The notes under the pieces are model-generated. The model had not been told where the DNA came from. It worked only from the letters and a program-made list of their open reading frames with translations, and did no database searches. Below, one piece after another: positions 1-57,820 of a DNA stretch of 57,820 bases. The stretch is from Campylobacteraceae bacterium (lineage in GTDB: Bacteria; Campylobacterota; Campylobacteria; Campylobacterales; Sulfurospirillaceae). Position 1 is the stretch's first letter. The number at the start of each line of letters is the position of its first letter. The DNA is taken from assembly GCA_026988975.1 (NCBI GenBank), contig JALSKH010000006.1, positions 1 through 57,820 of the forward strand, written 5' to 3'. Both the position numbers and the translations under genes were made by a program.

Positions 1-959
1 ATCTTAGCAGCCTCTTTTGCGTGATAGCTGATGATGATGTCTGCTCCTGCTCTCTTGAAACCAAGAAGTGTCTCCATCATCACTCGATCATAATCAATCA
101 ACCCTGCATTTCCTGCATTTTTGAGCATGGAGTACTCTCCGCTTACATTATATACTGCAAGTGGCGTTGTTGTAGCATTTCTTACATCTCTTATGATATC
201 CATATACGCAAGAGCAGGTTTTACCATGAGTATATCTGCTCCCTCCATCTCATCTTCTACTGACTCGGCTATGGCTTCTCTCCTATTTGCAGGATTCATT
301 TGGTAACTTCTTCTATCTCCAAAACTAGGAGCCGACTCGGCAACATCGCGAAATGGTCCATAGTATGCACTAGCAAATTTAGTAGAGTAGCTCATGATAG
401 GAAGATTTATAAAACCTTCACTATCCAACGCTTCTCTTATGGCTGTTATCATGCCATCCATCATGCCACTAGGTGCTATCATATCGACTCCAGCCTTTGC
501 ATGTACTACCGCTTGTTTGCCCAAAATCTCCAAAGTTGCATCATTATCAACTGTTTCGTGTTCCATATCTAGTATGCCACAATGTCCATGGTCTGTAAAC
601 TCACAAAAACACAAATCACTCACTACGAACATATCTGGATGATTCTCTTTGATAGCTCGTATCGCGCTAGCCACTATGCCTTGATCGCACAAAGCATCGC
701 TTCCTATGCTATCTTTGACATCAGGAATCCCAAAAAGTATGATTGAATTTAACCCTAAATCTTTCAAAACTTGGCACTCTTTTAGTATCTCGTCTATGCT
801 CATTTGAAAAACACCTGGCATTGAGCCTATCTCTTTTTTGAGATTTTCACCATTTTTAACAAACAAAGGGTATATAAAATCATCTCTGCTTAGTTTTGTT
901 TCTTGTACTAAATCTCTTAAATTTTTATTAATTCTTAATCTTCTAAATCTTTTAAACAC
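1..959 (-). CDS. hemB: Delta-aminolevulinic acid dehydratase (porphobilinogen synthase), 3' end cut by window
   Basis: Condenses two 5-aminolevulinate molecules to porphobilinogen in cytosolic tetrapyrrole (heme) synthesis. Reading the minus strand from a GTG at 957-959, preceded by AAGGA six bases upstream, gives about 319 residues with no stop before the window edge; the family is about 320-325, so only the last few residues are missing. Visible hallmarks are the Cys-rich metal site ([14 protein letters not shown], three Cys, the zinc type) and the two active-site lysine regions ([16 protein letters not shown] and [10 protein letters not shown]). It is divergent from ribA across a 72-bp gap. 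The GTG start is chosen because of the ribosome site and because no upstream ATG is in frame near it. Confidence 0.95.
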
Positions 960-976
960 TTTTTTTCCTTATGTCT

Positions 977-1001
977 GGTAAAATAAAAATAATATTTTAC
1001 C
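977..1001. promoter_or_regulatory. 9-bp inverted repeat in the hemB/ribA divergent promoter region
   Basis: GGTAAAATA (977-985) and its exact complement TATTTTACC (993-1001) are separated by 7 bases in the 72-bp gap between two divergent genes. A -10-like CATAATATAC follows at 1001-1010 on the ribA side. The placement fits an operator or overlapping promoters; no regulator is identified, and an AT-rich chance palindrome cannot be excluded. Confidence 0.4.
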
Positions 1002-1031
1002 ATAATATACTTAATAAGGTTTAACAAGCAT

Positions 1032-1595
1032 ATGAGAATCAATATATCAAACATAGCAAATCTTCCAACAAAATATGGAAATTTCAAGATTCAATCATTC
1101 CGTGAGGGTGTCAAAGAGCATCTAGTTATCTTCAATGAACCATTAGGAGAAAGTCCGATAGTGCGTATTCACAGCGAATGTTTAACTGGAGACACCATAG
1201 GAAGCCTAAAGTGTGACTGCGGAGATCAACTCCAATTTGCCCTAAAAACCATAGGCGAAAAAGGCGGAATGGTCATATATCTAAGGCAAGAGGGAAGAGA
1301 CATAGGACTTTTAAACAAAGTAAACGCATACGCGCTTCAAGACGCAGGATATGACACGGTAGAGGCAAATCATCAATTAGGATTTGAAGCAGATGAGCGA
1401 AATTATGAGATGGTAGAGATAATCTTGCACTACTTCAAGATAAAATCCATAAGGCTACTGACAAACAATCCCAAAAAACTCCAAAGCTTAAAACATATAG
1501 AGATAAAAGAGAGAATTCCCATCATAATCGAGCCAAACAAATACAACAAAGAGTACCTAAAAACCAAAAAAAATGAGATGGGACACTTGTTATAG
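1032..1595 (+). CDS. ribA: GTP cyclohydrolase II
   Basis: First step of riboflavin synthesis: opens GTP to 2,5-diamino-6-ribosylamino-4-pyrimidinone phosphate, releasing formate and pyrophosphate. The 187-residue protein has the zinc site Cys50, Cys61, Cys63 (C-x10-C-x-C within SECLTGD...KCDCGD) and the conserved YLRQEGRDIGL segment. The length matches stand-alone RibA (E. coli 196) with no fused DHBP synthase domain, although many Campylobacterota also carry fused RibBA proteins. The ATG follows a weak AAGG-containing leader; there is no better in-frame start. It is the first gene of a plus-strand run, followed after 41 bp by a TA module. Confidence 0.93.
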   Translation: MRINISNIANLPTKYGNFKIQSFREGVKEHLVIFNEPLGESPIVRIHSECLTGDTIGSLKCDCGDQLQFALKTIGEKGGMVIYLRQEGRDIGLLNKVNAYALQDAGYDTVEANHQLGFEADERNYEMVEIILHYFKIKSIRLLTNNPKKLQSLKHIEIKERIPIIIEPNKYNKEYLKTKKNEMGHLL

Positions 1596-1636
1596 ATATA
1601 TGCTATAATATACCTACAACAAGATAAAGGCTTGAT

Positions 1637-1927
1637 ATGAATCGTGAGAATATTTTAAATTTATTAGAACAATACAAAAACAGAAATCGCGGTAAATATG
1701 GAATAGAAAATATCGGTATATTTGGCTCCTTTGCTCGCAATGAAGCGAATGATTCGAGTGATATAGATATCTGCATACAAACAAAAACACCTGATATGTT
1801 CGCGATAGTTCACATCAAAGAGGATTTGCAAAATCTTTTTAACAAAAATATTGACATAGTTCGCCTCAGAGAGAGAATGAACCCATATCTAAAAAAACGA
1901 ATAGATAAAGAAGCCGTATATGTATGA
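1637..1927 (+). CDS. mntA: MntA-like nucleotidyltransferase antitoxin
   Basis: Small (96 aa) minimal nucleotidyltransferase. It carries the exact family signature GS-x10-D-x-D (Gly30-Ser31 through Asp42 and Asp44, GSFARNEANDSSDID). In characterised MntA-HepT systems this enzyme adds AMP to a tyrosine of the partner HEPN RNase and so silences it. The stop overlaps the start of the next gene by 8 bp, the expected antitoxin-first translational coupling. It sits between two housekeeping genes, so it is probably an acquired module. The family assignment is strong; AMPylation activity here is inferred. Confidence 0.88.
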   Translation: MNRENILNLLEQYKNRNRGKYGIENIGIFGSFARNEANDSSDIDICIQTKTPDMFAIVHIKEDLQNLFNKNIDIVRLRERMNPYLKKRIDKEAVYV

Positions 1928-2291
1928 TAAACCGCTTGTTATCGATATACTCGGGCAAGTTTTAAATGCTACTGAAGTTATTTTAACAAGATTTGAGATA
2001 GTAAATAGTAGTAGTTTTTTTCTTGATTCACCTGAGGGAATGGAAAAATTAGACTCGATATGTATGCAGCTTATAGCCATAGGCGAATCACTCAAAAATA
2101 TTGATAAAATTACAAATAAAAAACTCTTAGATAATTATCCAGAAGTTGACTGGAAAGGGGCAAAGGGAATTAGAGATATCATTTCTCATCACTATTTTGA
2201 CTTAGATGCTGAAGAAATTTATAATGTTTGCGATGAAAAACTTCCTCTTTTGAAGGTAACTATAGAGAAAATAGTCCAGGAACTATCATAA
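1920..2291 (+). CDS. hepT: HepT-like HEPN-domain RNase toxin
   Basis: 123-residue helical HEPN (DUF86) protein. The catalytic motif R-x4-H-x-Y is intact as Arg85, His90 and Tyr92 (RDIISHHY); the Tyr is the residue AMPylated by MntA in studied pairs. It overlaps the antitoxin gene by 8 bp and ends 24 bp before yigZ. Role by family: a ribonuclease that cleaves tRNA or mRNA when not modified. The intact motif argues that the module is functional rather than a relic. Confidence 0.87.
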   Translation: MYDKPLVIDILGQVLNATEVILTRFEIVNSSSFFLDSPEGMEKLDSICMQLIAIGESLKNIDKITNKKLLDNYPEVDWKGAKGIRDIISHHYFDLDAEEIYNVCDEKLPLLKVTIEKIVQELS

Positions 2292-2315
2292 GTCTGATAT
2301 GTCTCTTAGAAAAAA

Positions 2316-2882
2316 ATGCCAATGTTTACACTAGATAAAATTTACAGTGCTACTTACGAGGAGAAAAAATCAAAATTTATAGCTTATCTATGTGCTTATA
2401 GTGAATTTGACAAGCTTCTTGAACAACTGAAAAATGAGCATCCAAAGGCAAGACATATAGTCACAGCTTTTAGATACATCAATGAAATCGGGCAGATAGT
2501 TGAGGGTAGTAGCGACGACAAAGAGCCAAGAGGTACAGCAGGAAAACCGGCTCTACATGTACTCCAAGGAAGTGAGCTGATAAATGTTGGGGTCTTGATA
2601 GTGAGGTATTTTGGTGGCATAAAACTAGGAACGGGTGGGCTAGTCAGAGCCTACAGTGACGCAGTAAATCTAGCCCTAAAAGAGTGCAAACTGATAAAAT
2701 ACGAAAAACGAGAGAATTTTAAGTTTACAAGTAGCTATAGCGACCTTGGCAAAGTGGAGTACCATCTGCAAAAAATTGGCATAACAGGGATAAAAAAAGA
2801 TTTTTTATCCCTACATGTAGAGATAAATTTAGAAGCAACGCACAAGCAGATAGAAGAGCTTAAAGCATACCTGAAAGAATAG
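2316..2882 (+). CDS. yigZ: YigZ/IMPACT family protein (UPF0029)
   Basis: 188 aa, the usual length of the bacterial YigZ family. The N-terminal IMPACT domain shows the family core KSKFIAY, SSDDKEPRGTAGKP and RYFGGIKLGTGGLVRAY; a C-terminal ferredoxin-like domain follows from about residue 130. The biochemical role is not settled (related to eukaryotic IMPACT, a translation-stress factor). The first ATG is followed two codons later by a second (MPM); either could be used because no clear ribosome site discriminates. The rsmG gene begins 18 bp downstream, so the two are likely co-transcribed. Confidence 0.9.
   Translation: MPMFTLDKIYSATYEEKKSKFIAYLCAYSEFDKLLEQLKNEHPKARHIVTAFRYINEIGQIVEGSSDDKEPRGTAGKPALHVLQGSELINVGVLIVRYFGGIKLGTGGLVRAYSDAVNLALKECKLIKYEKRENFKFTSSYSDLGKVEYHLQKIGITGIKKDFLSLHVEINLEATHKQIEELKAYLKE
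2811..2820. repeat. CTACATGTAG palindrome, representative of an over-represented word
   Basis: The 10-bp palindrome CTACATGTAG occurs eight times in the window: 2811-2820, 8666-8675, 29187-29196, 40921-40930, 42409-42418, 43983-43992, 50351-50360 and 52207-52216. The 8-bp core TACATGTA occurs about 17 times by my manual scan. All exact copies are inside coding sequence, and each I translated encodes Leu-His-Val spelled CTA-CAT-GTA. Expected count at this base composition is well below one for the 10-mer. Confidence 0.75.
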
Positions 2883-2900
2883 ATTGGATATAATAAACGG

Positions 2901-3461
2901 ATGAAAAAAGAGACAATAGACTACAAATTGCCAGTAGATTTTGAACAGAAGTGTGAAATTTTTACTGCATTGATTTTAAAGTACAACAAAGTTCACAACA
3001 TAACAGGTGCTAAAAACAAAAAACAGATAGCTCAAAATATCGAAGACAGTATCTATCCTATCAAATTTATTGATTTAAACATAAAAAGTGCTATCGACAT
3101 CGGGAGTGGGGCTGGTTTTCCCGGTCTTATTTTAGCGATGGCACTGCCTAAAGTAAGATTTAGCTTGTTTGAGCCCATAAAAAAGAAGAGTTCCTTCTTG
3201 CATCTTGCGAAGAGTACTCTAAATTTAAAAAATGTAGATATAATTTCACAACGAGTTGAGGAAGTAGAGGCTTTTGAAGTAGATCTGATATGCTCTCGTG
3301 CAGTCACTAAGACTGAGCTTCTCATAGATATATGCAGAGATTTTATATCTAAAAAAACAACTCTACTCTTCTACAAAGGCTCTAGTGTTGATGAAGAGTT
3401 GGATAAATTTAAGGATTATAAGATTTATAATCATGGAAATAGAAACTATCTTATTATCTGA
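2901..3461 (+). CDS. rsmG: 16S rRNA (guanine-527-N7)-methyltransferase
   Basis: SAM-dependent methyltransferase that modifies G527 of 16S rRNA. The 186-residue protein has the SAM-binding glycine motif DIGSGAGFPGL (about residues 66-76), the upstream HNITGAK segment and the later SRAV motif typical of RsmG. Length is normal for Campylobacterota, so the gene is intact. However, its 3' region (about 3317-3400) recurs in decayed form at 4150-4212 on the far side of the PIN toxin-antitoxin module, suggesting that the module arrived at the 3' end of this gene and restored it. Confidence 0.93.
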   Translation: MKKETIDYKLPVDFEQKCEIFTALILKYNKVHNITGAKNKKQIAQNIEDSIYPIKFIDLNIKSAIDIGSGAGFPGLILAMALPKVRFSLFEPIKKKSSFLHLAKSTLNLKNVDIISQRVEEVEAFEVDLICSRAVTKTELLIDICRDFISKKTTLLFYKGSSVDEELDKFKDYKIYNHGNRNYLII

Positions 3462-3491
3462 CCTCAAAAATTAACCAAATTATTATAAATG

Positions 3492-3516
3492 AAAAGATAC
3501 AATAGGTATATCTTTT
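3492..3516. promoter_or_regulatory. Palindromic operator of PIN TA module 1
   Basis: AAAAGATA (3492-3499) and TATCTTTT (3509-3516) form an inverted repeat with a 9-base spacer, 18 bp upstream of the antitoxin ATG and just after a TATAAAT-like -10. The same palindrome, in the same place relative to the start, precedes the second module (21787-21816). Conservation between the paralogous modules supports binding by the antitoxin for autoregulation. Confidence 0.65.
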
Positions 3517-3534
3517 AATTTTAGAGGTTGAAAA

Positions 3535-3774
3535 ATGATACGAGAAGTAATAAGACCACAATGCAATAATTTTACTATTAATATACCAAATAGTTATGTT
3601 AATAGAGAAGTTGAATTTATAATGTTTCCTCTTGATGAACCTGAAATTACAGATGAAGTAAAAAAACAAAATATATCAGTTTTGGGTGGAAGCTTACATA
3701 AATATTCAGATCCATCAAAAATTGATTTAGAAGATAAAGCTTGGGAATTGCATATTGAAGATAAATACACATGA
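3535..3774 (+). CDS. Antitoxin of PIN-domain TA module 1
   Basis: 79 aa, preceded by AGAGG 8 bp upstream of the ATG. The N-terminus (REVIRPQCNNFTINIPNSYV) looks like a short beta-strand DNA-binding segment as found in AbrB/VapB-type antitoxins; the acidic C-terminus (DLEDKAWELHIEDKY) is the likely toxin-binding tail. The stop overlaps the toxin ATG by 4 bp. It is clearly paralogous to the protein at 21522-21770 (shared start MIREVI, FTINIP, EFIMFPLDE). Function is inferred from position next to a PIN toxin. Confidence 0.82.
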   Translation: MIREVIRPQCNNFTINIPNSYVNREVEFIMFPLDEPEITDEVKKQNISVLGGSLHKYSDPSKIDLEDKAWELHIEDKYT

Positions 3775-4139
3775 TACTTTTAGATGCAAATTATATTTTA
3801 AGATTTCTACTTAAAGATAATCTTAAAATGTATGAGATTGCAAGGGATTGTATTGTCAATAATAACTGTGTAGTAATCAATGAAGTTTTAGCAGAAGTTG
3901 TATTTGTTTTATCAAAAGTTTATAAAGTTACAAAACAAGATATATCAAAATCGTTAATAAATATTTTAGAATATGATAACATCATCATAAATGATAAAAA
4001 TACAATAGTAAACTCGTTAGAAATATTTGAAAATAAAAACTTAGACTTTGTAGATTGTATTTTATGTGCAAAATCAAAAGAATATAGAGTTAGAACATTT
4101 GATAAAAAACTAAATAAGTGTATCGATAGCTTCCTATAG
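3771..4139 (+). CDS. PIN-domain ribonuclease toxin 1 (VapC-like)
   Basis: 122-residue PIN domain. The acidic metal site can be read as Asp5 (LLDANYI), Glu38 (INEVLAE), Asp95 (FVDCILCA) and Asp111 (TFDKKLNK), all present. VapC-type toxins cleave tRNA or rRNA at a single site when released from antitoxin; the target here is unknown. The second PIN protein (21164-21529) has one residue less and the same key positions. The last codons of this gene (CTTCCTATAG) already resemble the rsmG 3' sequence around 3320, so the duplicated rsmG segment overlaps its stop. Confidence 0.87.
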   Translation: MILLDANYILRFLLKDNLKMYEIARDCIVNNNCVVINEVLAEVVFVLSKVYKVTKQDISKSLINILEYDNIIINDKNTIVNSLEIFENKNLDFVDCILCAKSKEYRVRTFDKKLNKCIDSFL

Positions 4140-4149
4140 GTGTTTATTC

Positions 4150-4212
4150 GTAGAGATTTTATCTCCAAAAATAACTCCGCTCTTCTACAAAAGCTCTAGA
4201 GTTGATAAAGAA
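4150..4212 (+). pseudogene. Decayed copy of the rsmG 3' segment
   Basis: 4150-4212 aligns with 3334-3398 inside rsmG at roughly 85% identity over about 62 positions by eye, with one 2-base deletion that breaks the frame. The shared blocks include AGAGATTTTAT and CTCTTCTACAAA. Weaker similarity extends leftward to about 4130. It cannot code for more than a few residues. The simplest reading is that this is the original rsmG 3' end, displaced and freed from selection when the PIN TA module came in with a replacement 3' end. Confidence 0.75.
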
Positions 4213-4248
4213 CTAGTACCCCACCACCCATAGGTTGAGGGGTACTAG
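4213..4248. terminator. Hairpin downstream of the rsmG remnant
   Basis: CTAGTACCCC (4213-4222) and GGGGTACTAG (4239-4248) form a perfect 10-bp stem around a 16-base loop. No T-run follows on either strand, so it is not a classic intrinsic terminator; it could be a structured mRNA element or a remnant of the insertion. It lies 18 bp before the next ATG. Confidence 0.45.
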
Positions 4249-4266
4249 ACAGATTAAAGGATTTGG

Positions 4267-4500
4267 ATGATTTTTAAGATATTGGTTTTTGGTGTTGTTG
4301 TTTTTATAGTTTATACACTATTTTTTAAAACTAGCAGGGGAACTGTGCAAAATAGCGCCAAAACGAAAAAGAGAAAAAGAGATACTGATAGCGACACTAT
4401 GGTGGAGTGCGCAAAATGCTCTGTTTTTGTAAGTGAAAAAGAGGCGATTATAAAAGATGGTAAATTCTACTGCTCAAAAGAGTGTGCCGGAGTAAAATGA
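4267..4500 (+). CDS. PP0621 family membrane-anchored zinc-binding protein
   Basis: 77 aa with one N-terminal membrane helix (about residues 2-20), a basic linker (KTKKRKRD) and a C-terminal Cys cluster CAKC...CSKEC suited to bind one zinc ion, the layout of the PP0621 family. Function is unknown. AAAGGA lies 6 bp before the ATG. The stop TGA overlaps the start of the next gene (ATGATG), suggesting coupled translation. In this window it follows rsmG once the TA insertion is discounted. Confidence 0.75.
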   Translation: MIFKILVFGVVVFIVYTLFFKTSRGTVQNSAKTKKRKRDTDSDTMVECAKCSVFVSEKEAIIKDGKFYCSKECAGVK

Positions 4501-4865
4501 TGCAGATTTTTGGACACGATTTTATACAAAATGACAGGTTTGCTTTTGTATCAGACATAAATGAGATAAAAAATACCCCTGCAAACTCCATAATTTTGAT
4601 GGAGTTTAACAAAGAAATCATAACATATTGTAAAGAAAAAAATCTATCGTTTGGTGTACATGTAGAGACTATAAAAGAGTTAGTTCTAGCCTCTGCTTCA
4701 CAAGCTTCATACTTGCTAGTAGATCAAAACTTCGCAAAAGAGGCACAGAACATAGCAAATGAGTACATGTATGATGCAAAAGTTCTACTAATTTCCAAAG
4801 ATGAAGACGAGATAGAGTTTTGTGCAAAAAATGGCATAGATGGGATTATCTTTTTAAATTGCTAG
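4497..4865 (+). CDS. Conserved-looking small cytosolic protein, unknown function
   Basis: About 122 aa; I do not recognise a named family. It has no membrane segment. Alternating hydrophobic strands and helices (SIILMEF, ASYLLVDQ, AKVLLISKDEDEIEFCAKNGIDGIIFLN) suggest a small alpha/beta fold. The start is one of two consecutive ATGs (4497 or 4500) overlapping the upstream stop; earlier in-frame codons lack a ribosome site. Tight coupling to the genes on both sides indicates a real gene in the rsmG-PP0621-EamA run. Confidence 0.7.
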   Translation: MMQIFGHDFIQNDRFAFVSDINEIKNTPANSIILMEFNKEIITYCKEKNLSFGVHVETIKELVLASASQASYLLVDQNFAKEAQNIANEYMYDAKVLLISKDEDEIEFCAKNGIDGIIFLNC

Positions 4866-5743
4866 AAAAACATAAAAACCTCATATATATCTTACTCTTT
4901 TTTGGCATGATTGGATGGGGTGCTTCTTGGGTGAATGCAAAATTTTTGAGCCACTATATAGATGCTTACGATATGATCTTATTTCGCTTTGGCATAACGG
5001 CATTTACTATGATACCCATCATCTTGGTACTAAAAAAATCTTTTAAGATAGATATCAAAAGTTTTGGTGTTGCATTTTTGGCTTCAGTTGTATTTATCAC
5101 ATATATGAAGTACTATTTTATGGGTACAAAGTATGGTACAGCCTCACTTGGTGGGGCTTTTGTGACGACACTTGTGCCGATAATCACCTTTTTGCTACTA
5201 GCCATCTTGGGTGAAAAGAAGATGAGAAAAAAGGATTATTTTGCTCTGTTTTTAGGAGCTATCGGGGTTTTGACTATGCTAAATATATGGAACTCTAGCC
5301 TAAAAGATATACTTGTTGTTCAAAATTTATACTTTTTATTGGCATCTTTTTTATGGCCTATTTTTACTATCATAAGTTCCAAGTCAAAAACTATATCTCC
5401 TATCGTCTTTAGTTTCTATCTCTACATTATCACCATAACACTTGATTCTATCTTTTTTGTAGATTTTCGCTCCATCGCTTATGAGAGTTTTGATACAACA
5501 TTTTGGATAAATCTTCTAATCCTCTCTGTAGTAAGCTCGACCTTTTCAAATACAGTTTATTTCATAGGTATAGAGAGATTGGGAGCGGGAAGTGTTAGTA
5601 CATTTATATTTTTAGTGCCATTTTCAGCTATCATCTTGAGTGCAATTTTTCTCAAAGAGCAGATAAGTCTTTCTATCATATTAGGCACAATTTTAACGAT
5701 ATATGCGATAAAAATCTTAAACAACATACGCTTTTTCAAATAA
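4859..5743 (+). CDS. EamA/DMT-family transporter
   Basis: About 294-residue hydrophobic protein with roughly ten predicted membrane helices in two EamA repeats. The first begins at IYILLFFGMIGWGASWVNAKF, with the typical W-x-S-x-W-like first helix; the second begins around YFLLASFLWPIFTI. DMT transporters export metabolites such as amino acids; the substrate is unknown. The likely start is TTG 4859 overlapping the preceding stop; the ATG at 4820 would add 13 hydrophilic residues read through the upstream gene, and ATG 4909 would cut into helix 1. The start is therefore uncertain. Confidence 0.82.
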   Translation: MLEKHKNLIYILLFFGMIGWGASWVNAKFLSHYIDAYDMILFRFGITAFTMIPIILVLKKSFKIDIKSFGVAFLASVVFITYMKYYFMGTKYGTASLGGAFVTTLVPIITFLLLAILGEKKMRKKDYFALFLGAIGVLTMLNIWNSSLKDILVVQNLYFLLASFLWPIFTIISSKSKTISPIVFSFYLYIITITLDSIFFVDFRSIAYESFDTTFWINLLILSVVSSTFSNTVYFIGIERLGAGSVSTFIFLVPFSAIILSAIFLKEQISLSIILGTILTIYAIKILNNIRFFK

Positions 5744-5833
5744 TTTGTTTGATTTATATTTATCATAAGCAATATAAATACTCTTTTTACGCTCTAAAGA
5801 CATGGGCTTTTTGCACTCAATGATTTATTTTTC

Positions 5834-5850
5834 ATTTAATCTCATTAAAT
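5834..5850. promoter_or_regulatory. Short palindrome upstream of the yfdX-like gene
   Basis: ATTTAAT (5834-5840) and ATTAAAT (5844-5850) form a 7-bp inverted repeat with 3-base spacer in the 173-bp gap before the YfdX-family gene, upstream of a TATACAAT-like -10 near 5880. It could be an operator; AT-rich chance palindromes are common. Confidence 0.3.
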
Positions 5851-5916
5851 TTTTCTGAAGTCTTATTTACTTTTTAGAGTATACAATTTCACAAATCAAA
5901 CAAGAAAGGATTTGCG

Positions 5917-6900
5917 ATGAAAAAAAGTTTTATAGTTTCGGTAGCTTTAGCCGTTACAGTTGTTGGTGCCTCCTCGCTTGAGGCTTCTAATCATACCCAA
6001 AGAGCAAAAAGTATCCAGAAGGAGATATCGTTTCACAATAAAAACTTTAAAGTAGCCTCCAAAGATATACAAAAAGGATTGAATGATACGATAAAAGCGA
6101 TCCAAGCTTTAGAAAAAAACAGAGTTAAAATTGCCCAAAAAAATTTGAATAATGCTACTAAAGAGTTTGATAAAGCCCTAAAAATAGACCCAAAACTAGG
6201 GTTAGTACCTCTCGAAGAGAACTTAGCAGCTTATGAGTACAGAGGAACACCAAAAAATATAAAAGATGCACTGAAGATTGCACAAAGTATGCTAGCTAAA
6301 AATAATCTGCAATTTGCAAGAGATATTTTAACTCCATTAAAAGATGAAATTGATATAACTACACACTATTTACCTATGGATTTATATCCTGATTCTACAA
6401 AAATGGCAGCAAAATTATTGGCCAAAGGTAAAAAGAAAAAAGCCTTAAGAGAATTGCAGTTTGGGCTCAGCATGATAGTTGGTGATCAAGTAATCATACC
6501 TATTCCACTGCTTTCTGCACAAGATCTAGTCATAATGGCTTCAAAAATTGACAAAACAAAGAAAAACCAAACATCAAAACTCCTTAAAAGAGCACAAATG
6601 GAGCTTCAAAAAGCTAAGTTACTAGGTTATACATCAGCTCATTCAAAAGAGTATAAGAGCCTTGAAAATAAGATAAAATCTATACAAAAAGAGATAAAAG
6701 GAAAAAATGAAGTCGAGAAACTCTACTCATCTATAAAAGAAGATTTTAAATCTTTAGTTCACAAAACAAGGGGAGACAAAAAGAGTTTTGACTCTGATTC
6801 CGTTTGGAACAATACACAAAACAGAAAAAAATCGGCAACACAGGAAGAGGATAAAGATGTGGTAAATTTCGCTCAAAAATCCAAACTTGATGCATTTTAA
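5917..6900 (+). CDS. YfdX family exported protein
   Basis: 327 aa with a Sec signal peptide (residues 1 to about 24, cleaved near SSLEASN). The mature part is helical. It includes the YfdX-type core with the segment DEIDITTHYLPMDLYPD (around residues 150-165) and a Lys-rich C-terminal half. E. coli YfdX (about 210 aa) is a periplasmic or chaperone-like protein of uncertain function linked to acid resistance; this one has an extra coiled-coil-like tail (EKLYSSIKEDFKSL). It has its own promoter gap upstream and a terminator right after, so it is a single-gene unit. Confidence 0.78.
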   Translation: MKKSFIVSVALAVTVVGASSLEASNHTQRAKSIQKEISFHNKNFKVASKDIQKGLNDTIKAIQALEKNRVKIAQKNLNNATKEFDKALKIDPKLGLVPLEENLAAYEYRGTPKNIKDALKIAQSMLAKNNLQFARDILTPLKDEIDITTHYLPMDLYPDSTKMAAKLLAKGKKKKALRELQFGLSMIVGDQVIIPIPLLSAQDLVIMASKIDKTKKNQTSKLLKRAQMELQKAKLLGYTSAHSKEYKSLENKIKSIQKEIKGKNEVEKLYSSIKEDFKSLVHKTRGDKKSFDSDSVWNNTQNRKKSATQEEDKDVVNFAQKSKLDAF

Positions 6901-6905
6901 ACTTA

Positions 6906-6931
6906 AGAGCCCTAGACACTAGGGTTCTTTT
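6906..6931 (+). terminator. Intrinsic terminator after yfdX-like gene
   Basis: AGAGCCCTA (6906-6914) pairs with TAGGGTTCT (6920-6928), with one G-T pair, around a 5-base loop, followed by a T-run (TTCTTTT). It starts 5 bp after the stop codon. Confidence 0.8.
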
Positions 6932-6979
6932 ACTGCTTTTTTGCTATAATTTTCATTATTTTATAGGAGTTATATCAAA

Positions 6980-7846
6980 ATGAAACTGAAACTAGGAATC
7001 CCAAAAGGAAGTTTACAGGAGGCAACTCTTGGTATATTTAAACAGGCTGGTTACGATATCAGTGTAAAATCCAGAAATTATTACCCAAGTATCGATGATA
7101 AAGAGATATCTTGCATGCTCATTAGAGCGCAAGAGATGGCAAGATATGTTGAGGGAGGTCAGCTAGATTGTGGACTGACTGGTTTGGATTGGATACGAGA
7201 AAACCGAGCAGATGTTGTAGAGCTTAGTGAACTCATATATGCAAAGACGAGCTTCAAGCCTATAAAATGGGTACTAGCTGTCAAAGAAAACTCAGACATC
7301 ACAAGTGTAAAAGATCTAGAAGGCAAAACTATCGCCACAGAAGTGGTAAATCTAACGGCAGATTATCTGAAAAAACATGGTGTTAATGCAAATGTAGAGT
7401 TTAGCTGGGGAACTACAGAGGTAAAAGTACCCGAACTTGCTGACGCCATAGTAGAGATAACCGAAACCGGCTCTAGTCTTAGGGCAAACAATCTCAAGGT
7501 ACTAGATACCGTCTTAGAGACTACTACTAGATTTATAGCCAATAAAGAGGCATACAATAACCCGGAAAAACGCAAAAAGATGGAAAATATAATCATGATG
7601 TTGCAATCCGTCATAGATGCAAAACCAAAAGCTTGCATTATGATGAATGTTCCAAAAAATAGCCTCGAAGAGATCCTATCAATAATTCCTTCTAAAAATC
7701 CGACAATCTCTCATCTAGCGAAAGGCGACTGGATAGATGTCATGGTCGTAATGGACAAAAAAGTCTTAAGAGATGTACTACCAAAGTTAAAAGATACAGG
7801 AGCAAGGTCGATAGTAGAGCTACCGATAAGTAAAATTATAGATTAA
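6980..7846 (+). CDS. hisG: ATP phosphoribosyltransferase, long form
   Basis: First step of histidine synthesis, joining ATP and PRPP; feedback-inhibited by histidine. 288 aa matches the long HisG form with its C-terminal ACT-like regulatory domain (from about residue 210), so no HisZ partner is needed. Recognisable parts are [12 protein letters not shown] at the N-terminus, [11 protein letters not shown] and the PRPP-binding segment [23 protein letters not shown] lies 10 bp before the ATG. Its last 11 bp overlap the convergent alr gene. Confidence 0.93.
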
Positions 7847-8867
7847 CTTCTCTCTGTATCCATGGCATCAACTTGGTCAATATCTCGTAAGTTATGGTGC
7901 CAAAATACTCTGAAAACTCACTTACATCATCAAATAGGCATACCTCATCTTTCTCACCCTCTATGCAAAAGCTATCCATAGAGACTCTTCCTAGTATCTT
8001 TTGCCCATTTGATATTTTTAAATCTCCTTTGCCATCATATCTAAAAAAGCCATCTCCATAGCCTATATCATAAGTTGAGATGCACATATCTTCACAAGCT
8101 TTATACACTCCACCATACCCAACTTTTTGATCCTTTTTTAAAACTCTAGTGCTTAGTCTGTGCGCATAGAGTGAGAGTACGGGCTTTAAGTTGAAAGTTG
8201 CTATATTTTTGTCTATATGAGTATATCCATAGGTAGCTATTCCGCATCTTGCAAAATCATCTTTTATACCATTTTTAGCTCTTAGAAGTGCCGAAGAGTT
8301 ACAAGAGTGAAATTTTGGCATACTTAATCCCAAAGATTTGATGCTTTGCTTAGCTATTTTTTTAGCCTCTTTCCAGTTTTCTTGTTGCCAAAAAAGTTCG
8401 CCATTAAAATCATCTGCGCTTCTAAAGTGTGTAAAAATTCCCTTTAGATTTAGCCCCGTATCTTTGATGAATTTCAAAGCATTCTCGATCTCACTCATAG
8501 AGACACCATTTCGGTGCATTCCTGTGTCTATATTTAGATGTATGTTTGATTTTACGGGAAAGCTTTTCAAGAACTCCAGCGAATGAACAGCAAAAGAGAT
8601 TTTATCACCTACTGAAGTGGAGGGTGGATGATCTGCAAGTATCAAAATCTCATCAAAATAATTCTCTACATGTAGCGCTTCTTGAAGGTTTTTTACAGCA
8701 GCCAATTTGATACCAAACTCACTAGCCAAACCAGCCATAAGCTCCAATCCATGCCCATATGCATTGTCTTTGATGACAGCCATCAGTCTATCAACACCTC
8801 CGGCTTTTTTTGACAATAATGCTAAATTATGAAAATACGCCTCTTTATCTATAAGAATTTTTGACAT
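7836..8867 (-). CDS. alr: Alanine racemase
   Basis: PLP enzyme making D-alanine for peptidoglycan. 343 aa. The PLP lysine is Lys33 in [10 protein letters not shown]; the C-terminal beta domain carries the second active-site region ([10 protein letters not shown]), GYGDGFFR and [10 protein letters not shown]. It is slightly shorter than E. coli Alr (about 360), normal for this phylum. Convergent with hisG with an 11-bp overlap and no terminator between them. It starts 3 bp after the small upstream gene, so translation is probably coupled. Confidence 0.93.
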
Positions 8868-8869
8868 AG

Positions 8870-9106
8870 TTACTCAGCTTTTAAATTATAAGCTTTTACT
8901 AAATAACCTCTTAATTTTCTCGCCTGATAGTCAAGTTTATGAAAATACTCATAAACACTTTTAGCATCTAGTTTTGGGTTGTCTGAAAAATCATATGAGA
9001 TACCCAATCTATCTTTTGGAATATTTTCATCCAAAAAGTCATAAAAATCGCTTCTTATCTCTATCAATTTATCCAACTCTTCTCTTATCTCATCTTTATC
9101 CTGCAT
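8870..9106 (-). CDS. Small acidic protein of unknown function
   Basis: 78 aa, charged, no membrane segment. It opens with a predicted helix (DKDEIREELDKLIEIRSDFYDFLDE) and ends with another (YFHKLDYQARKLRGYLVKAY). I do not recognise a family. AGGGA precedes the ATG by about 6 bp, and the stop lies 2 bp before the alr start, so it is translated and coupled to alr. It may belong to the alr transcript rather than to the sugar operon further upstream. Confidence 0.65.
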   Translation of the reverse strand: MQDKDEIREELDKLIEIRSDFYDFLDENIPKDRLGISYDFSDNPKLDAKSVYEYFHKLDYQARKLRGYLVKAYNLKAE

Positions 9107-9144
9107 ATTATCCCTTTTTTAGTGAAATTATACAATAAAAAATG

Positions 9145-9789
9145 CTACTTTTTTAAACCATAAGATTTGAATTTTTCTAAAATCTTATCCATCTCTTTAT
9201 CGCTTAGGATTACTGGTTCTCCTATCTGTTTTGCCATTGCGTATTGTTTGGCTAGATTCTCTACTTCTATCGCTATCCAGAGTGCTTTTTTTAGATTTGC
9301 TCCTACTGTTACAACTCCATGATTTGCTAAGAGACAAGCACTGTAGCCATCTAGGGCTTTTATGATATTTTGCGAAAGTTCTGGTGTTCCAAATGTTGCA
9401 TATGAGGCACAAGGTATCTTTTTACCCCCTGCAACTCCTACCATATAGTGATGAGCTGGTATATCCATCCTGCAAATCGCCATAGCCGTAGCATATATCG
9501 AGTGGTTATGAAGCACGCACTCTATATCCGGCTTTGTTTTTAGTATATCAAAATGAAAATCCAACTCTGAAGATGGTGGGTACTCTCCTTTGTAGCTATT
9601 TTTATCGCTAAATGGTACAAAAACTATATCTTTTGGCTTCAAGAGATCATAAGAGACACCACTTGGCGTGATCAAAATACCATCTTTAAATCTATGACTT
9701 ACATTTCCTGAAGTACCTTGGTTTATGCCAAGCTCTTCCATCTTGAGACATGTTGAGATTATCTCTTTTCTTATCGCTAATTCACTCAT
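9145..9789 (-). CDS. Class II aldolase, FucA/Ald2-like, probable 5-methylthioribulose/5-deoxyribulose-1-phosphate aldolase
   Basis: 214-residue zinc aldolase close in pattern to L-fuculose-phosphate aldolase. The acid/base Glu75 and zinc ligands His94, His96 and His157 line up with E. coli FucA Glu73/His92/His94/His155 at a constant offset of two. Segments NQGTSGNVS, LITPSG and HYMVGVAGGKKIPCA are retained. MtnB dehydratase belongs to the same superfamily, but the FucA-like segments plus MtnA and MtnK in the same operon favour the Ald2 role: splitting the ulose-1-phosphate into DHAP and 2-methylthioacetaldehyde (or acetaldehyde). No MtnW/X/C/D genes are nearby. Last gene of the operon. Confidence 0.82.
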   Translation of the reverse strand: MSELAIRKEIISTCLKMEELGINQGTSGNVSHRFKDGILITPSGVSYDLLKPKDIVFVPFSDKNSYKGEYPPSSELDFHFDILKTKPDIECVLHNHSIYATAMAICRMDIPAHHYMVGVAGGKKIPCASYATFGTPELSQNIIKALDGYSACLLANHGVVTVGANLKKALWIAIEVENLAKQYAMAKQIGEPVILSDKEMDKILEKFKSYGLKK

Positions 9790-9791
9790 TT

Positions 9792-10544
9792 TTACCTGCT
9801 TATGTTTAGATTAAATACAAATTTATCTGCTAGATAATACCCTACACTATAGGCTATCTTTGCCCCATCCTCGTCGTGTATGAGCATTTTTCTGACTAAG
9901 ATAGGTGTCATTTCATCTTTAAACTTCAAATGTTTTTTGATCTCCTCTGAGGGCATAGCAGCAGATATCTCCTCTCGAGAAAAGACTATCTTTATCTCTA
10001 ATTTATCCTCTAAAAATCTGTATAACTGTGTGATATCTCCATCTTTGAGCTCATTTTCACCCAGATTTAAATCTGGGTGAAAAAAACTCTCCACATAGAG
10101 TTCAGGCTCAAGATACCCTTTTATCCTCAAAAGTCTCAAAATCTTCTTATTTGGCTTGATATGAAGTTTTTCATAAACCTGTGAAGATGGCTTACATGTA
10201 GAGACACTATGCTCAAAAATCTTAAAATCCCTATTTTGTTTCTTCATGTCTTCGTTGAAACTATACCAATTATTTAGGGTAGTTCTTATGCGCGAATCAT
10301 CTATGTTTTTGAAAGTTCCACGATTTTTCTTGCGAACTATAAGATTTTTACTAAGCAATCCATACATCGCTTTTCTCACTGTATTTCGACTCACACTTAA
10401 CTCTTTAGAAATTTCCAACTCATTTGGAAGTTTTTCACCTAGACTGTATGGCTCTTTTATTAAAAGTTCACTAATAATCTCTTCTACTTGTGCATATAGA
10501 GGAGTTTTTGACTCTTTATCTATGTAGTATTGTGACAAATCCAT
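9792..10544 (-). CDS. GntR-family (HutC/UTRA type) transcriptional regulator
   Basis: 250 aa. An N-terminal winged helix-turn-helix (PLYAQVEEIISELL ... ELSVSRNTVRKAM, residues about 13-75) is followed by a UTRA ligand-binding domain from about residue 90. AGGAG lies 8 bp before the ATG. Sits inside the operon, 2 bp from the aldolase gene, so it probably controls its own operon; a 36-bp near-palindrome at 16631-16666 before mtnK is the best operator candidate. The effector is likely a phosphorylated sugar of the pathway (inference from UTRA relatives). Confidence 0.88.
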   Translation of the reverse strand: MDLSQYYIDKESKTPLYAQVEEIISELLIKEPYSLGEKLPNELEISKELSVSRNTVRKAMYGLLSKNLIVRKKNRGTFKNIDDSRIRTTLNNWYSFNEDMKKQNRDFKIFEHSVSTCKPSSQVYEKLHIKPNKKILRLLRIKGYLEPELYVESFFHPDLNLGENELKDGDITQLYRFLEDKLEIKIVFSREEISAAMPSEEIKKHLKFKDEMTPILVRKMLIHDEDGAKIAYSVGYYLADKFVFNLNISR

Positions 10545-10567
10545 CTAAAAACTCCTTACACGATCAA

Positions 10568-11623
10568 CTATTTTGAAAAATTATATGGTGGTCGAATTAT
10601 ACCCTTTTCTGTTATAAAACCGGAAATCAAAGAGTTATCAGTCACATCAAAAGCTGGATTGAAAACCTTTATATCTTTTGGTGCGATCTGTTGCCCTTTT
10701 ATGTATATCAGCTCCTCTTTACCTCTCTCTTCTACAACTATATCGGCTCCACTTTTGGAGTTTGTATCTATAGTCGAGTATGGGCAGGCTATGTAAAATG
10801 GAACTCCATAAAACTTTGCATTTATTGCAAGCGATGATGTTCCGATCTTGTTAGCAGTATCGCCATTGTTTGCAACTCTATCTGCACCAACTACTATCAT
10901 ATCTACTCGCCCCAACTTCATAAGATAAGAAGAGACGCTGTCAGCTATCATGGTAGTATCGACTCCAAATTTGTTTAACTCCCAGCAAGTTATCCTAGCA
11001 CCTTGCAGAAGTGGTCTTGTCTCACTTGAGTATGCTTTAAACCTCAAACCCCTGCTCCATGCAACATACATGGGTGCTAAAGCTGTTCCTATGCCACCGG
11101 TTGCCAAAGCTCCAGCATTACAAAGTGTGAGAACGCCATCTCCCTCTTTTATCAACTCTGCCCCATGCTCACCTATTTGTCTGCAAGTTTGGATGTCGCT
11201 TTGGTGTATAACTATGGCTTCATCTCTTAGTTTCGCATAAAGCTCTTTTGCCGTAGAGTTTTTTGGAAAACTGTTTGCAATGTCAAACAATCTTTTGATT
11301 GCCCAGCTTAGATTTACCGCTGTTGGTCGTGAGCTACTAAGATATCTGGCATTTTTGTTTACTAATTTTAAAAATGGTTCAATCTCTAAATCAAGACTGT
11401 TTTTCAAACTAATAACCAGCCCATATGCACCCGCTATACCGATAGCAGGTGCTCCTCTGACTTTTAGTTTATATATTGACTCATAAACCTGTTCTAAACT
11501 CTTTTGCTCTTCTATGATCTCCTGCGTCGGAAGTTTTGTTTGGTCAAGGATGAAAAATCTATCATCCTCATCAAAATAGAGAGCTTTTGGAATTGTACTT
11601 AAACGCTCCTCGCTTTTACTCAT
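10568..11623 (-). CDS. mtnA: S-methyl-5-thioribose-1-phosphate isomerase
   Basis: Converts 5-methylthioribose-1-phosphate (and 5-deoxyribose-1-phosphate in studied homologues) to the ribulose-1-phosphate. 351 aa. The active-site Cys168 (CNAGALATGGIGT) and Asp248 (GADRVANNGDTANKIG) are both present, as is the KVRGAPAIGIAGAYG loop. These separate it from eIF2B-like proteins. It lies 2 bp downstream of the binding-protein gene and is followed by the regulator. Confidence 0.93.
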   Translation of the reverse strand: MSKSEERLSTIPKALYFDEDDRFFILDQTKLPTQEIIEEQKSLEQVYESIYKLKVRGAPAIGIAGAYGLVISLKNSLDLEIEPFLKLVNKNARYLSSSRPTAVNLSWAIKRLFDIANSFPKNSTAKELYAKLRDEAIVIHQSDIQTCRQIGEHGAELIKEGDGVLTLCNAGALATGGIGTALAPMYVAWSRGLRFKAYSSETRPLLQGARITCWELNKFGVDTTMIADSVSSYLMKLGRVDMIVVGADRVANNGDTANKIGTSSLAINAKFYGVPFYIACPYSTIDTNSKSGADIVVEERGKEELIYIKGQQIAPKDIKVFNPAFDVTDNSLISGFITEKGIIRPPYNFSK

Positions 11624-11625
11624 GT

Positions 11626-12684
11626 TTAAAACAATCCTTTCTTATCCACAGGAATCCAAGGATAATTCAACAAATCAACACTATTGAACTTTGGAAATTT
11701 CTTTCTTAGCTGTTTCATATTTTTGATTTTCATCGCTCTTAGCTCTTTTGCAGTAAAAAGTATAGGTGGAATTAAGATATTATGAGGAATCTTCATATTG
11801 GCAATTTTTAGTGCGATTGCTCTAACTGAAACTGCTCCTATACTAGCTGGGTTTGTCGCAGCTGTTGCAGCCCATGGGCTATCAGACTTGATCATCTCTC
11901 TGATATCTTGAGTTGAGATGTCCGCTGTGTAAACTTTAACTTTGTCATTTTTTCTTGCTTCTCTAAGAGCTTGAACTACACCTTTTCCAAGTTCATCATA
12001 TGGAGCGAAAAAGGCATTTATCTCAGGGTGAGCCAACAGTACCGCTTTGACTTGATCAGCATTCTTTGCAGCTATCGGAGACTCAAGAGTTCCTGTTTTT
12101 ACTATCTGTTTGATGCTTGGATACTCTTTTTTGATTTTTTTCCAACTTCTATCTCTCTTGTCTAGTGGTAAGATTCCGGCGATACTTACATATCCGACAT
12201 TTGCTTTGCCATTAAAATCTTTTACCATCTGTTTAAGTGCTAACATACCTAGAAGTTCATCATCTTGTGCGATTTGTGGAATTTGTGGGTTTTTCAAATC
12301 AACATCAAATGCCACAACAGGAATTCCCGCTTTTATAGCATCAGCGGCAGGCTTCATCATAGTTTCACTCAAACCATGGTCGATGATGATACCATCAACC
12401 TTCATATTGATAGCTTGATAAACAAAATTTGCCTCAGCTTGATTATCCATGCTCTTGCCAAAAACTATAAGCTTGATTCCAAGCAAATTCGCTTGTATCT
12501 GTGCACCTGCTCTATAAGTTTGCATAAACTCACCCTCAGTCATCTGCCTAATGAGTGCCACGCGAATCTTTTTTGAGCCATCAAATGGTGCTGGAGCACC
12601 CTTCAAACCACCTGCCAATGCACTATTTGCACCAAAAAATAGACCTAGTACGACTGAACATACTACTAAAAACTTTTTCTTCAT
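11626..12684 (-). CDS. Periplasmic sugar-binding protein of ABC importer (RbsB-like)
   Basis: 352 aa with a Sec signal peptide (about residues 1-24, ending SALA-GG). The mature protein has the Peripla_BP_4 two-lobe pattern of ribose/autoinducer-2 binders (KIRVALIRQMTEGEFMQ, VDGIIIDHGL, GIPVVAFDVD, INAFFAPYDELGKG). Because the operon also encodes MtnK and MtnA, the ligand is probably 5-methylthioribose or 5-deoxyribose; this is inference from context. It is separated from the permease gene by 141 bp that hold a direct repeat, unlike the tight spacing elsewhere in the operon. GGAG precedes the ATG. Confidence 0.88.
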   Translation of the reverse strand: MKKKFLVVCSVVLGLFFGANSALAGGLKGAPAPFDGSKKIRVALIRQMTEGEFMQTYRAGAQIQANLLGIKLIVFGKSMDNQAEANFVYQAINMKVDGIIIDHGLSETMMKPAADAIKAGIPVVAFDVDLKNPQIPQIAQDDELLGMLALKQMVKDFNGKANVGYVSIAGILPLDKRDRSWKKIKKEYPSIKQIVKTGTLESPIAAKNADQVKAVLLAHPEINAFFAPYDELGKGVVQALREARKNDKVKVYTADISTQDIREMIKSDSPWAATAATNPASIGAVSVRAIALKIANMKIPHNILIPPILFTAKELRAMKIKNMKQLRKKFPKFNSVDLLNYPWIPVDKKGLF

Positions 12685-12710
12685 TTTTTCTCCTTATAGA
12701 ATTTTTTTAC

Positions 12711-12824
12711 TTTACTGTCATCTTGTTTAGGAAGTAAATTCCCAAACAATTCACGCGCTACTAAAGCTAGACCTGTCGGTCAGAACTTCGTTTTACTGTC
12801 ATCTTGCTAAGGAAGTAAATTCCC
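12711..12824. repeat. 33-bp direct repeat, 81-bp period, between binding-protein and permease genes
   Basis: The sequences at 12711-12743 and 12792-12824 are the same except for two bases: TTTACTGTCATCTTG, then TTTA or CTAA, then GGAAGTAAATTCCC. The end of each unit can form a small hairpin (GGAA/TTCC). Between the copies lies a second palindrome, GACCTGTCGGTC (12770-12781), followed by AGAACTTCG. The words ACTGTC, AGGA..AAAT and GGTC.GA recall the loop of the hairpins at 13828 and 16803, so it may be a divergent or broken member of the same family. Non-coding. Confidence 0.7.
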
Positions 12825-12825
12825 G

Positions 12826-13809
12826 TTATATCTCTGATTTCGACAAACCAAATGTAAATATCAATGCACACACAAGAACCACTCCTTTTATGAAGTCTTG
12901 TGTGTAGTATGGAAGTGATAGCATTGTAAGCCCATTTAAGAGCATACCTATGAAAATCACTCCCACGACACTTCCTAGTGCATTTGGTTTTTTTACTCCA
13001 AGAACTGCGTACCCGATAAGCGCGCCAGCAACTGCATCAAGAAGCAAACCTCCACCACTTGTCACATCTCCTCTACCAATCCTGGCTGCTAGTAATATAC
13101 CGGCTATTGAAGATATGGTTCCAGATATAACATAAGCCGCTATTTTATACCTCTCGACATTTACTCCTGCTAGCTTCACTGCTTTCTCATTCCCCCCTAT
13201 AGCGTATAGGATTCTACCCCATTTTGTATATTGAAGCACAAAATATATGACAATTGCCAATAGCGCAAAAGCTATGACAGGAATCGGAATCATTCCGAAA
13301 AGTCTGCCCTGCCCTAAAAATAGAAACTCTTTTGCAAACTCTCCCTCTGCTTCACTTCCATCTGCTAGCATCATGCCTGTTCCTATTGACATACCTGCTG
13401 ATGGGATCAACTGCAAACCTTGAATCAAAAACATCATTCCAAGTGTTGCTAAAAGATCAGGAATCTTTGCTTTTACAATCAAAAGTCCATTTACAAGACC
13501 TATGGTAACACCTAGTAAAATAGAGAGTAAAATCGCGTACATGTAGTTCATATCTAAAACTACCATCACATAAGATGATATCATCACACAAATCGCCGCA
13601 GTCGAACCTATAGAGAGATCAAAACCATCAATGATAAGAGTAAATGTAACTCCTAATGCCAAAATTCCGACTATCGTTACTCCTAAAAGAATCGAAAACA
13701 TATTTGACCAACTCCAAAAAGATGGCTCAAGCAACCCAAAGCCCAAAAATGAACCCGCCATAACTATCAAAAATCCATATTTAATAGCAAATGCTACATA
13801 TTTTTCCAT
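12826..13809 (-). CDS. Sugar ABC transporter permease (RbsC-like)
   Basis: 327-residue integral membrane protein of the BPD_transp_2 family with about eight to ten helices. Family segments are TLIIDGFDLSIGSTAAIC and LLDAVAGALIGYAVLGVKKPNALGSVVG. A single permease gene is present, as in ribose systems that use a homodimer. AAGGA lies upstream of the ATG. On its 5' side a 23-bp-stem hairpin element fills the gap to the ATPase gene; on its 3' side is the direct repeat. Confidence 0.9.
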   Translation of the reverse strand: MEKYVAFAIKYGFLIVMAGSFLGFGLLEPSFWSWSNMFSILLGVTIVGILALGVTFTLIIDGFDLSIGSTAAICVMISSYVMVVLDMNYMYAILLSILLGVTIGLVNGLLIVKAKIPDLLATLGMMFLIQGLQLIPSAGMSIGTGMMLADGSEAEGEFAKEFLFLGQGRLFGMIPIPVIAFALLAIVIYFVLQYTKWGRILYAIGGNEKAVKLAGVNVERYKIAAYVISGTISSIAGILLAARIGRGDVTSGGGLLLDAVAGALIGYAVLGVKKPNALGSVVGVIFIGMLLNGLTMLSLPYYTQDFIKGVVLVCALIFTFGLSKSEI

Positions 13810-13827
13810 TAACTATTTTCCTTTTAT

Positions 13828-13909
13828 TAGACCTCTTTTGAAGCTGTCTCTTTGAGGACAAATCCTCCCGTTGGTCTGAGCCTCACGAGATAGTTTCAAA
13901 AGAGGTCTA
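13828..13909. repeat. Hairpin element A (23-bp stem, 36-nt conserved loop)
   Basis: Arms 13828-13850 (beginning TAGACCTCTTTTGAA) and 13887-13909 pair over 23 positions, two as G-T on the plus strand. The 36-nt loop (13851-13886) contains GACAAATCCTCCC and TTGGTCTGAGCCTCAC, which recur almost unchanged in element B at 16803-16883. The arm differences between A and B are compensatory. The outermost TAG of the right arm is, on the minus strand, the stop codon of the ATPase gene. It has no T-run and an unusually large conserved loop, so it is not a simple terminator. Confidence 0.8.
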
Positions 13910-15409
13910 TTCTTGTGTTATTAAAGCCAAAAGCTTGTCTCTATCAACTTGCGAAGTCTTCTCTTCACCCAAAATTTTGCCTTTATTCATCACTAAAATC
14001 CTATCTGTGACATCAACTAGTTCATCTATATCGCTTGATATCATCAAGACTGCACTCTTTTTTGTGCTCTCTTGCAGATACAGACTTATATCTCTTCTTG
14101 ATTTTATATCAACTCCTTGAAAAGGCTCGTCTAGTATAACTATATTGTGTTTCATCAAAAGCCATCTTGCCACTATCACTTTTTGTTGATTTCCTCCCGA
14201 GAGAGACTCTATATAAGCATCATAACCTTCACACTTTATACCCATATCACCGATCATTCGTTTTGCTGCTTTTATCTCATTTTTCTTGGAAAGCACACCC
14301 ATTTTTGAGAAAAAATCCAAAAATGGAAGCGTGATGTTATCTTTTATGGACTCTTCTGGTACGATCGCATTAACAGCTCTATTTTCAGGAACCATATGTA
14401 CACCATGTTTGATAGCCTGGTGGATATTTTTAAAAACTACTCTCTCATCTTTTATGATGATTTCACCGCTAACTGGTTTTCTTATACCAAAAAGTGTCTC
14501 TGCAAGCTCAGTTTTGCCTGCACCTATAAGACCTAAAAGACCAACAATTTCACCAGAATATATCTTTATATTTATAGGCTCACTACTTCCCTCAACAACA
14601 AGCTCTTTTAACTCTAAAAGTAGATTTTTTTCACTCTTGATTTCATCTTTTCTCTCAAATTCACTCTCTAAATCTCCAACCATAGCTTTGACTATCTGTT
14701 GTACCTCTACAGGCTGATGCAAAACTCCACCAAACTTACCATCTTTTATAACACCAACTCTGTTTGATATTTTTTTCACTTCCGCTAAATAGTGAGAGAC
14801 AAAAAGTATCGAAACTCCTTCATCTCTTAATTTATATAGCGTCTCAAAAAGCATAGTAGCTTCACGATCGGATATAGAAGATGTCGGCTCATCCAAAATC
14901 AATAGCTTGGGCTTTTTAGCTAGAGCTCTTGCTATTATGATCATTTGTTTTTGGCTTTGGGTTATATCTTGTATGTTTTGCTCCATATCCAGATGTTCCA
15001 AATTCATCTTTTTTGCTATCTCTTTTGCTCTTTTTAGTATGCTCTTTTTCTCATAGATAAATCTTGCTTCAGGAGAGACTATCATATCTAGTGCGAGATT
15101 TTCAGCTACGCTCATATTTTGTACGATCCCCTGCTCTATGCTTTGATGCACAACTTGGATGCCTGCCTCATAAGCATCTCTTGGGGATTCAAATTTAACC
15201 AATTTGCCATCTATATATATCTCGCCCTCATAATCGGCATAATATCCACATATTATCTTTATAAAGGTCGATTTGCCGGCACCATTTGCACCAACAATTG
15301 AGAAAATCTCACCCTCATAAAAGTCAAAACTGACATCTTTTAAAGCCTTTGTAGCCCCAAAAGTTTTGGATATGTTTTTCGCTTCTATTATCGGTTTAGA
15401 TGATTTCAT
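13907..15409 (-). CDS. Sugar ABC transporter ATP-binding protein (RbsA/MglA-like, tandem ATPase)
   Basis: 500 aa with two ABC domains. The first has Walker A GANGAGKST at about residues 40-48, signature ITQSQKQM and Walker B LLILDEPTS; the second has the shortened Walker A GLIGAGKTE near 290, signature LSGGNQQK and Walker B IVILDEPF. This tandem form is typical of ribose/galactose/AI-2 importers. It powers uptake with the RbsC-like permease and binding protein. The stop codon TAG is the first triplet of hairpin element A. Its 5' end overlaps the kinase gene by 14 bp. Confidence 0.92.
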   Translation of the reverse strand: MKSSKPIIEAKNISKTFGATKALKDVSFDFYEGEIFSIVGANGAGKSTFIKIICGYYADYEGEIYIDGKLVKFESPRDAYEAGIQVVHQSIEQGIVQNMSVAENLALDMIVSPEARFIYEKKSILKRAKEIAKKMNLEHLDMEQNIQDITQSQKQMIIIARALAKKPKLLILDEPTSSISDREATMLFETLYKLRDEGVSILFVSHYLAEVKKISNRVGVIKDGKFGGVLHQPVEVQQIVKAMVGDLESEFERKDEIKSEKNLLLELKELVVEGSSEPINIKIYSGEIVGLLGLIGAGKTELAETLFGIRKPVSGEIIIKDERVVFKNIHQAIKHGVHMVPENRAVNAIVPEESIKDNITLPFLDFFSKMGVLSKKNEIKAAKRMIGDMGIKCEGYDAYIESLSGGNQQKVIVARWLLMKHNIVILDEPFQGVDIKSRRDISLYLQESTKKSAVLMISSDIDELVDVTDRILVMNKGKILGEEKTSQVDRDKLLALITQE

Positions 15410-16607
15410 TTATCACTTCATCTATATCTTGGTATTTTGAAGTTATCAACTTCGAAGCAATCTGTAAAACTCTCTTTTCGACTTGGGCTCTTCTGTCTAA
15501 ATCTTCTATGCCTGCAATATCAGCTACTTTTGCCAAACCTACTGTTCTTCTAAACATTTCACAAGCCATAAAACCTATAGAATCATCAAATATATCCCTT
15601 ATAAAACTATCGGCAAAGTACTCATAATGCTCCATTCCTTCTGGATAATCAAACTGCAAGGATTTTATTTTTTTCTCGTGATTTAACATATTTGCTTTAA
15701 ATTTTTGGGCAAACAGATCCCAAGTATCTTTTATCATTCCGATGACATAATCTTTGTACTCTTGTTCATTATCTTCTAGTGACAGATAAGACATCGCAAG
15801 ATTGGCTAAGTATATACCAACATCAAAACCTATCGGCCCATAAAATGCAAATTCCGGGTCTATCACAAATGTCTCTTCTTGATTTAGCATGATGCTTCCA
15901 CTATGCAAATCACCATGCAAAAGAGCTTGCGCCTCACTCATGAACTTATACCTCATCTTTGCTACGGCTACTTTTATATCTCGGTTTTCTCTGAAGCTCT
16001 TAACAACTGACATATCAAGTCTTGGGTTGTACTCATTTGTTTCATTCTCTTCGTATGGATGAGTAAATATAAAATCCTCTGTTATCTTGCAGAGTTCTAT
16101 GTTTATGAACTTTTTCACACTCTCTTTTTTCTCTTTAGAGCTTAAAAAAAGATCGGTCGTATAAAAAAGAGTATCTGCTAAAAATGTAGATATATGTTCA
16201 CTTAGTTTTGGAAACAGAACTCTGTTTATCATTTCGCCTCGTAAAATTTTATGTTTATCTAAGTTTTGCATCACAACTAACGACATTTCGTGAGAACTAT
16301 AGTAGATTTGGGGTACAAATTGTGGGCATATCTCTTTTTCTATCTTTAGCGCCTCTATCTCAAATACCATTCTAACTCTACTTAGTGGATACTCAGCACC
16401 AACACACCTTAGATACGGAACAGCCTGCTTTAAAATAAGACTTTTTCTAGGACTTTTTATTATATATACAAAATTCAGATTTCCATCGCCTATCTCACTG
16501 ACTTCAAGCCTGTCTATAGATTCATCTTCATCTAAAAGCAGTGATCTAACCTGCGGCGTCTCATCTATATACTCTTTTATCAAGTCATTATTAAGCTCTT
16601 TATACAT
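15396..16607 (-). CDS. mtnK: 5-methylthioribose kinase (MtnK-like)
   Basis: 403 aa, in the aminoglycoside-phosphotransferase/choline-kinase fold. The catalytic loop LLHGDLHSGSIM (around residue 233) and metal-binding VIDPEFAFYGPIGFD (around 250) match the MtnK signature closely. It phosphorylates 5-methylthioribose at C1; homologues in DHAP-shunt clusters also accept 5-deoxyribose. First gene of the operon, with GAGG before the ATG. Having a kinase with a sugar importer, rather than the MTA phosphorylase MtnP, points to scavenging of external free 5-methylthioribose, or of pentose made by an MTA nucleosidase encoded elsewhere. Confidence 0.9.
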   Translation of the reverse strand: MYKELNNDLIKEYIDETPQVRSLLLDEDESIDRLEVSEIGDGNLNFVYIIKSPRKSLILKQAVPYLRCVGAEYPLSRVRMVFEIEALKIEKEICPQFVPQIYYSSHEMSLVVMQNLDKHKILRGEMINRVLFPKLSEHISTFLADTLFYTTDLFLSSKEKKESVKKFINIELCKITEDFIFTHPYEENETNEYNPRLDMSVVKSFRENRDIKVAVAKMRYKFMSEAQALLHGDLHSGSIMLNQEETFVIDPEFAFYGPIGFDVGIYLANLAMSYLSLEDNEQEYKDYVIGMIKDTWDLFAQKFKANMLNHEKKIKSLQFDYPEGMEHYEYFADSFIRDIFDDSIGFMACEMFRRTVGLAKVADIAGIEDLDRRAQVEKRVLQIASKLITSKYQDIDEVINEII

Positions 16608-16630
16608 AAATTTTCCTCTTTTTAAATAAC

Positions 16631-16666
16631 TTATATAGGAACATAACTCTATATGTACCTATATAA
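16631..16666. promoter_or_regulatory. 36-bp near-palindrome upstream of mtnK, probable GntR operator
   Basis: TTATATAGGAACATA (16631-16645) and TATGTACCTATATAA (16652-16666) are reverse complements at 14 of 15 positions around a 6-base centre. It lies 24 bp upstream of the mtnK ATG, in the leader of an operon that encodes a GntR regulator. The 296-bp gap 16608-16903 also holds hairpin element B and the nuoA promoter region (TATGAT at 16785-16790); nothing else is seen there. Confidence 0.6.
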
Positions 16667-16802
16667 CCCATCATACACTTAGGAGTATTAAAAAAATATA
16701 AAAGTTAGTAGGTTTTTATATTTAATATTTTCAATGTAACAAAATTACACATATTTTTTTACTTTTGTTTTAAACTTCTTTGGTTATGATACATAAAAAT
16801 TA

Positions 16803-16883
16803 TAGACTTCTTCTAAGAGTATTTCTTAGAGACAAATCCTTCCTTTGGTCTGAGTCTCACGAAACACTCTTAGAAGAAGTCTA
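16803..16883. repeat. Hairpin element B (23-bp stem, 35-nt conserved loop)
   Basis: Arms 16803-16825 (beginning TAGACTTCTTCTAAGAGT) and 16861-16883 pair over 23 positions with one mismatch (18 perfect at the base). The 35-nt loop (16826-16860) carries GACAAATCCTTCC and TTTGGTCTGAGTCTCAC, differing from element A at only a few places. It sits 20 bp before the nuoA ATG, between its presumed promoter and the gene, so it would be part of the nuo leader mRNA. Confidence 0.8.
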
Positions 16884-16903
16884 ATATAGGTAGGGATATA
16901 ATT

Positions 16904-17266
16904 ATGTCAACACAAATTGTTTTAGCATCTTCCATTATATTTATATTGGTAACTGCTATTCCTCTGCTCTTTCTTGCTACTAGTAAATTGGGTCCTAGAC
17001 TCAAAAAAGGTAGAGAAAAAAACATCTCATATGAAAGTGGTGTTACCAAATCCATAGGAAGTAGCGGTACTCCTTTTAGTGTAAAATTCTATCTTGTGGC
17101 GCTTCTTTTTGTTTTATTTGATGTGGAGATTATATTTATGTTTCCTTGGGCTGTAAATGTGCGAGAACTCGGCTTGTTTGGTATAGCTGAAATGTTTTCG
17201 TTTATGGCACTCCTGTTAGCAGGATTGATCTATGTATATAAAGCAAAGGCTCTGACATGGCAGTAA
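16904..17266 (+). CDS. nuoA: NADH-quinone oxidoreductase subunit A
   Basis: Membrane subunit at the junction of the hydrophilic and membrane arms of complex I. 120 aa with three helices. The conserved ISYESGV loop and the FDVEIIFMFPWAV segment (acidic residues in helix 2) are present. AGGGA precedes the ATG, and hairpin element B lies just upstream. The last codons overlap the nuoB start. First gene of the plus-strand half of the split nuo locus. Confidence 0.93.
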   Translation: MSTQIVLASSIIFILVTAIPLLFLATSKLGPRLKKGREKNISYESGVTKSIGSSGTPFSVKFYLVALLFVLFDVEIIFMFPWAVNVRELGLFGIAEMFSFMALLLAGLIYVYKAKALTWQ

Positions 17267-17781
17267 GTGGCGAAGAGGCGATTTTTGGAGATAGTGTTAT
17301 CACTACAAAACTTGATAGTGCGATTGCATGGGCGAGAGAATCCTCCATGTGGCCATATATATTTGGCACCGCTTGTTGCGCCATAGAGTTTATGAGCGTG
17401 GCTTCTAGCAAGTTTGATATATCCAGATTTGGTGCAGAAGTGGTCAGGTTTTCCCCTAGACAAGCGGATTTACTCATCATAGCTGGTACTATCAGCTACA
17501 AACAAGCACCTATACTCAAAAGAATTTATGAACAGATGACAGAGCCAAAATGGGTAGTAAGTGCCGGGGCATGTGCATGTAGTGGTGGATTTTATGATAA
17601 CTATACTACTTTGCAAGGAGTTGATGAAATCATCCCTGTTGATGTTTATGTCTCAGGTTGCCCTCCAAGACCAGAGGCATTTTTAGAGGGTTTGATACAG
17701 ATACAAAAACTTCAAGCAAAACCTGGAAAATACCTACAAAAAAGAGTAGAAAAAGAGTTTAAAGGTAAGTTAGATGCTTAA
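17257..17781 (+). CDS. nuoB: NADH-quinone oxidoreductase subunit B
   Basis: Carries the terminal iron-sulfur cluster N2 that passes electrons to quinone. 174 aa. All four cluster Cys are visible: the tandem pair in FGTACCAIEF, one in GACACSGG and one in VSGCPPRPEA. Length is normal. It overlaps nuoA by 10 bp and nuoCD by 8 bp, so the genes are co-translated. Confidence 0.95.
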   Translation: MAVSGEEAIFGDSVITTKLDSAIAWARESSMWPYIFGTACCAIEFMSVASSKFDISRFGAEVVRFSPRQADLLIIAGTISYKQAPILKRIYEQMTEPKWVVSAGACACSGGFYDNYTTLQGVDEIIPVDVYVSGCPPRPEAFLEGLIQIQKLQAKPGKYLQKRVEKEFKGKLDA

Positions 17782-19438
17782 AAAATGCGATGATAAGCTT
17801 GAATTTAGCAAAGAAGAAAATAACAGATATATACTTAAGCTTAAAGATATTAAAAAAGCTATAATTTTTCTAAAAGAGCAGCAAGGATATGATTTTTTAG
17901 TCGATATCACTGCTATTGATTATCTAAACTATAAAGAACCTTATCCTAAAAGATTTGCGATTATATATCTATTGAAAGATAAAAAATTTGATAATTTGAT
18001 AATTTTAAAAGCATACCTAGATGAAGATGAGATAATCGACTCGATAACAGATCTTTTTAAAGCAGCAAATTGGAGTGAACGGGAAGTCTGGGATCAGTAT
18101 GGATTAAAATTTAAAAATCATCCAAATCTCAAGCGAATTCTTAACCATAAAGAGTTCATAGGGCATCCTCTTAGAAAAGATTATCCTATCACAAAAGGTC
18201 AGCTTTGTACAAAAACAGATGATTTGATGGATGAAATGACACCTAGACTCAAAGCTAGAGGATATGAAAATCATGAAGAGTTGATGTTTTTAAATCTCGG
18301 ACCTGCCCACCCCGCTAGTCATGGAACTATACGAACTTTTGTAGCACTTGAGGGCGAGACTATAGTGAGTGCGGTAAGTGAGATAGGATACCTTCATCGA
18401 GGTTTTGAAAAATCTTGTGAAAACCATACATATAACCAAATAATCCCATATACAGATAGATTAAACTACTGCTCAGCCATACTTAACAACATAGCTTTTG
18501 CTCATACGGTTGAGGGGATGTTAGGAGTTGAACTACCCGAACGAGGGCAGTTCATAAGAGTGATAATTGGCGAACTCTCAAGAGTCATAGACCATCTTGT
18601 TTGTTTAGCTGCAAATCTGGTCGATATGGGAGCTTTAACTAACTACTGGTATCTTTACAATCCTAGAGAAACAGCTTACCATCTACTCTCAAAACTTACT
18701 GGGGCAAGGCTCACCAACTCATACATGAGAATCGGTGGAATAACCCATGACCTATATGATGGATTTGAGGATGACTTGAAAGAGTGCATAAAAGATGTGC
18801 AAAAGGGGATGGACGACTCACTGAGCTTGATAGAGCACAATAGAATTTTCCAAGATAGAGCTCAAAACATAGGCGTAGTAAGTGCAGATGAAGCCATAAA
18901 TCGTGGTTGGAGCGGACCAAACCTGAGAGCTAGTGGTGTTAATTATGATATAAGAAAAGTCAATCCTTACTATTTTTACGATACATTTGAATTTGATGTG
19001 GCACTTGGCAGTGTCGGAGATGTATATGATAGAATGATGGTAAGATTTGAAGAGATAAGACAGAGTATCAAAATCATAACTCAAGCTATGAAGAGATTGC
19101 CAAAGGGCGATATAAGAGTAGCTGACCACCGCATAACACTGCCGCCAAAAAAGATGGTCTATAGCACCATAGAGGGAGCGATAAACCAGTTTAAACTCAC
19201 ATATGAAGGTGTAAAAGTGCCGACAGGAGAGTATTATAGGTCGATTGAAGCTGCAAATGGCGAGTTGGGATTTTACATAGCAAGTGATGGTAGTGGAACT
19301 CCATATAGAGTTAAAGTTCGCCCTCCATGCTTCTTTGCTATGAGTTCACTACCTGATATGGTTGAGGGCGAAATGGTAGCTGATGCTGTTTTGGATCTAG
19401 GAAGTTTAAATATTATAGCTGGGGAGTTGGATAGATGA
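17774..19438 (+). CDS. nuoCD: NADH-quinone oxidoreductase subunits C and D, fused
   Basis: 554 aa. The N-terminal NuoC domain (to about residue 155; SEREVWDQYGLKFKNHPNLKRIL and HPLRKDYP are typical) is joined to a NuoD domain starting near NLGPAHPASHGTIRTF and ending KVRPPCFF...LGSLNIIAGELDR. NuoD lines the quinone site. The fusion is known in E. coli and several other lineages; separate nuoC and nuoD genes are the usual form in Campylobacter, so the locus type is atypical for the phylum (from memory, not searched). It overlaps nuoE by 4 bp. Confidence 0.94.
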   Translation: MLKKCDDKLEFSKEENNRYILKLKDIKKAIIFLKEQQGYDFLVDITAIDYLNYKEPYPKRFAIIYLLKDKKFDNLIILKAYLDEDEIIDSITDLFKAANWSEREVWDQYGLKFKNHPNLKRILNHKEFIGHPLRKDYPITKGQLCTKTDDLMDEMTPRLKARGYENHEELMFLNLGPAHPASHGTIRTFVALEGETIVSAVSEIGYLHRGFEKSCENHTYNQIIPYTDRLNYCSAILNNIAFAHTVEGMLGVELPERGQFIRVIIGELSRVIDHLVCLAANLVDMGALTNYWYLYNPRETAYHLLSKLTGARLTNSYMRIGGITHDLYDGFEDDLKECIKDVQKGMDDSLSLIEHNRIFQDRAQNIGVVSADEAINRGWSGPNLRASGVNYDIRKVNPYYFYDTFEFDVALGSVGDVYDRMMVRFEEIRQSIKIITQAMKRLPKGDIRVADHRITLPPKKMVYSTIEGAINQFKLTYEGVKVPTGEYYRSIEAANGELGFYIASDGSGTPYRVKVRPPCFFAMSSLPDMVEGEMVADAVLDLGSLNIIAGELDR

Positions 19439-19908
19439 GTTGGAAATTTAGTGAAAAAAATGAAAAAAAATTTCAAGAGTTACTAAAAAGGTATCCCAAG
19501 AAGGATTCTCTTGCTCTTCCTGCTCTTTGGATGATACAAGAACAAGATGGCTGGATTTGCAAAAATGCGATGGTTTTTTTGGCAAAAAAACTAGATAAAT
19601 CCCCTATGGATATATACTCAATCGCCTCCTTTTACACTATGTTTCATTTTGAACCGATTGGCAAGTACCATATACAGCTTTGTAAAACACTTTCATGCAG
19701 GCTCAGAGGAAGTGAAAATATAAAAAAACATATAGAAAATAGACTAGGTATCAAAGCAGGAGAGAGTACAGAAGATATGAAGTTTACTATCAGTGAAGTT
19801 GAGTGTTTGGGCTCTTGCGGAACCGCACCTTGTGTTTGCATAAATGATGATTATATACAAAACAGCACTCCTGAAATGCTAGATAAAATCTTGGATAAAT
19901 TAAAATGA
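19435..19908 (+). CDS. nuoE: NADH-quinone oxidoreductase subunit E
   Basis: Thioredoxin-like [2Fe-2S] (N1a) subunit of the NADH-oxidising module. 157 aa. Cluster ligands are C-x4-C (CKTLSC) and C-x3-C (CLGSC); the helical N-terminal part includes LPALWMIQEQDGWI and SIASFYTMFHFEPIGKYHIQ. It overlaps both neighbours by 4 bp. Its presence with NuoF means the complex can use NADH directly, unlike Campylobacter/Helicobacter complexes that lack NuoE/F. Confidence 0.93.
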   Translation: MSWKFSEKNEKKFQELLKRYPKKDSLALPALWMIQEQDGWICKNAMVFLAKKLDKSPMDIYSIASFYTMFHFEPIGKYHIQLCKTLSCRLRGSENIKKHIENRLGIKAGESTEDMKFTISEVECLGSCGTAPCVCINDDYIQNSTPEMLDKILDKLK

Positions 19909-21149
19909 TAAAAAAGATAGAAAGTAAAAACTTTGAGATAGAGAATGCACACTCTTTACATGTTGCAAAACAACACGGTAGATACTCTTCCTTAGAGAGA
20001 CTCTTTTCGATGAGCAGCGAAGAGGTATTGGACGAAGTTGACAAAAGCGGTTTGAGAGGCAAAGGTGGTGGTGGAGCACCAACAGGTGGAAAATGGAGAC
20101 TCATACCAAATCCAAGTGATAAACCAACATACCTCATAGTAAATGCCGATGAGAGTGAACCTGGAACATTTAAAGATAGACAAATTCTAGAGTATGACCC
20201 ACATCTTTTGCTAGAGGGGATAATCTGCTCATCTTATGCTATCAAAGCACATCATGCATACATATACATAAGAGGAGAGTACGCTTTTTGGGCGAAAAGA
20301 TTGCAAGAAGCGATCGATGAAGCTTATAGTGAGGGAATAATCGGCAAGACGATATTGGGACACGATTATGAGCTTGACATCACACTTCACAGAGGTGCAG
20401 GAGCTTATATATGCGGTGAAAAAAGTGCCTTAGTTGAATCGCTCGAAGGAAAAAGAGGACACCCAAGACTAAAACCTCAACAAAAAGAGCCTGAGTGGTT
20501 TTTCGGATGCCCATCAGTTGTAAATAATGTAGAAACAATCTCAAGTGTGCCATACATAATCAAAGAGGGTTTTGTTGCCTACAGAGCTTACGGAACAGAA
20601 AAAAGTCCGGGCACTATGCTCTTTGGTATGAGTGGACACATACAAAACCCTGGGGTTTACGAGATACAATTTGGCGAAAGTATGAGTGAATTTATAGATA
20701 AAATTGGTGGAGGAGTAAAAGACGGCAAGAAGCTCAAAGCCATCATCCCTGGAGGCTCTTCAACTCATGTTCTGAGAGCTGATGAGATAGAAGATATCAC
20801 GCTAGATTACGAATCCCTAAGAGCTCACGGCTCAAGTCTTGGAACAGGCGGAATGATATTGATGGATGAGACTGTTTTTATGCCTGATGTTGTTAAAAAT
20901 CTCTTTGAATTTTACCACCACGAATCATGCGGTCAATGCACACCCTGCAGAGAAGGAGTAGGCTGGAGCGATAAATTGATGGGCAAAATTCTTGACGGAA
21001 ACGGAACGAAAAAAGACCTCGATACCTTGATAGACTTAAGCTTTATACTAAACGGTAAAACCATCTGTGTCTTTGCCCCATCGGTTGCATATATCATAGA
21101 CAGTTATATAAGTAAATTTAAAGATGAGTTTTACTCTTTGGTGAAATAA
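19905..21149 (+). CDS. nuoF: NADH-quinone oxidoreductase subunit F (NADH-binding)
   Basis: Binds NADH and FMN and cluster N3. 414 aa, slightly shorter than E. coli NuoF (445). FMN/NADH loops are RGKGGGGAPTGGKW and ADESEPGTFKDR plus the later GAGAYICGEKSALVESLEGKRG; cluster N3 ligands are ESCGQCTPCREG and the Cys of KTICVFAPS. Last gene of the plus-strand nuo half; instead of nuoG, an inverted repeat and a convergent PIN toxin follow. Confidence 0.95.
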   Translation: MIKKIESKNFEIENAHSLHVAKQHGRYSSLERLFSMSSEEVLDEVDKSGLRGKGGGGAPTGGKWRLIPNPSDKPTYLIVNADESEPGTFKDRQILEYDPHLLLEGIICSSYAIKAHHAYIYIRGEYAFWAKRLQEAIDEAYSEGIIGKTILGHDYELDITLHRGAGAYICGEKSALVESLEGKRGHPRLKPQQKEPEWFFGCPSVVNNVETISSVPYIIKEGFVAYRAYGTEKSPGTMLFGMSGHIQNPGVYEIQFGESMSEFIDKIGGGVKDGKKLKAIIPGGSSTHVLRADEIEDITLDYESLRAHGSSLGTGGMILMDETVFMPDVVKNLFEFYHHESCGQCTPCREGVGWSDKLMGKILDGNGTKKDLDTLIDLSFILNGKTICVFAPSVAYIIDSYISKFKDEFYSLVK

Positions 21150-21188
21150 ATGTATCACTAGTATTAGATATTAGCGATACATTTATTT
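21144..21188. terminator. Inverted repeat between nuoF and the convergent toxin gene
   Basis: AAATAAATGTATC (21144-21156) and GATACATTTATTT (21176-21188) form a perfect 13-bp stem around a 19-base loop, spanning the nuoF stop and the toxin 3' end. AT-rich but positioned where a bidirectional terminator is expected. It also marks the exact point where the nuo operon is broken. Confidence 0.6.
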
Positions 21189-21529
21189 AGTTTTTTATCA
21201 AATGTTACTATCTCATCTTCGCTTGAATATGCACACAATAAACAATCAACAAAGTCTAATTTTTTGATTTTAAATATCTCAAATGCTCGTTCTATTACAC
21301 TTAAATTTGATACAAAAATGTTATCAAAGCCTATTAATCTTGTTAACTGATTTGAAATATCTATTTTTGAAATTTTATAAACCCCAAATAACACATAAAC
21401 AACTTCTGCCAATACTTCATTTGAAATAAAAACATTTTTTACTGTCAATATCTCTTCTGCAATTTTTGCCATTTTAATATCATCATTAACCAAATATCTA
21501 ATGATATAATTTGTATCTACCCTAATCAT
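21164..21529 (-). CDS. PIN-domain ribonuclease toxin 2 (VapC-like)
   Basis: 121 aa from the ATG at 21529, which overlaps the antitoxin stop by 8 bp; longer readings add 13 residues out of the antitoxin gene. Acidic active-site residues fall at the same positions as in toxin 1 (Asp5, Glu38, Asp95, Asp111). Shared blocks NEVLAEVV, LDFVDC and TFDKKLNKCI make the two modules clear paralogues. The target RNA is unknown. It lies at the junction where nuoG would be expected. Confidence 0.87.
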   Translation of the reverse strand: MIRVDTNYIIRYLVNDDIKMAKIAEEILTVKNVFISNEVLAEVVYVLFGVYKISKIDISNQLTRLIGFDNIFVSNLSVIERAFEIFKIKKLDFVDCLLCAYSSEDEIVTFDKKLNKCIANI

Positions 21530-21770
21530 TTTGTGTGAATTTATCCAAAATATGATTTTGCCATGCACTATCTTCTAGGGAAATTTTTACATTATCTGCA
21601 TATTTGTTAAACACGCCCCTTAATGATTTTTTATTTTTTTTCTTCATGTCTTGAACTATCTCTTTTTCATCAAGGGGAAACATTATAAATTCAATTTCTC
21701 TGCCTACATAATTTGTCGGAATATTTATAGTAAAATTTGTATATTGTGGCTTGATTACTTCTCGTATCAT
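21522..21770 (-). CDS. Antitoxin of PIN-domain TA module 2
   Basis: 82 aa from ATG 21770 (MIREVIKPQ), preceded by AGAGG 8 bp upstream as in module 1; a longer in-frame start would add 11 residues read through the operator region. It is paralogous to the antitoxin at 3535-3774. The C-terminal acidic tail (SLEDSAWQNHILDKF) is the likely toxin-binding region. Confidence 0.82.
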   Translation of the reverse strand: MIREVIKPQYTNFTINIPTNYVGREIEFIMFPLDEKEIVQDMKKKNKKSLRGVFNKYADNVKISLEDSAWQNHILDKFTQND

Positions 21771-21786
21771 TATTTGACCTCTTAAA

Positions 21787-21816
21787 GTTAAAAGATGCCT
21801 CATTTTATCTTTTAAC
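21787..21816. promoter_or_regulatory. Palindromic operator of PIN TA module 2
   Basis: GTTAAAAGAT (21787-21796) and ATCTTTTAAC (21807-21816) form a perfect 10-bp inverted repeat with a 10-base spacer, 16 bp upstream of the antitoxin start. The core AAAAGAT/ATCTTTT is shared with module 1. Confidence 0.65.
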
Positions 21817-21899
21817 TCATAAAAAGCTGATTAATATTCCTTGACATATCTCTTTTTTATAGTTAATATACCAAACTAGAAAAACTAAAAGGCTAAACT

Positions 21900-23231
21900 A
21901 TGAAACTATATGCACCTTGGGAAAAGAGTTTTAAAAAGATTTCTACTCCATTTGAGTCATTTATACATGCGCAAACTACTACTGGTATGGTTTTGATGTT
22001 GATGACTTTGCTTGCACTGATACTTGCAAATAGTCCATTAAGCGAGATATATGCTGGTTTTTTTCATACGAAAGTAAATCTGACAGTTGGCTCATGGCAA
22101 CTCTCCAATACAATCCACCACTGGATAAATGATGGCTTAATGTCTATATTTTTCTTTATCATTGGATTGGAGATAAAAAGAGAGATTCTAGTCGGAGAAC
22201 TCTCAAATATAAAAGTTGCGATTTTGCCTATATTGGCTGCTGTTGGAGGTATGGTTTTCCCTGCTCTTATATATATGTATATAAATCACGGAGAACCTGG
22301 AGCAAATGGCTGGGGAATACCGATGGCTACCGATATAGCATTTGCCATCAGTGCTTTGGTATTGCTAGGCAAAAGAGTTCCCACTGCGCTAGTTACTTTC
22401 CTAGTTGCACTCGCTATCGTGGATGACTTAGGAGCTGTTTTGGTTATAGCTACAGCCTATACAGACCAAATCAACTTTTTGGCATTAGAGTTAGCGTTAG
22501 TTTCATTTTTAGTTTTAGTTGCCTTTAATCGTTTTGGTATTCACATGATTTTGCCGTATTTTATAGTTGGACTTTTTATGTGGTTTTTTATGCTAGAATC
22601 TGGAGTTCATGCAACGATAGCAGGCGTTATAGCCGCACTTGCGATACCTTCAAAACCAAAATTGATACCATCATCCTTTTCACAAAAAACAAAAGAGTTG
22701 ATAGATAGGTACGACTCTTTTCCACACAGTAGTAACTACCTCATAAACGAAGAACAAAAAGCGATACTAAATAACATAAAAGACAGAATAGATGAAGTAG
22801 GAACTCCTGCAGCAAGGCTTGAACACGACCTTCATCTCCCTATAGCTTTGATAATCATACCACTTTTTGCACTCGCCAATGCGGGTATAACTATCGATTT
22901 TAGCTCCATTGGAGAGACTATACTTGGTCATGTTTCACTAGGAATCATCGCGGGCTTGATATTAGGAAAGGTATTGGGAATTTTTGGAGTCTCTTGGCTA
23001 GCTATAAAGCTAAAAATCGCCTCCTTGCCAAAAGGAAGCACTATGAGCCAAATCTTTGGGGTTGCATTTCTAGGCGGTATCGGCTTTACTATGTCGATAT
23101 TTGTAACAGACTTAGCATTTACAAAGACACCTGAACTGATACTACAAGCCAAAGTCGGGATCTTAGCCGCCTCTCTTTTTGCAGGAGTATTTGGTTTTTT
23201 ATGGTTGAGATTTATCGCAAAAAAAATTTAG
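21900..23231 (+). CDS. nhaA: Na+/H+ antiporter NhaA
   Basis: 443 aa, about twelve membrane helices. Exports sodium in exchange for protons across the inner membrane. Family segments are HHWINDGLMSIFFFIIGLEIKRE, ATDIAFAISAL and the paired aspartates ALAIVDDLGAV of the ion site, with the late helix FLGGIGFTMSIFVTDLAF. A hydrophilic stretch (about residues 255-300) joins the two halves, longer than in E. coli (388 aa). AAAAGG precedes the ATG. Its stop overlaps the convergent HD-GYP gene. It stands alone inside the split nuo locus. Confidence 0.94.
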   Translation: MKLYAPWEKSFKKISTPFESFIHAQTTTGMVLMLMTLLALILANSPLSEIYAGFFHTKVNLTVGSWQLSNTIHHWINDGLMSIFFFIIGLEIKREILVGELSNIKVAILPILAAVGGMVFPALIYMYINHGEPGANGWGIPMATDIAFAISALVLLGKRVPTALVTFLVALAIVDDLGAVLVIATAYTDQINFLALELALVSFLVLVAFNRFGIHMILPYFIVGLFMWFFMLESGVHATIAGVIAALAIPSKPKLIPSSFSQKTKELIDRYDSFPHSSNYLINEEQKAILNNIKDRIDEVGTPAARLEHDLHLPIALIIIPLFALANAGITIDFSSIGETILGHVSLGIIAGLILGKVLGIFGVSWLAIKLKIASLPKGSTMSQIFGVAFLGGIGFTMSIFVTDLAFTKTPELILQAKVGILAASLFAGVFGFLWLRFIAKKI

Positions 23232-24979
23232 CAGCTAAAGATATCTTTTACATCGATCAAGGTTTTTATACTTTTCTCTTTTATATTGTAGCATTGGGCA
23301 GTTACACTTATATCGACATTATCAAGAAATGAAGTCAGCGCATCTATGGCAACTTGCATATCAAACTTTTCTCTTGATAAAAGTATAAAATCATCCCCAT
23401 ACATCCTAAACAAAACAATATCTTCCGCATATATATTTTTTATCTCTTTTGCAACTTTTGCAAGTAACTTATCGCCCTCTGCCCAGCCATTTTTTTGATT
23501 GTACTGGGTAAAATTGTGCAAAAACAGTCCATATATGTAGCTATAATCGTATCGATTTGTCTCTATCTGCATGAGCATAAAAGTTAAGTAGTCTTGGTTG
23601 TATGTATCTGTTATTATATCTTTAAAAAAGTAGGCAAACCTCTCTTGTTCTCTTTTTGTAGTCGGTATTTGAGATATATTACTATCCACTTCTATATCTC
23701 TTAAAGCCTTCAAGGCTGCCTTTGCAACTTTTGGATTAAACTGTGCACCACTAAATCGCTCTATCTCTTTTAGTGCTTGAGAGACACTCTTTTTAGACTT
23801 ATAAACTCTATCTGTTGTCATAGCATCAAAAGCATCAGCTACCGTCATAACTTGTGACAGCATAGGAATTCTATCACCTTTTAATCCATACGGATATCCT
23901 TTTCCGTCATATCTTTCATGGTGATATCTGATAATTTGAGCTATATCTCTATATATATCAATATCCTTCAAAAGTTCATAACCAACAACAACATGCTCTT
24001 TTATGATGTCGTATTCTAAATCATTCAAGCCTCCAGGCTTTAGAAGAACTGCATCAGGAGTGCTTATCTTTCCGATATCATGCAACATAGAGGCTTGATA
24101 CAAATCATCTAGTGCATCTTTGTCAAATCCCATCTCTTTTGCAATTAGTGTCGAATATTTTGCGACTCTTCTTGTGTGACCTGCTGTATAACTATCCCTT
24201 TTTTCTATCAAGTTTACTAAAGCATATATATTTTGCTCATAGTCTTTTATCTTCTCTTCGACTGTTTTTATGGTTTTTTTCTTTCCATATAAAATTGCAA
24301 ACAATCCTATAAGATAAAGGACAAGCAGAGTAAAAATATCCAACAAAGAGTGATAAAAAGCACTGCTATAGTATCTTTCAAGTGGAATTGATACAGAAAC
24401 ACCACCTCTTATGTCGCCTGCCTTATAGCCTTGAAAAGCGTGACATTTAAGACAAGACTTTTTTGTCACCATAGGATTTAAATACCTTATATATCCCTTG
24501 CCATTTATATGAACTTCTTCAATAACAGGTTTTCCACTCTTTTCTGCCTTTTTTAGCCCTCTTCTTTCCCAGCTATCTGGTCTATTTTTGGGATTCAAAA
24601 GCGTAAGACTTGTTATATGACCTTTTATGCCATACAATTTAGTATAGTCTTTCATCATTTGAGAAAGAGTATAAGCTGGGTTCATTAAAGTCAAGTGTTG
24701 TCCATCATTTGTAGTAACATCTCTATTTTTTATATGCGACAGATATGGATTTGGTGGCGTTCTCTTAGTTATAGGTACATAGACTCCACCATGAGAGGCT
24801 CCCCAACTACGAAATGCAAGATCTTTTTGAACACTTACTCTTGCTTCATTTATCGCTAATGATTTGGCATAATTATAATTTTGATAAATGTGCATTGCCA
24901 TCACTATAGCAATAACAAGACTCCATAGTACAATAATCCAGGTAGAAATTTTATTAATTAATCTATTTTTAGCACTCAT
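23228..24979 (-). CDS. Membrane signalling protein: heme-type sensor (DUF3365), HD-GYP, degenerate GGDEF
   Basis: About 583 aa. Helix 1 (near residues 10-32) and helix 2 (near 213-232) bracket a periplasmic DUF3365/Tll0287-like domain with a c-type heme motif CLKCH. Next is an HD-GYP domain: HTRRVAKYS, HDIGK, HHERYDGKGYP and ADAFDAMT are all present, so it should hydrolyse c-di-GMP. The C-terminal region (from about 455) resembles GGDEF but reads MYGDDF and lacks the usual metal-binding Asp, so it is probably inactive or a binding module. ATG 24979 is preferred over GTG 24994. Confidence 0.85.
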   Translation of the reverse strand: MSAKNRLINKISTWIIVLWSLVIAIVMAMHIYQNYNYAKSLAINEARVSVQKDLAFRSWGASHGGVYVPITKRTPPNPYLSHIKNRDVTTNDGQHLTLMNPAYTLSQMMKDYTKLYGIKGHITSLTLLNPKNRPDSWERRGLKKAEKSGKPVIEEVHINGKGYIRYLNPMVTKKSCLKCHAFQGYKAGDIRGGVSVSIPLERYYSSAFYHSLLDIFTLLVLYLIGLFAILYGKKKTIKTVEEKIKDYEQNIYALVNLIEKRDSYTAGHTRRVAKYSTLIAKEMGFDKDALDDLYQASMLHDIGKISTPDAVLLKPGGLNDLEYDIIKEHVVVGYELLKDIDIYRDIAQIIRYHHERYDGKGYPYGLKGDRIPMLSQVMTVADAFDAMTTDRVYKSKKSVSQALKEIERFSGAQFNPKVAKAALKALRDIEVDSNISQIPTTKREQERFAYFFKDIITDTYNQDYLTFMLMQIETNRYDYSYIYGLFLHNFTQYNQKNGWAEGDKLLAKVAKEIKNIYAEDIVLFRMYGDDFILLSREKFDMQVAIDALTSFLDNVDISVTAQCYNIKEKSIKTLIDVKDIFSC

Positions 24980-25066
24980 AATTACAAATAGCACCTAATA
25001 TCTTCTTAAGAAAGTGTTATTTCAAGAAATGTTAGATAGTATATCATAAAATACAAAAGGTTTTTG

Positions 25067-25834
25067 ATGAGATTTACACAAAGTATTTGCATAATCCTTA
25101 TAATTTGCATCCAAATAATTGCCAGCGAATATGGAACTATTCTTGCTAGTGCAAACCTGGAGTATGTTTTTCCAGAAATGATAAAAAAGTTTTATAAAAA
25201 ATATCCTGACGCAAGCATACATGTACAGTATGGTGCATCTGGTTCACTAGCAAAAGATATAGAAAATGGCAATAATTACGACCTTTTTTTATCTGCCAAT
25301 ATGGGCTATCCGCAAGCGGTTTATAAAAATGGCGCTGCCATAAAAGAAGCTAAAGTTTATGCAAAAGGAAAGTTAATACTTTTTTTACCAAAAGGAATCT
25401 TGAAGGATAGGGTTGAAAACAGAGGGTTGAAAATTTTAGAAGAGAGTTATATCAAGCATATAGTCATCGCAAACAAAGAAGAAACACCTTATGGCAAAGC
25501 AACCATAGATGCACTAAAAAACTCTAACATGTACAGTAAATTAAAAAATAAAATAGTTTATACTTCTGATACAGGCTTAGTTATCGATAGTGTTCTATGG
25601 CGCAATAATGTAGGTTTTTTACCTAAATCTGCACTACATATGCTTCCAAAAGGGCATATAACAAAAGGTGAAGATTGGATAGAGATAGACAAAAAACTGT
25701 ACAATCCAATCATACAAGGCTATGTTGTCTCAAAAAGTGGTATCAAAAACAAAAATGCTATGCTCTTTTTGAATTTTTTAACTTCAAAAAGTGGCAAACA
25801 AATCTTTAGAAAATACGGATACGATACACCTTAA
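25067..25834 (+). CDS. modA: Molybdate-binding periplasmic protein
   Basis: About 255 aa with a Sec signal peptide (to about residue 20, IIASEYG). The ModA pattern includes ILASANLEYVFPEMIKKF, QYGASGSLAKDIENG, DLFLSANM and TPYGKATIDALK. It delivers molybdate or tungstate to ModBC. The ATG at 25067 has AAAGG seven bases upstream; the TTG immediately before it is a less likely start. No modB/modC genes adjoin, so it must pair with a permease encoded elsewhere. It is convergent with nuoN, sharing the last 4 bp. Confidence 0.88.
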   Translation: MRFTQSICIILIICIQIIASEYGTILASANLEYVFPEMIKKFYKKYPDASIHVQYGASGSLAKDIENGNNYDLFLSANMGYPQAVYKNGAAIKEAKVYAKGKLILFLPKGILKDRVENRGLKILEESYIKHIVIANKEETPYGKATIDALKNSNMYSKLKNKIVYTSDTGLVIDSVLWRNNVGFLPKSALHMLPKGHITKGEDWIEIDKKLYNPIIQGYVVSKSGIKNKNAMLFLNFLTSKSGKQIFRKYGYDTP

Positions 25835-27324
25835 AACAGTGACTGATAAGCAAACTTAGCAGTATCAATCAAAAAGTCGATTCCTGGGAAGTATGATATC
25901 AAAGTATTTCCTATTCCTCCCCAGACTATTAGCAGAGCCATTACGGCTATGATTAGAGGGGGTATTCCTTTTAGAGACGGAACATTTGTCATCTCTGAAC
26001 TTGGATAGAAATACATCAGCGCTATCAGCTTGAAATAGTAATAGACTGATACAAATGTAGCCAATATTCCAACTAGTGCCAAAGTTGTGTATCCTGCCTC
26101 AATAGCGCCTATAAATATATAGAACTTACCTATGAAACCTATGGTTGAAGGGATTCCTGCTAGTGAAAGCATAAATATACTCATCATCGCTGCCATATAT
26201 GGTCTTATGTGAGCAAATCCTCTAAAATCCTCATATGTAACTCTTAATTGGTCGTCTGAAGCTATATACGATAGCATTCCAAATGCCCCCATCGAAGAGA
26301 GAAAATATGCTATAAGATAGAAGATGATAGATGTAGCAGCGCTCTCACCTATGCTATTTATGGATACAAATGCTATGAGCAGATAGCCCGTATGGACTAT
26401 ACTAGAAGATGCTAGCATTCTTGTTAAACTCTTTTGAAATACTGCCATAAAGCTACCATACAACATAGTTAAAATAGCTATATAAAAGAGTATATCACTC
26501 CAAATATTTTTCAACTCCTGAAAGTCAATCAAAACAAATCTAAGAATAAAACCAAAGATTGCTACTTTAAATGTCGAAGCCATAAATGCTGTTATAGGCA
26601 GAGGTGCAGCCTCATATACATCCATAGACCAATTTTGAAAAGGAAAAGCAGCAACTTTAAATAAAAAAGTTATAAGTATAAGAGTTCCGCCTGTTATGAC
26701 TAGAGTCATATCCATCGAACTGTGAGCTGATATATACTTTGCGATTTGAACGATATTTGTACTTTTAGTGGCACCATATAAGAGGGCAGTACCCAGTAAA
26801 AGCATGATACTTGAAACTGAACCCAAAATCAAATACCTAAAACTACCTTCTACTCTTTGCTCGCTGTTTTTTTGAAAACCAATTAGTACATATAGTGATA
26901 TAGAAGCTATCTCCAAAGCTATAAATGATGTAAATAACTCATCAGTTTCGACAAGCAACATCATACCAAATAGAGAAAAAAGCAACAGAGAAAAAACTTC
27001 GCCCCTTAGCATATTTGATTTATCAAAATAGTGACTTCCAACCAAAACTGTTACAATTCCACCGGCTATGATGATTGAGCTAAAATATCCTGCAAAAGTA
27101 TCTGTAACAATCATCGATGAAAGAGTATGAGAAAACGGCAAAACAGAGTAAATATATCCAAAATTTAGTGCATTGAGTCCAAATGCAATCAAAAGAAAAG
27201 CTAAAGTGATCCACGAAAGTTTCTTTATATCTAATTTTTTTATCGTACTTAGCACCATCAAAACAACTGCCCCTAATGCGATCGTTAGCAATGGTAATAA
27301 ATATACTATTTCACTATATCTCAT
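25831..27324 (-). CDS. nuoN: NADH-quinone oxidoreductase subunit N
   Basis: Antiporter-like proton-pumping membrane subunit, 497 aa with about 14 helices. Conserved features include FIALEIASISLYVLIGF, LFKVAAFPFQNWSMDVYEAAPLP (pump lysine and following loop) and LASSSIVHTGYLLIA. It overlaps nuoM by 4 bp. Last gene of the minus-strand nuo block; no terminator is seen between it and modA. Confidence 0.94.
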   Translation of the reverse strand: MRYSEIVYLLPLLTIALGAVVLMVLSTIKKLDIKKLSWITLAFLLIAFGLNALNFGYIYSVLPFSHTLSSMIVTDTFAGYFSSIIIAGGIVTVLVGSHYFDKSNMLRGEVFSLLLFSLFGMMLLVETDELFTSFIALEIASISLYVLIGFQKNSEQRVEGSFRYLILGSVSSIMLLLGTALLYGATKSTNIVQIAKYISAHSSMDMTLVITGGTLILITFLFKVAAFPFQNWSMDVYEAAPLPITAFMASTFKVAIFGFILRFVLIDFQELKNIWSDILFYIAILTMLYGSFMAVFQKSLTRMLASSSIVHTGYLLIAFVSINSIGESAATSIIFYLIAYFLSSMGAFGMLSYIASDDQLRVTYEDFRGFAHIRPYMAAMMSIFMLSLAGIPSTIGFIGKFYIFIGAIEAGYTTLALVGILATFVSVYYYFKLIALMYFYPSSEMTNVPSLKGIPPLIIAVMALLIVWGGIGNTLISYFPGIDFLIDTAKFAYQSLF

Positions 27325-28805
27325 GATCCAATTCCTACTTTTAAAATATCAACTAAATAGTGCTGAATTGTTGGCTCAATTTTATATAAAAACCAGTGAG
27401 GATAGAGACCCATCGCTATGATAACAGCAGCCAATCCAAAGATACCTACAATCTCTTTGATATCCAAATCCTTCATTTTACTCACATCATTATCTGTTTT
27501 AACCAGTATCGCTCTTTGAAATAACCAAAACATAAAACTAGCAGCCACCAAAACCGTAAGTGCCGATATGACGCCGACATAGTGATTGTACTCAAAAAGT
27601 CCAAAGATTATGAGAAGCTCTGAAACAAAACCGTTTGTTCCGGGAAGTCCGACGATGCAAAGAAGCATCAGAGCAAATGCGACTGTGAGAAAAGGGGCTT
27701 TTTTGGCGATGCCTCCAAGTCCAGATATACTTCTGATACCCAAATCGTACTCTATGGTTCCTGTAAGCAGAAAAAGTCCACCAGTTGCCATGGCATGAGC
27801 TACTATCAAAAATGCAGCTCCAGTCATACCATAAGCATTTAGTGAAAAGATTCCTGCTGTTATAAATGCGAGGTGTGATGCTGAAGAGTATGCGAACATT
27901 CGTTTTATATTTTGTTGCATCAAAGCCGCAATTCCAAAGTATATGAGCCCAAAAACACCAAGTCCAACAAAATATGGCGCAAACTCAACATATTGGTGTG
28001 GAAAAAGAGGTAATACAAATCTAACTATACCATAAATTCCCAATTTTGCCATGATGGCTGAGAGTATAAAAACACCACCAGTCGGGGAGTTTGAATATGT
28101 CTGCATAAGCCATGTGTGAAATGGAAAGAGTGGAATTTTGATAGCAAATGCAATCATAAAACCAAAAAACAGAAGTGTTCTTTCAAAATTGCTAAGAGTT
28201 GTGATTTGAACCAAATCACTAAGTTGAAAACTCCAAACTCCAAACTCATTATAAAAAGCAACTCCTAGATAGAGTATAGAAACCAACATAAAAAGCGAGC
28301 CCATGATGGTATATATCGTGATTTTCAGAGTGGAAAATATCCTATTTCCAGTGCCATAAATTCCGATTATCATAAAAACTGGCAGCAACATAGATTCCCA
28401 AAAAAAGTAAAATAGGACCAAGTCCAAAGACAGAAGAGCACCAGTAACACCAGTTTGGATCAAAAGCATACTAGCCCAATACCCTTTGGATTTTTTAGTT
28501 TTCCACAAAAATAGATAGCCCAAAGGTATCAGTGTAGTTATAAGCATCAAAATAATCATAGAGAAACCATCAACGCCTAAACTATAGTATATACCATAAC
28601 TAGATATCCAAGGATGAAACTCTCGAAACTGCATATAATCAGTCAATTGGAACTTAAAAAATATACTCAAAGAGAGCAGAAAAACTATGATTGTAGTGAC
28701 AAAAGCTATATTTCTAGTTATTTTCATACCAACTGGTAAAACGAGCAATATAAAAGAGACAATCAACGGTAAAAAAATGATAAAAGATAAAAGACCTATA
28801 TCCAT
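27321..28805 (-). CDS. nuoM: NADH-quinone oxidoreductase subunit M
   Basis: Antiporter-like subunit, 494 aa. Key segments are FYFFWESMLLPVFMIIGIYG (pump Glu), FAIKIPLFPFHTWLMQTYSNSP and FAYSSASHLAFITAGIF. Located 4 bp downstream of nuoL, overlapping nuoN. Length and motif order are normal. Confidence 0.95.
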   Translation of the reverse strand: MDIGLLSFIIFLPLIVSFILLVLPVGMKITRNIAFVTTIIVFLLSLSIFFKFQLTDYMQFREFHPWISSYGIYYSLGVDGFSMIILMLITTLIPLGYLFLWKTKKSKGYWASMLLIQTGVTGALLSLDLVLFYFFWESMLLPVFMIIGIYGTGNRIFSTLKITIYTIMGSLFMLVSILYLGVAFYNEFGVWSFQLSDLVQITTLSNFERTLLFFGFMIAFAIKIPLFPFHTWLMQTYSNSPTGGVFILSAIMAKLGIYGIVRFVLPLFPHQYVEFAPYFVGLGVFGLIYFGIAALMQQNIKRMFAYSSASHLAFITAGIFSLNAYGMTGAAFLIVAHAMATGGLFLLTGTIEYDLGIRSISGLGGIAKKAPFLTVAFALMLLCIVGLPGTNGFVSELLIIFGLFEYNHYVGVISALTVLVAASFMFWLFQRAILVKTDNDVSKMKDLDIKEIVGIFGLAAVIIAMGLYPHWFLYKIEPTIQHYLVDILKVGIGS

Positions 28806-28809
28806 AACT

Positions 28810-30693
28810 CTATCCCAACTTCAATATAAGATATAGACTAAAGGAGCTTATTCCCAATAACATAAAAAAAGCATAAACCCTTGTATTTGCACACTGCATT
28901 CTACCAATCCTTCTACCCATATTTATAAAGCCACCGCAAAGAGACATAACTGCTTTGTCTATGACTCCATCATCCACATCTACAGATATAAATCGGCTTA
29001 GTTTTTGAATTCCTCTTACAAATATAAAATGATAAACCTCATCAATATAAAATTTATTATATACAATCCCGCTCTCTTGTATCTCTTTGTTAAAATCATA
29101 TTTAAAATACTTTACATATGCAACAACTATACCTGCTAAGCCTACAACTACGCTTATACCCATAAACATGATCTCTGTTGTATGCTCTACATGTAGAGCT
29201 CCTCCACTGTAGGCTTTTAACCACTCATCTATGAGATTTGTTTGGCTAAAAACCTCAGGCAACCCGACAAAACCAGCAACTGTGGCACCAAAAGCCAATA
29301 CCAACAATGGAGCTTTCATACTCCAAGAGAGATAGTGCATCTCTTTTTGTTTATAATTTTTTCCGTGAAAAGTCACAAAAAAGAGTCTAAACATATAGTA
29401 AGCCGTAAGAGCTGCAGTAAAAAGTCCGATTCCATATATGAGATATTCATGATGTCTATAAGCTTTTAAAAGTATCTCATCTTTACTGAAAAATCCAGAA
29501 AAAGGTGGTATTCCACTGATAGCAAGCGTAGCTATAAGCATAACACTATAGACTAACGGCAACTTCTTCCTAAGTCCACCCATTTTAAATATATTTTGTT
29601 CATGTCCCACAGCTATGATAACCGCACCCGCACCCATAAACAAAAGTGCTTTGAAAAAAGCATGCGTAAAGACATGAAATAGACCAGTCGAGTAAGCTCC
29701 AAGACCAACAGCTATAAACATATATCCTAGTTGCGATATGGTTGAATATGCCAAGATTTTTTTGATATCTGTCTGTCTCATGGCAATTATAGCGGCAAAT
29801 AGAGCCGAAAAGGCTCCGATATAGGCCATAAACTCTCCAACATGTGGAATCAAATCATATAAAAAGTGAAATCTAGCCACCATATATACACCAGCAGTCA
29901 CCATGGTAGCAGCGTGAATCAAAGCTGAAACTGGTGTCGGACCTGCCATGGCATCGGGCAACCAGACATACAGCGGTATTTGAGCCGATTTACCCATCGC
30001 TCCTACAAAAAGAGCGATTCCAATGATAGTGAGTATGGAAGTTGGGACTAAAGATATATAATCCTCTAACGCATAATAGTCAAAACCCAACTTTCCAACA
30101 TAAAAAAACATAATAACCAAGCCAATGATAAAACCCAAATCTCCAACTCGATTTACTATAAAAGCTTTATTCCCTGCAACAACATTAAGTGGCTCTGTAA
30201 AATAAAATCCTATCAAAAGATAGGAGCAGAGTCCAACTCCTTCCCAACCTATAAACATAATGATTGGGCTATTGGCTAAAACCAAAAGCAACATAGAAGC
30301 CATAAAAAGGTTGAAGTATGAAAAGAATTTTCCATATCCCTCATCACCTTTCATGTAACCTGCTGCATATACATGTATGGTCGAGCCTATAAAAGTAACA
30401 AAAAGCACCATGAAGATAGAGAGTTTATCACCTAAAAATCCCATGCTGATTATATAGCCATTTACACCAAGCCAAGTATATGGCTCGTACATGTAGTCAG
30501 TTGCTCCATTTTTGAGACTTAGAAAAAAGGCAACACCAATCAAAAAACTTGTTATCGGCGCTAAAATCGCCAGAAAAGTAAAAATAGTATCATTTATCTT
30601 TTTTATACTGATGGAGTAGAGATATAGTGCTCCTAAAACAAACGAACTGATAAACGGTATAAGGATTATCCAAGCTAAAAGTGAACTATTCAT
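28810..30693 (-). CDS. nuoL: NADH-quinone oxidoreductase subunit L
   Basis: Largest antiporter-like subunit, 627 aa, with the C-terminal lateral helix that runs along the membrane arm. Core motifs are MFIGWEGVGLCSYLLIGFY, AQIPLYVWLPDAMAGPTPVSALIHAATMVTAG (split to keep short: pump region about residues 235-265) and AYSTISQLGYMFIA. It overlaps nuoK by 4 bp. It contains one CTACATGTAG palindrome at 29187. Confidence 0.95.
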   Translation of the reverse strand: MNSSLLAWIILIPFISSFVLGALYLYSISIKKINDTIFTFLAILAPITSFLIGVAFFLSLKNGATDYMYEPYTWLGVNGYIISMGFLGDKLSIFMVLFVTFIGSTIHVYAAGYMKGDEGYGKFFSYFNLFMASMLLLVLANSPIIMFIGWEGVGLCSYLLIGFYFTEPLNVVAGNKAFIVNRVGDLGFIIGLVIMFFYVGKLGFDYYALEDYISLVPTSILTIIGIALFVGAMGKSAQIPLYVWLPDAMAGPTPVSALIHAATMVTAGVYMVARFHFLYDLIPHVGEFMAYIGAFSALFAAIIAMRQTDIKKILAYSTISQLGYMFIAVGLGAYSTGLFHVFTHAFFKALLFMGAGAVIIAVGHEQNIFKMGGLRKKLPLVYSVMLIATLAISGIPPFSGFFSKDEILLKAYRHHEYLIYGIGLFTAALTAYYMFRLFFVTFHGKNYKQKEMHYLSWSMKAPLLVLAFGATVAGFVGLPEVFSQTNLIDEWLKAYSGGALHVEHTTEIMFMGISVVVGLAGIVVAYVKYFKYDFNKEIQESGIVYNKFYIDEVYHFIFVRGIQKLSRFISVDVDDGVIDKAVMSLCGGFINMGRRIGRMQCANTRVYAFFMLLGISSFSLYLILKLG

Positions 30694-31010
30694 AGTGTAT
30701 CTTTTTGTTTTAAGGTATTGAAATCATCAATATTGACAGAGTGTTTCAATCTATACATGGCCACTATAAGTGACAAGAAAATTGCGGCTTCACTAGCTGC
30801 TATCGCCATCACCATCATCGCTATAATTTGACCATCCATCGAACCAAAATATTTACTGAGAGTCACAAAGATTATATTTATAGCATTTAACATAAGCTCG
30901 ATTGACATATAGATTATAAATATATTTTTTCTACTTATCAAACCCATAATTCCTATGCTAAAGAGCAAAATTGCCAATGATATATATGAGATAAAAGAGG
31001 CTTCTATCAT
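30690..31010 (-). CDS. nuoK: NADH-quinone oxidoreductase subunit K
   Basis: 106-residue, three-helix membrane subunit. Both conserved glutamates are visible in SIELMLNAINIIFV and AASEAAIFLSLIV. It overlaps nuoJ and nuoL by 4 bp each. Confidence 0.94.
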   Translation of the reverse strand: MIEASFISYISLAILLFSIGIMGLISRKNIFIIYMSIELMLNAINIIFVTLSKYFGSMDGQIIAMMVMAIAASEAAIFLSLIVAMYRLKHSVNIDDFNTLKQKDTL

Positions 31011-31510
31011 TCTCTCTCCTTCTTCCTAGCCAACACAATTGAGCCTATCAGCGCAACTAAAAGCAACACAGATATAGCTTCAAACGGAACCAGCCACCCT
31101 TTAAAAAGTTCGTTTCCGAGCATTTTAACATCACCAAAGTTATCTAGCGTGGTACTAAAATCCCCGATATGAGGCATTTTTAAAAATGCTTGAAACAGTA
31201 GATAATCAACAGGTGCCAAAATAATGGCAACTACAAGCATAATGTTATATCTATTTGGCTCTTTTAGCTTATCCTCTTTTATATTTAAAAACATAACTAT
31301 AAAAAGCAAAAGGGCTATGATAGCACCAGCGTAAATGATGATTTGCACCATAAAGAGAAACGAAGCATTTAAAAGAGCATACAATCCTGCGATAGCAAAA
31401 ACTGTAACTAGAAAACTCAAAGCACTGTGCATTGTATTTGAGAGTGTTATCATGCCAATCGCGCCTGCTAGTGCAAAAAGTGATAAAATTAAAAATATAG
31501 TATCTATCAT
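31007..31510 (-). CDS. nuoJ: NADH-quinone oxidoreductase subunit J
   Basis: 167-residue membrane subunit with five helices. The third helix contains the typical VQIIIYAGAIIALLLFIVMF motif. It overlaps nuoI and nuoK by 4 bp. Confidence 0.93.
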   Translation of the reverse strand: MIDTIFLILSLFALAGAIGMITLSNTMHSALSFLVTVFAIAGLYALLNASFLFMVQIIIYAGAIIALLLFIVMFLNIKEDKLKEPNRYNIMLVVAIILAPVDYLLFQAFLKMPHIGDFSTTLDNFGDVKMLGNELFKGWLVPFEAISVLLLVALIGSIVLARKKERE

Positions 31511-32004
31511 CTGTTTTTACCCTCTTTGTTTGCCAATAACTGCTCCTTGCTTAGCACAAAGTCTTCTCTTTTTTGCGCTACAAAAGTAAATATGCCTGTA
31601 TCCATTCTGATTGCATCACAAGGACAAGCTTCCACGCAACCTCCGCAAAAAACACACTCTAACAGGTCGATATTGAAAACTTTAGGCATCTTCTCATCTA
31701 CTCCATCTTCCCTCTGTGTCGCCTCTATAAAGATACAATCTGCCGGACATGCCGTAGCACACATGAAACATGCCACACATCTTACACTATCATCGCTTCT
31801 ATGAGTTAGTCGATGCACTCCTCTGTATCTATCCGTGATGTCATCTGGTTGCATCTCAGGATAACACTCTGTTTTGATATTTGCCGTATCTTTTAAATTT
31901 CTTGCAAAGTGAGACATGGTTACCTTCATACCCGCAAAAATCGCTGGCAGATAGAGTCTATCTTTTAAGCTTTTCCCATATCTTGGTACTATTTTTACGC
32001 CCAT
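31507..32004 (-). CDS. nuoI: NADH-quinone oxidoreductase subunit I
   Basis: 8Fe ferredoxin subunit with clusters N6a and N6b. Two Cys motifs are present: CVACFMCATACP and CVFCGGCVEACP. The ATG at 32004 (MGVKIVPRYG) has GGGAG six bases upstream and is preferred over the upstream TTG at 32019. About 165 aa. The second motif reads CPCDAI, with an additional Cys after the proline that is not normally there. Confidence 0.93.
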   Translation of the reverse strand: MGVKIVPRYGKSLKDRLYLPAIFAGMKVTMSHFARNLKDTANIKTECYPEMQPDDITDRYRGVHRLTHRSDDSVRCVACFMCATACPADCIFIEATQREDGVDEKMPKVFNIDLLECVFCGGCVEACPCDAIRMDTGIFTFVAQKREDFVLSKEQLLANKEGKNR

Positions 32005-32005
32005 A

Positions 32006-33283
32006 TCAAACTCCCACAACCACTAAAGCAGTTATGAAAATGTTTGCGATAGACAGAGGCAAAAGAATTCTCCAACCTAGATACTGGAGTTGGTCATATC
32101 TAAATCTTGGAAGAGTCCATCTGACCCAAACAAAAACAAAATTCATCAATAGCAGTTTTATAGCAAATGTAGCAATCTGTATGAGTGCCACTGCTATATT
32201 TACGCCATTGCTTCCGATACCGCTATATAAAAAGTATCCCAAAACTACTATAACTACGACATTTATCATGACCAAAGCTCGTATGAGCCACCTACTTTCG
32301 CGGTTTCTTATATCGTCAGCTTTTGGCCAAATATTATTTTTTAAAATCCATCTACCAAAAAAGAAGCTGAGTATTGGCAGCAGAACAATTATAACTTCCA
32401 TGATAAGAGTAAAGTTATCTTTTAAACTCTGAGTCCCTAGCCATGGAAGATTGTATCCGCCAAAAAACAGAGTCACTATCAGTGCACTTGACGCACTCAT
32501 AGCCACATATTCACCAACAAAAAAGAGTCCAAATTTCATGGCGCTATACTCAGTATGATAACCACCAACGATCTCACTTTCACCCTCGGCTATATCAAAA
32601 GGTGTTCTGTTAGCTTCGGCAAATGCTGTTACTATAAATATAATAGCAGCAAGCGGTTGCATCACAACTCCCCAAGCCGGTAAAAAACCAAAAAGTAGTT
32701 TACTTTGAAAATTGACCATATCTACTAAATTCACAGAACCATAAGTGATAAGCACAGAGATAATCGCCAAAGTCATGGAAGCCTCGTAACTAATCACTTG
32801 CGCGCCAGCACGAATAGAACCTAGAAGCGAGTATTTGTTGTTACTAGCCCAACCACCCAGTATAATTCCATATATACTAAGCCCTGCAAATGCTAAAAAC
32901 CATAAAATACCAAGATTTGTTGGCAACCCTTGCATGACAAATGTCTGTTTTCCTATAGTAAGATTATCTGCGAAAGGCATCACCATGTAGGATAAAAAAG
33001 CTGATGCAAAAACTATAACAGGTGCTAGCATAAATACAAACTTCTCTTTTATGGCTCCCGCTCTAAAATCCTCTTTAAAGACTAATTTTAGCATATCTGC
33101 AAATGATTGTATAAGTCCGCCTAGTCTGATTCCTGCGATATTGCACCTATTTGGACCTAGTCTGTCTTGTATAAAACCAGCCACCCTTCTCTCTACCCAC
33201 ACCAAGATAGGTGCAGCTCCCAGTGAAAAAAGTAGAGCTATGATAATGTTTACAACTATAACTATAACTAGTATGGTATTCAT
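32006..33283 (-). CDS. nuoH: NADH-quinone oxidoreductase subunit H, extended form
   Basis: Membrane subunit forming part of the quinone chamber. Conserved loops are WVERRVAGFIQDRLGPNR, EANRTPFDIAEGESEIVGGYHTEY and VRWTLPRFRYDQLQ. At 425 aa it is about 100 residues longer than the usual 325-330. The extra part lies between FFGGYNLPW and FVWVRWTLPR and encodes additional hydrophobic helices plus a basic loop (KADDIRNRESRW). It overlaps nuoG by 4 bp. Confidence 0.92.
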   Translation of the reverse strand: MNTILVIVIVVNIIIALLFSLGAAPILVWVERRVAGFIQDRLGPNRCNIAGIRLGGLIQSFADMLKLVFKEDFRAGAIKEKFVFMLAPVIVFASAFLSYMVMPFADNLTIGKQTFVMQGLPTNLGILWFLAFAGLSIYGIILGGWASNNKYSLLGSIRAGAQVISYEASMTLAIISVLITYGSVNLVDMVNFQSKLLFGFLPAWGVVMQPLAAIIFIVTAFAEANRTPFDIAEGESEIVGGYHTEYSAMKFGLFFVGEYVAMSASSALIVTLFFGGYNLPWLGTQSLKDNFTLIMEVIIVLLPILSFFFGRWILKNNIWPKADDIRNRESRWLIRALVMINVVVIVVLGYFLYSGIGSNGVNIAVALIQIATFAIKLLLMNFVFVWVRWTLPRFRYDQLQYLGWRILLPLSIANIFITALVVVGV

Positions 33284-34797
33284 TTTCTCTCAATCTTTAT
33301 GCAATTTGATTTCAAATCTTTAAACTTTATGCCCTGAAGAAACTCTTCGTTTTCCAGCCCACCACTCCATACATCTTCACATGTAATCTTTCCATCACCT
33401 AGGACTTTTTCCAAAAAATTTAGCACTTTTATCTGTTGGATATTTCTACTGATTTCGCAAGAACTGTACTGCAGTATATCATCGCAATTTATAAAGCTTC
33501 CTGCTCTTCCTGTATGTGACACTGTTGGCACAACGATATCAAGTCTGTCTGTCTGCTCAAAATCCCTATAAGTCATCACTCCGATATGTCCGTTATATCC
33601 AAAATCATCTGCTATGGTAGTATCATTTCGCCCAACAAACAGGACAAAATCTTTATCTTTTATCTGCTCTTTCAATTCATCTTTACTATTTTTAATTCCC
33701 AAATACTCAAGAGCCTTTCGATTTGGCATCATATCGCTTGTTCTTAGCATATCATCTTGAAACTCTTCATCAAAATTATCATCATATCCATTGATTTGAG
33801 CGCCTAATTTTTCACTCAGGACTCTAAGCCTATAGATCTCTTCAAGCGACAAACTAGCTGAAATCAAAAATAGCATCTTTGAGCCATATCTCTTAATCAA
33901 TCGCTCCATCTTCAAAAGTGCATATTCAAATTCACTCTCCATTCCTCTTATGGTTGCATTTTTCAGCCTATTTTCATTCTCTTTTTTATAACTCAATCTT
34001 CCATAATCACATATAAAATAGCCATTTACTTTTGCATTAAATTTTGGTCTATACCTGTATATAACATCATCTTTGTATTTCTCTTTATTGTGATCAACTA
34101 GTAGTGAACAACCTCTAGAGCAACCATCACAAACAGCCTCTTCAGGCTTCAAAAACCAGACTCGCTGATGAAATCTAAAATCTTTGCTTGTTAAAGCTCC
34201 GACCGGACACAAATCTATGACATTCATGGCATATGGATTTGAGAGTTTAGTGCCCGGAAATGTAGATATATAGGAGTGGTCATTTCTCACAACAACACCT
34301 AATTCATGAGTCTTCGTGATATCTCTTGTAAATCGTACGCATCTTGTACACAAAACGCACCTATCTTGGTCAAGCATCACATTTGCACCTAAGTCAACAT
34401 GCTTTCTTTTTTTATTTTTAGCAGTATCTAGTCTGCTCTCATATAGCCCAACATCCATATAATAGTTTTGTAACGAGCACTCACCAGCTTGGTCACATAT
34501 AGGACAATCAACTGGGTGATTTATGAGTTCTAACTCTAAAATTTGCCTCTTAACTCTGGCTATATTTTCACCCTTTGTTCTGATAACCATACCATCTTTT
34601 ACAGGAGTATCACAAGAGATTTGAGGTCTTTTTTTGCCCTCGATTTCAACCATGCACATTCGGCAATTTCCATCTTTGCCAAGAGCCGGATGATAACAAA
34701 AATGTGGTATATTGATGTCATTTGCCAAGAGTTCCTCTATGAGGATAGCCCCCTCTTTTGCAAAAATTTCTCTACCATCTACTGTTATAGTTGCCAT
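33280..34797 (-). CDS. nuoG: NADH-quinone oxidoreductase subunit G, short form
   Basis: 505 aa versus about 700-900 in most bacteria. The N-terminal iron-sulfur region is complete: N1b (CYHP...CRMC...C), N5 (HPVDCPICDQAGEC), N4 (CVLCTRC ... CPVGAL) and a C-x2-C-x3-C set with a later Cys (CDGCSRGC ... FIC) that fits the optional N7 cluster. The molybdopterin-like domain after about residue 280 is heavily reduced and retains only fragments such as DIVVPTVSHTGRAGSFINCD. First gene of the minus-strand nuo block. Confidence 0.92.
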   Translation of the reverse strand: MATITVDGREIFAKEGAILIEELLANDINIPHFCYHPALGKDGNCRMCMVEIEGKKRPQISCDTPVKDGMVIRTKGENIARVKRQILELELINHPVDCPICDQAGECSLQNYYMDVGLYESRLDTAKNKKRKHVDLGANVMLDQDRCVLCTRCVRFTRDITKTHELGVVVRNDHSYISTFPGTKLSNPYAMNVIDLCPVGALTSKDFRFHQRVWFLKPEEAVCDGCSRGCSLLVDHNKEKYKDDVIYRYRPKFNAKVNGYFICDYGRLSYKKENENRLKNATIRGMESEFEYALLKMERLIKRYGSKMLFLISASLSLEEIYRLRVLSEKLGAQINGYDDNFDEEFQDDMLRTSDMMPNRKALEYLGIKNSKDELKEQIKDKDFVLFVGRNDTTIADDFGYNGHIGVMTYRDFEQTDRLDIVVPTVSHTGRAGSFINCDDILQYSSCEISRNIQQIKVLNFLEKVLGDGKITCEDVWSGGLENEEFLQGIKFKDLKSNCIKIERK

Positions 34798-34931
34798 ATA
34801 GAACCAAAACCTTTTTATTTTTTAGTATTCTACCTAGCTAAAACTTTAAAGAAGCTGTCAATTTTAGGATAAATTTCTATATTAATCTCCTGTTTAATAG
34901 GTATTTAACTATCAAATGCTAAACTATCAAA

Positions 34932-35411
34932 ATGAAAAATAGTAAATTTTTTAAACTTCTTTTTGTTGAAATTATAGTTTTGGGCGCTATCTGTGCATAT
35001 TTTCTGATAAATTCAAGTGACATATACAGATGGTATGTAGGAAACACTGACTTTGTAAAACAGAGTAAAAATTGCAACTTGCACAACTCATCATGCCTGG
35101 TCAAACTAAAAGATGGAAGTATCATGGAACTCTCCATCGAGCCCCAATCAATCCCCTTAATGAAGCCGATAGAGCTAACAGTAAAAACTAAAAATATAGC
35201 CACAGACACTCTTAAATTAAAAATCTTTGCAACAAATATGAACATGGGACTGATAGTAAAAACTCTAAAAAAGATCTCAAAAGGCATCTATAAGGGAAGT
35301 GTAACACTCCCTACATGTATAGTTGGCGGAATGATATGGAATGCAAATATCATAGCCAACAAACCAAACAAAAGCGTAGGAGCGATATTTGAATTTAAAA
35401 CAGCAAAATAG
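34932..35411 (+). CDS. Membrane-anchored periplasmic protein of unknown function
   Basis: 159 aa: one N-terminal helix (about residues 8-26) then a periplasmic domain with two Cys close together (CNLHNSSC) and a beta-rich region with NMNMG and PLMKPIEL. The layout recalls FixH/YtkA-like domains associated with metal or oxidase maturation, but I cannot assign it. It is divergent from nuoG across 134 bp; that gap holds a GAAGCTGTC word (34851-34859) reminiscent of hairpin element A but no clear stem. Followed 21 bp later by the EamA gene. Confidence 0.7.
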   Translation: MKNSKFFKLLFVEIIVLGAICAYFLINSSDIYRWYVGNTDFVKQSKNCNLHNSSCLVKLKDGSIMELSIEPQSIPLMKPIELTVKTKNIATDTLKLKIFATNMNMGLIVKTLKKISKGIYKGSVTLPTCIVGGMIWNANIIANKPNKSVGAIFEFKTAK

Positions 35412-35432
35412 ACATTATACTACGGTAGATAG

Positions 35433-36308
35433 ATGTTGATAAAAGGTAATATACTTGGCACTTTTGCGATACTTCTATGGTCAATGCTTGCGAGTTTAGG
35501 GGTATTGGCTAAAAGAGTTCCACCTTTTGAATTGATATCAATCTCTTTTCTTATAGCGTTTTTGATAGGTTTGACCTTATGGAAGAAGGAGAGCAGAGGC
35601 ATACTGACTCATTTTAAACTACCTCTCAAAGTGTGGCTAGTCGGAATAATTGGGCTTTTTGGATACCACTACTTCTACTTTTTAGCAATTCGAAATGCCC
35701 CGGCTATCGAAGCAAATCTCATCAACTATCTTTGGCCTCTTTTTATAGTTCTTTTTAGTGCATTTTTACCAAATGAAAAGTTAAAGTGGTTTCATATAGT
35801 CGGTATCCTCTTCGGACTTGCCGGAGTTATTTTTTTGATCTCCAACGGTAGTGCTTTTAGCTTTGAATCTCGATATGCCAAAGGTTATATTTACGCTTTT
35901 ACTGCAGCAATAATTTGGGCAACATACTCTGTGATTTCTCGTCTGTTTTCTCATATATCCACTAGCTCCGTCGGGGCTTTTTGTGGAGTTACTGCAATTT
36001 TATCTCTAATATGCCATATGCTTTTTGAAACGACTGTTATACCTGATTTAAGGGAGACGACAACTATCTTACTTATCGGCTTAGGTCCTCTTGGTGGAGC
36101 ATTTTTTCTATGGGATTATGGTATGAAAAATGGAAATATACAACTTCTAGGCTCTATGTCCTACTTTATACCACTTCTATCAACCGCACTTCTTATTCTA
36201 CTTAAGATTTCACAACCAAGTAGTTCCGTATGGATTGCTTGTACATTGGTTGTGTTTGGCTCTATCATCTCATCTCTGCAACTGGTTAAGAACCTTATAA
36301 AAAGATAA
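35433..36308 (+). CDS. EamA/DMT-family transporter
   Basis: 291 aa, about ten helices in two EamA halves. The first half includes LGTFAILLWSMLASLGVLAK, with the typical W near the start of the protein; the second half begins at YAFTAAIIWATYSVISRL. YxAxxxxPAIEANLINYLWP matches the exporter subgroup. Substrate is unknown. It differs in sequence from the EamA protein at 4859-5743. Ends within the terminator stem. Confidence 0.88.
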   Translation: MLIKGNILGTFAILLWSMLASLGVLAKRVPPFELISISFLIAFLIGLTLWKKESRGILTHFKLPLKVWLVGIIGLFGYHYFYFLAIRNAPAIEANLINYLWPLFIVLFSAFLPNEKLKWFHIVGILFGLAGVIFLISNGSAFSFESRYAKGYIYAFTAAIIWATYSVISRLFSHISTSSVGAFCGVTAILSLICHMLFETTVIPDLRETTTILLIGLGPLGGAFFLWDYGMKNGNIQLLGSMSYFIPLLSTALLILLKISQPSSSVWIACTLVVFGSIISSLQLVKNLIKR

Positions 36309-36339
36309 AGTGCCTGAGATAAAAGCTCTCAAGCACTTT
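36307..36339. terminator. Bidirectional terminator between eamA and rubrerythrin-like gene
   Basis: AAAGTGC (36307-36313) and GCACTTT (36333-36339), extended inward by TGAGA/TCTCA after one mismatch. The stem is followed by TT on the plus strand and preceded by A residues (T on the minus strand), fitting termination of both convergent genes. Confidence 0.75.
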
Positions 36340-36346
36340 TTAGTTA

Positions 36347-36817
36347 TCAAAATTCAGCGTTTTCCAACCAACTATCTGGTTCAGCTACAAACTCAACTAT
36401 ATTTTCTAAAAGCTTATGATGCTTTTTTTCTTCATCAGCTATCTTTAAAAATATCTCTTTGTCTTCAGGGCTTTGAACTTCGTTTGCTTTTTCTACATAT
36501 AGTGCGTATGCTTTTTCTTCTGATTCCATCGCCTTTTTATATAGGGCAACCTGATCCTTGCTAAAATCAATCTTCTTGCCAGATGCTTTCATCTCTGCAA
36601 ATATTGCTTTTGCATCTTTTTCTACATTCATTTTTGGAATCACAACAGATCCATCATGTTTTGCCAACTCTTCAAACATTTTATAGTGCTTTACCTCTTC
36701 GTCAGCTAAGTTTAAAAAGATGTTTTTCAAACCATCATTATCTGTTTTCTCCGCAAGCTCTCTATAAAACGCTTCACCCTCTTTTTCCATCTCCATAGCA
36801 TATTGGTATGCATTCAT
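36347..36817 (-). CDS. Rubrerythrin-like ferritin-fold protein
   Basis: 156 aa four-helix protein with the di-iron ligand pattern: a Glu near residue 14 (EKEGEAFYRE), E-x2-H (DEEVKHYK), a central Glu (MESEEKAYALY) and a second E-x2-H (DEEKKHHK). There is no C-terminal rubredoxin domain, so it is a short, COG1633-type protein. Likely role: peroxide handling or iron storage under oxidative stress. It has its own promoter region (TATGATAAAAT-like on the minus strand near 36870). Confidence 0.87.
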   Translation of the reverse strand: MNAYQYAMEMEKEGEAFYRELAEKTDNDGLKNIFLNLADEEVKHYKMFEELAKHDGSVVIPKMNVEKDAKAIFAEMKASGKKIDFSKDQVALYKKAMESEEKAYALYVEKANEVQSPEDKEIFLKIADEEKKHHKLLENIVEFVAEPDSWLENAEF

Positions 36818-36918
36818 GGTATTTATCCCCTCTTTTCTGATTTTATTTTGCGCTCATTTTATCATAAATATATGAAAAGAACATGAGATTGCCAATGTAA
36901 ATTTGATTTTTAACTATG

Positions 36919-38187
36919 TCAATAGATTGATGGTAAAAATGTAGTCAAAAACGGTATGAAAGTTATAAGAAATAGATCAAAAATCATCACAAGTAAAAAA
37001 GGAATGATCGCTTTTGATATCTCCATTATCCGGCTTTGGGCTATGGAGCTTGAAACCATCAGACATATGCCAAGTGGTGGCGTTAGCATGCCGATTGCAA
37101 GGTTTATTACTATCATCACTCCATATGTCATGGGGTCGATTCCTAACTGATTTAGTAGTGGCGTAACTACCGGAACGAAGAGAATCAGTGATGCAGTAGT
37201 CTCTACAAAAGTACCCATTATGAGTAAAAAGAGATTTATCGCTAAGAGTATGACAAATTTATTATCTCCTAAAAGCAAAAAGCTTTGAGTTAGCAACTCT
37301 TGAATGTTGTTCATGGATAGAAACCATGAAAATACAGTAGCTATTGAGATGATTATCAAGATGATAGAGCTTGTGTTTATAGCATAGATGGTGGCTTTAT
37401 ATAATTTTTTTAAGTTTAACTCTCTATATATAAAACTACTCACAAAAAGTGCATATATAACTGCAACGGCTGCTGATTCTGTTGCTGTAAATAGTCCACC
37501 TAAGATACCGCCAACTACGATAATCGGAATACCGAGTGCCCAAATAGCATCTTTAAATGTTGTTTTAAATTTTCCAAAACTAAATTCTCTTCTAGCCTCA
37601 TCTATTTGCAGATTTCTTGTCTTGAAAACAACAAGAGTGATAAGAGAAAGTCCTATTATGATGCCAGGAATTATACCTGCTAAAAATAGCTTTCCGACTG
37701 ATATATTTGCTATAAAAGCGAAGATGATCATAGGGATACTCGGGGGTATAATCACTCCGATTGAACCACCTGTGGCTATGATGGAAGCTGCGAAATTTTT
37801 ATCGTATCCTCTCTTTTTCATAGATGGTATCAAAACTCCGCCTACTGCTGCCGTATCAGCAGCTGCAGAACCTGATACTCCGGCAAACAACATACTTGAG
37901 AGTATAGATGTAATAGCAAGTCCACCCTTAAAGTGCCCCACTAATGACTCCGAGAGATCTACAAGTCTTTTTGATATGCCGCCTTGATCCATAATGCTTC
38001 CTGCTAACATAAAAAGCGGAACTGCCAAAAGGACATAGGAGTTTACCCCATCGAACATCTTTTGAGGGATCATAAAAAGTGGAAGATTTGAGACAACAAA
38101 TGCAACAGCAGTCGATAACCCGATAGATAAAAAAACAGGGATAGATAGAAGTATCAAAGCAAGTAAAAGTATGAGTAAAAGTATCAC
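36919..38187 (-). CDS. dctM: TRAP transporter large permease
   Basis: 422 aa, about 12 helices, DctM family. Typical stretches are VPLFMLAGSIMDQGG, GSAAADTAAVGGVLIPSM and GGSIGVIIPPSIPMI. It drives sodium-linked uptake of an organic acid with the two upstream genes. Last gene of the 25-gene operon; no strong terminator hairpin was seen after it in the 100-bp gap. Confidence 0.92.
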   Translation of the reverse strand: MILLLILLLALILLSIPVFLSIGLSTAVAFVVSNLPLFMIPQKMFDGVNSYVLLAVPLFMLAGSIMDQGGISKRLVDLSESLVGHFKGGLAITSILSSMLFAGVSGSAAADTAAVGGVLIPSMKKRGYDKNFAASIIATGGSIGVIIPPSIPMIIFAFIANISVGKLFLAGIIPGIIIGLSLITLVVFKTRNLQIDEARREFSFGKFKTTFKDAIWALGIPIIVVGGILGGLFTATESAAVAVIYALFVSSFIYRELNLKKLYKATIYAINTSSIILIIISIATVFSWFLSMNNIQELLTQSFLLLGDNKFVILLAINLFLLIMGTFVETTASLILFVPVVTPLLNQLGIDPMTYGVMIVINLAIGMLTPPLGICLMVSSSIAQSRIMEISKAIIPFLLVMIFDLFLITFIPFLTTFLPSIY

Positions 38188-38191
38188 ATTA

Positions 38192-38677
38192 TCATCTTTT
38201 TACAACTTTTTTAAGTATATCATCGATACAGTAGAGTATCCATACAAAAGCAGATATAGGAATCGCTACAAAGGGCAAAGCAAATGGTATCTGCAAAGTA
38301 GCTGTTTTTTGCATCATAAAGAGTGGTAAAAGCTTTATGCTTCCGACGATAATCAACACCCAAAAAGCTATAAACAGTAGAGCGATGATGACATCTAGTC
38401 TCTGCAAATTTTTCTTGGATATATAAGCAAAAATCATATCAATTCGGATATGATTTTTATGCTTATGTGCCATGGTTGAGCCAAAAAAAACGATATAAAC
38501 CAAAATGTATCTTGCGACTTCATTTGACCAATATATCGAATCATTTAGTATATATCTATAAAATACTGCCACACCCAATAGGAGTGAAAGTAAAAATATA
38601 AGCAACACAACAAATCTACTTACAAAAGCATTTATCATGTCGCTTAGTATCGAGATAGCTCTGGCAGTTTTTAACAT
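38192..38677 (-). CDS. dctQ: TRAP transporter small permease
   Basis: 161 aa with four helices, DctQ family. The segment YWSNEVARYILVYIVFFGSTMAHKH is the family core (kept here by positions about 45-70). Spaced 1 bp from dctP and 4 bp from dctM. Confidence 0.9.
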   Translation of the reverse strand: MLKTARAISILSDMINAFVSRFVVLLIFLLSLLLGVAVFYRYILNDSIYWSNEVARYILVYIVFFGSTMAHKHKNHIRIDMIFAYISKKNLQRLDVIIALLFIAFWVLIIVGSIKLLPLFMMQKTATLQIPFALPFVAIPISAFVWILYCIDDILKKVVKR

Positions 38678-38678
38678 T

Positions 38679-39638
38679 TTACTTGGCTAAAATCTCTTCT
38701 AGGTATTTTTTTGCAACTCCGCTAAATTGGCTTTTTAATGATTTTACTCTACTTCTAAAAGATGACATATCAGGATGCTCGTCTATGATCATTCCCTGCT
38801 TTTTCAAGTCAGCCAAAAAGTAGTTTGCTTTGTCTCTGTTCAGTTTTCTCTCGTAAATCGATGCTTTTTTTGCTGCATCAAACAGTAAAGTTTGGTACTT
38901 TGGAGGCAGTGAATCATAAAAACCTTTGCTTCCGACGAAAACCAAAGCAGAGTAAACATGTCTAGTCAAAGTTAGGTATTTTTGCACTTCGTATAGCTTA
39001 TATTGGTCTATAACTGCTAGTGGATTCTCTTGTCCATCTATAACATGCTGAGAAAGTTGAGTGTATATAGGCCATGGCATTGGAGTCGGATTTGCACCGA
39101 TGGCTTTCCAGATATCTATCTGAAGTTGTGAGTTCATAACTCTGATTTTTAAGCCTTTTACATCACTAGCAGAGTGGATTGGTTTTTTGGAGTTTGTGAT
39201 ATTTCTAAATCCATTTTCCAAAAAGTGATAACCTACTAAATTTGCTGATTTGAAGCTTTTTAATATATCTTGACCAATTTTTCCATCTAGTATCTCATCA
39301 GCCTTTGCAAAACTGTCAAATATAAATGGAAACTCTATAGCTTTGATGGCTGGCACAAACTTATCTATCGGTCCAGCTGTAATAACACCCATCTGGAGGG
39401 CATTTAACTGCAACTGTTGCAAGATACTTGTCTCATTTCCAACAGACTTTGAGTGGTGGATATTTACTTTTATATCTCCGCCACTACCTTTTTCAACTAT
39501 ATCTTTGAACTTTTTTGCAGCCATATAGTGAAATGAATGAGGTGTGGTAACTATACCTAAATTGATCACATAACTCTTAGCGAACATCGCTAACGGAAGC
39601 ATAAAAAATGCCAAAACTAATGTAAGATTTCTCTTCAT
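38679..39638 (-). CDS. dctP: TRAP transporter substrate-binding protein
   Basis: 319 aa with a signal peptide (to about residue 20). DctP family core: the carboxylate-binding Arg in GLKIRVMNSQL (around residue 170), GANPTPMPWPIYTQL and VIDGQENPLAVI. The ligand is probably a carboxylate; which one cannot be read from sequence. AAGGAG lies 7 bp before the ATG. Only 17 bp separate it from the pigment-cluster dehydratase gene, so it is co-transcribed with the cluster. Confidence 0.9.
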   Translation of the reverse strand: MKRNLTLVLAFFMLPLAMFAKSYVINLGIVTTPHSFHYMAAKKFKDIVEKGSGGDIKVNIHHSKSVGNETSILQQLQLNALQMGVITAGPIDKFVPAIKAIEFPFIFDSFAKADEILDGKIGQDILKSFKSANLVGYHFLENGFRNITNSKKPIHSASDVKGLKIRVMNSQLQIDIWKAIGANPTPMPWPIYTQLSQHVIDGQENPLAVIDQYKLYEVQKYLTLTRHVYSALVFVGSKGFYDSLPPKYQTLLFDAAKKASIYERKLNRDKANYFLADLKKQGMIIDEHPDMSSFRSRVKSLKSQFSGVAKKYLEEILAK

Positions 39639-39655
39639 AATTTACTCCTTAAAAT

Positions 39656-40012
39656 TTATTGAACTGTAATCGAAAAATTTCCCTCTGCGATCTTCTGCTT
39701 TTTATCCATTATGGCAAACAAAAGGGATTTGAAATTATCAATTTTATGAATCAACTCTACGAGCACAGTGTACTCTTTGCTTGATATCTCTTTTAAAAGT
39801 TTCACATCTTTTAAAGAGACTAAAAAACCCATCTTTTCGCCACCCTCATCATCTTTTATACCTGAAGAGCTTTGTGTTGCAGCTTCTACCAACATGGCTA
39901 GACTAGGCAGAGTATCAAATGAGATTTTGACCTCAGCTCTACTCTCATCTGCATATAGCACGGAATCAACAAATCTGACAGGCGGCAAGTGAGGAATTGA
40001 AAAGTCTGACAT
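39656..40012 (-). CDS. Hot-dog-fold 3-hydroxyacyl-ACP dehydratase-like protein (ApeP-like)
   Basis: 118 aa. The start IPHLPPVRFVDSVL matches the PH..P..FVD opening of FabZ/ApeP proteins, and EAATQ (Glu43, Gln47) matches the second half of the active site. The usual GHFPxxP loop with catalytic His is not present: the segment is shortened to SFDTLPSL. It may work as a partner of the other hot-dog protein (57356-57649) rather than alone. It lies 5 bp from the ACP gene. Confidence 0.78.
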   Translation of the reverse strand: MSDFSIPHLPPVRFVDSVLYADESRAEVKISFDTLPSLAMLVEAATQSSSGIKDDEGGEKMGFLVSLKDVKLLKEISSKEYTVLVELIHKIDNFKSLLFAIMDKKQKIAEGNFSITVQ

Positions 40013-40017
40013 ATAGG

Positions 40018-40281
40018 TTATTTTTCTTGCTCTAACTGCTCATTTATATATGCGCTAAGTGAATTTACAGTCGAAAATATATTTTCAGATTCGCCCATAT
40101 CTTTAATCTTCACTCCAAACTCTTTCTCTATTATCAGGGTTAACTCTATCGCATCCACGCTATCTAACCCAAGACCCTCTTCACCAAAAAGGGGCATATC
40201 ATCTTCTATCTCATCTACACCCATATCTTCAAGTCCTAAACCCGCTATAATCTTCTGTTTTAAGTCATTTGCTGTTATCAA
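40018..40281 (-). CDS. Acyl carrier protein 2
   Basis: 87 aa. The phosphopantetheine Ser41 sits in GLGLDSVDAIEL, with the classic helix-2 recognition pattern following. Acidic, as expected. It lies between the AMP ligase and the dehydratase gene with 1- and 5-bp gaps. Probably carries the aryl starter or the growing polyene. No phosphopantetheinyl transferase gene is found in the window. Confidence 0.92.
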   Translation of the reverse strand: MITANDLKQKIIAGLGLEDMGVDEIEDDMPLFGEEGLGLDSVDAIELTLIIEKEFGVKIKDMGESENIFSTVNSLSAYINEQLEQEK

Positions 40282-40282
40282 T

Positions 40283-41437
40283 TTATTCTCCTATTTTTTT
40301 AAATCCAATTTTTTTACCGACTGAACTTCTTATGATTTTTACACCGTTAAATATCTTAAACGCAATATTCATAGAACCAAAATTTTCTTTTAACTTTGCC
40401 CTAAAAACTTTTGCATCAAGTCCATGTTCTGACTCGACATAGATATCTAAAATCTCATCCTTGAGTGCTCTGTCATCTCTTCTGATTTTTATGTATGCAG
40501 ACTCGATTCCCGGCATCGACTCTACGATCCCCTCTATCTGCTGAGTTGAGATCCTTTTTCCTGCGATTTTAGCCAGATTTGAACTTCTGCCTAAAAGCTT
40601 AAACTCTTTGTCATTGAGAATCTCCACTATATCTTCAGTTTGAAACGGTGGCACAACATCTTCAACTACCCCATCATTTAGTATTTTCTGAGTCAAAAAT
40701 GGCGAAGAGACACGAAGCATATCGTACTTTTGGTCGATACTGACCCCATCATAAACTCTTAGTATGCCCTCATCATCAGTTTTGTGTCCCATCAAGCCAG
40801 TCTCAGTTGAAGCAAAAAGTTGAGAAACTGAACTGTCATATTTTTCACGAAACAGTTTTCCATCCTCTTGCGGCAGGGGAGCAGTTGAAGTGAGAAAAAA
40901 TGACCCACTAAATTTCATATCTACATGTAGCCTGTTCAAAGCCTTGATAAACACAGGAGTAGTCACCACTAAAGTGCCCTCTTTTTGAGCTTCCACTGCT
41001 AACTCTTGAGGCAAAAAATTCTCTTTTGTCCAAACATCTATATCTAAATCCTTCGGCACTACTGCACCTATATCTACGCCATATATATGAACAAAAGGGA
41101 CTGTCGTAACCACTCTGTTAAATTTTCTTGTCCCCAAAGTTTTGATAAGTGCGGCTGATTGCGCCAAAGAGTTCTCTTTTGTTTTATAAACGCCAGTAGG
41201 CAAACCTGTAGTTCCAGAAGTGAAGTACAAAAACTGCATCCCATCTTGATAAAGATTTTCGATACCCAATGAGTCAATATACTTAACAAGTGCTGGTTGT
41301 GATTTATCATAAATAACATCAAAAATGTCGTTTTCAAAACAGTAGAGCGCTTGCGAAAGTTGTTCGACTTTTGAAGTAGGATTTTTGACCTCTTCTATAT
41401 CGCGATAGCATCTATTATCCATATCATAAATTCTCAT
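40283..41437 (-). CDS. AMP-binding acyl/aryl-ACP ligase
   Basis: 384 aa ANL-superfamily enzyme, shorter than usual (450-550) at the N-terminus. The ATP loop YFTSGTTGLPTGVYKT lies at residues 71-86; STETGLMG and the C-terminal lid (LGRSSNLAKIAGKRIST, around 290) follow. It likely activates a cinnamate-type acid and loads it on an ACP, the starter step of aryl polyene synthesis. The loss of N-terminal sequence is typical for ligases in such clusters (recollection, not searched). Confidence 0.85.
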   Translation of the reverse strand: MRIYDMDNRCYRDIEEVKNPTSKVEQLSQALYCFENDIFDVIYDKSQPALVKYIDSLGIENLYQDGMQFLYFTSGTTGLPTGVYKTKENSLAQSAALIKTLGTRKFNRVVTTVPFVHIYGVDIGAVVPKDLDIDVWTKENFLPQELAVEAQKEGTLVVTTPVFIKALNRLHVDMKFSGSFFLTSTAPLPQEDGKLFREKYDSSVSQLFASTETGLMGHKTDDEGILRVYDGVSIDQKYDMLRVSSPFLTQKILNDGVVEDVVPPFQTEDIVEILNDKEFKLLGRSSNLAKIAGKRISTQQIEGIVESMPGIESAYIKIRRDDRALKDEILDIYVESEHGLDAKVFRAKLKENFGSMNIAFKIFNGVKIIRSSVGKKIGFKKIGE

Positions 41438-41467
41438 ATACTCTTCTCCTTAAAGGGCGCTATTTTA

Positions 41468-43540
41468 TCATAAACTTGTATAAAGCAAAAGAAAAATCGA
41501 TCCAATTCCCAAAGTTATCACAAAACCTATGGAATACAATGCAACAGTTTTGCTAAAAATCAACACTCCAAAACCCAAAAATGTACTCATTAAAGCATAC
41601 TTGATGGCCATCTTTGTCTCGCTTGGAGTTGAAGTTTTATGCAAGTAGATACCATAATCTATACTTATAGCTATCAATATAACAAGAGCAAAGATATTCA
41701 TGATGTTGATCTTTCCAAACAACGATATACCAAAGAGTACAACGCTTAGTGGAAAAAGCAGAAATGAGAGTGGAAAAAGCATCTTGAAGCCATAATTGAA
41801 AAACAGAACTAGCACTATGAAAGCTACCGAGATGAGCATATATAACTGAAGTTTTTCCTTCATCTCTCTTGTATCTTTTGCTAAACTTTTACCCAAATCA
41901 ACAATGCTGAAAAGATTTGAAGATTTTATGCTTTTTTTAGGGATTAATGCCAAAGTGTAGTAGCTATTTTTATCTTTTATTATCTTAAATCTCATCGCAC
42001 TATTTAGACTATTTTTGCATTTTAAACTATCTATTCCTTTGTAGGCATCTTTGAAGACATCATTAAATCCTATCTTTTTTGCCTCTTGATTTATAGTTTT
42101 TTTGACTTTTTCAAAATCAAATTTGCTGATCTGCTCCACTCTTTTTTCACATCTTTTTTTACTTAAGACAAACTTGCCAATGCCAAGCATCGCAGGATTT
42201 GATGCTTCTATCTTTTCATATTTTTCTAAAAGTTTATCTCTACTTTTTGCCTCTATGATTACGGCTTGGTAGTTGTTGTTTTGTAAGCCTCTATTGAAAA
42301 GTTTTGAAAGATTTAAGAGTTTTGTATTGTGATAGTCTAGATTTTTCAGATTATTGTCAAAACTAAGATGAAAGAAAGCATAGGCAAGCAAAGCAAGCGA
42401 AATTAGCGCTACATGTAGAGGGTTAAATCGCCTAATAGCCTCTTCTTGCTTTACTATGACAGGCTTTTTTATATCAAGATAGATAAAGGTAAAACTAAAC
42501 AGCACATAAGCCATACTTAAGGATATAACACTAAAGATGGCTAGTTGCTTAAAAAGGTCAATATTTATAAAACCAAATATAATAAAAACACCAACCGTTG
42601 TGAAAAATCCAAAAAATACTCTCTTTTGAAATGAGTATCTACTCTTTGAAAAATATCCGTGAAAATAGTAGTGAAACATATAGTCGATAGATATGCTCGT
42701 AACGCTAACTCCAAAAACTATAGCCAAAATGTTGATGCTATCAAAGATGAAAGATGTCAATATAATCGCGCTCAAAATTGAACTAGCGATGGCTAAAATG
42801 GCATTAAAAAGAAGCTTGTGATTTTTGAGAATTACAAAATATAAAAGTAACAATAAAAGAGTAGATATAAGCATTATTTTTTGCGCATCTGCCTTTATAT
42901 ATGATGAATTTTCGACAAGATAAAAAAATGGTGAAATGGCAACTACACCGGGAAATTTTGTCAGTAATTTTTCGATATCTTCATAAACAACTCTCGCTGT
43001 TTGGGCATTTGAAGTATCTGCCCAAGTTGTAGCTCGTATCAGATAACCGTAGTTTTTTAACTTTTGATATTTGCTCGTTTGTTGAAAATCCATACTAAAA
43101 AGTTCAAGTGGGTCATACTTGTTTATGGGCTGATATATCACAGAAGTAGCTACGCTTTTGTATATCTTTTTCAACCTGTTTTTTATGTCGGTATTTGTGA
43201 TTTTTGTATCATTAAAATCTGCCAAAAGATAGTAGTTTTTCGCCATATATTTTCTTAGCTTGGGTGAAATCTTACTAGATATCTCAACTTTTGATATCTG
43301 AGGTATCTTTTTTAACTCTTTTGCAACTTCTTGAAGCTCTTTTAAGGATTTTTTGTCAAACCCTTTTTTTGAGATGAGTATCTCATTTGAAAATCCAAAC
43401 TCTTTGGCTATATGAAAAATCTTCAGACTTTTTTGAGAGAGAAATATATCTATAAAATTAGTAGAAAATTTTATATGCGAAGAGAGAGCAAGATACAAAA
43501 GGGATAAAAAAACAAATATGATTGCATTTAGGTATTTCAC
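41468..43540 (-). CDS. MMPL/RND-family lipid exporter
   Basis: 690 aa with about twelve helices in two halves, each with a large periplasmic loop (near residues 30-225 and 395-560). The segments SVTSISIDYMFHYY and LIAISIDYGIYLH each contain the membrane aspartate typical of the MMPL proton relay. In aryl polyene and flexirubin clusters an MMPL protein is found beside a LolA-like carrier, as here (1-bp overlap). Likely moves the finished pigment from the inner membrane toward the outer membrane. Confidence 0.88.
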   Translation of the reverse strand: MKYLNAIIFVFLSLLYLALSSHIKFSTNFIDIFLSQKSLKIFHIAKEFGFSNEILISKKGFDKKSLKELQEVAKELKKIPQISKVEISSKISPKLRKYMAKNYYLLADFNDTKITNTDIKNRLKKIYKSVATSVIYQPINKYDPLELFSMDFQQTSKYQKLKNYGYLIRATTWADTSNAQTARVVYEDIEKLLTKFPGVVAISPFFYLVENSSYIKADAQKIMLISTLLLLLLYFVILKNHKLLFNAILAIASSILSAIILTSFIFDSINILAIVFGVSVTSISIDYMFHYYFHGYFSKSRYSFQKRVFFGFFTTVGVFIIFGFINIDLFKQLAIFSVISLSMAYVLFSFTFIYLDIKKPVIVKQEEAIRRFNPLHVALISLALLAYAFFHLSFDNNLKNLDYHNTKLLNLSKLFNRGLQNNNYQAVIIEAKSRDKLLEKYEKIEASNPAMLGIGKFVLSKKRCEKRVEQISKFDFEKVKKTINQEAKKIGFNDVFKDAYKGIDSLKCKNSLNSAMRFKIIKDKNSYYTLALIPKKSIKSSNLFSIVDLGKSLAKDTREMKEKLQLYMLISVAFIVLVLFFNYGFKMLFPLSFLLFPLSVVLFGISLFGKINIMNIFALVILIAISIDYGIYLHKTSTPSETKMAIKYALMSTFLGFGVLIFSKTVALYSIGFVITLGIGSIFLLLYTSL

Positions 43541-44016
43541 TATTTTTTGACTATCTTTATGGTATCGCCATTTGGCATAAACATCTTAAAATTAAGAACT
43601 TTTGAGTCTTTTACATAAACCTCTGCTTTAGTTATTTGATCTGCAAGGTCACCTTTAAACGCTACGAAGTAAGTGTTTCCATCCTTTTGGATATCAAAAT
43701 CAGAGCTTCCCTTAAGCTTACTAAAATCACCCAGTCTCGTCATAGCGCCGATAAAAGTTTTGGCATAAAAATTTGCTCTGCCTTTTAGATGGTAGAGTTT
43801 TTTGGACGAATCCTCTATGGTTACATTTGTGTCGGTTTTGACTATCTTTTTGTATGACGGCTCACTATAGACTATCACTGTTTTATCTTTTTGCACATCT
43901 ATATGTCCACTGTTCTTAAACTCTGTCGATACTGCCTTGACAAACTTATACTCATCAAAGTTATAAGAGCTGGCAAAAAGCGCTACATGTAGAGCTAAAA
44001 TCACGATAAATCGCAT
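43540..44016 (-). CDS. LolA-like outer-membrane lipid carrier
   Basis: 158 aa with a Sec signal peptide (residues 1-16, ALFASSYN). The mature protein is beta-rich with the LolA-like layout: KTVIVYSEPSYKKIV, TRLGDFSKLKGSSDFDI, VYVKDSKVLNFKMFMPNGD. It should shuttle a hydrophobic cargo across the periplasm for the MMPL exporter. It overlaps both neighbours. Confidence 0.8.
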   Translation of the reverse strand: MRFIVILALHVALFASSYNFDEYKFVKAVSTEFKNSGHIDVQKDKTVIVYSEPSYKKIVKTDTNVTIEDSSKKLYHLKGRANFYAKTFIGAMTRLGDFSKLKGSSDFDIQKDGNTYFVAFKGDLADQITKAEVYVKDSKVLNFKMFMPNGDTIKIVKK

Positions 44017-44741
44017 AGTTCATCCTTCCATCTTTGCATCAAATTTTGTGTATATATCTTCATATCAGCCTCACTTTTGAAATCTTTTGGGTATATCGGG
44101 GATAGCATCTTTAGATAAATTTTCTCCCTCTTGCTTGTTCGAAAACACCATGCCTTTCTGGGTAAAAATTTATATGCGCCCTCTATGATGATTGGCACAA
44201 TCGGCACATTTTTTTTCATCGCTAAGTTGAATGCTCCTCTTTTAAAAGGTAAAAGTTTATCTCCTGTATGTCTAGTTCCCTCTGGAAAATATATAACATT
44301 TTTACCTCTTTCAAGATGTTTTTCTAGCTCTTTTTGGATTTGGGAAACTTCACTTAATGACCTGCCCTTTATATATCTCACGCCCACTGCATGGGTTATC
44401 TTCTGCACAAGTGGATATTTGCCTAAATTTACATTTGCAAAGATCAAATAATCCTTGACAAACATTGCAAATGCTGGAAAATCAAGTATGGATTGGTGCG
44501 TTGAAACATAAATAGCACCTTTTGGCATATCCTCTAAAACTTCAGCCTTTAAAACTATGCGGGGGACCAAAAGATAGAAAAGTCTATAAGAGAGTGCTGA
44601 TCCATTTTGAAAAAAACGAAGCGGATCTTTGATAAATGGTCTAAATACAAAGTATATAAGATATCCCGGAATCATCATGCCAACGAGCAATCCAAAAAAA
44701 ACAAAATGCCCTACGCTACCTAGTATGCACTTTAACACCAT
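44001..44741 (-). CDS. 1-acyl-sn-glycerol-3-phosphate acyltransferase-like (PlsC family)
   Basis: About 246 aa from ATG 44741, which has GGAAAGG three bases upstream. Longer readings start inside the neighbouring gene. An N-terminal membrane segment is followed by the catalytic H-x4-D motif (STHQSILDF) and FPEGTR. In pigment clusters this family is thought to attach the polyene acyl chain to a lipid or head group; here it is an alternative to the BtrH-like protein for joining the acid and resorcinol parts. Confidence 0.87.
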   Translation of the reverse strand: MVLKCILGSVGHFVFFGLLVGMMIPGYLIYFVFRPFIKDPLRFFQNGSALSYRLFYLLVPRIVLKAEVLEDMPKGAIYVSTHQSILDFPAFAMFVKDYLIFANVNLGKYPLVQKITHAVGVRYIKGRSLSEVSQIQKELEKHLERGKNVIYFPEGTRHTGDKLLPFKRGAFNLAMKKNVPIVPIIIEGAYKFLPRKAWCFRTSKREKIYLKMLSPIYPKDFKSEADMKIYTQNLMQRWKDELCDLS

Positions 44742-45258
44742 ATACCTTTCCATAAATAATTTGTCCCAGCAAAGCACCAAAAAAGAGAATGTACCAGCCA
44801 ACCGATGAATAAAATGCCCAAACAATATTGCTACAAAAGTTCACGATATAGATGTGAATGATAGTATTGACAAGCATCACAAATACCCAATACCCATCCC
44901 CTTTTTTCAAGAAATCTATCTCAGCCTCACTTAAATCCTTACGGTAAAATCTCTTTGTGAAACCTAAAACCATGTATTTTTTATTGAAATGTGCATCTAT
45001 AAATAGCAGTGAAAAGATCGCCGAAAGAGTTGCTGGTATGTATTTTACACTCTGTATGGAAGAGTAGTAGTAAGCGATGGATAAAATCAATACTATTACG
45101 CCAGGAACTGCCATATCTACAAAACTGCTTCTTTTTTTCACTTTAAAAGCAAGGTAAAAAATCGCCATCAAAAGATATACCCCAACAACCAGTCTAAACT
45201 CAAAATAGTGAATGAGAAGTACAAACATAGGAGCTAAGATGATACCTAGATACTGCAC
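44716..45258 (-). CDS. COG4648-type multi-helix membrane protein
   Basis: 180 aa with about five to six helices and a short soluble loop (KRFYRKDLSEAEIDFLKKGDG). The sequence resembles the COG4648 proteins regularly found next to FabG and PlsC-like genes in aryl polyene clusters. Biochemical role is unknown. It overlaps fabG by 1 bp and the acyltransferase by about 26 bp. Confidence 0.75.
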   Translation of the reverse strand: MQYLGIILAPMFVLLIHYFEFRLVVGVYLLMAIFYLAFKVKKRSSFVDMAVPGVIVLILSIAYYYSSIQSVKYIPATLSAIFSLLFIDAHFNKKYMVLGFTKRFYRKDLSEAEIDFLKKGDGYWVFVMLVNTIIHIYIVNFCSNIVWAFYSSVGWYILFFGALLGQIIYGKVYGVKVHTR

Positions 45259-45950
45259 TATCTGACCATTCCTCCGCTAATATTGAGCACCTCTGCGGTT
45301 ACGAAAGATGCTTTTTCAGCTAGAAAAAAGACGCACTCTGCCACCTCTTGTGGTTTTCCTATTCTTCTCAGAGGTATATCTTTTTTTATGCTTTTTATAT
45401 CCAAATCTTTTGTCATTTCAGACTCTATGAGTCCAGGAGCTACAGCATTGACTCGAATCTTATATCGTGCCACTTCAAGAGCCAATGCTTTTGTAAAAGC
45501 TATCATCGCACCCTTGGCAGCTGAGTAGTTAGTCTGCCCCATGTTTCCAACTAAACCCGAAACGGAAGCAACATTGACGATAGAACCACTCTTTTGGGTA
45601 ATCATATTTTTAATAACTGCCTTGGTCACATTATAAGTGCCGTTTACTGAAGTATCTATCACGCTTTGCCACTCATCATCACTCATCCAAAAAAAGAGCT
45701 TATCTTTAGTGATGCCAGCATTATTAACCAATACATCAAAGTCGATATTTGCCAATTTTAAGCCCACATCGTCTCTATCCAAAATATCAAATCCAATAAT
45801 CTCAGAATTTTCCAACTCATCACTTAACTCTAACGCCCTATTTTCATCGCTGCGATAGTGCAAATATACAAAATACCCCTTACGGTGAAACTCTCTAGCG
45901 ATAGCCTCACCTATGCTACCAGTAGAGCCGGTAATCAAAACTTTTTTCAC
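45258..45950 (-). CDS. 3-oxoacyl-ACP reductase (FabG-like)
   Basis: NADPH-dependent short-chain dehydrogenase that reduces the 3-keto group after each elongation. About 230 aa from GTG 45950, which has GGAG six bases upstream; the TTG at 45962 is a weaker alternative. TGSTGSIG (cofactor loop), NNAG and the Ser...Tyr-x3-Lys triad (VASVSG, YSAAKG) are all present. It lies 38 bp downstream of the ammonia-lyase gene. Confidence 0.92.
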   Translation of the reverse strand: MKKVLITGSTGSIGEAIAREFHRKGYFVYLHYRSDENRALELSDELENSEIIGFDILDRDDVGLKLANIDFDVLVNNAGITKDKLFFWMSDDEWQSVIDTSVNGTYNVTKAVIKNMITQKSGSIVNVASVSGLVGNMGQTNYSAAKGAMIAFTKALALEVARYKIRVNAVAPGLIESEMTKDLDIKSIKKDIPLRRIGKPQEVAECVFFLAEKASFVTAEVLNISGGMVR

Positions 45951-45988
45951 TTTAATCTCCAAAATTTAGATATATACTTAACTTTTAC

Positions 45989-47503
45989 TTATGCAAATTT
46001 TCCCTCTTTTAGCATTTTATTTACTACTTTTATATCTATGTCCATTCTTCTGTCATTTAGTAGTTTTGGGACTATTTTTCTTATTTCGTTGTATCTGTTT
46101 TGCAATGTTGATGAACATTTTTCATACCCTCTGATATCTACTGCTTGGGCGACTCCCAAAAAGGCGATGCTTAGCATATTGGCAAAATCTGGCAACTGTT
46201 TTGCAAAATTTCTTGCTGAAGTTGTTCCCATACTTACTTTGTCTTGGTTGAATGATTCGGTTGAACGAGAGTATAGAGAGGCTGCATTTGTGTTCATCAA
46301 GATATCAGCACTTAATGAACTTAGCGTTATCTGTATGAGTTTAAAGGCATGATGGGTTGATTTTTTATTTATCTTTAAATTTTCTCCTAAGCCTTTGTTG
46401 AATTTGTGGTCTATCAAAAGTTCAAACTGCTTATCTAATAAATCAGCCATATTTCCCATGCAAATCCTCATCGTATCCATCGCGTGAGCTATATATCCAC
46501 CATAAAAGTTTCCTGAAGTATAGATTCTCTTGCCTATTGGGTCTATCAGTGGATTATCATTTACACCATTTATCTCGTTTTCTATCCATTTTTTGGCGAT
46601 TTCTAAGTTATCTCTTACTACTCCTAAAACTTGCGGGGCACAACGGATGGAGTATCTATCTTGTATATTTTGGCACTTCTCATCTTGAAAATTTTCACAT
46701 CTGCTAAAAGCAACTTGTGTTAGTTTTGAGCCTTTGCATTTAGCTAGGATATTGGAAGCGGACTCTATCTGCCCTGCAAATGGTTTGCTTTTATGAACAT
46801 ATGGTTCAAGTGCCGTTGTATCGCATATCAAAAGCTCATAGATAGCCGCGATAAAACTTTCAAAACTTTCAAGCAAAACTTCAAACTCCTCTATCGCTTT
46901 TATAGCAATAGCACTCATGGTAGCTGTTCCGTTTATGACACCAAGTGCCTCTTTTGCTTTGAAGGTATATGGTTTGATTCCTAGCTCTTTATATACATCT
47001 TTTGTATCTCTTATCTTACCTTTATATGTCACTTCTCTATCGCCTGCTATGACGGCTGCTATGTATGATAAGGGGGCTAGATCTCCACTTGCTCCAACTG
47101 AACCTTGAGATGGTATCAGTGGATAAATTTCATTTTTAAGCAAAATTTCAAATCTCTCAAGCAAATCATAACTTATGCCGCTTTTTCCCTTGCTAAGACT
47201 GATAAGTCGAACTATCAGCATTATTTTTGAAACTTCTTCACTTAGATACTCACCCACTCCAACACCACAAAATCTATATAAGTTTTCTTGAAGTTCCATT
47301 GCTTCTTGCATGACAACCGCATTGCAACCAGACTCTCCATAGCCCGTCGTGATGCCATATATCGGTTGCCCCTCTTTTATGCGCTGAATTAAAAAATCAT
47401 GTCCATTATTTATCATTTTTTTAAATTTTTTGTTTTTGCTTAAAGTTATATTTTCTCTTTTTTTAAAGTTACTATACTCTACAAAATCGTTATCTATGGT
47501 CAT
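45989..47503 (-). CDS. Aromatic amino acid ammonia-lyase (HAL/PAL/TAL family)
   Basis: 504 aa. The MIO prosthetic group forms from Ala138-Ser139-Gly140 (GSVGASGDLAPLS); the catalytic loop Tyr55 is in YGITTGYGESG. The substrate-selecting position is Phe78 (LYRFCGVG), aligned by eye with His89 of bacterial tyrosine lyase and with Phe of plant phenylalanine lyases (IRFLNAG). This suggests phenylalanine as substrate, giving cinnamate. In the cluster it would make the aryl starter acid; no urocanase or other hut gene is nearby, which argues against histidine degradation. GGAG lies 8 bp before the ATG. Confidence 0.9.
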   Translation of the reverse strand: MTIDNDFVEYSNFKKRENITLSKNKKFKKMINNGHDFLIQRIKEGQPIYGITTGYGESGCNAVVMQEAMELQENLYRFCGVGVGEYLSEEVSKIMLIVRLISLSKGKSGISYDLLERFEILLKNEIYPLIPSQGSVGASGDLAPLSYIAAVIAGDREVTYKGKIRDTKDVYKELGIKPYTFKAKEALGVINGTATMSAIAIKAIEEFEVLLESFESFIAAIYELLICDTTALEPYVHKSKPFAGQIESASNILAKCKGSKLTQVAFSRCENFQDEKCQNIQDRYSIRCAPQVLGVVRDNLEIAKKWIENEINGVNDNPLIDPIGKRIYTSGNFYGGYIAHAMDTMRICMGNMADLLDKQFELLIDHKFNKGLGENLKINKKSTHHAFKLIQITLSSLSADILMNTNAASLYSRSTESFNQDKVSMGTTSARNFAKQLPDFANMLSIAFLGVAQAVDIRGYEKCSSTLQNRYNEIRKIVPKLLNDRRMDIDIKVVNKMLKEGKFA

Positions 47504-47505
47504 TC

Positions 47506-48147
47506 TTAAAGCTCCATTAAAATTTTATTTTTACCATTTTCATGCATATTTACAACACTAAATATATCTTGAAGTGCGCCTATGATGCCATCTGTTTGTT
47601 TCTGTTCTACCTCAACTGCTTCATCATCACAAACTTCTAAAACTACTGCAGCACCTGCTTCGAGATAGTCTGCACATCTGTTTATCTGTTCGATATTTTT
47701 GATATTTAAACACTCTATACAAACACACAATACTCTCTGTTTTGAGATCAAAGCCTGCAGTGCTGCTGTCTTTAGAGTTTGTAAAGATGTCTTCATTCCT
47801 GATGAGATAGTGATGATTTCATCTCTGTCTTTATTTATAATCGAAAAATATGACGGGGCAGTATTGTAAACGCTGTTTTGAAAAGATGTAGGCGAGAGAA
47901 GTCTTTTTTCAAGTACAGAGTTAGCTATCTTTGCTGTCTCTTCAAGCTCGCTAAAACATGTTCCATATACGATTTTTCCACCTTCAAAATTGCATTGATC
48001 GCTCAAGTAAAGCATCACTTTTGCATTTCTAGTAAGTCTTCGTCTTAACATCATATTTGGTACTAATTTTTTTTCATTTAAATTTTCAATTTTAATTGGT
48101 GCAAAAATTTTAGCTGAACTGACTATATTTAAGGCTACTTTTTTCAT
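47506..48147 (-). CDS. Ketosynthase chain-length-factor-like protein (N-terminal KS domain only)
   Basis: 213 aa from ATG 48147, which overlaps the upstream stop by 4 bp (ATGA) and has GGAG upstream. Resembles the Ketoacyl-synt_2 family: NMMLRRRLTRNAKVMLYL, IVYGTCFSELEET and SPTSFQNSVYNTAPSYFS. It lacks the catalytic Cys context and the whole C-terminal KS half. In aryl polyene clusters such proteins accompany ketosynthases and may set chain length. Confidence 0.82.
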   Translation of the reverse strand: MKKVALNIVSSAKIFAPIKIENLNEKKLVPNMMLRRRLTRNAKVMLYLSDQCNFEGGKIVYGTCFSELEETAKIANSVLEKRLLSPTSFQNSVYNTAPSYFSIINKDRDEIITISSGMKTSLQTLKTAALQALISKQRVLCVCIECLNIKNIEQINRCADYLEAGAAVVLEVCDDEAVEVEQKQTDGIIGALQDIFSVVNMHENGKNKILMEL

Positions 48148-49238
48148 ATGCACTCTCCAAAAATCAACGAAGTATTGTTGCCACCAAATGCAAAAGAGTT
48201 ACTCATGACATTTTTTACTCTCATCTTTACAGGCTCTAGTGGGACATTTATATTTTTATTTTCTAGCTCAGTTAAATTTGCCTGAGGCGGGATCAAAGAG
48301 CGTTTTATCGCTTCACATGATACTATCGCTTCTACTGCGCCAGCAGCTCCAAGCGTGTGGCCGGTAATGGCTTTGGTAGAGCTAACAAAAGCGTCTATTC
48401 CAAATATCTCTTCTACTGCTTTAGCTTCGACTCTGTCATTTGCTATAGTTGCTGTTCCATGAGCATTTATATACTCTACATCTGATGGATTTAGATTTGC
48501 ATCTTTTAGGGCATCTTGCATCGAACTTATCGCTCCACTTGCATCTGGATTTGGATTTGTCATGTGGTACGCATCGCTACTGGCTCCGACACCTTTTAAC
48601 TCTATGGAATTTTCTTTTTTTTGATTTTGAATCAAGATAGCAGCCACCGCTTCAGCCACATTCATACCATCTCTGTTTTTATCAAACGGCCTGCATTTAT
48701 CACCTGAGAGTACACTAAGAGCATAAAACCCCAAAACAGTGGATTTGCATAGCCCATCTGCCCCAACAACGAGTATATTTTCATATGCTCCTGCTTCTAT
48801 CAATCTTTTTGCGAGCACAAAGGCATTTGCGCTAGAGGTACAGGCTGTGGAGATAGCTCTTGAATCATAAAATCCAAACTCTTTTTCCAAGTAATCGGTT
48901 AGTGCATTCATGGAGTATCTGTTTGGGTCTATATTTTCATAACTTTTCTGGGCATAAAATATCTCTTCGCACTCCTGCATGCCTCCGACTGAAGATCCAA
49001 GAATGAGCAAAGTATTGTGAAAATCTTCAAGATTTGATTCTTTTAAAACTTTGCTAACAACCTCTTTCAAAAGAGTATATATATCTTCATACTGCATGAT
49101 TCCCAAACCTGCTGTTGCATCCTCTATATATGTTTTATCTACAGTAATAGCAGACTCTTTTGCATATATAGCATCCATAAGTGCCTTTACATCTCCCGCA
49201 TCGCACAGTAGTTCATAACTGTTAATATAACTTTTCAT
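48144..49238 (-). CDS. 3-oxoacyl-ACP synthase II-type ketosynthase
   Basis: 364 aa with an intact catalytic triad: Cys133 in STACTSSANAF, His in NAHGTATIANDRVEA, His in KAITGHTLGAAGAVE. It extends the polyene chain with malonyl-ACP. The active-site Cys and surrounding GS/SSxG segments show this is a functional elongating subunit. It overlaps the degenerate partner gene upstream by 17 bp. Confidence 0.92.
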   Translation of the reverse strand: MKSYINSYELLCDAGDVKALMDAIYAKESAITVDKTYIEDATAGLGIMQYEDIYTLLKEVVSKVLKESNLEDFHNTLLILGSSVGGMQECEEIFYAQKSYENIDPNRYSMNALTDYLEKEFGFYDSRAISTACTSSANAFVLAKRLIEAGAYENILVVGADGLCKSTVLGFYALSVLSGDKCRPFDKNRDGMNVAEAVAAILIQNQKKENSIELKGVGASSDAYHMTNPNPDASGAISSMQDALKDANLNPSDVEYINAHGTATIANDRVEAKAVEEIFGIDAFVSSTKAITGHTLGAAGAVEAIVSCEAIKRSLIPPQANLTELENKNINVPLEPVKMRVKNVMSNSFAFGGNNTSLIFGECI

Positions 49239-50010
49239 TTTTACTCTTTATTATCTTGTATCTATCTTCAAAGCAATCCACGAAAACCATATCTCTTCTC
49301 TCTTTTATAGCTCTATTTACTTCGTAACTTGCTATTGTTTCAAAAAAATCTGTATCTTTTTTTATGCTACATCTTGGAGAAAAAAAAGCTTTTTGCATAT
49401 CTATCTTCTCTTTTAATTTGTCTAAACTATAACTCTGTATGTCAAACTCTATCGAAGCTATCGCACCTTCTTTTTTCAATGAGAGCTTTTGGTAATTTAC
49501 ACTGCTTACTACTTTAGTCTCTTCATCCACTCCCAAAACTCTCTTGATGCTTTGTTCTGGATTTGAGATTAAATCTATAGTGCATATTATAGCATCTTTT
49601 TTAGATTCTCTTAGCGAGGAGTAGATACTAAGCAAAGTGTTTATATATGTAAAATTATCTGAAATTTGAAATATATTTTTGCCTGTGATGCCTAATGTTT
49701 TTGCAACATAATAACTCGTTGTATTGCCCAACAGATTGATAAAATCAAAAAGTTTTAGAGCCTCCGACTCTTCAAACATGTAGGTATTTGTCTTTTGAAC
49801 TATATCGATATTTCCTACCCCACTTGTCAAGTAAAGCTCGTCATTAGCGCTTATCTCACACTTTTGCTTTAGTAAAGCAGCACCATAAACTGCTAAATGT
49901 ATAAACCTGTCTTGTCTTCTTGTATCTATCTTGTATCGTTGTTTCAACTCTTTTTTTATATCCAACCCATCATCTATATATGAGCTGTAATTTTTTATAT
50001 ATAGTGTCAT
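49222..50010 (-). CDS. Degenerate ketosynthase-like protein lacking the catalytic cysteine
   Basis: 262 aa. The order of segments follows a thiolase/KS fold (LYLTSGVGNIDIVQ, FINLLGNTTSYYVAKTLGI) but where the nucleophile should be it reads ISDNFTYINTLLSIYSSL, with no Cys, and neither catalytic His motif is found. It is flanked by two complete KS genes with 4- and 17-bp overlaps, so it is probably a structural or chain-length partner. Family assignment is by residual pattern and position. Confidence 0.7.
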   Translation of the reverse strand: MTLYIKNYSSYIDDGLDIKKELKQRYKIDTRRQDRFIHLAVYGAALLKQKCEISANDELYLTSGVGNIDIVQKTNTYMFEESEALKLFDFINLLGNTTSYYVAKTLGITGKNIFQISDNFTYINTLLSIYSSLRESKKDAIICTIDLISNPEQSIKRVLGVDEETKVVSSVNYQKLSLKKEGAIASIEFDIQSYSLDKLKEKIDMQKAFFSPRCSIKKDTDFFETIASYEVNRAIKERRDMVFVDCFEDRYKIIKSKNEKLY

Positions 50011-51119
50011 GCATCACTCTTTTTTATGATTAGAGAAGTATTGTTCCCACCAAATCCAAAGTAGTTGCACATGAAAACTCCGCTCTCGCACTTTTCATGC
50101 TCTTTCAGTGGGGCAAAATCAATCAAAATTGGCTTCTCGCAAAAGAGTGTTTTTGGTAAAAAGCCCTGATCTATACACTCTTGAAGCATAGCAATCTCAA
50201 CCACGCCTGAAGCACCGATAGTGTGACCGATATATGGCTTGAGAGCTGTGAATTTAATGCTTTTACAAAAGAGTTTTTTTATGGCATTTATCTCGGCCAA
50301 ATCGTTGCTAAGAGAACCCGTACCATGAGCTTTCAAAGCGGTAATATCCTCTACATGTAGAGCTGAATTAGTAAGTGCATTTTGCATCACTTCGACGCAC
50401 TCTTCTCCGCTGCTGCTAACTGCTGTGATAGTTTGGGAATTGCAATTGCTAAAGCCACCCTCTATACTCCAAAGAGATTCATCTTTGCCTAAAAGAATAG
50501 CTCCGACTGCTTCGCCAAGCACGAGACCATCTCTTTGAAGATCAAAAGGTTTTGGCAAATCTTTTGAAATCAAATCCATACTGTAAAAACCGCTACTCAT
50601 GATTGGAGAAAATACCTCCAATCCTACGACTATAGCTTTTTGAAAAACTCCTGCATTTATGAGATTTTTTGCCTCCAATAGAGCATTGGCGCTAGAAGTA
50701 CAGGCGGTATTTATGCTCATCGTAAACTCATTTAAACCAAACTCTCTTGAGAGACTTTTGGCATATGAGTCTATGCTTAATTTTTGAGAACCATAAGGCT
50801 TCTTTTTATACTCATAAGCACTCGCATTTATGGCATCTACCAAATTCCAATCTATCTGGGAAGTACCTATCAAAACAGCTGTTGATTTTCTATCTTCTTT
50901 ATCAAGTTTTCTAACTATCTTTGCCACAATATTTTGCAAAAGAGCATAGATACTCTCTTGATTTTGCTCTACTTTGTCTTTAAAAGCATAGTAAGGAATC
51001 CTGACTTCTATCTCTTTTGATGAAATTCCACTTTTAGACTCGAGGAGCGAGCTGATTGTCTGTTTTGCATCTCCTAGTGAAGTGAGAATCTCAAAATCCA
51101 GTATATTTACACTAGCCAT
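50007..51119 (-). CDS. 3-oxoacyl-ACP synthase II-type ketosynthase
   Basis: 370 aa with the catalytic triad intact: Cys140 in NTACTSSANALLEA, His in KAHGTGSLSND, His in PYIGHTIGASGVVE. This is the second complete ketosynthase of the cluster; it may handle the starter condensation or the alkyl chain of the resorcinol. It overlaps the ACP gene by 8 bp. Confidence 0.92.
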   Translation of the reverse strand: MASVNILDFEILTSLGDAKQTISSLLESKSGISSKEIEVRIPYYAFKDKVEQNQESIYALLQNIVAKIVRKLDKEDRKSTAVLIGTSQIDWNLVDAINASAYEYKKKPYGSQKLSIDSYAKSLSREFGLNEFTMSINTACTSSANALLEAKNLINAGVFQKAIVVGLEVFSPIMSSGFYSMDLISKDLPKPFDLQRDGLVLGEAVGAILLGKDESLWSIEGGFSNCNSQTITAVSSSGEECVEVMQNALTNSALHVEDITALKAHGTGSLSNDLAEINAIKKLFCKSIKFTALKPYIGHTIGASGVVEIAMLQECIDQGFLPKTLFCEKPILIDFAPLKEHEKCESGVFMCNYFGFGGNNTSLIIKKSDA

Positions 51120-51381
51120 TTTGCTCTTTTATTATATACTCTGCCAATTTATCTATGGTGGTTACAGTTCTTCTAAACTCTTTAGAATCTCCAAGTCTCA
51201 CACCATAAAGTTTTTGCAATCCCATAGAGATTGCAAGTGCATCAAGGGAGTCTAGTTCTAGTCCACTTTGGGGCGAAAAAAGCTCTACGCCATCACTTAT
51301 ATCTTCAGGTTTGAACTCATCTTTTTCACACTCTTGGATAATCATCTCTTTTATCTCTTGTTTTATCTTGTTTTTATCCAC
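51112..51381 (-). CDS. Acyl carrier protein 1
   Basis: 89 aa; phosphopantetheine Ser45 in GLELDSLDALAIS. The start is GTG at 51381, overlapping the permease stop by 8 bp. It sits directly upstream of the ketosynthase set. A second ACP (40018-40281) belongs to the same operon; the two may serve the polyene and resorcinol branches separately. Confidence 0.88.
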   Translation of the reverse strand: MDKNKIKQEIKEMIIQECEKDEFKPEDISDGVELFSPQSGLELDSLDALAISMGLQKLYGVRLGDSKEFRRTVTTIDKLAEYIIKEQNG

Positions 51382-52513
51382 CCAACAAACCTTTTTTCAT
51401 TTTTATATTTAGTATCATTACGGAAATTATCATGGCAACCACTCCAAAAAGGCTTAAATACACAAACTCTTTCAAGATACTAATAACACCTCCACCTTTT
51501 AAAAAGATCTCCAAAAATCCATCTAATCCCCAAGACATTGGCGATATATTTGCTAAAGTCTGCATAAAGTGAGGCATTATAAACTTTGGCACCATCACGC
51601 CGCCAATCGCACCAAGAAGTATGCTCAATATCCCGCCAATCGTAGAAGCTTGCTCACTAGAACTACTGCTAACCGCAATCAATACAGCAAGTCCCGTAGC
51701 ACAAATACTCAGCGCAAAACTAAGAGTTATAATCGCAAAAATAGAGCCATTTAAGCTTAATGCCGGAGTATCAAATAGAGGCACCATAAACATACCAACC
51801 CAAATCATCACCCATGCTTGTATCTGGGCTATTAGAAGGTATGGTATGATTTTTGAAATAACCATATATGTCCATGAAACACTCATAGAATTTAATCGCA
51901 AGAGCGTATTTTGCCGTCTCTCGTTTATAAAAACAGTAGATATAGGAGTTATCATAAAAAACATACCAAACACGATCCAAGATGGAACACTCTGCTGCGT
52001 TGAGTTTGGTATATCTTTTTTCTTGTTATAACTTAGGTCAAAAAGTTTACTACTATCTAAACTAACAGATGCTACTGCCGAGCCAGCTTCGCTTGAAAAC
52101 TCCATCAATCTATTTGTTATGATTTTAAGTTTTAAACTGGCTACAATTTTGAGCAATTTTGCCTTAAAAAGCTCTATTTCATCACTTTTTAGTGGCTCTT
52201 TTATCTCTACATGTAGCTTTTTTTTACTGCTTGCATACCCCTTGGGAATCTCCAAGATTATCTCTGCTTGTGTTTTGTTTACTATTTTAAAACTCTTCTG
52301 CTTAGATATATTTTCCACTAACTCCTTGCTTATACTATTTTTGTCATGGTTGATAATATTTACTGCAAAACTGACACTTTTTTGAGTAAAAACATCTCTC
52401 ATAGCCACTGATATGATCAATATAAAAAGAGCTGGCATCAAAAAGAGAATAGCTAAGGCTTTTTTATCTCGCAGGACAAGTAAAAACTCTTTTTTGACCA
52501 TCGCACTAAACAT
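51374..52513 (-). CDS. ABC-2 type exporter permease
   Basis: 379 aa. N-terminal helix (about residues 18-37) followed by a large periplasmic domain to about residue 175, then five helices, the layout of ABC2_membrane_3 exporters. It pairs with the ATPase encoded just upstream (8-bp overlap). Likely exports or flips a cluster intermediate; substrate is unproven. Confidence 0.88.
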   Translation of the reverse strand: MFSAMVKKEFLLVLRDKKALAILFLMPALFILIISVAMRDVFTQKSVSFAVNIINHDKNSISKELVENISKQKSFKIVNKTQAEIILEIPKGYASSKKKLHVEIKEPLKSDEIELFKAKLLKIVASLKLKIITNRLMEFSSEAGSAVASVSLDSSKLFDLSYNKKKDIPNSTQQSVPSWIVFGMFFMITPISTVFINERRQNTLLRLNSMSVSWTYMVISKIIPYLLIAQIQAWVMIWVGMFMVPLFDTPALSLNGSIFAIITLSFALSICATGLAVLIAVSSSSSEQASTIGGILSILLGAIGGVMVPKFIMPHFMQTLANISPMSWGLDGFLEIFLKGGGVISILKEFVYLSLFGVVAMIISVMILNIKMKKGLLGG

Positions 52514-53195
52514 CTTTTGTCAACTCCAAAAACTCTCTTTCCAGATTTGTAGATTTGTCTATACTCTCTTGCATAACAAGTTTACCATGCGAAATGATCG
52601 CTACCTCATCGCAAATCATTGCAACTTCATTCATATAGTGGCTTGTATATACAACCGTGATACCAAAATCTTTATAGCTTTTTATAGACTCCAATATCTC
52701 ATTTCTACTTTTTGGGTCAATCCCGACTGTAGGCTCATCAAAATAGATAATTTTTGGGCTATTTAGCAAACCTATGGCTATGTTCAATCTTCTTTTTTGA
52801 CCACCTGAGAGGCTGTTTGCACTTTGATTTAGCACATCTTTTAAACCATTTATCTCTATTGCTTTATCATAGTTCTCTTTTTTTGCATTTTGAATTTTAG
52901 CAAAAAAATCAAGATTTTCTTTCACGCTCAATTTTTCATAAAAAGCCAGATTTTGAGGGATGATAGAACTAATCTCTTTTATCTTTTTGATATTAGTTTT
53001 TATATCCAACCCATCAACTTTAATATCTCCACTATCTATATCACTAAGTCCGTTCAATATAGACAAAATTGTACTTTTTCCTGCTCCATTGACTCCCAAG
53101 AGTCCAAATATGCTTCCTTTTTTAACTTTAAAGCAGAGATGATTAAGTGCAATAAAATCACCATACTTTTTAACGACATCAACTACTTTGATCAT
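52506..53195 (-). CDS. ABC transporter ATP-binding protein
   Basis: 229 aa single ABC domain: Walker A GVNGAGKST, signature LSGGQKRRLN, Walker B IIYFDEPTVG, and the switch His in YTSHYMNE. It energises the ABC-2 permease. Overlaps neighbours by 4 and 8 bp. Confidence 0.92.
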   Translation of the reverse strand: MIKVVDVVKKYGDFIALNHLCFKVKKGSIFGLLGVNGAGKSTILSILNGLSDIDSGDIKVDGLDIKTNIKKIKEISSIIPQNLAFYEKLSVKENLDFFAKIQNAKKENYDKAIEINGLKDVLNQSANSLSGGQKRRLNIAIGLLNSPKIIYFDEPTVGIDPKSRNEILESIKSYKDFGITVVYTSHYMNEVAMICDEVAIISHGKLVMQESIDKSTNLEREFLELTKDV

Positions 53196-54181
53196 CCAAA
53201 TTCCAAGAGTTTTTTATATACTTTAGCCTCATCTTTGCTTATGTGCATCAACATATCTGAAATCATCTCATAATCTATATCTTTTTTTGATTTTATAGCT
53301 TTTGCTACAACCAAAGCAAAATCTCTCCAACTATCTCCGACTTCAAGCATGAGTCTCGAAGCCTCTGCCAAGGTTTGATTTTCATCAAAAACTTCACTTG
53401 CCTCTTTCAAAAATGAAGCATACATAAACCTGAAACCTGCTCCTCCAGTACCGATCTCTTCTTGCATTCGTACTATATTTCCCAAAAAGAGTTTTGCATA
53501 TTTTCTATCTCTGTTTTTAAGTTTTTTTATAGATTTCGATAAGTATCTTATGCCTGCTAGTCCTGCTATCGGAATGGGAGTTTTTAACATATATTTTGCT
53601 ACTTTTTTTATACTTTTTTTGATGATTGGCTTCAAATCAATCTCTTTTGGCACATCTATAGGGTAGTATAGCAAACCTTTTGGAGCCATCATTCCTTTTG
53701 CAAATCTAGCCTTTTGTAGGGATTTTCTCGCACACCTGACACTCTTGTCAAAAACAGGGTCGCTTATAAGATACTCATCTCCCTCTCTTGCATATACCAG
53801 CAAATTGTGAGCATTAAAATGAAACCTTATCTCCGGCGGAAAATAATCAAGCCAATAGACTGAGGTTTGAGCTCCTACGACTCTGTTCTGCTCCAAAAGT
53901 TCATTTAGTCTGATTTCACCTTTTTCTTTGGAAGTGAATGTCTCTAACTTCATCTTTATATTTAAGTTTTTTTGTATATTTTTGATGATGGACTTTGGTA
54001 TGCTTCTATATGAAACCAGCGGCATCCCCCCAATTTTTACAAAAGGTATATAGGCAAAATTCAGAGCATTTGAGAGCCCAAATATCATAGGCTCACTGAT
54101 TTGCAGACCATGATGCCTTAGCAAAGATGACATCACCCCACTCTCACAATGAGCATAATGAGTATGCTTAAACTCACCCAT
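53192..54181 (-). CDS. BtrH N-terminal-domain acyltransferase-like protein
   Basis: 329 aa. The first 150 residues form a papain/C39-like domain with Cys12 (HYAHCESGVMSSLL), His125 (FNAHNLLVYA) and an Asp near 142 (ISDPVF), a plausible catalytic triad. BtrH itself moves an acyl chain from an ACP onto the butirosin amine. By analogy this protein may transfer the polyene acyl group from ACP to the resorcinol hydroxyl. The helical C-terminal half (from about 180) is unassigned. Confidence 0.82.
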   Translation of the reverse strand: MGEFKHTHYAHCESGVMSSLLRHHGLQISEPMIFGLSNALNFAYIPFVKIGGMPLVSYRSIPKSIIKNIQKNLNIKMKLETFTSKEKGEIRLNELLEQNRVVGAQTSVYWLDYFPPEIRFHFNAHNLLVYAREGDEYLISDPVFDKSVRCARKSLQKARFAKGMMAPKGLLYYPIDVPKEIDLKPIIKKSIKKVAKYMLKTPIPIAGLAGIRYLSKSIKKLKNRDRKYAKLFLGNIVRMQEEIGTGGAGFRFMYASFLKEASEVFDENQTLAEASRLMLEVGDSWRDFALVVAKAIKSKKDIDYEMISDMLMHISKDEAKVYKKLLEFG

Positions 54182-54584
54182 TGCTATCCTTTGGTAACTC
54201 TTTTATCTCTTCTAACTGTTTTCCTAAAACATCGCAATAAACAAGCAATCTCTTTTGTGAAATATTTTTAAAAATTTCTGGTTTAAAATCTCTTTTGATG
54301 CTCCATTTGAAAAAACCTGTTGATTGAGACAGCACACTCAAATCCATCCTTTGCTCAAACATATAGTAGTACAGTGGCGACTTTTTACCTGCTTTGACCT
54401 CTTTATAAGCTTCTAATTTACTATTTTCAAGCTCATCTATTGCCAATTTTGTCACAATCTCTTCAGCATCCCAACCACTTGAACCGATACTTCTTATATT
54501 TCCATCTTCATCGCTCGCATAGATAGCTTTTTTCATCTCTCCATATGTAGAGCTATTGTCTTGAGGAACACTATTTAGATCCAT
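54174..54584 (-). CDS. Small unknown protein between darB and the BtrH-like gene
   Basis: 136 aa, soluble, no named family recognised. Central part has DAEEIVTKLAIDELE and KAGKKSPLYYYMFEQRMDLSVLSQSTG, predicted helical; the C-terminus is helical and acidic. It starts directly after the darB stop and overlaps the BtrH-like gene by 8 bp. I recall proteins of this size in the same place in Bacteroidetes flexirubin loci, but have not checked. Confidence 0.72.
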   Translation of the reverse strand: MDLNSVPQDNSSTYGEMKKAIYASDEDGNIRSIGSSGWDAEEIVTKLAIDELENSKLEAYKEVKAGKKSPLYYYMFEQRMDLSVLSQSTGFFKWSIKRDFKPEIFKNISQKRLLVYCDVLGKQLEEIKELPKDSNG

Positions 54585-55730
54585 CTAAACCGCCTCTAGC
54601 AACATATAAGCAGTTGAAAATCTACCACTTTCTGGTATATAGCATAAAAGTTTTTGACCTTTTTTTATCTTTTTTGAATGGAAAAGTTCCTCTAAAATGA
54701 TATAGATTGAGGCTGAGCCTGTATTACCTTTAGTAGATAGATTTGTAAACCATTTTTCTCTAGCGATATCGCAACCTGCTTCGCTCATCCCTTCAGCCAA
54801 TCTCTCCTTAAAATAGTCACTTGAGTAGTGAGGCAAAAACCAATCTATCTCCTCAGGCTTAAACATATCTTTTTCTAACATCTCTTTTAATGGTTTCACT
54901 ACTGTATATTCGACAATTTTCTCATTTAAAAGTTTGACATCCTGCTTGACAGAGAAGATCGATTTTTTCAGCCAATCCTGCGGTAAATACTCCCTGTAAC
55001 CCTTTAGTGAGCCATCTTTTTGTTTTTCACATCCTGAGTACATGCACGCCTCTTGCTCGTTTGCATAAGACTTTGCAAATATAGACTCGATTTTAAGAGA
55101 TAAACCACTCTCATTTGGTTTATTACTTACACCAATCGCACCTGCACCATCACTAAGCATCCATCTTAAAAAATCTTTTTCAAAAGTGAGCTCTTTGTTT
55201 TTCTTGACAATATCAACTCTGCTTTGCACTTCCGGCTCAAAGTTTCTTCCTCTCATTGATGCAGATATATTTTCGCTTCCTGTACTAATCGCACTATCTA
55301 TAAGCCCAGCTTTTACACTTGCATAAGCATACTTTAAAGCAGTAAGCCCGCTAAGGCAGATTCCAGCGATGCTAACAGCCTCCATGGAGTCTAAATCACT
55401 CTCTCCAAGCACCATCAAAGCATGGCTTGGAAGAAGTTGGTCTGGCACTGTTGTTCCACACACTAAAAGTTCTGCTTTTTTAGTGTTAAACCCATTTTTT
55501 TCTAATGCTTTGATTGCTAGTGCTGCCATTTGAGCATTTGTGTGCGTTGTCTCTCCTGTTTTTGGGTCTATCGCATAGTATCTTGATTTTATCTTATTGG
55601 ATCTTAACACAACTCGCTTAACTAAAGATGGCTTGTTGTCCACCATACCCAAAACACTCTCCATTTTATCATTCTCTACTGCATCATTTGGAAAAAATGC
55701 TGCTATATTATTTATATATACTTCACTCAT
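54585..55730 (-). CDS. darB: KAS III-type dialkylresorcinol ketosynthase (DarB-like)
   Basis: 381 aa of the FabH/KAS III family. Catalytic Cys125 (SIAGICLSGLT), His in FLPHYSSDYF and Asn in KGNTGSAS form the triad. DarB enzymes condense a beta-ketoacyl unit with an enoyl or acyl unit and cyclise them to a cyclohexanedione. Directly follows darA with an 8-bp overlap, the order known from dialkylresorcinol loci. Confidence 0.88.
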   Translation of the reverse strand: MSEVYINNIAAFFPNDAVENDKMESVLGMVDNKPSLVKRVVLRSNKIKSRYYAIDPKTGETTHTNAQMAALAIKALEKNGFNTKKAELLVCGTTVPDQLLPSHALMVLGESDLDSMEAVSIAGICLSGLTALKYAYASVKAGLIDSAISTGSENISASMRGRNFEPEVQSRVDIVKKNKELTFEKDFLRWMLSDGAGAIGVSNKPNESGLSLKIESIFAKSYANEQEACMYSGCEKQKDGSLKGYREYLPQDWLKKSIFSVKQDVKLLNEKIVEYTVVKPLKEMLEKDMFKPEEIDWFLPHYSSDYFKERLAEGMSEAGCDIAREKWFTNLSTKGNTGSASIYIILEELFHSKKIKKGQKLLCYIPESGRFSTAYMLLEAV

Positions 55731-56637
55731 CTACCACTTGGTTCCTCATATTTTTTTCTAACTCTACCAACTTCTCTTTTTGAAAAGTGTTTATAATTTT
55801 TCTTACTATAAGATTAATAGGCACCAATGTAAAAACCATCAATGCTAAAAAAACTGCATATACAGTAATCGCTACTTTTCTTGGAAAAGATTTTTTCTCT
55901 CCGCAAAATTTTATGATTTTACCCCATATATAAAAACTTCTAGTAGCAACAACCTCTGAGGCTATAAGTTTACCATTTACACTTACTGCGCCTAGATTTT
56001 TCAAAAGTGGTTTGCCTCGCTTCTCCAAATCATTTCTAAGAGCGAAATTTAATCTCTCACCAAATCTTGAAGCTGCATCTATATCGCTTTGCAATATGCC
56101 TGCTGGTGGGAAAAACCAAAAAGCATCTTTTTTGCCACTTAGCAACCATCTAGGAGTTGTGGCAAAAGAGTATATACCCTTTCCTTGATCGCTTAGGGCA
56201 ACATTATCTATCAGTTTTGCATCTACTGCTTTTAATAGTTTTTTTACCTTCTCTTGAGCCATCACCCACATATCCCTGCAGGCAATGAGCGTAATGACAG
56301 GTCTATTCTTAAATAACTTCTTTGCTTGTTGTGACTTCATAAAACCAACTATTGGGGTTGATGGAGCCAAAAACCAAATAGTATATCCAAGGATTATCAA
56401 ATCATAATCATCCTCCAAATCTTCAAGCTCATAAACATCACAGCCATCCATATGTGCTGCAGTTGGAAATTCATCAAAAAATTCGTAAAATGACCATGGA
56501 TATGGATAAGGCAAAACAGGTTTTATCTCTTTTATGTCAACTTTTACGGACGAGCTATCAATTTTTGAGACAAAACTCTCAACAACACTCCTGAGTTGAC
56601 CAGATTGAGAATAGTATAAAACTAACACTTTTTTCAT
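55723..56637 (-). CDS. darA: Dialkylresorcinol aromatase/condensing enzyme (DarA-like)
   Basis: 304 aa. A flavodoxin-like N-terminal domain (LVLYYSQSGQLRSVV, FMN phosphate loop; DYDLIILGYTIWFLAPSTPIVGF) is followed by a membrane helix near residues 245-270 (VYAVFLALMVFTLVPINLIV). DarA proteins oxidise the DarB product to the aromatic dialkylresorcinol. The pair darA-darB is the diagnostic signature that separates flexirubin-type loci from plain aryl polyene clusters. Confidence 0.87.
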   Translation of the reverse strand: MKKVLVLYYSQSGQLRSVVESFVSKIDSSSVKVDIKEIKPVLPYPYPWSFYEFFDEFPTAAHMDGCDVYELEDLEDDYDLIILGYTIWFLAPSTPIVGFMKSQQAKKLFKNRPVITLIACRDMWVMAQEKVKKLLKAVDAKLIDNVALSDQGKGIYSFATTPRWLLSGKKDAFWFFPPAGILQSDIDAASRFGERLNFALRNDLEKRGKPLLKNLGAVSVNGKLIASEVVATRSFYIWGKIIKFCGEKKSFPRKVAITVYAVFLALMVFTLVPINLIVRKIINTFQKEKLVELEKNMRNQVVDE

Positions 56638-56672
56638 ATATCTATTTTACAGTAACCGCAATTAATCTTGTA

Positions 56673-57359
56673 TTAATTCCATAAAAAGCCCCTAAGCAAA
56701 AAGAATCTTTCTATTATCAACCTTGTGTGCATTTTGCTCAATCTTATGTTGTCTTTTACTTTATGAAAATGGGAAATTCTTTGGCTTTGAGGTGGGTAAT
56801 AACACTCTATATCAACCTCTTTTATATATCCACCCCTAAAACTGTGGCGAACTAAAACTTCAATCTCAAAGTCAAATCTTGAATATTTTGTTTTTAAATC
56901 CAATATAGATATAGGATAAATTCTAAAGCCACTTTGTGTATCTTGGAGATCTTTAAATGTCTCTAGTTTTACCCAAAAATTACTAAATTTTCTTCCAATA
57001 ATAGAGCTTTTTGGAACATTTTTTGAATCAAAGTTTCGTTTTCCAATCACTATGCACTCTTTTTCATAGGCATCATAGAGTTTGCCTATCTCACTGGCAT
57101 AATGCTGTTTATCTGCATCTATAGTTACAAATCTATCAAATCCAAATTCTCGTGCTTTTCTTGCGCCACTCAGAATTGCTTCTCCTTTGCCTAGATTTTC
57201 ATCATGAGTGATGAGTATAGCATTTGGATTATTTATTGAAATTTTTTCACTTGAACCATCATCTACTACTATCACTGTATATCCAAAACTCAAGACATCA
57301 TTGACAACTTCTTCTATATGTGGAGAGTTATAAGTAGGGATAACGACACATCTTCTCAT
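56673..57359 (-). CDS. Family 2 glycosyltransferase
   Basis: 228 aa, GT-A fold. It opens CVVIPTYNS and has the nucleotide/metal motifs DDGS and TIDADKQH (DAD) and QDTQSGFRIY. It resembles polyprenyl-phosphate or lipid-linked glycosyltransferases without the C-terminal helices. In aryl polyene loci a GT2 is common and may glycosylate the lipid product or its anchor. It overlaps the first dehydratase gene by 4 bp. Confidence 0.88.
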   Translation of the reverse strand: MRRCVVIPTYNSPHIEEVVNDVLSFGYTVIVVDDGSSEKISINNPNAILITHDENLGKGEAILSGARKAREFGFDRFVTIDADKQHYASEIGKLYDAYEKECIVIGKRNFDSKNVPKSSIIGRKFSNFWVKLETFKDLQDTQSGFRIYPISILDLKTKYSRFDFEIEVLVRHSFRGGYIKEVDIECYYPPQSQRISHFHKVKDNIRLSKMHTRLIIERFFLLRGFLWN

Positions 57360-57649
57360 AAAACAAAACTTGCAACAACGGTATCGTCGCTAAGTACTTT
57401 AAATTTATTTTTATCTCTAACATATGTTAGAGTTTGATTTGGTTCGATTAACTTTAGAAATTTCGCTCTTTTAATTTTTTTGATTTCAATATCAAAAAGC
57501 ATAGAGATAATTTCAAAATGTATAAATCCTGGTAAAATTGGTTTTGTTGGAAAATGTGCTTTGAAAATTTTGTGAGATTTATCGGTGAGTTCTATAGTTT
57601 TTTTATCATTATCTTGAGATTTTATATAAAACAGAGTATCAATAAACAT
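57356..57649 (-). CDS. 3-hydroxyacyl-ACP dehydratase (FabZ/ApeI-like)
   Basis: 97 aa, a short single hot-dog domain. Catalytic His32 in AHFPTKPILPG and Glu46 in HFEII have the spacing of FabZ. It would form the double bond in each polyene cycle. AAAGGA lies 7 bp before the ATG. First gene of the 25-gene operon, only 17 bp after the tRNA-Arg 3' end. Confidence 0.87.
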   Translation of the reverse strand: MFIDTLFYIKSQDNDKKTIELTDKSHKIFKAHFPTKPILPGFIHFEIISMLFDIEIKKIKRAKFLKLIEPNQTLTYVRDKNKFKVLSDDTVVASFVL

Positions 57650-57666
57650 CCAAGATTCCTTTCAAG

Positions 57667-57743
57667 TGGTGTCCCGAACGAGATTCGAACTCATGACCTC
57701 TTGATTAGGAATCAAGTGCTCTATCCTGCTGAGCTATCGGGAC
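57667..57743 (-). tRNA. tRNA-Arg (anticodon CCT)
   Basis: Read on the minus strand from 57743: 7-bp acceptor stem GTCCCGA/TCGGGAC, D stem GCTC/GAGC, anticodon stem CTTGA/TCAAG with loop TTCCTAA (anticodon CCT, reads AGG), T loop TTCGAAT, discriminator A and encoded CCA (57667-57669). The cloverleaf is complete. Classic tRNA integration target; it borders the pigment operon. Confidence 0.97.
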
Positions 57744-57756
57744 AGATATAAAACGA

Positions 57757-57783
57757 CAAGGGAACAGTTTAAATGTTCCCTTG
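57757..57783. terminator. Hairpin upstream of tRNA-Arg
   Basis: CAAGGGAAC (57757-57765) and GTTCCCTTG (57775-57783) form a perfect 9-bp stem with a 9-base loop, 13 bp before the tRNA. On the minus strand it follows an open reading frame's stop at 57792-57794 and could end that transcript, although only TCGTTTT follows. Confidence 0.65.
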
Positions 57784-57791
57784 CTTTAAAT

Positions 57792-57820
57792 TTATGCGTT
57801 TCTTTTTTTGATAATCTCTT
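57792..57820 (-). CDS. 3' end of an unidentified minus-strand gene
   Basis: Reading backward from the window edge gives the open frame EIIKKRNA followed by TAA (57792-57794), then the hairpin. Basic C-terminus; too short to assign. It is reported because a stop plus hairpin fits a real gene end. Confidence 0.35.

Follow-up and report, generated by a model that had tools for sequence, protein, structure and literature searches.

What kind of element are the two similar hairpins that this stretch of DNA carries between its genes, and why do their stems remain paired when the paired sequences differ? Both lie in the window, the whole 57,820-nt stretch of a Campylobacteraceae contig that was analysed, and both have the architecture described in an earlier sequence-only reading, namely 23-bp stems enclosing loops of 36 and 35 nt. 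All coordinates below refer to the forward strand. Copy 1 consists of a left arm at 13828..13850 and a right arm at 13887..13909, which are 91% complementary (21 of 23 positions form Watson-Crick pairs), separated by a 36-nt loop at 13851..13886. The loop contains the conserved core GAGGACAAATCCTCCCGTTGGTCTGAGCCTC at 13854-13884, delimited by alignment with 39 other copies from the same genome, and the covariance model described below matches 13837-13900. The last three bases of the right arm (CTA, 13907-13909) form the stop codon of a minus-strand ABC-ATPase gene at 13907-15409, in agreement with the coincidence of hairpin end and stop codon reported earlier. Copy 2 has 23-nt arms at 16803..16825 and 16861..16883 (96% complementary, 22 of 23 Watson-Crick pairs) and a 35-nt loop at 16826..16860. 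Its core GAGACAAATCCTTCCTTTGGTCTGAGTCTC, placed at 16829-16858 by the own-genome alignment and the covariance model, carries GAGAC/GTCTC, a compensated variant of GAGGC/GCCTC. The loop blocks previously described as common to both hairpins, GACAAATCCT, TTGGTCTGAG and CTCACGA, are indeed present in each.

Copy 2 ends 20 nt upstream of an ORF encoding 120 aa (16904..17266, plus strand) that is followed by further nuo-like ORFs and, judged by its sequence, is probably nuoA, as the earlier assignment had it. The hairpin thus sits between the nuoA ribosome-binding site and a putative −10 box of the nuoA promoter, TATGAT at 16785..16790 (plus strand). This box belongs to a block that is conserved in congeners lacking the element, as seen by comparison with the empty sites L193, L195, L196, L198 and L199.

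The hairpins belong to a dispersed family. Queried with copy 1, BLAST returns 41 places in the source genome (G000, Campylobacterales; 2.26 Mb in 243 contigs), and 42 strong copies (E ≤ 3e-7) emerge from a covariance model trained on 40 own-genome ones. The own-genome sequence analysed comprised the stretches around the copies; apart from C227, which is a truncated half, the copies extracted and inspected have paired arms. Extending the covariance search beyond the genome, as the sequence-only reading had proposed, model R1 identifies copies in 20 of 120 close genomes (the source included), representing 9 of 48 genera and 1-42 copies each. The relatives with the element form a patchy minority and have 1-20 copies each. 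Among 397 genomes of the class, model R2, which describes the type with a continuous or GNA/GGA-interrupted stem, recovers the element in 13. An exact-pattern scan returns at least 98 named contigs, all from Campylobacterota among the matches listed, and searches of phages, plasmids and IMG/VR yielded none. The earlier reading would have had to be given up if the genome held no further copies or if their loops diverged; instead there are 42 strong copies with a conserved core. Literature searches covering open-licence papers returned no description of the family, which is apparently undescribed.

Across the 157 elements sampled for anatomy, the 31-nt core GAGGnCAAATCCTCCCNNNGGTCTGAGCCTC is nearly invariant. 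Its consensus is GAGG(R)CAAATCCTCCCNNNGGTCTGAGCCTC, and variation is limited to the NNN triplet and the compensated replacement of GAGGC/GCCTC by GAGAC/GTCTC. The arms span 18-36 bp and are nearly perfectly paired, with perfect arms reaching 36 bp, and are mostly unrelated from copy to copy; a subset has TAGACTTCTTTTAAAACTATTTC in common and many others share nothing. The elements are about 75-105 bp long and non-coding. The 59 type-B elements align without gaps over 75 columns, where 98.5% of model-pair cells are standard pairs and 542 cells have changed on both sides, a result matched by none of 500 shuffles. The observation that stems differ yet stay paired is well founded. Overall, stem pairing of 96% and 98.5% of cells is far above shuffles (0/500) and slid controls. 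Type-B pairing drops to background right after position 22, and type-A elements are still paired at positions 27-30 (62% Watson-Crick vs 31% background, p = 3e-28). We note that the apex triplet read on the complementary (bottom) strand is mostly AAC, AAA, GAA, GCA or GTA, that is, purine first and A or C last, and that GNA/GGA often interrupts the stem below the core; by sequence, this pattern is suggestive of sheared G.A pairing.

The family is absent from Rfam. The Rfam search of the window at gathering score matched only a tRNA, and an E-value search gave chance miRNA-like matches, all below threshold. Intrinsic terminators are likewise rejected, since the stems are AT-rich and T-runs are enriched on neither side, which bears out the previous judgement that these are not typical terminators.

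The imperfections of the stems suggest which strand matters. In 2999 stem cells from 146 elements, the mismatches on the top strand, as presented, are A.C 90, C.T 35, G.T 16 and G.A 5. The same cells on the bottom strand give G.T 90 vs A.C 16 (p = 1e-13) and G.A 35 vs C.T 5 (p = 1e-6), with p-values that overstate independence because orthologous copies are counted separately. The source genome alone shows the same imbalance (A.C 19, G.T 6 on the top strand), and it recurs in every gene context, for example A.C 30 and G.T 5 where the mRNA contains the top strand (>E>), 15 and 4 where it contains the bottom strand (<E<). The bottom-strand order of G.T, G.A, A.C and C.T is the order of mismatch stability in a folded strand. 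Thus, the mismatches are those that a folded bottom strand tolerates, indicating that the complementary strand is the favoured fold. A simple replication-strand C-to-T bias would produce the opposite mismatch bias, because G is in excess in the top strand of the flanks (skew +0.08). The simplest reading is selection for, or a process acting via, the folded bottom strand. On this spectrum we reject RNA covariation of the top strand, and the earlier proposal that the paired changes signify structural selection on the strand it read finds no support in the form given. The notion that stems are simply depleted of G.U was dropped once the mismatches of the complementary strand had been counted.

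These data fit, in part, a set of non-coding RNA genes encoded on the bottom strand, one per locus, whose products would act in trans as hairpin RNAs. The mismatches are mostly G.U- and G.A-compatible on that strand. Calculated energies with two parameter sets favour the bottom over the top strand in 131 and 120 of 154 copies, and the core is predicted to fold as CAGACC/GGAUUUG with a conserved G.U pair and a heptaloop NNNGGGA. However, G.U accounts for only ~2.5% of stem cells despite the 542 double changes, and neither a bottom-specific promoter-like enrichment nor a downstream T-run is apparent. Moreover, at 101 of 133 sites a gene starts in the opposite direction at a median of 37 nt from the bottom-strand 5' end, which leaves little room for a promoter. 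Overall, we regard such RNA genes as unlikely.

Comparison of sites between genomes suggests another origin for the paired stems. The cross-comparison contains 27 groups of linked sites, a few of which owe their link to a MITE or to loose matching and not to true orthology. At some orthologous sites the arms retain an identity of 0.53-0.63, against 0.49 for random sequence, while the flanks score 0.72-0.95 and the core 0.90-1.0. The glmM leader carries the element in five species, all with the rare GAGA/TCTC core variant; between species the arms fall to near-random identity, with flanks 0.55-0.90 alike. Replacement of the whole element at this locus is ruled out, since all five species retain the locus-specific GAGA variant and have different arms. 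Elsewhere, as at L086/L143, the arms are more conserved than the flanks.

At other loci the core is reversed in place. The cleanest case is L044 vs L047, where both 30-bp arms and the flanks shown are identical and the core alone is inverted. Core inversion is also observed in L046/L146, L105/L164, L038 vs L039/L016, L075/L115 and L094 vs L028/L042; these flips are comparisons between assemblies, most of which are MAGs. Polymerase template switching between inverted repeats is published as leaving such a signature of arm homogenisation and spacer inversion (PMC8604942), and it occurs at quasipalindromes of E. coli with a strand bias (PMC7202029). Homogenised arms together with a spacer inverted in place are found at L044/L047 and at others, which suggests that template switching is the main reason that the stems stay paired. 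It accounts most economically, rather than RNA selection, for variable Watson-Crick stems with few G.U pairs, and we infer that it is also the cause of arm perfection and core flipping. Template switching by itself would not predict the bias of the bottom-strand mismatches.

Two rearranged copies may be mentioned here. A single element in L160, near 2297-2353, combines a left arm matching one member of the inverted doublet at L091:1487-1812 with a right arm matching its partner; it is a chimera whose arms do not pair, probably produced by deletion between the two copies, or by an assembly join. In L094, from about 7235, the core and right arm are directly repeated ~50 bp downstream, a tandem partial duplication that is possibly a slippage product.

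Mapping of the copies against gene ends, another suggestion of the earlier reading, places them a few to a few tens of nucleotides before start codons or after stop codons. In the top-strand frame, with gene contexts taken from ORFs rather than curated gene calls, the arrangements are >E> 56, <E> 45, <E< 22 and >E< 10, and the gene to the right points the same way as the top strand in 101 cases vs 32. Orientation is also biased relative to replication. In three complete genomes, 34 of 42 copies place the bottom strand on the leading-strand template (p = 7e-5), given dnaA at about position 400 and a terminus assumed half way round. The element could accordingly be a conserved chromosomal site, a leading-strand-template hairpin selected for replication restart or chromosome organisation and occasionally duplicated, and the survival of the core at orthologous sites after the arms have randomised is in keeping with this. 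Against this stand a patchy distribution, with 0 copies in complete relatives such as G009, a copy number that ranges from 1 to 42, and the opposite orientation of 8 of the 42 copies. The orientation bias could instead come from fork-direction-dependent flipping. We find this reading rather improbable.

Positions just before start codons and the 101 vs 32 co-orientation are also what one would expect of a cis-acting structured RNA, a riboswitch-like or protein-binding hairpin carried by the 5' leader of the gene that follows, for example nuoA. Some sites with conserved upstream promoter-like blocks retain the element in 4-6 species, again as such a leader would. Against this, the top strand has A.C rather than G.U mismatches even at >E> sites, the neighbours are unrelated housekeeping genes, and Rfam offers no match. 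Orthologous sites also differ in which way the core faces relative to the gene, and a search for a fixed orientation toward a coherent gene set failed for these same two reasons, flipping and unrelated genes. A cis-acting leader RNA is therefore distinctly improbable.

The nuoA leader provides direct evidence on mobility. In five congeners (L193, L195, L196, L198 and L199) the promoter-to-start gap is empty; neither arm is present, and the conserved upstream block continues directly into the leader. As read from these alignments, the most likely history is insertion of the entire copy 2 within its own lineage, and the five empty sites indicate that the element moves. The empty sites are ~80% identical, too diverged for any target-site duplication to be read. 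Derivation of the arms from the target site by fold-back insertion is not supported, because both arms are missing there. The nuoA leaders of L194 (G004) and L197 (G001) hold a MITE-like sequence ending in GTAAGGTCAG, so that one promoter-to-start gap has taken different small elements in different species. Inverted doublets in L091, L116, L135, G382, G059 and G338, together with the partial tandem copy in L094, show that the elements are duplicated.

Searches for a mobilising enzyme found none. No linked transposase was found near the copies, and no gene recurs beside them except at shared housekeeping loci, which suggests no autonomous partner. Reverse transcriptase (PF00078) was not found in G000 (42 copies), G001 or G003, and this lack of co-occurrence in high-copy genomes argues against a SINE-like, reverse-transcribed element. 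The RAYT partner proposed from the sequence did not materialise when sought as Y1_Tnp (PF01797): an ordinary REP element moved by RAYT or another Y1 transposase is very improbable, since, for all the small intergenic palindromes, the several inverted doublets and the Y1 transposases of the source genome, Y1_Tnp is absent from G059 (complete, 15 copies), G004, G005 and G049, all of which have copies, most Y1-bearing genomes have no element, the stem is not the conserved part, and there is no fixed GTAG/CGTC foot tag.

Our preferred reading, to which we give a probability of roughly one half, is that the hairpins are small mobile DNA elements of a new hairpin family in Campylobacterota, acted on in trans by a putative factor. 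Each element consists of two arms of 18-36 bp around the conserved 31-nt core, and fresh copies enter intergenic slots such as promoter-to-start gaps. Template switching, in which one arm is copied from the other, would then homogenise and lengthen the arms and flip the core, so that the arms would drift together as one palindrome. The relevant form would be the folded bottom strand, 5'-arm-GAGGCTCAGACCNNNGGGAGGATTTGTCCTC-arm-3', read as ssDNA or RNA by the putative factor. Recognition of this kind would account for the constancy of the core and for why the element spreads and is retained. Several findings speak against this reading. Neither Y1 transposase nor reverse transcriptase follows the distribution of the element, and some loci keep an intact core across species with fully diverged arms, which resembles a host function exercised in place rather than a decaying selfish copy. 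The lack of a readable target-site duplication, the bottom-strand mismatch bias and the conserved arms at L086/L143 also count against it. A bolder version is that the hairpins constitute a new class, mobile or host-used, in which a putative protein reads the conserved single-stranded core on one strand only, the sequence-free arms are continually rewritten by template switching, and the core flips, so that a hairpin able to invert would lie immediately before a gene at each locus; we hold this tentatively, as something to be doubted sooner than believed.

Among known systems, REP, BIME and REPIN elements with RAYT are similar in being small, non-coding intergenic palindromes that number in the tens, sometimes form inverted doublets and have a relevant single-stranded fold (PMC3733652). 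They differ in that REPs conserve the stem and leave the loop free, the reverse of the family described here, which also has no GTAG/CGTC foot tag by position-by-position composition, no Y1 association and, within the searches made, a range limited to Campylobacterota. MITEs are likewise non-autonomous dispersed elements with terminal inverted repeats and insertions recognisable against empty sites, and copy 2 is such an insertion into a conserved site, the five nuoA leaders being without it. The terminal repeats of MITEs are common to all copies and read by a transposase, whereas here the arms differ and no cognate transposase was found. In integron attC sites, what is recognised is the folded bottom strand, and structure is conserved above sequence; these sites have conserved boxes at the stem base and a variable tip. 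The hairpins may be analogous in the first two respects, but their tip is conserved and their base free, and they form no cassette arrays. Small inversions in plastid genomes are invertible hairpin spacers. Template-switched quasipalindromes have the same identical arms and spacers inverted in place (PMC8604942, PMC7202029), but are unrelated single loci with arbitrary spacers rather than tens of dispersed copies of one conserved spacer.

The family is thus a repeat with a conserved loop rather than a conserved stem, and it points to a putative factor recognising the core in folded form, as DNA or RNA. Its paired stem changes resemble classic RNA covariation and yet can mostly be ascribed to template switching of DNA, which calls for caution when RNAs are sought by covariation; the mismatch-strand test separates the two readings. 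It also supplies dozens of natural palindromes for studies of template switching and core inversion.

Other repeats were encountered along the way. The same genome contains two dispersed MITE-like families of ~273 bp, their anatomy typical of MITEs, with ~33-bp terminal inverted repeats beginning GTACCGAACCAAAAGAAACACCAACTAATAG and ACCTTACGCACTATAAACACACCTAGG (L009:3139-3411, L016:2684-2956 and L001:853-1123; L010:243-515, L004:2196-2451 and L035:995-1243), and in L009 one such element directly adjoins a hairpin element. Within the window, a 33-bp direct repeat (12711-12824; 94% identical, 81 bp apart) occupies the gap between genes for a sugar-binding protein and a permease. Finally, positions 3535-4139 and 21164-21803 hold two copies, diverged and in opposite orientation, of a two-gene cassette, ~70% alike in DNA, each of which appears by eye to pair a small antitoxin-like ORF with a PIN-domain-like (VapC-type) ORF.
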